A DNA stretch of 24,461 nucleotides from a virus, in the IMG/VR virus record IMGVR_UViG_3300023503_000172, positions 1 to 24,461 of that record; one strand, given 5' to 3'. Made by a program: the position numbers and the translations under genes. The notes under the pieces are model-generated. The model saw nothing but the letters and a program-made list of their open reading frames with translations. It did no database searches and was not told the origin of the DNA. Below, in pieces: positions 1 to 24,461 of the stretch (its first letter is position 1; each line of letters begins with the position of its first letter).

Positions 1-660
1 GGCATTGGTCATTAAATGAAAACCCGTAATTGAAGAACCATCATTCAGAGACTGTGCTGCTGCGTCTGCGCTGTCGAAGTTGATTGATTGCTTCACGTTT
101 TGATTTGCGTGTGTTACATACTGCCCTGCCGAATTCACTGACGCTTGATACTTGCCGATGAAAATCCTTTTCTGTGCCCCTTGGACAGTAAACGCCGGAT
201 GAATTGTTGAACTCGCAAAAAGATTTGTTGAGTCCCAATTTTTTCTTGGGATTTCGACCATCCAATGGTAATTCCCATTTTTGTCTAAAATTGCGTAATT
301 ATTCATTAACAAAGGATGTGGTACGATTAATTCGTTATCCTGCTTAAAGCCATGTGCTTTAAGCCAATTTTTTTGATTAGAGGAAAGCTTGAGGAATGTC
401 ACCGATCCATCAGTAGGAATACGTTGATCCGTCAATCTCAAATCAGAGTTGGTAACGAATTTATTCGCAACACTTGGCGTCCCCGATGTACCGCCCAACG
501 CCGCCTTTTCTTCGTCGGTAATCTCATTAAAAACGACATCTGCACCGCCATTACCAATTTTTAGTTTTTTTGCGTCCTCTTCCAAATAAGGCTCGCCATT
601 ATCTAACGCTGGCTTATTAGCCGATGTTCCTCTATTTAATTGCAATTTCCCTGTGGGCAT
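1..660 (-). CDS. Tail fibre / receptor-binding protein, 5' part (C-terminus beyond window)
   Basis: The frame is open from an ATG at 658-660 to the window edge, giving 220 residues without a stop. A good ribosome site (GGAGA) lies 6-7 bases upstream. The first 45 residues (MPTGKLQLNRG..., then GEPYLEEDAKKLKIGNGG) match the pattern of phage tail-fibre N-terminal domains of the Mtd_N type, in which an LQLRRGT-like strand is followed by an acidic 'GE..Y..D...L.IG.G' segment. A typical fibre linker follows (NKFVTNSDLRLTDQR, about residues 67-81). The last visible residues, GFHLMTN, resemble the start of the C-type-lectin or formylglycine-enzyme-like fold seen at phage receptor-binding tips. The protein probably attaches to the tail by its N-terminus and binds the host by the missing C-terminus. 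It is the last visible gene of the leftward late operon. Confidence 0.75.
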   Translation of the reverse strand, partial: MPTGKLQLNRGTSANKPALDNGEPYLEEDAKKLKIGNGGADVVFNEITDEEKAALGGTSGTPSVANKFVTNSDLRLTDQRIPTDGSVTFLKLSSNQKNWLKAHGFKQDNELIVPHPLLMNNYAILDKNGNYHWMVEIPRKNWDSTNLFASSTIHPAFTVQGAQKRIFIGKYQASVNSAGQYVTHANQNVKQSINFDSADAAAQSLNDGSSITGFHLMTNA

Positions 661-670
661 AATTATTCTC

Positions 671-1054
671 CTATCTTAAAAAATCATAAGTTTGTGTCTC
701 TGTTGAGAAATCGAGCGTGGTCGATGTGTATTTAAAATCATATTGACTATAAATATTTGCCGCAACGATCGAATCTTCTCCGCTAGTTTGTGAAACCACC
801 ATGCCTGAAATCGACGCCGAAGAAGATTTTGAAAAATTCAACCCACTTCCAGCATTCGCAACCGCTAACACCCCCACATTGCTATTTGATGCGAATAGAA
901 TTTTATTTTCTCCCGTGCCTGCGGCACTGCTCAAATTATCTTCAGCCGCCGAATTTCCTTTAGCAAGCTTATCCTCTCCGGAGTTTGCCACTGCGGTTAC
1001 ATTATCTAATCCGCTTCCGCTTGTTACAGTTATGTTGTCTACTTGTGCAGCCAT
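671..1054 (-). CDS. Small Ser/Gly/Asn-rich putative tail or virion protein
   Basis: This 127-residue protein matches no family I can name. Residues 1-95 are rich in Ser, Gly, Ala and Asn, with loosely repeated short units such as ANSGEDKL, GTGENKIL and ANAGSGLN. Such composition is typical of repetitive beta-structured fibre or virion-decoration proteins. The C-terminus (about 96-127) is less repetitive and ends TYDFLR. Its ATG shares one base with the TAA of the gene upstream (a TAATG junction at 1054), so the two are probably translationally coupled. The tail-fibre gene starts only 10 bp downstream. The function is inferred from position and composition alone. Confidence 0.6.
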   Translation of the reverse strand: MAAQVDNITVTSGSGLDNVTAVANSGEDKLAKGNSAAEDNLSSAAGTGENKILFASNSNVGVLAVANAGSGLNFSKSSSASISGMVVSQTSGEDSIVAANIYSQYDFKYTSTTLDFSTETQTYDFLR

Positions 1055-1554
1055 TATGATATTACCAAATTGTCTTCGCTATATTTGAAAAGCTTCACTT
1101 TGTACAGAATAAAATAATCGGCTGTCCCGGTTGGGTTTTGCAGCTTAAATTTTATTCCGCCTTTATCGATCGGACGGAAGAGCACATTAAAACTACTTTT
1201 GTATTGAGCAGCCGGAGCGCTGGTTATAAAAGTTGTATATGTTCCGACCTCATTTATCAATAAAATTTGAGTTGATAAATACTCGATTTCAAGTTTGAAT
1301 AAATCGCTCGAATACAGTTGAAACGCTCTTTGTATCTCCGCAAAATATTCCTCTAAGGGAGTATAGTAAACCGCTTCAACTTTCTGTGCCGGATATGAAA
1401 GGATTGAGGGCGTTCCATATAAAAGCGTCCAGCCATCAGCTACGCCATCGGAGTTGCCGTCAACCCACTGCTGCTCATTCAAAACATCCTGAACGAATGC
1501 TTTGTCAACTCCGCCGTTATTGGCAACCGATATTTTATCTCCATAAATGCTCAT
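1054..1554 (-). CDS. Putative tail-associated protein with an NSDGVADGW motif
   Basis: This 166-residue protein has an N-terminal segment NSDGVADGWTL (about residues 34-44). That segment resembles the 'D.NG.(A/P)DGW' turn at the start of carbohydrate-binding-like jelly-roll domains in phage and extracellular proteins. The rest alternates hydrophobic and polar residues, suggesting beta-sandwich strands, and has no transmembrane segment. It lies between a virion-like gene and the tail-fibre gene, so an adhesin or fibre accessory role is plausible. No close ribosome site is visible: the nearest GGAG lies about 13 bases upstream, inside an inverted repeat at 1566-1599. The call rests on one motif and on context. 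Confidence 0.55.
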   Translation of the reverse strand: MSIYGDKISVANNGGVDKAFVQDVLNEQQWVDGNSDGVADGWTLLYGTPSILSYPAQKVEAVYYTPLEEYFAEIQRAFQLYSSDLFKLEIEYLSTQILLINEVGTYTTFITSAPAAQYKSSFNVLFRPIDKGGIKFKLQNPTGTADYFILYKVKLFKYSEDNLVIS

Positions 1555-1565
1555 TTATGCTCAAC

Positions 1566-1599
1566 GGCTCCGCAGCTGCACAATACAAACTACGGAGCC
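1566..1599. terminator. Intergenic hairpin (GGCTCCG / CGGAGCC)
   Basis: A perfect 7-bp inverted repeat, GGCTCCG at 1566-1572 and CGGAGCC at 1593-1599, encloses a 20-base loop between two leftward genes. The T-rich run follows it only on the plus strand, where there is no gene to terminate. On the minus strand it sits in the leader of the 1054-1554 gene, and one arm contains the only GGAG near that start. It could attenuate transcription or mask the ribosome site. Confidence 0.4.
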
Positions 1600-1619
1600 T
1601 TATTTATTGGTTGTTTTCG

Positions 1620-2072
1620 TTAGTTTATCACAAGGTTATCGCGGAAACCGGTAACGAGAACGCTGATAACCGTAGGAGCGGTTTTTTCCGAAACCAAATT
1701 TGCTTTTTCATAAGCAAATTCAAGAGCCGGACGCGTAACGCCGGTTGCGACTTCGAACGTGTAACTTTGTCCGCTATTCGTAGTCAGTTCAACAGATTTA
1801 ACTGTTTTAGTAACCAGCTCGTGAATGAATGTACGAATGCTGCTATCTGCGGCATAAAAGATGATCTTGCCGTTGATCTTCTGCCCGAGCGTTACAGTGC
1901 CGAACGCGCCTTCGTCGTTTTCGCCTTCAATATCTATCACAATTGATTTAAGCGCTTCCGGAGGGCATTCCAATGCAGTGTCGGCTAAATCTTCCTTAAC
2001 CTTCAAAGTCAACTGCCTTGCGCTCTTCTGAGTCGAAGCTTTCGTCACTCCGCTTATTGTTGTAAAAGCCAT
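1620..2072 (-). CDS. Putative phage structural protein
   Basis: This 150-residue protein has a clear GGATATT ribosome site before ATG at 2070-2072. I do not recognise its family. The sequence is soluble, with beta-rich segments (IVIDIEG, GKIIFYAA, SVELTTNSGQSYTFEV), a short helix near residues 80-92 (SIRTFIHELVTKTV) and no signal or membrane segment. That profile fits a tail-tube, tail-completion or decoration protein. It follows the holin gene by 12 bp and precedes the fibre-type genes in the same leftward operon. The final residues, DNLVIN, are almost the same as the C-terminus of the next gene's product (DNLVIS), which may be coincidence. Confidence 0.6.
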   Translation of the reverse strand: MAFTTISGVTKASTQKSARQLTLKVKEDLADTALECPPEALKSIVIDIEGENDEGAFGTVTLGQKINGKIIFYAADSSIRTFIHELVTKTVKSVELTTNSGQSYTFEVATGVTRPALEFAYEKANLVSEKTAPTVISVLVTGFRDNLVIN

Positions 2073-2084
2073 AATATCCTCTGA

Positions 2085-2564
2085 CTATTGTTTTTTGAAA
2101 AATTCCTTTGCTAAGGGCAAAACATTCCTTATTGCTCTTTCTCCAAAATAGAAGCCGATAACAACAAAGTTTATTACCCAAAAAGCAGATTTAATCTGCT
2201 CATCTTGAATTTGCCACGATTGACTGAAAACTTGAAAATCTATGTAAGCCAAAGCATAAGCGAATAAAGGACGAAATGCACCTCTTAAAAAGATCAAAAG
2301 CGTCCCAATTAACGGGATGCTTCTTAAGTCGGTTACTGTTCCTTCATAATCGCGTATTCTTTCATTCAGATTTTTTTCGGCTTCGTTTTGTAGTTTGAAT
2401 AACTCAATCTCTTGTTTATGTAGAACATCTTTCAATTTCAATTCAAACTCCGCCTTCTCCATTTCGCTCATACTTGGCGGGAAATATTCTTTAACCGTGT
2501 CAACAACTTTCTCTGCGAGTCCGCCGGTAAAAAAGTTCGCTATCGAATCTAAAACTCCCATCAT
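2085..2564 (-). CDS. Three-helix holin (GTA/3TM holin type)
   Basis: The 159-residue product has an N-terminal amphipathic region, a charged helical or coiled segment at about 35-75, and then three hydrophobic helices at about 83-94, 96-113 and 127-140. The sequence RGAFRPLFAYALAY followed by FYFGERAI matches the characteristic 'WRP...' and 'GERT' features of the GTA_holin_3TM family. It would sit in the inner membrane and release or activate the endolysin encoded immediately upstream. The lysozyme TGA (2561-2563) overlaps an ATGATG. The AGGAAGG site is too close to the first ATG but well spaced from the second, so translation may begin at 2561, giving one residue fewer. Confidence 0.85.
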   Translation of the reverse strand: MMGVLDSIANFFTGGLAEKVVDTVKEYFPPSMSEMEKAEFELKLKDVLHKQEIELFKLQNEAEKNLNERIRDYEGTVTDLRSIPLIGTLLIFLRGAFRPLFAYALAYIDFQVFSQSWQIQDEQIKSAFWVINFVVIGFYFGERAIRNVLPLAKEFFKKQ

Positions 2565-3142
2565 ACCTTCCTTATATCAATTCTCTTAAACCATCCCACA
2601 TATTTTTCATTTACTTCATTGCTCAGCATAAGTTCAATGTAAGTCGCGCCTTGCAAAATGTTAAGTAAGTTGAATATCAATTTTTCTCCGTTCCGAGCGA
2701 GCGACACCTTCAACGTGCTGAGTGTTTGATTGCCGAATATTCCATCGGCAGCGATGTTACTGTAAAACTTTTCATTTCTATTTAGTATATTCAAAACAAT
2801 CTGGAGATTCTTGACCGCCGAGGATAATCCCATATTTACCGCCTGTTCAAAAAGCTCCTCGGCAATTTCGAAAGGGAGTAAATCACCTTTCAGTTTATCC
2901 CAATATTCCGATTTATAAAAATCTTTCACTAACTGCTGCAGCGCAATTGCGTTATCAAGATTATGAGGAAATCCGGGTGTGTTTCTCAGCGAATCAATTA
3001 TCTCCCAGCCTTCCCAATCCGGATGGAATCTGCGAGCAATACCTTTATATGTCTCGCCACCGCGATCGTCGGGATCGTTAACATATCCGCCTTCGAAACC
3101 GTCCAACTTATCGTGTGCTCTATCAAAATTATCTTCACTCAT
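2561..3142 (-). CDS. Endolysin: GH108-type N-acetylmuramidase
   Basis: This 193-residue phage lysozyme cuts peptidoglycan at the end of infection. The N-terminus carries the family signature EGGYVNDPDDRGGETYKGI at residues 17-35, with Glu17 the expected catalytic acid. Residues about 110-190 match the C-terminal peptidoglycan-binding domain of this family, including ADGIFGNQTL at 132-141. There is no signal peptide, so export depends on the holin, whose gene overlaps its stop codon. It overlaps the small membrane-protein gene upstream by 8 bp (3135-3142). Length and domain order are normal for the family, and the active-site region is complete, so the enzyme is probably functional. Confidence 0.92.
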   Translation of the reverse strand: MSEDNFDRAHDKLDGFEGGYVNDPDDRGGETYKGIARRFHPDWEGWEIIDSLRNTPGFPHNLDNAIALQQLVKDFYKSEYWDKLKGDLLPFEIAEELFEQAVNMGLSSAVKNLQIVLNILNRNEKFYSNIAADGIFGNQTLSTLKVSLARNGEKLIFNLLNILQGATYIELMLSNEVNEKYVGWFKRIDIRKV

Positions 3143-3335
3143 TAATCTTCTTATCGCCTTTAATGATTTTGAAAATCTTGATGACCGTGAAAATCAACGT
3201 TGCAAATAGAACTGCTATTTTCATAACCGACTCAATAATAGAGAGTGTTGGCACGCTTGCAAAGACAAGAGCGCCTGTATTTACCGTGAGTATTGTAAAA
3301 ATATCAATATGCTGTTTCAAAGTTCTCATCTCCAT
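3135..3335 (-). CDS. Small two-helix membrane protein of the lysis cassette
   Basis: This 66-residue protein has two hydrophobic segments at about 12-32 and 35-58, joined by a short turn (VPTLSI) and followed by a lysine-rich tail (KIIKGDKKINE). It is the first gene of the lysis block and overlaps the lysozyme gene by 8 bp. Size and topology fit a second holin, an antiholin or another small lysis regulator, but sequence alone cannot distinguish these. Another possible function is membrane anchoring unrelated to lysis. Upstream is a hairpin-containing gap after the capsid gene. Confidence 0.7.
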   Translation of the reverse strand: MEMRTLKQHIDIFTILTVNTGALVFASVPTLSIIESVMKIAVLFATLIFTVIKIFKIIKGDKKINE

Positions 3336-3344
3336 TTTAGCGCC

Positions 3345-3374
3345 GGGGAAAGCCCTTGATTAAAAGGCTTCCCC
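3345..3374 (-). terminator. Hairpin between capsid gene and lysis cassette
   Basis: GGGGAA at 3345-3350 pairs with TTCCCC at 3369-3374, and the inner GCC and TT pair with GGC and AA around a small loop. It lies between the capsid stop (3407) and the first lysis gene (3335). There is no clear U-run on the minus strand, so it may be an attenuator or an mRNA-processing or stability element that lowers lysis-gene expression relative to capsid. Confidence 0.45.
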
Positions 3375-3406
3375 TATTTATATCATCACGCTGCTCGGAT
3401 GTTCAA

Positions 3407-4273
3407 TTAAGGTTGAATCTTTTGAACTGCCGCGACATCTTTTTCGAGTTTCACACCGTAGCGAGTTGTAAACGTATATACTCCGCCAAGATATTCCGCG
3501 CGTTCACCACCAACAATTTCGATTTCGGTCTGCACAACGAGGTGCATATGCTTCTTTCTCCAGCCGAGGACATTGCGCTTAACATTGTTAGCCGGAATAG
3601 CGTCATCGATTGTTCCATCTGCCTTAGTAAGCGGAATCATCGTTGTTTTTGATATTCCAAAGCCAAAGAGCTCGGGAAGCTGACCCTTCTGTATGTTTGC
3701 CTGTTGAATTGCCATCCACTGCTGCATTCCGGTTTCTGTTAATACCGATTTGCGGTCGGTTGATTTCATCAACGCGAAGCGGTCGTTTTCGAGAACTTTG
3801 TTGTTATCGAGAATCTCTTCCATGTCTGCAAGATCGGCACTTGTGAAACTTGTTCCAGCCCAGGCAACTTTATTCGCAGAATTAATGTTGCGAATGATGT
3901 GGTCGGCTATAGACGCCAATATATTTTCTTTGAACATCTGTGCAATCTCTTCCGCGTTAGACTGTAAGAGATCCTCGTTGCTCTGAACGACGTCTATATT
4001 TCTAATTACTATCGGATCGGAGCTGTATTCATAAATGTCGAATACCTGCTCGCCTTTGGTAATATCTTTGATGGTTAACGGTAAACCAGCTCCAACGCTT
4101 AGGTTGTCCGTTCTCTTTACAGATGCACCGGAGGCAATTGTAGGAATGTGAATTTTGTTGCCGCCTTGACGCGCAAGGGTTTCGAGAGACCTATTGAACA
4201 TAGTGTTCAATTGCGGGTCTTCATATAGGATCGAATAAATTTTATCCGCCCATAATTCTTTGATGAATCCCAT
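3407..4273 (-). CDS. Major capsid protein (HK97-fold type)
   Basis: This 288-residue protein is the main shell subunit of the head. Its position straight after the protease/scaffold gene and a small acidic protein is the usual protease-scaffold-capsid order. The sequence has the feel of a coat protein: an N-terminal arm (KELWADKIYSILYEDP), a mixed alpha/beta body with helices around 100-135 and 150-160, and a C-terminal segment LGWRKKHMHLVVQTEIEIV ... YTFTTRYGVKLEKD typical of HK97-fold coat proteins. A ribosome site (AGGTAAAAT) precedes its ATG. It lacks a long N-terminal delta domain, consistent with a separately made scaffold. Recognition rests on pattern and context. Confidence 0.8.
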   Translation of the reverse strand: MGFIKELWADKIYSILYEDPQLNTMFNRSLETLARQGGNKIHIPTIASGASVKRTDNLSVGAGLPLTIKDITKGEQVFDIYEYSSDPIVIRNIDVVQSNEDLLQSNAEEIAQMFKENILASIADHIIRNINSANKVAWAGTSFTSADLADMEEILDNNKVLENDRFALMKSTDRKSVLTETGMQQWMAIQQANIQKGQLPELFGFGISKTTMIPLTKADGTIDDAIPANNVKRNVLGWRKKHMHLVVQTEIEIVGGERAEYLGGVYTFTTRYGVKLEKDVAAVQKIQP

Positions 4274-4298
4274 AATTTTACCTTCTATTTAATTTTAA

Positions 4299-4475
4299 TT
4301 AGTTGTCTTCGTTCTGCTGTTTTTCGGAGTCGCTTTCTTCGCTCTCCGAAGCTTTTTCGGCTTTCTTTTTATCGCGCAAAGCCTTACGCGCTTCTTCCAC
4401 TAACTCGCCGAACTCAGCGGGAGTGAATGTTTTGCCGGTAAGTGTACCGAGCGTTTTAAGAAAATCCTCTAACAT
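4299..4475 (-). CDS. Small acidic head-operon protein
   Basis: I place the start at the ATG at 4473-4475 (58 residues) because AGGTGA lies at good spacing before it. The longer reading from 4517 overlaps the end of the protease gene and has no visible ribosome site. Residues 1-40 form probable helices (MLEDFLKTLGTLTGKT, then ELVEEARKALRDKKK), and the last 20 are almost all Glu, Ser, Asp, Gln and Asn. It sits between protease/scaffold and capsid. Head-decoration or stabilising proteins often occupy this position, and short acidic proteins can also act as assembly chaperones. No family is recognised. Confidence 0.6.
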   Translation of the reverse strand: MLEDFLKTLGTLTGKTFTPAEFGELVEEARKALRDKKKAEKASESEESDSEKQQNEDN

Positions 4476-4492
4476 TTCGTCACCTTTATTTT

Positions 4493-5059
4493 TTATTGAT
4501 TCGGATTTGCTTGCCATTCGGCGCGCAGCTGATTGAACAATGCCGGATTGCTTTCCTTAACTTCCATATACTTTTTCGGATCGTTCAAAAGGTCTTTGTA
4601 AGTGAGCGCGCTGCCGTCTTCCTTCTTAGGAAGAGTTATCGGGTTATTGATGTTAAGAACCGGCTGCTTTTCTGCAAACGATTTGAAGTCCTCTACTCTG
4701 CCGGCATAAGATTTTAAGAGGTCTTCTTTTTGAGAGGGTAAAAACTTTTTGTCGGCAATAGCTTTATCGATTTCAGCCTCCAGTTTATCCTCTTCGGTTT
4801 TACTTAATTTTGCAGTAAGAGCCTCAACGGTTGAAGCCAACTTTTCAACTTTTGCCTCAAGACCGTTTTCGGAAGTGGAAGTTCCGGACTGAGAGATAAC
4901 GTTTATCATCTCGCCGAATTGCGATGCGAATTCTTTCAGCTCGTCAACAGCTTCAAGTTTTTTCTGAACCTCAGAAAGTTTTGTGATCGCATCTTCCGCT
5001 TTGCTTTCCTCGGGAAGTCCGAGAATTTTGTTCAGTTTAATCAACTGTTCTTTATTCAT
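4493..5059 (-). CDS. Nested scaffold protein from an internal start in the protease gene
   Basis: Inside the protease gene, Met159 (ATG at 5057-5059) is preceded by GAGGATAA at ideal spacing, which is unlikely to be chance in a coding stretch. It falls exactly where the protease domain ends and the coiled-coil scaffold begins, and would give an in-frame product of 188 residues. In Mu, gene Z (scaffold) is known to lie in frame within gene I (protease), and this looks like the same design. Start recognition is inferred from sequence only. Confidence 0.6.
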   Translation of the reverse strand: MNKEQLIKLNKILGLPEESKAEDAITKLSEVQKKLEAVDELKEFASQFGEMINVISQSGTSTSENGLEAKVEKLASTVEALTAKLSKTEEDKLEAEIDKAIADKKFLPSQKEDLLKSYAGRVEDFKSFAEKQPVLNINNPITLPKKEDGSALTYKDLLNDPKKYMEVKESNPALFNQLRAEWQANPNQ

Positions 5060-5533
5060 TTTATCCTCGTGTTGTTTGAACTCTATTTTATTATAACCGC
5101 CGAAAAGAACCGCTCCTTCTTTTTTGCGGTCAAACTTTTGCATTTTGATTTGAGGGATTTTAGCAGCCGGAAAGTTTGTAACCGCAACAGCAGCGAGATA
5201 AAGTTGTTCCGGTTCACGTTCGTTTTTCCGAACTACTTCTATTTCTATTGATGCGTAACGATAAGTAGTACCGTCATAATACCAACTTAAATGATTCTCC
5301 TCTTCCGGCATTACATAAAGATATGTACCATCGGTGCTAACTGCTTGTATCCAGCCGAGCGCCGAATGGTTCGTAATCATCTCGCCTTTATCGTCAAATT
5401 TTCTATGATCGGGAATGAAAGGAGCCGCCATGAAATTGGGATCATAAGTATCCACAAGCTCTTGGAGAATTTCAGGAGTTATATCGCCCTGCGCATATTT
5501 TCCTATTTTACTAACCGCTATCCAATCCGGCAT
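4493..5533 (-). CDS. Mu I-like prohead protease with C-terminal scaffold
   Basis: This 346-residue head-maturation protein begins the leftward late operon. Residues 1-128 resemble the Mu protease I family: FIPDHRKF (about 40-47), NHSALGWI (55-62), the YRYASIEIEV strand (91-100), and AVTNFPAAKIP (117-127), which matches the conserved 'LTN.PA' end of the protease domain. By analogy with herpesvirus-assemblin-type proteases, a His in the 42-56 region and Ser95 are catalytic candidates, but I cannot prove which residues act. Residues 159-346 are helical and coiled-coil rich (about 195-280) and suit an internal scaffold removed during maturation. A second start inside the gene (5059) would make the scaffold alone. 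Confidence 0.85.
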   Translation of the reverse strand: MPDWIAVSKIGKYAQGDITPEILQELVDTYDPNFMAAPFIPDHRKFDDKGEMITNHSALGWIQAVSTDGTYLYVMPEEENHLSWYYDGTTYRYASIEIEVVRKNEREPEQLYLAAVAVTNFPAAKIPQIKMQKFDRKKEGAVLFGGYNKIEFKQHEDKMNKEQLIKLNKILGLPEESKAEDAITKLSEVQKKLEAVDELKEFASQFGEMINVISQSGTSTSENGLEAKVEKLASTVEALTAKLSKTEEDKLEAEIDKAIADKKFLPSQKEDLLKSYAGRVEDFKSFAEKQPVLNINNPITLPKKEDGSALTYKDLLNDPKKYMEVKESNPALFNQLRAEWQANPNQ

Positions 5534-5692
5534 TTTATTTCCCGTTATTTCGTTTTTTCTTTTGATCGTAAAATCGAAAACGGATTGCTGCTATGCAAGG
5601 AAATAAAATCTAAATAACGTATCTATCCGTTTTTTCCTTTAACGAGACTCTCTTTGTTTTTACTTTAATGCAGTAAATTTAACGAGGTACAA
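5534..5692. promoter_or_regulatory. Divergent late-operon control region
   Basis: This 159-bp gene-free stretch separates the leftward protease-capsid-lysis operon from the rightward packaging operon, so it should hold both late promoters. It contains an inverted repeat, AAAACGGAT at 5577-5585 and ATCCGTTTT at 5625-5633, about 39 bases apart, and a smaller stem near 5560-5580. A weak TTTG / TAAATTTA pair occurs at about 5653-5681, but it would start transcription very near the ribosome site of the 5693 gene, so I do not call it a promoter with confidence. The symmetric repeat is a candidate binding site for a late activator. Confidence 0.45.
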
Positions 5693-6145
5693 ATGCTGAG
5701 CGGTTATTATATAAACGAAAACGATTTGCTGCCATACATAGATTCGACGGAGCTTAATTCGATAACGACTGTTATCGACAGCTCGAGTGGATTGACAAAC
5801 GTACAGCAAGCTATTATTAATAGATGCAGCTATGTGGACAGTCAGCTCTCGGATAGATATGAAACCCCATTTGATTTGAATGACGCAACTCAAGCCAAGT
5901 ACGTTACTAACGCACTAAAGCAAGCGATTGCCTCAATGGTTCTGTACGACCTATTAATAAACTACCAATCCGCATCGGAGGAAGTAGCAAAAGTGCGCGA
6001 GATGAATTATAAAAATGCAATCCAATTCCTTACAGACATACGTAACGGGAAATTGAGTTTAATAACCGAACTTGACGACCTCGGAGAGAAAGTTGACAGG
6101 TATTATTTCAAAAGCACAAAGCGGATAGATGAAAGTTTTCATTAA
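5693..6145 (+). CDS. gp36-like head-tail joining protein (DUF1320)
   Basis: This 150-residue protein opens the rightward late operon, with GAGGT as ribosome site. It has the features of the DUF1320 / Mu gp36-like family: an N-terminal 'Y(I)..NDL..YI' segment (residues 6-16), a central helix with VDSQLSDRYETPF (about 48-60), and then a long helical part ending in repeated-turn residues (DIRNGKLSL, 115-123). Members are thought to join head and tail, as adaptor or neck proteins. In Mu the next gene is gp37; here a methyltransferase gene flanked by hairpins lies between the two. I see no truncation. Confidence 0.8.
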   Translation: MLSGYYINENDLLPYIDSTELNSITTVIDSSSGLTNVQQAIINRCSYVDSQLSDRYETPFDLNDATQAKYVTNALKQAIASMVLYDLLINYQSASEEVAKVREMNYKNAIQFLTDIRNGKLSLITELDDLGEKVDRYYFKSTKRIDESFH

Positions 6146-6190
6146 ACGTTAAATCGTTCTTTGAATTTTTGTGAGCTCATTGCACCTCCT

Positions 6191-6273
6191 CCCAAAATAA
6201 GGACGGGACCGACCCGACAAAGTTGGTTTTTCGAAATGAAAAACCCATGCAATCGGGAGGTCCCGGTTTTGGG
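6191..6273 (+). other. Large nested stem-loop (candidate structured RNA or cruciform)
   Basis: Three stacked helices can form across 83 bp: CCCAAAA 6191-6197 with TTTTGGG 6267-6273, CGGGACC 6204-6210 with GGTCCCG 6259-6265, and CCCGA 6213-6217 with TCGGG 6253-6257. They are capped by GGTTTTTC 6225-6232 with GAAAAACC 6238-6245 around the loop GAAAT. Small asymmetric internal loops separate the helices, as in a folded RNA. No convincing gene overlaps it. It follows the gp36-like gene by 45 bp and may also end transcription of that gene. Confidence 0.65.
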
Positions 6274-6280
6274 TAAACAG

Positions 6281-6342
6281 TTAATTCGTTTTTTAACAAA
6301 TCAACGGTTTTCCCGGCGGAAATATAATAAAAAACGAATTAA
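6281..6342 (+). other. Second stem-loop directly upstream of the methyltransferase
   Basis: A perfect 14-bp inverted repeat, TTAATTCGTTTTTT at 6281-6294 and AAAAAACGAATTAA at 6329-6342, encloses a smaller hairpin, TTTCC 6309-6313 with GGAAA 6318-6322 and loop CGGC. Its right arm ends 4-5 bases before the AGGAG ribosome site (6348-6352) of the methyltransferase gene. Folding could therefore affect ribosome loading or separate this gene from the operon. Confidence 0.65.
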
Positions 6343-6357
6343 TCTTTAGGAGTTATT

Positions 6358-7149
6358 ATGATACCTTACATCGGCGGGAAATCATATTTGGCGAGTTGGA
6401 TAATTTCCAATTTTCCAAAGGATTACCAAGAGAAAACATACGTCGAAGTTTTCGGCGGAGGCGGCTGGGTCCTATATAAAAAAGAACCAAGCTCCATCGA
6501 AGTTTATAATGATTTAAATAGACACTTAGTCAATTTATTCAAAACGATAAGAGATAACTTCGAGGAGTTTAAGCATCGTGCGGAATGGACTCTCCATAGC
6601 CGCGAAATGTACAACGAGGCAAGAAAGAAATTATCCGACGACGAGTTTCTATGCGATATTGAAAAAGCCATGCATTATGCAATTCAGCAAATACAATCTT
6701 TTGCTGGGTTAGGCGGTTGGGGTTATGCCATTACTGCGGATAAAATTGTTTCCGGCAAATGGCTGCCATTTTTACGCCGACTCGATTTGATAAATGCACG
6801 GCTTAAACGAGTTCAGATTGAATGCCTCGACTTTGAAGATGTTATTAAAAAATACGATACCGAAAAAACATTGTTTTATGTCGATCCGCCTTATGTTGAG
6901 AAAGAATATTATTACAACAAAAACAACGTGAACTTCGGGTTTGAGGATCACGAACGATTAGCCTCTCTGTTACAGAACATAAAAGGCTCGTTTGTTCTTA
7001 GTTATTATGAACACAAACTTGTAAGAAAACTTTATGGGAATTGCAGAATAATTTCTAAGCAAACAATTAAACACAGCAGAGGTTCTGTGGGCAAGTACAA
7101 ACACATGAATAGACCAAGAGCCACAGACCTTTTAATAATGAATTATTGA
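6358..7149 (+). CDS. D12-class DNA N6-adenine methyltransferase (Dam-like)
   Basis: This 263-residue enzyme transfers a methyl group from S-adenosylmethionine to adenine in DNA. The N-terminal IPYIGGKSYLA (residues 2-12) and VFGGGG (31-36, motif I, cofactor binding) are followed by a helical target-recognition region containing QSFAGLGGWGY (113-123), and then the catalytic motif DPPY at 176-179. Domain order and length are normal for the D12 class. No restriction endonuclease gene is beside it, so it is probably a solitary phage methyltransferase that protects phage DNA or alters host gene control. It interrupts the gp36-gp37-like pair and has hairpins on both sides, which marks it as an inserted accessory gene. 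AGGAG precedes the start. Confidence 0.93.
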   Translation: MIPYIGGKSYLASWIISNFPKDYQEKTYVEVFGGGGWVLYKKEPSSIEVYNDLNRHLVNLFKTIRDNFEEFKHRAEWTLHSREMYNEARKKLSDDEFLCDIEKAMHYAIQQIQSFAGLGGWGYAITADKIVSGKWLPFLRRLDLINARLKRVQIECLDFEDVIKKYDTEKTLFYVDPPYVEKEYYYNKNNVNFGFEDHERLASLLQNIKGSFVLSYYEHKLVRKLYGNCRIISKQTIKHSRGSVGKYKHMNRPRATDLLIMNY

Positions 7150-7181
7150 CCGGTGGAGTTGGATGGATTTCCTCTGCACCC

Positions 7182-7213
7182 AAGGGAGAGCAAAAGTTTA
7201 TTTGCTCTCCCTT
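7182..7213 (+). terminator. Strong hairpin after the methyltransferase gene
   Basis: A perfect 13-bp stem, AAGGGAGAGCAAA at 7182-7194 and TTTGCTCTCCCTT at 7201-7213, closes a 6-base loop. It starts 33 bp after the methyltransferase stop. No long T-run follows, so termination may be partial, letting some transcripts read into the gp37-like gene. With the two upstream stem-loops it brackets the methyltransferase. Confidence 0.6.
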
Positions 7214-7241
7214 AAAACAGAAATAATAAAGGATTTATGTA

Positions 7242-7682
7242 ATGACATTTGATATTTATGACAATTTAATTACAAAGCTAAACGAAGCTCCGGACTTGTT
7301 CGCCGGAGGCACGCCGGCTTTTAGAGGCGAAATGGGAAAGACAACAATACCCAAAGCGCCTTCGTGCATTTTGCTCCCGGATATTGCAACTCCGATGAAC
7401 CTCGACGAAATAGATGACGATTCCGGCAAGGATAAAAAACTCTTTTTCGTCGCCAACCTTTTCGTTCTTTCCACACGGAAGAAAACACAGAGCGAAGCCG
7501 AGGATGCAGCTTTGCAGCTTGCGCTTGATATAATTGACAGAGTTCAAGGAGTTGAGCAAACAGTTACGGTCGGCGGCAGAACGGAAAGTAATTTTTGGGA
7601 ATTGTCGAATGTGGAATTTGTCGAAAGGAGTGCATCCGGATGTGTAATAGCACTGGAATTCAGAATGCCGGTGTATTTGTGA
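7242..7682 (+). CDS. gp37-like / tail-terminator-like protein
   Basis: This 146-residue protein starts at an ATG with AAGGA upstream. An N-terminal helix (FDIYDNLITKLNEA) is followed by strands and a long helix (QSEAEDAALQLALDIIDRVQGV, split near residues 86-107), and then a C-terminal strand (VIALEFRMPVYL). This helix-strand order with an ending 'xxLxFxxPxx' is common in tail-terminator and head-tail completion proteins. The position two genes after the DUF1320 protein matches Mu gp37. I cannot tell a gp37 relative from a DUF3168-type terminator by eye. It lies just downstream of the hairpin-bounded methyltransferase insertion. Confidence 0.6.
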   Translation: MTFDIYDNLITKLNEAPDLFAGGTPAFRGEMGKTTIPKAPSCILLPDIATPMNLDEIDDDSGKDKKLFFVANLFVLSTRKKTQSEAEDAALQLALDIIDRVQGVEQTVTVGGRTESNFWELSNVEFVERSASGCVIALEFRMPVYL

Positions 7683-7764
7683 GTTGCGCTGCTAATTTAA
7701 TTTTACTTTTAATATGGTGAAAACGTGGTGAAAATTAAAAAACTTTCAAAATTGGTATAATGAT

Positions 7765-8577
7765 ATGGCAAAGAGAAAAACAGAGCGTTCTGAGAGAGAG
7801 ATCATACTCGAATTCATCAACCTCGGTCGCGGGCATTTGGCAGAGAAAGAGAAGCTCGCCGCAGAGTTGGGAATTTCTCTTTCGACACTAAAATACAGAG
7901 TTAAAAAGTTTAAGAACGGCGAAGGAATCGGACGCAAAAAAAGGCGCGATGCCGGCATTCCCAAAAAAGAGCCGGAGCTGAGAACAAAACTCGCCTTCTT
8001 TGCAGAACTGGCAATGGGTAAGTCGGCGGATCAAGCCGGAGCAGAGCTTGGATTGACGGAACACCAAACAAACCGGCTTTCAAAAGAGTTTGCCAAACAG
8101 GACAAATGGCGCGCGCTGCGTAATGCTCCGCAGTTGGATGACCTACGTGAACTCGTGAAAGATATACTCCGTTTAGATATAGCCATCGTCGATGCTGAGA
8201 TGAACGGAGCATTCAAAGCAGAGCTTAAGGATCGGACAATCGTCATTCCGGTTGAAGAGCTGAAGGATATTCAAAACATACTTGCTCATTGTATACAGCG
8301 CGACGAAATGGCAAAAATCGATCCGGCGTTTGCTAATCTGTCAAAAGACGATCTAATAAATATCCGTGTCGCTTACCTCAAAGAATATTTTCTCGAAAAG
8401 AAAAATGCAGTGGACTTTGCCAGATTAGAAAGAGCGACTAAAATAAGTACACCGGAGCGTCAGCTTGATCTCGACATTGCTTATGCCTTGATAGATCACT
8501 TTAAGCCGGGACTGGATGAAACGGCTAAGATTAAAATACTTCGTTCAATAGTGGCAAGAGTGAAGGCGGAACGATGA
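7765..8577 (+). CDS. Putative terminase small subunit
   Basis: This 270-residue protein has two helix-turn-helix-like segments: KEKLAAELGISLSTLKYRVKKF (residues 28-49) and ADQAGAELGLTEHQTNRL (about 88-105). A helical C-terminal part follows. DNA-binding proteins of this type directly before the large terminase are usually the small subunit that recognises packaging sites; Mu gp27 occupies the equivalent place. Its stop overlaps the next start (ATGA at 8574-8577), which supports a shared complex. No Shine-Dalgarno sequence is seen before the ATG, and a TATAAT sequence lies only a few bases upstream, so its own start of transcription with a short leader is possible. Confidence 0.7.
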   Translation: MAKRKTERSEREIILEFINLGRGHLAEKEKLAAELGISLSTLKYRVKKFKNGEGIGRKKRRDAGIPKKEPELRTKLAFFAELAMGKSADQAGAELGLTEHQTNRLSKEFAKQDKWRALRNAPQLDDLRELVKDILRLDIAIVDAEMNGAFKAELKDRTIVIPVEELKDIQNILAHCIQRDEMAKIDPAFANLSKDDLINIRVAYLKEYFLEKKNAVDFARLERATKISTPERQLDLDIAYALIDHFKPGLDETAKIKILRSIVARVKAER

Positions 8578-10151
8578 GCTTCAGTTTAATTGAAAAACAG
8601 TTAGTCGAACGAGAACGGATTCTCGAAGAACGGAAGCTGGAGCTTCAAGACCTTGTAGTCGATATTACCGAAGCGGAGCGCAATAAGGTTCGGCAGAAAG
8701 CCTCCAAGGGAATGCGCGGTTTTTGGTTCTTTGCAAAGAAAGTTTTTCCTGAATATTTCAAATATCCTTTCGGACGTTTGCACAAAGATATAATCAAAGC
8801 CGCATTCGAAAAGAAAAGAACCGTTGATGTTTTCGCTGCGCCTCCGGAACACGGAAAAACAACATTGTTGAGAGTGTTCAAAATTTGGTCTGCTATTTAC
8901 GGTCATTATCATTACATCATTAAAGTAAGTGAAACTCAAGACCTTTCGACATTAGACCTTGCAATAATGAAATTAGAGTTTGAGCAAAACCCTCGGTTAA
9001 AGTTTCTTTACGGAGACCTCCGAACACACGGCAATTGGGAGGAAAGCCAGTTCGCAACAGCGCCGACGGAGTGGAACAAATACGGAACATTCTTCGAAGC
9101 ATTTGCTTACGGCATTCCGCCGACCGGTCGCGTCTGGAAATTTTTCCGTCCGGAGTTTTGCGACATAGACGATCTTGAGAATTATAAGAAGTCCGCGAAT
9201 GTTAATATCAGCAGAGAGAAACTGCAATTCATTAATAACGATATCGTGCCGAGGATTAGCGAGAAAGGTCACGTCATTTGGTTCGGCAACAATGCGCGGA
9301 AGACAATGGCTTTGAACATGATAATCGAGATGAAGGAGGAAGACCGGAGGTTTGAATATCCGGCTTTCCGGATTCATGTTTATCCGGCATGGAATAAACG
9401 TAAAGGAAAAGCGGAATGGCATGAACGATATCGATACAAAAGCGAAGAGGAAATGCGAGTCGGACTCGGAGTTGGAATGATGACTTGGCTGGGGAATTAT
9501 ATGCAGTCTCCTATTGTTCCGGAGGGAGGAATATTCAAGAGAAAAGATTGGCAGGAGTTTAGTAAACTTCCGAAAGACGCCGTTGGTATTATTCGCTGTG
9601 ACCCCGCTTCGGGGAAGAAGAACTGCTACAAAGTAGCCGTGGTTCTTTTGTATTCCAAAAGCACGCGGAAGTTTTATTGTCCGGCTGCTTATGTAAGACA
9701 AAGCGATTGGGAGCCGTACTTTCAAGCTCTTTATGATTTATATGAACGTTTCGAAAATCAATTGATTCGAATCGACTGGGAATCAAATTTTTACCAAGAT
9801 CAATATTTGAAATTCAGAGAACTATATCCTTCTGTAAAGCATAAACCGGACTTACCGATTAAGCCCGTGGATATTAAGTCTAATAAGGATATAGACATTC
9901 AAACGCTTGCCATTCCTTATGAATTCGGGAAGCTGATGTTCTCTGAAGACTTTGCCGAAACGAACGACGGACAAGAAGCACGCGCACAGTTGCTCGGTTA
10001 TCCGGATTATCCGTACGTCGATTTTCCGGACGCGCTTTCAAGAGCATACAAAGAATTATTCAAAATGTTCGCCGGATACTTGAGCGAAAGCCAAGGCGGA
10101 CGAGATCATTACGAATCATTAGGGAAAACAAGAACCACTCAATTTAGATAG
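8574..10151 (+). CDS. Terminase large subunit (Mu gp28-like)
   Basis: This 525-residue motor packages DNA into the prohead. The ATPase half shows a Walker A-like loop APPEHGKTT (89-97) and a Walker B candidate FCDIDDLEN (195-203), with the Asp pair 199-200. The C-terminal nuclease half has an RNase H-like pattern with acidic residues in IIRCDPASGK (Asp343), RIDWESN (Asp401, Glu403) and DFPDALSRAYK (Asp486). In Mu-like phages this protein cuts packaged DNA out of the host chromosome by a headful process, so virions should carry host DNA at their ends. It overlaps the small-subunit gene by 4 bp and is followed after 8 bp by the portal gene. It appears complete. Confidence 0.92.
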   Translation: MSFSLIEKQLVERERILEERKLELQDLVVDITEAERNKVRQKASKGMRGFWFFAKKVFPEYFKYPFGRLHKDIIKAAFEKKRTVDVFAAPPEHGKTTLLRVFKIWSAIYGHYHYIIKVSETQDLSTLDLAIMKLEFEQNPRLKFLYGDLRTHGNWEESQFATAPTEWNKYGTFFEAFAYGIPPTGRVWKFFRPEFCDIDDLENYKKSANVNISREKLQFINNDIVPRISEKGHVIWFGNNARKTMALNMIIEMKEEDRRFEYPAFRIHVYPAWNKRKGKAEWHERYRYKSEEEMRVGLGVGMMTWLGNYMQSPIVPEGGIFKRKDWQEFSKLPKDAVGIIRCDPASGKKNCYKVAVVLLYSKSTRKFYCPAAYVRQSDWEPYFQALYDLYERFENQLIRIDWESNFYQDQYLKFRELYPSVKHKPDLPIKPVDIKSNKDIDIQTLAIPYEFGKLMFSEDFAETNDGQEARAQLLGYPDYPYVDFPDALSRAYKELFKMFAGYLSESQGGRDHYESLGKTRTTQFR

Positions 10152-10159
10152 GATTTGTT

Positions 10160-11545
10160 ATGGAATTTAGAATTGGAAATTTATCAATAAGTTTTGCAAA
10201 ACGTAAAACGGAAGAGCCGAGAAAGCCGGTTAATAATCCTTCCGCATTACCTTCAAGCGATTACATATACGCACCGCTGAGGACTGCATTGCTGCCGACA
10301 CCGGCGGAATTGCGATACGCTTTGAATGCAATAAAATCCGATCCGAGACAAGTTCTCGATGTTATACGGAAACTCCCTCAAGCTGCACCGCATTTAGGCG
10401 GACTAATGGGAAAACGCCAAGACGCGGTTCTTTCACTCGAATTCGAAGTAAGTCCGCCGAAGCTTTTTGCGGAGGATAAAAACGAGCTGAGGAAGTGCGA
10501 AGAGATAACCAACCGGTTGCACAAATCGAATTTTGATAAGCTGCTAAAGAACCTTGTAAACTCGGTATTATTCGGGCACAGCGTAACAATGCCTCACTGG
10601 ATTCTGGATTCGAGAAATCAATATTATGCAATGTTTGAACCTATTGATTTTATTCACTTCACTAAGAAGGACGGAAAGATTGTATTGATCGCCGATAAGC
10701 GGGACAAGGATTTCTTAATAACGATAGGCGATAATGCAAACCTAACCGGAGCGAATGATAAGAATTATCTTGCTCAAAAACTATCCGAGCAAAAGAGTAA
10801 TGTGATCTTTTTGGATATTGATGAAAACACTCTTATAACATCTTCCACAAATCCATTCGAAGGTCTTGAGCGAGATTATATTGGCGGATGGATGAGACCG
10901 CTGCTATACTTAACTCTTCTGCTTCATTATGATATACTCGATTGGGCGAAATTCAACGAGATGTATCAAATGCCTTTGCGAGTTGGGAAATATGATTCCT
11001 TTGCATCCGATAAAGCCGTTGACATTTTGAAAACGGCAGTTAAGAATCTCGGCAGCGATGCAGCGGCGGTGATTGATAAAGCGACTGAGATTGAGTTTGT
11101 AGAAAGTAAAAGCGCAAAGGACGGAAGCGGTTATGCAAAGTTTGCCGAGTATATCGAAAACAAACAAAGCGTTCTTATCCGCGGCGAAACACTTACTACA
11201 CAAGTGGATTCAAAGGGCGGCAACAGAGCTCTTGGCGAAGTTCACATGCAAGTTGGAGCAGACAAGCTGTTGAACGATATCAAAACAATAACTCCAGTTG
11301 TACAAAAAGGAGTTATTGAGAAAGACTACTTTTTCAATTACGGTCTGCCTCCGGAAGGAATTTATCCGAAGTTCAAAATATACCCGAAGGAATTCAAAGA
11401 TACTGAAAGGCTGGCACGGATAATTCAAAACTTAAGCAGCGCCGGATTGGAATTTTCAAAGAGCTGGGCGCATGAACAATTCGGTACTAAGGCTCCTGCT
11501 GATGAAGAAGATAAATTCGGCGGCAAAGGTTCATTATTGTTATAA
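10160..11545 (+). CDS. Portal protein (DUF935, Mu gp29-like)
   Basis: This 461-residue protein forms the ring at the head vertex through which DNA enters and leaves. The segment PTPAELRYALNAIKSDPRQVLDVIRKLPQAAPHLGGLMGKRQDAVLSLEFEV (about residues 46-98) has the form of the DUF935 family, in which a helix precedes a conserved 'D.h......R..av..l.wev' strand. The central part includes LEYDI/LLLHYDILDWAKFNEMYQMPLRVGKYD (around 255-277), matching the family's 'W..F.E.yG.P.R.GKY' motif. The terminase-portal-G order is that of Mu with the F gene missing; an F-like gene is found in the early region instead. The C-terminus is short and acidic (DEEDKFGGKGS). Confidence 0.9.
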   Translation: MEFRIGNLSISFAKRKTEEPRKPVNNPSALPSSDYIYAPLRTALLPTPAELRYALNAIKSDPRQVLDVIRKLPQAAPHLGGLMGKRQDAVLSLEFEVSPPKLFAEDKNELRKCEEITNRLHKSNFDKLLKNLVNSVLFGHSVTMPHWILDSRNQYYAMFEPIDFIHFTKKDGKIVLIADKRDKDFLITIGDNANLTGANDKNYLAQKLSEQKSNVIFLDIDENTLITSSTNPFEGLERDYIGGWMRPLLYLTLLLHYDILDWAKFNEMYQMPLRVGKYDSFASDKAVDILKTAVKNLGSDAAAVIDKATEIEFVESKSAKDGSGYAKFAEYIENKQSVLIRGETLTTQVDSKGGNRALGEVHMQVGADKLLNDIKTITPVVQKGVIEKDYFFNYGLPPEGIYPKFKIYPKEFKDTERLARIIQNLSSAGLEFSKSWAHEQFGTKAPADEEDKFGGKGSLLL

Positions 11546-11557
11546 ATATGGAAACGG

Positions 11558-12097
11558 ATGAGCGCAACAAATGAAATAATGAATGAAATTATTAAGCATT
11601 CGCTATTGATGAAAATCGGCTCGAAAGCCGTTCTGATAATTAAACAGCGAACTGCAAAAGGTATATTCTTATCTGGCAGCTCTTCCAATGCAAACCGATA
11701 CAGTACAAAACCTTTTGCTATGCCGCTGGGCGCAGTTAAAAAGAAAGACGTTCTGTGGAAAATGTTGAAAGGCGAATACAACGATGAGACAGAATTGTTC
11801 CGGACAAAGTCAAAGAGGTTATGGGTTGTAATTAAACGCGGCTACAAATGGCTGCGCGAAAAAAGCGGAAAGCAAAGCAGCAGAGTTGATATGCGCTGGA
11901 GCGGTAAGCTGTTGAGAAGTCTGCGCGTGTTGAAGGTCGATCCGGCTTCCGGCGTTATTGAAATAGGTCACGGAGATGCACAAAATAAAAAGCTTGCTGA
12001 ATATCATAATGTCCTGGGAGCCGGTAAATCGAAAAGGCTGCATAAGTATTTAGGCTTAACTGAAAAAGAGCTTGAGGAGATGGTAAAAAGGATATGA
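11558..12097 (+). CDS. gpG-like virion morphogenesis protein
   Basis: This 179-residue basic protein follows the portal as G does in Mu. The C-terminal part contains a strand-turn pattern (SGVIEIGHGDAQNKKLAEYHNVL, split at about 130-152) and ends KYLGLTEKELEEMVKRI. This is the typical '(P)R.yLGLs..d...i' ending of the Mu G / P2 S (phage virion morphogenesis, tail-completion) family. It probably helps join head and tail or complete the tail. The N-terminal third is more variable and lysine-rich. A clear ribosome site is lacking (GGAAACGG at some distance), so translation may depend on coupling with the portal gene 12 bp upstream. Confidence 0.7.
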   Translation: MSATNEIMNEIIKHSLLMKIGSKAVLIIKQRTAKGIFLSGSSSNANRYSTKPFAMPLGAVKKKDVLWKMLKGEYNDETELFRTKSKRLWVVIKRGYKWLREKSGKQSSRVDMRWSGKLLRSLRVLKVDPASGVIEIGHGDAQNKKLAEYHNVLGAGKSKRLHKYLGLTEKELEEMVKRI

Positions 12098-12109
12098 AAC
12101 GAGGCGTTC

Positions 12110-12137
12110 GTCATTGGTCATTTGTCATTAGTCGTTT
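12110..12137 (+). repeat. Heptanucleotide tandem repeat (GTCATTN x3 + GTCGTTT)
   Basis: Four 7-base units in a row: GTCATTG 12110-12116, GTCATTT 12117-12123, GTCATTA 12124-12130 and GTCGTTT 12131-12137. They sit in the short gap between two late genes, and AGGAGATAA, the ribosome site of the next gene, follows directly. Heptanucleotide tandem repeats of this kind are scattered through some bacterial genomes, so this may be a host-type repeat that entered the phage. Confidence 0.75.
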
Positions 12138-12146
12138 AGGAGATAA

Positions 12147-13439
12147 ATGAAAACGTATATTCATCCGGATATAGTTTTACCGGCGGGAACTGTTAAAGTT
12201 GAATTTTATGATTACGACGCTGCAACGGCAACAGAGAATATGCCGAATGTAATAAAGGCAGTCGGGGATGTTGAGGAAGGCTTTGGATTCGGTATCGGAG
12301 AGTTTTGGGCAAGCGATTGCTCTTTCACGTTTTGGAATAAAGACAATTATGTTTTAGGTACGCTGCTAAACACGTTAAGCCTGGGCGTAAAAGTATTGGT
12401 TGACAACGAACTCTACTTCATAGGAGATATTGACATTAACAGTGTTGATCCGAATGTTCACGAGTTCACTTCAGGCAATGTCATCGGCGAAATTAGAGTT
12501 GATGCCGTACACAGATTCGCATCTTTAACAGAGAATAAAATTTCCGATCTTTATGGTTTCTTGGCTCCACTTTCAGACCCGACTACCGGTCATATAACGC
12601 TGGCAACAATAATGAAATATATTGCAGCGCACATCGGAGCCAAAAGCGCCAATAAAACCGATATAGAATACATCGACGCCAGGGAGTTTTACGCAATAGG
12701 TCAAACCAATAAACACCAGCTGGACGATTTGGTTTTTAAGAGCGACTATTTCCAAGTTGTTACGAGCAATAATAACTATGCCGCGAGAATTAAGAATGAA
12801 TTTGAATTATTATCCGAGCTAACAAAAGAGTTGTTTTTTTATCCTTCGCTTTACTGGGACGGGACAGATTTAATCTTATCGATCTATGAGAAAGATATAC
12901 AACGCACCGTTACACCCGGCGATATAAAGTTCACAAAGCCGAGTAACAAATATGCGCTGCAAAAGTTGATTGTTGAACTCGACAACATGCCGGATAATTT
13001 TAATAAATCCGGATTAAGTTTCGAGGCGGTAACAAACTATCCTCACATCAACGATAATCTTGAATTGAAAATGCACATTACGAATATCGACAGAACCGAC
13101 GGTAGTTGGAATACAAATATGATTCTTTATCTGCCCAACGATGCATTTAACGGCATTACCGCAATCGATTACGTTTCAAATGTTTACCCGGGTTATAACG
13201 CATACACCAGCCTTCAAGAGGCAATATATTACGCTTACAAAAAGAAATACTATGATTACAATAAATGGCGAAAGGTAATAACGAGAGGATTAAAGGCAAC
13301 TTATAATTCGGTCAGTTCAATGAAATATTTAATGCCCGGCTACCGGTTCAGTTTATTCGGACAGACGCACTACATCCACTCGGTAAAGAAAAGCCTCATG
13401 AGGAATGAGAGTGAGGTTGAGGCTTTGATTTTAATATAA
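12147..13439 (+). CDS. Putative tail/baseplate structural protein
   Basis: This 430-residue protein has a strong AGGAGA ribosome site and closes the rightward late operon. It is rich in aromatic and acidic residues and beta strands. Residues about 40-110 (GFGFGIGEFWASDCSFTFWN ... ELYFIGDID) look like a domain of tail-tip or baseplate hub proteins, in which a curvature or derivative function is defined over 'W..D' units. No transmembrane segment or enzyme motif is seen. After it come only leftward lysogeny genes. I do not recognise a precise family, and a distal-tail or receptor-binding accessory is possible. Other tail genes, including the tape measure, must lie outside the window. Confidence 0.6.
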   Translation: MKTYIHPDIVLPAGTVKVEFYDYDAATATENMPNVIKAVGDVEEGFGFGIGEFWASDCSFTFWNKDNYVLGTLLNTLSLGVKVLVDNELYFIGDIDINSVDPNVHEFTSGNVIGEIRVDAVHRFASLTENKISDLYGFLAPLSDPTTGHITLATIMKYIAAHIGAKSANKTDIEYIDAREFYAIGQTNKHQLDDLVFKSDYFQVVTSNNNYAARIKNEFELLSELTKELFFYPSLYWDGTDLILSIYEKDIQRTVTPGDIKFTKPSNKYALQKLIVELDNMPDNFNKSGLSFEAVTNYPHINDNLELKMHITNIDRTDGSWNTNMILYLPNDAFNGITAIDYVSNVYPGYNAYTSLQEAIYYAYKKKYYDYNKWRKVITRGLKATYNSVSSMKYLMPGYRFSLFGQTHYIHSVKKSLMRNESEVEALILI

Positions 13440-13445
13440 AATTAT

Positions 13446-14012
13446 TTAACCAGTAGTATTCATTGCAACATACTGGTAATCATTATATGTGTCCAACACT
13501 TTATCTTTAATGCGCGGATATAGGTTTACCCGTTCGAGCAACCAGAAAGCGAACATAATAAAAGAAAGGAGGAATACGCCAATAACTGTAATTATCAGTA
13601 ATATTAATGAAGATTTAATAATATATGAAAAGAACAATGAAAGCTCTTGAGCTTTATTTCTCTCAAAATACTCGCGGTGTTTAGGCGCTAGAGATTCGAG
13701 AATCTCATTTCTTTCTTTGACAAACTTAATAATTTCCTTCTTCTTTTTTCGAGCGAACAGTATGCTGGATAAGAAAATAAGGTGGGATTCATGAGTCAAC
13801 CTTATTAATGCATTCATCTCTTCCCAGCGAAGTTTGAAGGCAGGGTTATCGAAAGGAATATTATTCTTTAGCGCATATTCAAATAATTGATCGCGCAAAA
13901 CAAATAATTCGTGTCGCGTTGAATCAACAAAATATTCTCTTATAAAATAAAACCATAATACAACAAAGATAATAATATTTATAACCGAAATAATTATTGT
14001 TTCATTCGTCAT
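13446..14012 (-). CDS. Membrane protein, last gene of lysogeny operon (candidate exclusion/defence)
   Basis: This 188-residue protein has a hydrophobic N-terminal helix (about 4-28), a hydrophilic cytoplasm-type centre (about 29-120) with the distinctive segment LRDQLFEYALKNNIPFDNPAF and then ALIRLTHE, and a long hydrophobic C-terminal stretch (about 128-162). From memory, proteins with this 'RD.LF......I.F..P.......mn..iR..H' core occur in other bacteria as unstudied hypotheticals, but I cannot confirm that here. Its start overlaps the stop of the 114-residue membrane-protein gene by ATGA, and GAGGATAA precedes it. The two probably act as one membrane complex, expressed with the repressor. 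Confidence 0.7.
   Translation of the reverse strand: MTNETIIISVINIIIFVVLWFYFIREYFVDSTRHELFVLRDQLFEYALKNNIPFDNPAFKLRWEEMNALIRLTHESHLIFLSSILFARKKKKEIIKFVKERNEILESLAPKHREYFERNKAQELSLFFSYIIKSSLILLIITVIGVFLLSFIMFAFWLLERVNLYPRIKDKVLDTYNDYQYVAMNTTG
13449..13477. terminator. Candidate bidirectional terminator between convergent operons
   Basis: ACCAGTA at 13449-13455 and TACTGGT at 13471-13477 form a perfect 7-bp stem at the point where the rightward late operon and the leftward lysogeny operon meet, only 6 bp apart. On the minus strand it is followed by a T-rich run (TAAATAATTTT). It overlaps the last codons of the leftward gene. Confidence 0.45.
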
Positions 14013-14353
14013 ATTTTATCCTCATGCCTTGTTGTTCCATCTTCATTTATACCGGAGGAAGTTTTCTCAGGCCAATACTTCTTTTGTCTATTATCGTAAT
14101 CTTTAGCAAAATATTTAGTGTTTTTTCTTCTTAGTCTCCGCTCGCGAAGAGCCCATATTACAGAAACTCCGGTTAATGTCCAACTAATATAAAACGATCC
14201 GCTGATATTTACAAGAGTCTTATAAAACACATCTACATTTATAACACCTTTATCAGCTAAATGTTTCAACATATCTGCAATAAAATAAGTGCATATTACT
14301 AATCCTATTGTTCTAATTGCAGTGCGTAATGACACCCATTTCTCTCTTATCAT
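14009..14353 (-). CDS. Small two-helix membrane protein, partner of the 188-residue protein
   Basis: This 114-residue protein has two probable membrane helices at about 13-30 and 47-68. A very basic stretch follows (RERRLRRK, about 70-77), and then a soluble tail ending TSSGINEDGTTRHEDKI. A basic cluster after the second helix places the tail in the cytoplasm. The tail resembles, from memory, the 'DP.RTSSGLT..G.T...D' ending of a widespread uncharacterised membrane family. AGGTGA precedes the ATG. It overlaps the following membrane-protein gene by 4 bp and follows the lipoprotein gene by 51 bp in the repressor operon. Function is unknown; superinfection exclusion or anti-phage defence is an inference from location. 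Confidence 0.7.
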   Translation of the reverse strand: MIREKWVSLRTAIRTIGLVICTYFIADMLKHLADKGVINVDVFYKTLVNISGSFYISWTLTGVSVIWALRERRLRRKNTKYFAKDYDNRQKKYWPEKTSSGINEDGTTRHEDKI

Positions 14354-14404
14354 AGATCACCTATTAATTCATGTTTTCCCGCTTTATCGCAAAGCCGCTT
14401 ACGG

Positions 14405-15037
14405 TTAAGGATGTATGTATTTTGATTTAAGTTGTCCGGTTTTTATATAATACGCCGCTAAATGTCCATTTTCATTTGCTTCCGGCTGTAAAAAAGGATT
14501 GTCGGTTACGCAATTTACTTCGAACTCATAAGTACTGTCTAATGGCGTTCTGGTTACGTAATATCCATATGCAGCCGAGGTTGCTCTGGTGGGCGTATAA
14601 GTTTGCAATATATAATCTGTGGCAATTTGCAATTTCATCGGACTGAATCTTCCTATAAAACTCTGCGCTCTTGCCCATGCTTTTTCGGCTTCCGAGTTTG
14701 GTAGTTCAAATATTAAAGGACAAGCCATTGCTTCGTCATAGTATTTCTGCTCTTCTGAAAACTCCCTATGCATTCCCGGTGTCAATACTTCATCCTTTGC
14801 AATAAAACCAGTTATATTATCGTAATTAACTTTATAGAAAAGCCACGTAGAAGCGGTTGCCGTTAGCGTGTCTTCCGGTCCAACTTCGGCAATTTTACCG
14901 CTGATTTTGTAATCTTTTTTGTAAATGCCGGTGTTTGAATTCTTTGGAATAATTTTAATAGGTTTTCTTAATACGGTGAGAGATGCTGTGCAACCGGTAA
15001 TCATAAAAACTATAATAGCAAAAGCAAAACGCTTCAT
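14405..15037 (-). CDS. Prophage lipoprotein in the repressor operon
   Basis: This 210-residue protein has a lipoprotein signal: basic start (MKR), hydrophobic core and lipobox MITGC with Cys16 as the lipidated residue. The residue after Cys is Thr, not Asp, so an outer-membrane position is likely in a diderm host. Residues about 38-85 (YKKDYKISGKIAEV ... WLFYKVNYDNITGFIAKDEVL) look like a bacterial SH3-type fold. The rest, with ARAQSFIGRFSPMKLQ and ATDYILQTY around 120-150, is of unknown type. The ribosome site AGAGG is good. It starts 11 bp after the repressor gene, so it is made in the lysogen. Phage lipoproteins in such positions often block receptors of related phages. Confidence 0.8.
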   Translation of the reverse strand: MKRFAFAIIVFMITGCTASLTVLRKPIKIIPKNSNTGIYKKDYKISGKIAEVGPEDTLTATASTWLFYKVNYDNITGFIAKDEVLTPGMHREFSEEQKYYDEAMACPLIFELPNSEAEKAWARAQSFIGRFSPMKLQIATDYILQTYTPTRATSAAYGYYVTRTPLDSTYEFEVNCVTDNPFLQPEANENGHLAAYYIKTGQLKSKYIHP

Positions 15038-15048
15038 AGCTAACCTCT

Positions 15049-15480
15049 TTATTTTTTGTTCTTGTATTTTATACCATTATACTTTGCAATCTCTTCAGCA
15101 ACCTTACTAAGTTTGCTGACTTCAGTAATAAGAGTGTACTTTTCTTTCCTTAGTTCTTCATTTTCTTTTTTAAGTCTTTTATTTTCATCAATTATTTTAT
15201 TTAAATTCAAATCACGTTCTCTTTCATCTAATTCTCTAATTATATTTGATTCGTATTCCGGTTCTTCTCCAGTAATAATCCACAATATTCTTCTATTGCT
15301 CATTTTAGCTATATTAACTAACTGTTCATAAGTAGGATAAGCCCTTCCTTTTTCCCAATGAGCAACATTGTTCTTGGCTTTGACACCTATTGAATTAGCA
15401 AAAGATTCCTGAGTATGACCTAGCTCTAATCTAATTTTTTTTATTCTCTTGCCAAAGTTTATGTCTTTTTCTTTAGGCAT
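15049..15480 (-). CDS. Lysogeny repressor with HTH and coiled-coil
   Basis: This 143-residue DNA-binding protein is read away from the early operon. Residues 9-70 form an HTH_3 (Cro/CI-type) domain: GKRIKKIRLELGHTQESFAN, followed by VAHWEKGRAYPTYEQLVNIA, the usual recognition-helix region. Residues about 80-130 are a charged coiled coil, probably for dimerisation. There is no S24 peptidase domain, so it is not expected to cleave itself after DNA damage, unlike lambda CI or the LexA at the right of the window. It should bind the inverted TTTCACTT repeat in the gap to the early operon. A ribosome site is weak and far (AAGGA about 15 bases upstream), which suggests low-level translation. Confidence 0.85.
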   Translation of the reverse strand: MPKEKDINFGKRIKKIRLELGHTQESFANSIGVKAKNNVAHWEKGRAYPTYEQLVNIAKMSNRRILWIITGEEPEYESNIIRELDERERDLNLNKIIDENKRLKKENEELRKEKYTLITEVSKLSKVAEEIAKYNGIKYKNKK

Positions 15481-15487
15481 AATATTT

Positions 15488-15530
15488 TTTCACTTTCCTT
15501 CTTGACATAAGTGAAAGATTTTTGTACTTT
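15488..15530 (+). promoter_or_regulatory. Early promoter with overlapping operator
   Basis: TTGACA at 15502-15507 and TACTTT at 15525-15530 are 17 bp apart and drive the early operon; TACTTTT fits the TANNTTT form of a Bacteroidota-type -7 element. The -35 box lies between two inverted half-sites, TTTCACTT 15488-15495 and AAGTGAAA 15509-15516 (centre-to-centre 21 bp, two helical turns). A dimer bound here would block RNA polymerase. The first early gene starts at 15575. Confidence 0.7.
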
Positions 15531-15574
15531 TCTACCAGTCATTTTTAATTACTTAAAATAATAGTACGGAAAAA

Positions 15575-15775
15575 ATGAAAAAGAATCAAACTCCTCCGCA
15601 CCTAAAGTTAAAAATTGCTTTACTTCAAAAAGGCATCAATCAAAAGGATCTGTTACCGCTTCTCAATCAAAAATATCCAAAATTAAAAATCACCGAGCCG
15701 CATATAAGCATGGCATTGCGCGGTAAATATGAACCTATGCGAAAACGAATTGAAGAGGTTATTAAAGAATTATGA
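15575..15775 (+). CDS. Ner/Cro-like small DNA-binding protein
   Basis: This 66-residue protein is the first early gene, divergent from the repressor. LKIALLQKGINQKDLLPLLN, followed by ITEPHISMALRGKYEPMRKRIEEVI, reads as a compact helix-turn-helix, with EPHISMALRGK the likely recognition helix. By position it corresponds to Ner of Mu or Cro of lambda, which damp early and repressor transcription during lytic growth. The ribosome site is poor (GGAAAAA). Its TGA overlaps the next ATG (15772-15775). Confidence 0.75.
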   Translation: MKKNQTPPHLKLKIALLQKGINQKDLLPLLNQKYPKLKITEPHISMALRGKYEPMRKRIEEVIKEL

Positions 15776-15918
15776 TAACCGAAATCTTCATAAAACCAAT
15801 AATTTTATTAGCTGCTTATATGTTATATACTTTCCTTATCGCATGGGTGGGAGCATACATGTTCTATAAAGATTTATCCAAAAAACAAAAGGTAAATAAC
15901 AATGAAAGCAAAGAATAA
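15772..15918 (+). CDS. 48-residue single-span membrane protein
   Basis: A short open frame begins in an ATGA overlap with the Ner-like gene and ends within the next gene (17-bp overlap from 15902). The ribosome site may be the GAAGAGG a little upstream. Residues 5-32 form one long hydrophobic helix (IFIKPIILLAAYMLYTFLIA onward to AYMFY), followed by a charged tail (KDLSKKQK). Coupled overlaps on both sides argue that it is real. The role is unknown; small membrane proteins of early phage operons often act against host or competing-phage functions. Confidence 0.55.
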   Translation: MITEIFIKPIILLAAYMLYTFLIAWVGAYMFYKDLSKKQKVNNNESKE

Positions 15919-16156
15919 ACGTAAAAAAGAAATTGGGACTCTATTGAGTAAAAGGAAAAACGGCAACGGATTTTTCAGAATAACGAAATATGGTAAAACA
16001 ATTAAAGATTTTACAATTAATGACTTGAGGGTTTTGATTACAAAGGCAGGATATAGGTTACCAAAATTGAAAAAAGCTGATTACGAAAAAGAAAAAACGA
16101 TTCGAGCCTATAAAAGTTGGTTGTGGAAAATTTGTATTGATAAAAAATTAATTTAA
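15902..16156 (+). CDS. Small basic early protein
   Basis: This 84-residue, strongly lysine-rich protein has AAGGTAA at ribosome-site distance. The segments GFFRITKYGKTIKDFTINDLRVLITKAGYRLPK suggest a short sheet followed by a helix, and YKSWLWKICIDKKLI ends it. I recognise no family. Its high positive charge would suit nucleic-acid binding. It lies between the Ner-like gene and the transposase, where transposable phages keep small regulators. Confidence 0.5.
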   Translation: MKAKNKRKKEIGTLLSKRKNGNGFFRITKYGKTIKDFTINDLRVLITKAGYRLPKLKKADYEKEKTIRAYKSWLWKICIDKKLI

Positions 16157-16170
16157 AACAAGGTGAACCA

Positions 16171-16347
16171 ATGAACGGCAAACTATCAAAAAAGTTAAGA
16201 CGCGCAGCTAAGCAGATCGCAGTTCAAAAAGTAGAATCCACATTAACTGAAACCGGCAAAGGAACAACCGTTGCCTGGCGAACCGGCAGCGAGAAGCACA
16301 TCTACAAAAAAACGAAAGAACTTATTAAAAACGGGAAGCTGAAATGA
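16171..16347 (+). CDS. 58-residue basic protein upstream of the transposase
   Basis: This short gene has an AAGGTGA ribosome site and its TGA overlaps the transposase ATG (16344-16347), so it probably couples translation of the two. The protein starts MNGKLSKKLRRAAKQIA, an amphipathic basic helix, and has a central GTTVAWRTGS turn. Small 'KKLRR..' proteins directly before transposase genes are seen in other Mu-like phages, as far as I recall. No function can be assigned. Confidence 0.6.
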   Translation: MNGKLSKKLRRAAKQIAVQKVESTLTETGKGTTVAWRTGSEKHIYKKTKELIKNGKLK

Positions 16348-18329
16348 AAAGTTTTGACATTTGGTTAACCACAGATCGCGCTGCACGGTTAGAAGGATAT
16401 TCGGAAAGGACGATACAGAGAAGAATTAAATCAGGGTATTACTCGAAAGCGTTAACACGGAAAAAGAGTAAACCAAACGGCGGATATTATTACGAAATTC
16501 ACATAAGTGCGCTAAGCGAAGCGGCTCAATCTTTGGTTATTTCCAACTTGTCGCCGGTTGACAACAAGAAAGAAGTCGCACCAAATCGGAAACCGAGAGC
16601 CGATAAAGGAACTTCAAAAGTACCGGCTCATATCATTTATCGCGCTGCTGCAATAATAACAATGGCTAAAACTTCTTCCCCGAACAAATTAAAGAAAGGG
16701 TTCGGGTACAAAGAAGGCTACAGGTTCTTTTTAGATATATGTAAAGAAGAAAAAGTAAAGCCTGTTTCATACAGAAGATTCATAGATTTAACCAAGCCTT
16801 TCGTCGATACAGAAATTCAAAAGTATAACAACAAAGGCGGTATAAAATTCCGGAATGATCACGAAATGGTTCTGCGTCATGATTATTCCATCTATGAGCC
16901 GATGCAGTTCATACAGAACGATCACTCCCAATTCGATGTGCTTTGCATGCACGAAGGGAAAATCATTAGACCCTGGGCGGCGTTTCATAATTCTGTAGGC
17001 GATAGGATTTTAAGCTATCCCACTATCGTCGAGCGTCCGGATAGTTTCAGTTTGGCGGATAATCTCTCCAACTTTGTTTTGAAATACGGATTGAGCCAAA
17101 AGCCGGTCATATATAAAAGCGATCACGGCAAGGCGATGAAAAGCAGGTTGATGACTAAGAACGAAGTAAAGGAAATCGAATTAAAACCGTTCAAGTTGGA
17201 AGAACAACACGAACTTGTAATGAAACTTATGGGCATAGGACTTTCACACGAAAAAGGCTTGATTCAAAATCTCGGACTTGTTGAAACTCATTCAACAGTA
17301 CGTTTACCGAGAACAAAGCTAATCGAAAGGCAATTCGGCATTGGCGGAACAATGGAGTGGTTCAAGGATCGAACAGAATACACCGGAAGGAAATATGAAG
17401 AAAAACCGGAGAGACTTGAAAAGTTAGTTAAAAGCAGAGCGATATGGACAAGCGAAGAAATGGTGGATTATGTTATAGCGAAAGTTGACGAATTAAACAG
17501 AAGAGCACACGCCGGAATTAAGTCCGAATGCAGCGGAAAGTTCGCTGTACCTCATACATTGAATTTAGATCTCAAATATTTCCAAGAGTCCGAATTGGTT
17601 AACAAAGCATTTGCAGGCTATATACCTCAAAGTATGGCAGACGTATATAGGATATTGAACGACGCAGAATGGAGCAAAAAGCAACTCGGTTGTGAGCTCT
17701 ACAGTCCGCTCTGGCGAAGAAAAGTTTTTGAACTGTGTGGCTGGCAAAGCCGAGCATTACCTTCGAGAGAAACTTTAGCGATGCTGTCAATGAAAGCTGA
17801 AATTAGAACGGTTCATAAATACGGAATTCTTATCAATAACAATGCATATATTAATCTCAAGCTACAGCATTATATCGGTCAGAAAGTTGTTATTCGTTAC
17901 TCGCCTGATAATCTCATCAAGATTCGTGAGCAAAGCGGTAAAGAGGTAATATTTATAAAAGAAATTGCAGTATTCGAATTAGCTAAAGAAAAATTCATCT
18001 GTATTGCCGAGCCTCATCCGAGAACAATCACCGGAATTCACGCAGAGGGATATGCAAGAACATTTATCAAGGCGCGCGCAGAGCAGAATAAAGAAATAAT
18101 AAAAGCAAAAAAAATTACATCCAGAATAGCAGAAGATAATGAGAATATAACCCACCGACCGACACAAATAATTCAATTAAACACCGCTAGAGAAATTGCA
18201 GCAAAAGAGATGAAGGTTGTTAAGCAACAGGCTGCAGAACAAAAGAAAGCCGAAAAAGCGCTTAAAGAAAGTTTTGAAAAAGAGCTATCTGAAATTTACG
18301 GAACACCAATAAAAACGGAGTTAACATGA
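16344..18329 (+). CDS. MuA-type DDE transposase
   Basis: This 661-residue enzyme (Mu A is 663) joins phage ends to target DNA for integration and replicative transposition. Residues 3-62 are a Mu-type winged DNA-binding domain (LTTDRAARLEGYSERTIQRR ... GGYYYEIHISALSE). The catalytic core has Asp193 (IQNDHSQFD), Asp260 (YKSDHGK) and Glu328 (KLIERQF). The two Asp residues are 67 apart, as in MuA (269 and 336). Residues 490-545 form the beta-barrel of the Mu-transposase C domain, and 570-661 are helical and lysine-rich, where MuB and ClpX contacts occur in Mu. Its stop overlaps the MuB-like gene start by ATGA. All catalytic residues are present, so it should be active. Confidence 0.96.
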   Translation: MKSFDIWLTTDRAARLEGYSERTIQRRIKSGYYSKALTRKKSKPNGGYYYEIHISALSEAAQSLVISNLSPVDNKKEVAPNRKPRADKGTSKVPAHIIYRAAAIITMAKTSSPNKLKKGFGYKEGYRFFLDICKEEKVKPVSYRRFIDLTKPFVDTEIQKYNNKGGIKFRNDHEMVLRHDYSIYEPMQFIQNDHSQFDVLCMHEGKIIRPWAAFHNSVGDRILSYPTIVERPDSFSLADNLSNFVLKYGLSQKPVIYKSDHGKAMKSRLMTKNEVKEIELKPFKLEEQHELVMKLMGIGLSHEKGLIQNLGLVETHSTVRLPRTKLIERQFGIGGTMEWFKDRTEYTGRKYEEKPERLEKLVKSRAIWTSEEMVDYVIAKVDELNRRAHAGIKSECSGKFAVPHTLNLDLKYFQESELVNKAFAGYIPQSMADVYRILNDAEWSKKQLGCELYSPLWRRKVFELCGWQSRALPSRETLAMLSMKAEIRTVHKYGILINNNAYINLKLQHYIGQKVVIRYSPDNLIKIREQSGKEVIFIKEIAVFELAKEKFICIAEPHPRTITGIHAEGYARTFIKARAEQNKEIIKAKKITSRIAEDNENITHRPTQIIQLNTAREIAAKEMKVVKQQAAEQKKAEKALKESFEKELSEIYGTPIKTELT

Positions 18330-19315
18330 ACAAAATATTGGGTAAATGGCAAAAGTATTGCGACGGTCACGGAATTACCAGAGAAGCCGCCGCCGCACGT
18401 CTCGGATTGCCTTGGTTCGAATACCTATTCATGATCCAGGGCAAAAGAGAATTTCCGGAGAGCATACTTTACAAAATGAGTAAAATCATCGAAGGGCAAT
18501 CGCTGCTGGACGGAACAATTTTGCCGACGGCGTTACACAATGAATTCGAAAAGCTGATACTTCACGCAATGCAGGACAAGCAAATGCTTACACTTTCAGC
18601 GCCAACCGGCGCAGGGAAAACGACCGTGGCAAAATCACTCGCTTACAAACACAATGCAAAGTACATACAGATTCTTTCCGAATTCGAAAAACCGAAAACG
18701 GCTGCAAGGAAAAGTTTTGTAAGAGAACTGCTGAAGCTTTACGGACTGAACGACAGATCGGTTAACAATCTCCGTCACTTAATCAATATGTTACAGAGTG
18801 ATGCACGCAGTTTATTAATTATCGATGAAGCACAGCGGCTGCTTACGGAAGATTGGGGGTATTTCAAAGTGCTACAGGATATTTTCGATAACATTCCCTC
18901 TCTCTCAATCGTTCTACTTGGGAACTATAGATTTTACGATTCAATGTTCGTTCCTAGTCAGCTAACATACAGCGGCGTTCTGGATGAAGAACAATATCTG
19001 CGCAGAATTACCAAAGTAATAAAACTGCCGCGACTGCAAGCATCAGACGTTAAGCTGTGGGCTGATTATCACGGAATAAAACTGAACAAAAACGAATGCA
19101 ATCAATTGGCTGAATTCTTTTCGGTACGCGCAGGGCTTTCCGATCTTGAAAACGTACGTAAAGAATTAATAAGAGTTATGGGTAGAGGCAGAATTAAAGA
19201 ATATGCCGATGTCGATGCGGCAACAATATTAACAGTTTACAAAGCAATACATACAAGAATTAGAGAGGTTGGTTTTGAAGAGGAAATTCCACAAAAATCT
19301 GCGCTCTCGGCTTAA
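18326..19315 (+). CDS. MuB-type AAA+ ATPase, target-DNA activator
   Basis: This 329-residue protein binds target DNA and delivers it to the transposase. Residues 1-60 are a helix-turn-helix region (ITREAAAARLGLPWFEYLFM), as in MuB. The AAA+ core has Walker A PTGAGKTT (93-100), Walker B LLIIDEAQRL (163-172) with Asp167-Glu168, and a sensor-like LLGNYRFYD (around 196-204). The C-terminal domain (about 250-329) is helical, like the DNA-binding C-domain of MuB. The gene is coupled to the transposase by a 4-bp overlap. The next gene's likely start lies inside its last 15 codons. It is slightly longer than Mu B. Confidence 0.93.
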   Translation: MNKILGKWQKYCDGHGITREAAAARLGLPWFEYLFMIQGKREFPESILYKMSKIIEGQSLLDGTILPTALHNEFEKLILHAMQDKQMLTLSAPTGAGKTTVAKSLAYKHNAKYIQILSEFEKPKTAARKSFVRELLKLYGLNDRSVNNLRHLINMLQSDARSLLIIDEAQRLLTEDWGYFKVLQDIFDNIPSLSIVLLGNYRFYDSMFVPSQLTYSGVLDEEQYLRRITKVIKLPRLQASDVKLWADYHGIKLNKNECNQLAEFFSVRAGLSDLENVRKELIRVMGRGRIKEYADVDAATILTVYKAIHTRIREVGFEEEIPQKSALSA

Positions 19316-19526
19316 TATAGAGAACGCGGATAGAGAAAGCATTTACAACGAGCTTATTCGTTTCATGACGAATAATCGTTTCCGAAATAGCGCCACAAGG
19401 GACGAGGTTGCTGAATTTTTCGAAATAAGCAAAAACAAAGCTACACGTTTGCTAAAGTCATTCGCTGTAGAAGGCAGAATCCATAAAGACGCAGATGCGA
19501 CTGATCTTTACTGGATAGAAGTTTAG
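19269..19526 (+). CDS. Winged-helix early protein
   Basis: This protein of up to 85 residues begins within the end of the MuB-like gene. No ATG is available at the 5' end: TTG at 19269 or, better spaced from GAGAGG (19263-19268), TTG at 19275. An ATG at 19365 would leave only the core. The visible core is a winged helix: NELIRFMTNNRFRNSATRDEVAEFFEISKNKATRLLKSFAVEGRI, with a recognition helix in SKNKATRLLKSF and a wing following it. It probably regulates transcription or replication of the phage. The gemA gene follows after a few bases. Confidence 0.65.
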   Translation: MVLKRKFHKNLRSRLNIENADRESIYNELIRFMTNNRFRNSATRDEVAEFFEISKNKATRLLKSFAVEGRIHKDADATDLYWIEV

Positions 19527-19536
19527 AGAGGTAGTG

Positions 19537-19977
19537 ATGAAAAACGCTGCAAATAGGATAAAACTTTTGAGACAGCTACATGGCTATGTAAGAGATCGTT
19601 ACGAAATAAGCGATCCTCATCCCCTTCTGCACCAGATTGCCGTTGCTGAATTCGGTGTGGAAAGCATGGGTCATTTGAGCGAAAAAGAACTCGTAATGCT
19701 TTATCATAAAATAGAGATTAACGACATAGAGTGGCAAAAGATAGAAGATCTCGGCGTTACGAGAATTCCACAGATGAGCGCAAAACAGAAAGCCCTCGTT
19801 AAGAAGCTCCAGAAAGAACTCGGCTGGAGCGACGAGTACATGTACGAATTGACGATTAGACGTTACGGACTACTCGATTGGCAATACTTAACCGGACGGG
19901 AGGCTTTCGCATTTGTGCGCTACTTAATTTACCGGAAAAAGTCAAAAAAGTACAAAAAAGAAACGGTGGCGGTATGA
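19537..19977 (+). CDS. gemA: GemA-like regulator (Mu gp16 family)
   Basis: I choose ATG at 19537, since GAGAGG (19526-19531) is 5 bases away; a GTG three bases earlier is less well placed. The 146-residue protein has the layout of the GemA / DUF1018 family: an N-terminal helical RIKLLRQLHGYVRDRYEISD with DPHPLLHQIAVAEFGVESMGHLSEKEL, a lysine-rich linker, and then the C-terminal LGWSDEYMYELTIRRYGLLDWQYLTGREAFAFVRYL (about 95-130). In Mu, gemA modulates host gene expression and DNA topology. Its TGA overlaps the next ATG (19974-19977). Confidence 0.8.
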   Translation: MKNAANRIKLLRQLHGYVRDRYEISDPHPLLHQIAVAEFGVESMGHLSEKELVMLYHKIEINDIEWQKIEDLGVTRIPQMSAKQKALVKKLQKELGWSDEYMYELTIRRYGLLDWQYLTGREAFAFVRYLIYRKKSKKYKKETVAV

Positions 19978-20126
19978 AGTATATTCTAATAAATCAAAGG
20001 ACAAAAAGAACCGTAACAAAACCGGCGAATATCTCGGAAATCAACAGAATAAAGTCGTTGCTCGAAAAACAGACCGCCGACAGATATGAAATTGCCGAAT
20101 GGCATGAAAAGGAGGTTAAAAAGTGA
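19974..20126 (+). CDS. Small early protein (50 residues)
   Basis: The start is ATG 19974, which overlaps the gemA stop as ATGA; a longer upstream reading is inside gemA and has no support. The sequence MKYILINQRTKRTVTKPAN, followed by a helix with SEINRIKSLLEKQTADRYEIAEWHEKEVKK, suggests a short strand-helix-strand fold. No family is recognised. Its stop overlaps a GTG start (20123-20126), continuing a run of coupled genes. Confidence 0.6.
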   Translation: MKYILINQRTKRTVTKPANISEINRIKSLLEKQTADRYEIAEWHEKEVKK

Positions 20127-20338
20127 ATAATATAATTATAAGCATCACTTCAACCGAGAATCTTGCACTTGTGGAAATCAAAATCGGTTCTGATTATTCC
20201 GCAACAAAACAGATTTACCGCAATAAAGCCGTCTTTCCATTCCGAGCAATCGTTAAATGTTTGCTGAAAATCGCCAAGGCAAAATATCGCAAATGGAAGA
20301 AGAATTTTGATTTAGCCGAAAGGATTGCGCGGTTATGA
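20123..20338 (+). CDS. Small early protein with GTG start (71 residues)
   Basis: This gene begins with GTG, overlapping the previous TGA, and has GGAGG 8-9 bases upstream. The first half is beta-like (NIIISITSTENLALVEIKIG), and the second is a basic helix (AIVKCLLKIAKAKYRKWKKNFDLAERIARL) that could bind nucleic acid or a membrane surface. No known family is recognised. It ends in an ATGA overlap with a 20-codon micro-frame (20335). Confidence 0.55.
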   Translation: MNNIIISITSTENLALVEIKIGSDYSATKQIYRNKAVFPFRAIVKCLLKIAKAKYRKWKKNFDLAERIARL

Positions 20339-20397
20339 TATACGGAGAGACAAGGGAATTTGTCAATTTATATTTAATAAAAAAGGAGGAGTTATGA
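20335..20397 (+). CDS. 20-codon micro-ORF bridging two genes
   Basis: ATG at 20335 overlaps the stop of the gene before (ATGA), and its TGA (20395-20397) overlaps the ATG of the gene after (20394), again as ATGA. The last codons contain the AAGGAGGAG ribosome site of the next gene. The peptide is MIYGETREFVNLYLIKKEEL. It may act as a leader that couples translation rather than as a working peptide. The double exact overlap is the only evidence. Confidence 0.4.
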   Translation: MIYGETREFVNLYLIKKEEL

Positions 20398-20714
20398 ACC
20401 AAAAACTCTTTTATAACCCTAATGAGGAAACACTCGAAACTTGGGCTTACGTAGAGATAATGGGACATACTAAAATTGCCGGTAGAGTATCCGAACGCAA
20501 GATCGGCGGTGTTGCTGTTATGTTACAGGTTGATATACCCAACTCCGATGAAGGATTTAGTCATACTCAGATATTTAGCCCCTCATCAATATTTTCCATA
20601 ACTCCAACCACTGAAGAGTGGTGTAGAAATTTTGTGAAAGCCAGAGTTGATTATCCCGTTCTGCCTTTCATTCCAAATAATAATTTATTAGAACAACCAA
20701 ATTGGGAGGAATGA
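20394..20714 (+). CDS. Conserved phage protein of unknown function (VEIMGH / IAGRVSE type)
   Basis: The start is ATG 20394, with the very strong AAGGAGGAG before it; a longer frame upstream has no ribosome site. The 106-residue product contains ETWAYVEIMGHTKIAGRVSE, then a hydrophobic strand with VAVMLQVDIP, then FSPSSIFSITPTTEEWCRNF. This 'ExxGHxxIAGxVSE...VDxP...YxPxxIYxITPxxE' order is one I recall from small phage proteins of many hosts, none with a known role. It is likely a compact beta-rich soluble protein. Its place between gemA and gam fits an early accessory function. Confidence 0.7.
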   Translation: MNQKLFYNPNEETLETWAYVEIMGHTKIAGRVSERKIGGVAVMLQVDIPNSDEGFSHTQIFSPSSIFSITPTTEEWCRNFVKARVDYPVLPFIPNNNLLEQPNWEE

Positions 20715-20715
20715 A

Positions 20716-21006
20716 ATGGTTTCAATGATCAGTGGATTCAGCGAAAAACTTTCCGCTATTAAAAGCGAGATCGAAGAGCTTAAGGCAAAACTCGAACGCA
20801 ACGAGAGCGCACGGGAATCACTTAAAATACATGTTAAAACCTATCAGCAGCTTTCTGAAGATAGAAAAAATATCAAACGGGAAATTCGGGAAAGGGAAAA
20901 GAAGCTGGAAATTATTCTGGATTTCATTAAGGAGAGCACCGGCGAGGATACTTATGCAATGTTCCCTCTGTTTGCCGAAAGACCAACATTTGGCACATCT
21001 GTATAG
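20716..21006 (+). CDS. Coiled-coil early protein
   Basis: This 96-residue protein has GGGAGGA as ribosome site and starts 2 bases after the previous stop. Residues 8-75 are an almost unbroken charged heptad pattern (LSAIKSEIEELKAKLERNES, then REIREREKKLEIILDFI), so it should form a coiled coil. The C-terminus is short and hydrophobic (YAMFPLFAERPTFG). It could be a partner of Gam or of a replication protein, but there is no direct evidence. No family is recognised. Confidence 0.6.
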   Translation: MVSMISGFSEKLSAIKSEIEELKAKLERNESARESLKIHVKTYQQLSEDRKNIKREIREREKKLEIILDFIKESTGEDTYAMFPLFAERPTFGTSV

Positions 21007-21017
21007 GAGAGTAGGCT

Positions 21018-21227
21018 ATGACAAACCAAAAAGAAATGATTCTTGAAAGCTTAAAACGAGGAGAAAAATTAACTCAGTTGGAGGCTCTTGCAAAATTCGG
21101 CTGCTTCCGGCTCGGCGCAAGGATTTGGGACCTCCGGCAGGAAGGTTACGACATAGAGAGCAGAAATATTAAGCTGCCAAACGGAAAAAGAATAACGCAA
21201 TATTCATTAAATAATAGGAGTAACTAA
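21018..21227 (+). CDS. Small HTH protein (HTH_39-like)
   Basis: This 69-residue protein has AGGAGAG upstream. KLTQLEALAKFGCFRLGARIWDLRQEGYDI (residues 17-46) is the winged helix-turn-helix type found in many phage and prophage 'helix-turn-helix domain' proteins, in which 'lTq.eAl..fGc.RLaaRI.dLr..Gy.I' is the signature. The end KLPNGKRITQYSL forms the wing. It likely binds DNA as a transcriptional regulator of middle or late genes or of an accessory function. It precedes gam in the early operon. Confidence 0.8.
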   Translation: MTNQKEMILESLKRGEKLTQLEALAKFGCFRLGARIWDLRQEGYDIESRNIKLPNGKRITQYSLNNRSN

Positions 21228-21229
21228 AA

Positions 21230-21748
21230 ATGGGAAATCTCATGATAAACTCATTCGAGGAAGCCGATCTCAAGCTATTAGAGCTCGGCAAACATGAGTC
21301 GTTCATCGCCAAAAAAGAAGCAGAGATGAACGCTAAAATTCAAAAGATTAAAGAGAAGTTCGATCAGGAAACCGAGCATGCGAGAGCTGCAAAATTGGCG
21401 ATTGAAAAAGATTTGCAGACGTTCTGTTTGCTGAATAAAAAGGAGTTTGCGGATAAGCGTTCAAGAAAGCTGATGCACGGTGTGATAGGCTTCAGAACCG
21501 GAACGCCAAAAGTGTTGCTCTTGAACAGAAAGTATAACTGGAAAACCGTCCTCGAACTATTGAAAAAAGTATTCCCCGGGAAATACGTCCGGACAAAAGA
21601 AGAGCCGAACAAAGACGCGATTTTGGCGGATGTTGCTCAACAAAAACTGGATGATCAACAGCTTGCAGCGGTCGGGCTTAAGGTCGATCAAGACGAGAAA
21701 TTCTTCGTCGAAATCGATTGGGAAAACTTAAACGAGGAGGCGGCATGA
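21230..21748 (+). CDS. gam: Gam-like host-nuclease inhibitor
   Basis: This 172-residue protein belongs to the Mu Gam family, which binds the ends of double-stranded DNA and protects them from exonuclease such as RecBCD; Mu Gam is a relative of eukaryotic Ku. Residues 20-70 form a long charged helix (KKEAEMNAKIQKIKEKFDQE onward). HGVIGFRTGTPKVLLLNRKYNWKTVLELLKKVFP (82-115) is the strongly conserved core, followed by 'KxEPNKDAIL' and LAAVGLKVDQDEKFFVEI, the typical C-terminal strand. AGGAG lies upstream, and its stop overlaps the next start (21745-21748). It appears complete. Confidence 0.92.
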   Translation: MGNLMINSFEEADLKLLELGKHESFIAKKEAEMNAKIQKIKEKFDQETEHARAAKLAIEKDLQTFCLLNKKEFADKRSRKLMHGVIGFRTGTPKVLLLNRKYNWKTVLELLKKVFPGKYVRTKEEPNKDAILADVAQQKLDDQQLAAVGLKVDQDEKFFVEIDWENLNEEAA

Positions 21749-21990
21749 TACTTTCAGCATCAGATCGACTGTTGGTGGAATTATGCCAAAGTTTACATCC
21801 GGAGGCTGAAACTGAGGTTGAGGCGGTTGACTTAACCGCCTCGGAACTCCACAAACAAATTCGTCGCTTTCCAAAAGGATGTTCTCAATTTTATAGACTT
21901 CGCTTCATGATTGATCACCTTAATTCACTACGCGAAAGGTTGAATGATATCAGAGCAAAAGTATTACAAACTTTTACAACGAGGAATTAA
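21745..21990 (+). CDS. Small early protein after gam (81 residues)
   Basis: I choose the ATG at 21745, which has GAGGAGG upstream and overlaps the gam stop; a longer frame from 21718 lies inside gam. The protein is acidic at the front (HPEAETEVEAVDLTASELHK) and helical with basic residues later (YRLRFMIDHLNSLRERLNDI). A helical regulator or DNA-end-protein partner is possible. No family is recognised. Its TAA shares one base with the next ATG (21990). Confidence 0.6.
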   Translation: MILSASDRLLVELCQSLHPEAETEVEAVDLTASELHKQIRRFPKGCSQFYRLRFMIDHLNSLRERLNDIRAKVLQTFTTRN

Positions 21991-22268
21991 TGAAAAGCTT
22001 GCGTTCAATAGCAAAGGAAATCGGTGTTTCCCACTCTTCCCTATCAAAAATATTGAACGGGAAATACAACGCGGACCCGTCGAACATAGTTAAAAAGCTG
22101 ATTGAACGTATAGACGGAGTATTCATTCCGGCGGATAAATACGACGATATTCTTGAGATGCTGGATAATGCCAGATTTCCGGCAAGGTTCGGAAGGAGCC
22201 AGCGCACGGCAACTCGTTTGTACGATACAATAATGGAAGCTAAAAAATCTAAAACGGAGAGCAAATGA
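21990..22268 (+). CDS. HTH DNA-binding protein (92 residues)
   Basis: Residues 4-36 are a clear helix-turn-helix: SIAKEIGVSHSSLSKILNGKY, with SHSSLSKILNGK as recognition helix, followed by a helix that reads as dimerising (IVKKLIERID). The C-terminal half (DDILEMLDNARFPARFGRSQRTATRLYDTIMEAKK) is helical and basic. It resembles the N-terminal HTH of MuB-like or LacI-like proteins, but it is alone here. It is probably a regulator that switches transcription late in the early phase. GAGGAATTA is the ribosome site. Its stop overlaps the zinc-ribbon gene start. Confidence 0.75.
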   Translation: MKSLRSIAKEIGVSHSSLSKILNGKYNADPSNIVKKLIERIDGVFIPADKYDDILEMLDNARFPARFGRSQRTATRLYDTIMEAKKSKTESK

Positions 22269-22483
22269 AAGGTCTTGAATGCCCTTGGTGTAATTATTCG
22301 CCCAAGAAAGGCGAACCGAAATTTCCGGTTATTAAAACCATAGGTTTCACAAAAACCATTCAGAGGGGAAGATTATGCCCCAAGTGCGGGAAGTCTTTTG
22401 TTACAGTCGAAAAGGTAATCCCTCAAACATTTTTCAAGAAGGAAAGCGATGGATATAAAGGAATATCTGAGGCTGCATCGTAA
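22265..22483 (+). CDS. Zinc-ribbon protein (Com-like)
   Basis: This 72-residue protein has two CxxC pairs: CPWC (residues 6-9) and CPKC (38-41), with a basic RGRLCPKCGKSFVTVEKV part similar to the NrdR-type and other rubredoxin-like zinc ribbons. It would bind one zinc ion and probably nucleic acid. In Mu, a small zinc protein (Com) activates translation of mom by binding its mRNA. A Com-like job would suit the position, but no mom gene is seen here. It overlaps the F-like gene by 35 bp. GGAGAG lies upstream. Confidence 0.75.
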   Translation: MKGLECPWCNYSPKKGEPKFPVIKTIGFTKTIQRGRLCPKCGKSFVTVEKVIPQTFFKKESDGYKGISEAAS

Positions 22484-23183
22484 CCGGCTGAAGCTGAGAA
22501 ACGCAATATTTAATTTATTGCAAAAAGACGCCGATAGAATACTCGGTAATTATCTCGATCGCGTGGAAAGTATTACCGAAGCAGGAATGAAAGAGGGGGA
22601 TTTAACTTCATCGAAATTCAGAGCGGTTATTATGGATTTTACGGAAGATTTTAATTACAATGCTACTTCAATAACTAATGCCGCTCATAGCAAGATGACG
22701 AAATTATATGATCAGATTATCAACGCGCTGGATGTCAGCCTTCCGCTGGATTACAATGTTCTCCCCTCCACGCAAATCAACAGCCAACAAATAATAAATG
22801 AGGTACAAGCCGTAATAAACGAATACCGCTCGGGAAATTTGACCGAATTGGAAACCAAGAGGCTTATCTCCGGAAGGATTCAGAAACCCGCACATATCGC
22901 CAATACAATTATAAACACTCAAGTAGCCGGTTGGGATAACGAAACCACGAGGAGTGTGGCGGCATTAGCTCAACTCACTCATTATTTATATTTTGGTCCC
23001 ATATCGGATAACACGCGTCCGTTTTGCCGCGCACGTGTCGGGCAGACATTTACCGAAGCCGAGCTGCACGCGATGGATAACGGGCAAGGATTGCCGGTGA
23101 TCCGTTACCTCGGCGGATATAATTGCTTGCACGAACTTATTCCGGTTAATCCGGCATGGAAGGAGTTGAAATTAGTTGCATAG
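22449..23183 (+). CDS. Mu F-like minor head / morphogenesis protein
   Basis: This 244-residue protein belongs with phage Mu F-type head-morphogenesis proteins. The C-terminal part YFGPISDNTRPFCRARVGQTFT (181-202) and the later NGQG and GGYNCLHEL (223-230) carry the signature 'D..TR..C......G..f...(e).......N.GH...P....YNCrH...P'. The N-terminal 130 residues are helical (LRLHRNRLKLRNAIFNLLQKDADRIL). Structural proteins of this kind normally follow the portal in the late operon; here it lies in the early transcript just after a zinc-ribbon gene. AAGGAAAG is the ribosome site. It is short relative to full-length Mu F (about half), so only the C-terminal family part may be shared. Confidence 0.8.
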   Translation: MDIKEYLRLHRNRLKLRNAIFNLLQKDADRILGNYLDRVESITEAGMKEGDLTSSKFRAVIMDFTEDFNYNATSITNAAHSKMTKLYDQIINALDVSLPLDYNVLPSTQINSQQIINEVQAVINEYRSGNLTELETKRLISGRIQKPAHIANTIINTQVAGWDNETTRSVAALAQLTHYLYFGPISDNTRPFCRARVGQTFTEAELHAMDNGQGLPVIRYLGGYNCLHELIPVNPAWKELKLVA

Positions 23184-23206
23184 AGTTTATAAGAGGGATG
23201 GATGAA

Positions 23207-23482
23207 ATGAGTAAGAATAGAATACTATGTAAAAACTGTGATTTTCCATTAGCATGGTGCAAATGTCGAGACTATAAGCGGCACTTTGAAAGAATAATTA
23301 CGCCGGCAAAAAAGAAATTTTATATAAAGTGGAAGTTTTATGATATAAAGGACAAAACTGTTGCTCAAAGATGTAATTATACTATAACGAATTATTATAA
23401 AACTCTAAAGGCGAGAGAAGAAGCCTTGAAGGCGCTAATCAAGAAGGGAAGATATATTGTTGGTGTTGGGAAAAGAGACTGA
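23207..23482 (+). CDS. Small Cys-rich protein at end of early operon
   Basis: I place the start at ATG 23207 (91 residues), with AGAGGG about 9 bases upstream; ATGs at 23198 and 23156 are possible. CKNC (8-11) and CKC (18-20) form a knuckle that could bind zinc (CKNCDFPLAWCKC). The rest is basic and aromatic (KKKFYIKWKFYDIKDK). No family is recognised. It is the last phage gene seen, before the repeat-rich gene-free stretch, so it is a likely accessory (cargo) gene. Confidence 0.5.
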   Translation: MSKNRILCKNCDFPLAWCKCRDYKRHFERIITPAKKKFYIKWKFYDIKDKTVAQRCNYTITNYYKTLKAREEALKALIKKGRYIVGVGKRD

Positions 23483-23521
23483 CAAAATGTCATTTACGAA
23501 CGAACATACCGCCCTTATTTT

Positions 23522-23573
23522 TGTCGTTGCGCTGTCGTTGCGCTGTCGTTGCGCCCATATTGTGTCGTTGCGC
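23522..23573 (+). repeat. Tandem 11-bp repeats TGTCGTTGCGC (plus a distant copy)
   Basis: TGTCGTTGCGC occurs three times back to back (23522-23532, 23533-23543, 23544-23554) and again at 23563-23573 after an 8-bp gap. A further near copy, TGTCGTTGCG, lies at 23658-23667. All point the same way. The unit is one helical turn long, so a protein array could bind on one face. The location between the last phage gene and lexA fits a transposase-binding end of the element. Confidence 0.85.
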
Positions 23574-23612
23574 CCCTTTGATTTTTCTCCATATTCGCAC
23601 TTTTCGGAAAAA

Positions 23613-23720
23613 TATCATTTCACTATAATTAAATATATGAAGATTATCATTTCACTTTGTCGTTGCGGTATGCGAAAACGAGCTAAAAACGCATTGTTGT
23701 GATTAGGTTATCGTTTCACT
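23613..23720 (+). repeat. Three TATCRTTTCACT elements at 32-bp multiples
   Basis: TATCATTTCACT at 23613-23624 and at 23645-23656, and TATCGTTTCACT at 23709-23720. Starts are 32 and 64 bp apart, about 3 and 6 helical turns, so all lie on one DNA face. Copies two and three contain TTTCACTT, the octamer of the early operator at 15488. Their form (TTTCAC ... TGCGAAAA near 23671) recalls MuA end-binding sites. The stretch from 23483 to 23822 contains these repeats, the lexA promoter and no credible gene. Confidence 0.7.
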
Positions 23721-23769
23721 TAACAAAGGATTTGCGGCTTTTTTATTTTAAAATATTTTTAACAAGAAC

Positions 23770-23810
23770 TTGACACGTGTGCGTTTGTTCACTATATTTG
23801 TAGTAAACAA
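23770..23810 (+). promoter_or_regulatory. lexA promoter and candidate LexA operator
   Basis: TTGACA at 23770-23775 and TATATT at 23793-23798 are 17 bp apart; the second extends to TATATTTG, the TANNTTTG form. A near-perfect inverted repeat, TTGTTCAC 23785-23792 and GTAAACAA 23803-23810, flanks the -10 box with a 10-bp centre. LexA usually represses its own gene, so this is a candidate SOS operator, though it is not a classical E. coli or Bacillus box. Confidence 0.65.
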
Positions 23811-23822
23811 TTGGACACTAGA

Positions 23823-24461
23823 ATGAAAAAAGAACTTACAGCAAGACAACAAGAAATTCTCAATTTTATTCAAGATTTCATTGATGAGAATAATTATCCC
23901 CCAACTTATAGAGAGATTGGAGCGAAATTCAACATTGCTAGTACGTTCGGAGTAAAACGCCATATTGATGCCTTAATAAAGAAAGGTTATTTGATTTCCG
24001 GGAATAATACCAGCCGAACTTTAAGTTTAGTAAATCAAGGACCAAAATCCGGAAGTTCAAAAGTTGCAGAAGATTTCCTGGAAATACCGCTCATCGGTCG
24101 TGTGGCCGCGGGATATCCGGTATTAGCTGAAGAAAATGTGGAAGGTTATTTATCTGTCGGTAAGGATTTAATAAGGAAAGGGAGTGAACTTTTCGGTCTT
24201 AAAGTTCGCGGCGATAGTATGATTGAAGCCGGAATATTAGAAAATGATATTGTGATTGTAAGCATACAAAAATATGCGGAGAATGGCGATATTGTAGTTG
24301 CTTTATTGGAAGGTGAATCAACTTTGAAAAGATTTAAAAAAGATAACGAAGGAATTAAGTTAATTCCCGAAAACAAGGAGTATCCCGTAATTGCCATAAA
24401 CAATTATGAGGAATTTTCGATAATTGGGAAGGTAGTAGGTCTATTCAGAAATTATAATTAA
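23823..24461 (+). CDS. lexA: LexA SOS repressor
   Basis: The start is ATG 23823 (212 residues), since MKKELTARQQEIL is the family N-terminus; a TTG at 23811 lies in the promoter region. No ribosome site is obvious. The N-domain (about 1-70) is the LexA winged HTH (YPPTYREIGAKFNIASTFGVKRHIDALIKKGYL). In the C-terminal S24 peptidase domain the cleavage site is Ala-Gly in RVAAGYP (96-97), the nucleophile is Ser132 in GDSM and the base is Lys169 in STLKRF. These are 37 residues apart, as in E. coli LexA (119 and 156). It should self-cleave with RecA and free SOS genes. It is more likely a host gene next to the prophage end than a phage repressor, but this is not proven. Confidence 0.92.
   Translation: MKKELTARQQEILNFIQDFIDENNYPPTYREIGAKFNIASTFGVKRHIDALIKKGYLISGNNTSRTLSLVNQGPKSGSSKVAEDFLEIPLIGRVAAGYPVLAEENVEGYLSVGKDLIRKGSELFGLKVRGDSMIEAGILENDIVIVSIQKYAENGDIVVALLEGESTLKRFKKDNEGIKLIPENKEYPVIAINNYEEFSIIGKVVGLFRNYN

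Follow-up and report, generated by a model that had tools for sequence, protein, structure and literature searches.

A coupled pair of membrane-protein genes behind the likely repressor of a Mu-like phage, distantly related to the membrane part of the P2_AC1 2TM-1TM-TIR anti-phage system

The likely repressor gene of a Mu-like phage is followed on its own strand by genes for a predicted lipoprotein and two membrane proteins. The question is whether these genes build one envelope complex acting against other phages, as the first-pass annotation had claimed, or are pieces of cargo to be considered separately. The DNA analysed (the window, 24,461 nucleotides) is an IMG/VR virus record whose gene content is that of a Mu-like transposable phage, with the following landmarks.

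Between 2561 and 5533, minus strand: endolysin, major head protein and head protease (endolysin at 2561-3142)
8574-10151: terminase
10160-11545: portal
16344-18329, plus strand: MuA-like transposase
18326-19315, plus strand: MuB-like ATPase
21230-21748, plus strand: Gam
23811-24461: LexA (TIGR00498, E 6e-63)

The S24 protein at 23811-24461 was considered as the phage repressor and rejected on its identification as LexA. Since this segment encodes a LexA equivalog, it is probably host DNA past the right end of the phage, and the right end together with the phage-host junction probably falls within ~23183-23811. The order of the genes from 671 to 23183 is unlike that of Mu, the repressor and transposition genes coming after the head genes, on the side of the right end. 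The head genes point two ways, a layout found also in two relatives reached via the transposase: an IMG/VR contig (L002, with 57% identity across the aligned part) and a prophage within a Melioribacteraceae MAG (L003, with ~61%). A DNA methyltransferase gene located among the head genes of the window (6358-7149) is missing from both. Judging from the placement of the second relative in a Melioribacteraceae MAG, Ignavibacteriota are the probable hosts of the window phage.

The group of genes in question comprises four minus-strand genes preceded by a candidate operator.

15481-15523, just upstream of the repressor start: inverted repeat, candidate operator (15-nt arms, 80% complementary)
15049-15480, minus strand: HTH (Cro/CI-type) regulator, 143 aa, no protease domain (HTH_3, E 4.4e-8)
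14405-15037, minus strand: predicted lipoprotein, 210 aa ('ITGC' lipobox)
14009-14353, minus strand: small membrane protein ('2TM' component), 114 aa (phrog_27816, E 2e-5)
13446-14012, minus strand: membrane protein ('1TM' component), 188 aa (phrog_13156, E 1.4e-18)

The arrangement described earlier for these genes is correct in order and position. The lipoprotein gene follows the repressor gene after 11 bp, 51 bp separate it from the gene of the 114-aa protein, and the latter overlaps the gene of the 188-aa protein by 4 bp (ATGA). Equally correct is that the group is read away from the early genes, MuA, MuB and Gam being encoded on the opposite (plus) strand. With the S24 protein identified as LexA, the role of lysogeny repressor likely falls to the 143-aa HTH protein, which heads the operon; an HTH gene occupies the same position in both relatives. 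Promoter and terminator scans gave nothing beyond chance level, and no stable hairpin was found in the 51-bp gap ahead of the membrane-protein genes.

Searches for close relatives of the window proteins in viral contigs and phage records gave nothing convincing, and homologues of the 188-aa protein came to light only with a degenerate DNA pattern for its LRD core. This pattern led to eight phage contigs, each encoding such a homologue (20-24% identity). In every one of them the gene immediately upstream, read in the same direction, specifies a small protein in which two hydrophobic helices are followed by a basic stretch and the tail; an alignment-based scan supplied further loci. Co-occurrence was seen from both sides. 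Starting from the large protein in IMG/VR, the small partner lay directly upstream in 13 of the 13 distinct loci counted outside Leptospira. Starting from the tail motif of the small protein, 15 stretches were recovered, two of them stopping at a contig edge, and the large gene lay directly downstream in all 13 testable loci, one copy being decayed. About 20 distinct intact pairs were collected, the window counted and some closely related to one another, and most pair loci share the 4-base gene overlap. The 114/188 genes are a conserved, tightly coupled two-gene family, as the first-pass annotation had supposed for the membrane pair.

When compared with profiles built without the window, the 188-aa and 114-aa proteins were recovered among 919 ORFs with E values of 1.6e-27 and 1.7e-17, respectively, and each is matched by an independently built family (phrog_13156 and phrog_27816). 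Both membrane genes are thus taken as real on the strength of these profile matches, and two PHROG families of unknown function are now tied to one gene pair. In the family alignment the 188-aa protein has an N-terminal transmembrane helix, a core LRDxLF...A...IPFDNPAF and a C-terminal hydrophobic segment; its two strong hydrophobic segments span residues 1-29 and 123-162. The 114-aa protein is laid out as a helical hairpin, a basic stretch and the conserved tail TSSGINEDGTTRHED, which across the family takes the form R[ST]SS.LT..G.TR.ED; its hydrophobic segments lie under the simple hydropathy cut-off used, which those of its homologues often exceed. The two motifs singled out beforehand, the 'TSSG..EDGTT' tail and 'LRDQLFEYA...IPFDNPAF', proved to be the most conserved parts of the family. 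Pfam has no model for either partner, and fold searches with a single-sequence AlphaFold model of the 188-aa protein (pLDDT 70, pTM 0.33, too weak) gave no significant match. Among 395 Bacteroidota genomes the window protein found no copy and phrog_13156 marginal matches only.

The window and its two relatives mostly agree in gene order in the part that begins with the head genes and ends at the right end; the minus-strand genes between a conserved 430-aa gene and the repressor differ among the three. The IMG/VR contig carries another, different lipoprotein in this slot, and the Melioribacteraceae prophage a DUF2335 membrane protein together with a secreted one. Because the same place in two relatives holds different envelope proteins, the repressor-led slot is one of variable cargo, occupied by envelope proteins. 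The 114/188 pair is missing from both of these close relatives, and its GC content (0.32-0.33) is lower than that of the phage core (0.40-0.43).

The lipoprotein probably stands outside this coupling. The first-pass annotation had counted it into the complex, which the findings do not support: none of the other pair loci has it, and searches of viral contigs yielded no relative. Its C-terminal half matches phrog_16082 (E 7.7e-9), a weak match lies in the early-region operon of an E. coli phage, and its single-sequence AlphaFold model (pLDDT 35) is too weak. The lipoprotein is best treated as separate cargo within the same operon.

The affinities of the pair itself point to a known defence system. 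The PADLOC model 1TM-TIR (PDLC02977) is matched by every one of the 17 large-family members, the E value being 4e-11 at best and 0.0036 for the copy in the window by itself. Of four small partners scanned, one matches the model 2TM-TIR (PDLC02978), collinearly and with an E of 1e-3. A query taken from a Bacteroidota genome in which 1TM-TIR matches at E 3e-38 led to Escherichia phage P2_AC1 (AC1). The gene set of this phage consists of 2TM (gp04), 1TM (gp03) and TIR (gp02) and is known as Rst_2TM_1TM_TIR in DefenseFinder. With AC1 identified, the idea that the PADLOC names pointed to retrons was given up. Profiles of the TIR-less large family match AC1 gp03 over nearly its full length (E 5e-6 to 2e-5), and by this profile evidence the large protein is clearly, if distantly, homologous to both PADLOC 1TM-TIR and gp03. 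For the small-family profiles AC1 gp04 was the best match outside the family, at a weak E of 0.02-0.11, and the hhalign comparison of the small family with gp04/PDLC02978 was likewise weak (E 0.002 at a probability of 13%). The small protein is probably a homologue of gp04, mainly from its position and topology.

The third component was sought in two ways. The TIR family PF13676 was found in none of 25 records with the large gene, many of them fragmentary, and was found in AC1. The AC1 TIR protein used as query gave nothing significant in the window or the pair loci, many of whose records are fragmentary. Because no TIR gene was found, and because gp04 of AC1 is without the conserved tail, the pair is not placed within the three-gene 2TM-1TM-TIR system; its sequences indicate a relationship to the membrane part of that system.

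Rousset et al. cloned the three genes of AC1 and observed protection of E. coli against three phages, lambda, LF82_P8 and P2; in their proposal, the TIR protein produces a messenger by which the membrane proteins are switched on (PMC9122126). With no TIR gene found, the pair is without this proposed activator, and the defence demonstrated for AC1 may not extend to it. The complex had been called unstudied, which is only partly right because the AC1 homologues have been cloned and tested (PMC9122126); the word still suits the TIR-less family. The supposed function in defence gains from the membership of distant homologues of the pair in a validated anti-phage system, with the lipoprotein left outside the module.

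From the pairing and the homology observed, we favour, with a probability of roughly 0.55, a TIR-less exclusion or abortive-infection module, expressed in lysogeny, carried as mobile cargo and representing a branch of the AC1 membrane pair. In the mechanism that we propose, the pair would be made in the lysogen from the repressor operon, and both proteins would probably form one inner-membrane complex. According to the positive-inside rule, the LRD core of the large protein and the tail of the small one should face the cytoplasm. Upon infection by a second phage, core and tail would sense the infection directly, taking over what the TIR product is proposed to do in the AC1 study. No TIR gene being adjacent, the sensing would therefore lie with the complex itself, with a host factor or with a TIR protein elsewhere in the cell. 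The complex would then disturb the membrane, loss of membrane integrity being the most likely output, as proposed for other membrane effectors, and the invader would be stopped through exclusion or abortive infection. These observations suggest that in many temperate phages the membrane proteins of a TIR defence system exist on their own, and they open the testable question of what role the membrane partners have and whether the TIR protein is dispensable. A further-reaching and clearly more tentative proposal is that the widespread form is a self-sufficient two-protein membrane sensor-effector, in which tail and LRD core sense infection, and that AC1 is a derived branch having the same effector under a TIR signal.

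Superinfection exclusion without killing, in which the pair would act at the inner membrane to stop related phages from injecting DNA or bringing it in, with no toxic effector state, like Sie- or Imm-type proteins, seems to us unlikely. It would agree with membrane proteins being encoded together with a repressor and with the different envelope proteins in the cargo slot of the relatives. One member of the large family also gave a sub-threshold match to SieB, but its E value of 0.096 is at chance level. Moreover, AC1 stops unrelated phages (lambda, LF82_P8) and has a TIR protein, which argues for a triggered response over a receptor or entry block (PMC9122126).

The first-pass annotation had raised, as a check, the question whether the pair recurs beside repressors. 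This is true of several unrelated phages, the window and three others (L020, L025 and L044) having it on the repressor strand behind the repressor, but several further copies lie in structural or lysis regions. The repressor of L025 is of the CI family (PF07022, E 3e-19). That of L020 is of the S24-type CI class, with one protease-like gene between it and the pair. In L044 the repressor is of the HTH_3 type (E 2e-14), and the pair is preceded by the gene of a small membrane-anchored protein and followed by an integrase gene. The pair adjoins an integrase in L021 and L061, and is inside head or lysis regions in L017, L019, L024, L065 and L066. These varied positions fit the scatter expected for a mobile cargo module; expression in the lysogen is doubtful for the copies within head or lysis regions. 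In the Mu-like L024, L065 and L066 the pair stands between the virion-morphogenesis (gpG-like) gene and the protease/scaffold gene, an interval that is apparently a repeatedly used cargo site.

An accessory role in lysis or its timing, the pair modulating holin or spanin function, would account for its place just upstream of an amidase in L017 and within late-gene blocks in L019, L024, L065 and L066. It is nevertheless improbable: L017 and L025 are equipped, apart from the pair, with an endolysin and with apparent holin or Rz genes, the window endolysin is encoded elsewhere (2561-3142) with the pair in the repressor operon, close relatives do without the pair, and comparison of the pair with the lysis families of PHROGs gave no match.

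The pair family occurs also on plasmid-like records of Leptospira, where the large gene is intact in loci in which the small gene is broken or swapped for an unrelated DUF2335 gene. Between L035 (5397-5920) and L038 (4998-5920) the small-partner gene has been replaced by a DUF2335 membrane-protein cassette, the flanks being 93-99% identical and the large gene unchanged across the exchange. The small-partner gene is frameshifted beside an intact large gene in L046 and L051 (Leptospira interrogans Linhai plasmid lcp3), and both genes are truncated in L069. A membrane toxin-antitoxin module, one partner toxic and the other neutralising it so that the prophage is stabilised, would suit two small coupled genes on mobile elements, these plasmid-like records included, but is hardly probable, since the loss of the small gene beside a large one that was kept is hard to square with a toxic large protein needing its small antitoxin, and also with the roles exchanged.

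Three known systems allow the pair to be placed. DUF2335 proteins (PF10097) resemble it in use, filling the cargo slot of the Melioribacteraceae relative and, on Leptospira plasmids, taking the place of the small partner; a homology with that partner was considered and rejected on the basis of profile comparison. The RexAB system of lambda consists of two genes in the prophage repressor operon, one encoding a membrane protein, and a membrane-based stop of superinfection has been proposed for it. The pair is likewise found in the repressor operon in the window, L020, L025 and L044, as judged by strand and position, whereas both of its partners are membrane proteins; no RexA or RexB match was found among the Pfam and PHROG matches. 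From AC1 the pair differs in having no TIR gene, in a 4-base overlap of its genes where AC1 has a 20-base gap, and in the tail of the small protein, absent from gp04, to which sequence similarity is weak. With AC1 it shares the succession of 2TM and 1TM genes on one strand, found in all loci, similar protein lengths, a homologous 1TM protein and the location in a phage cargo hotspot.
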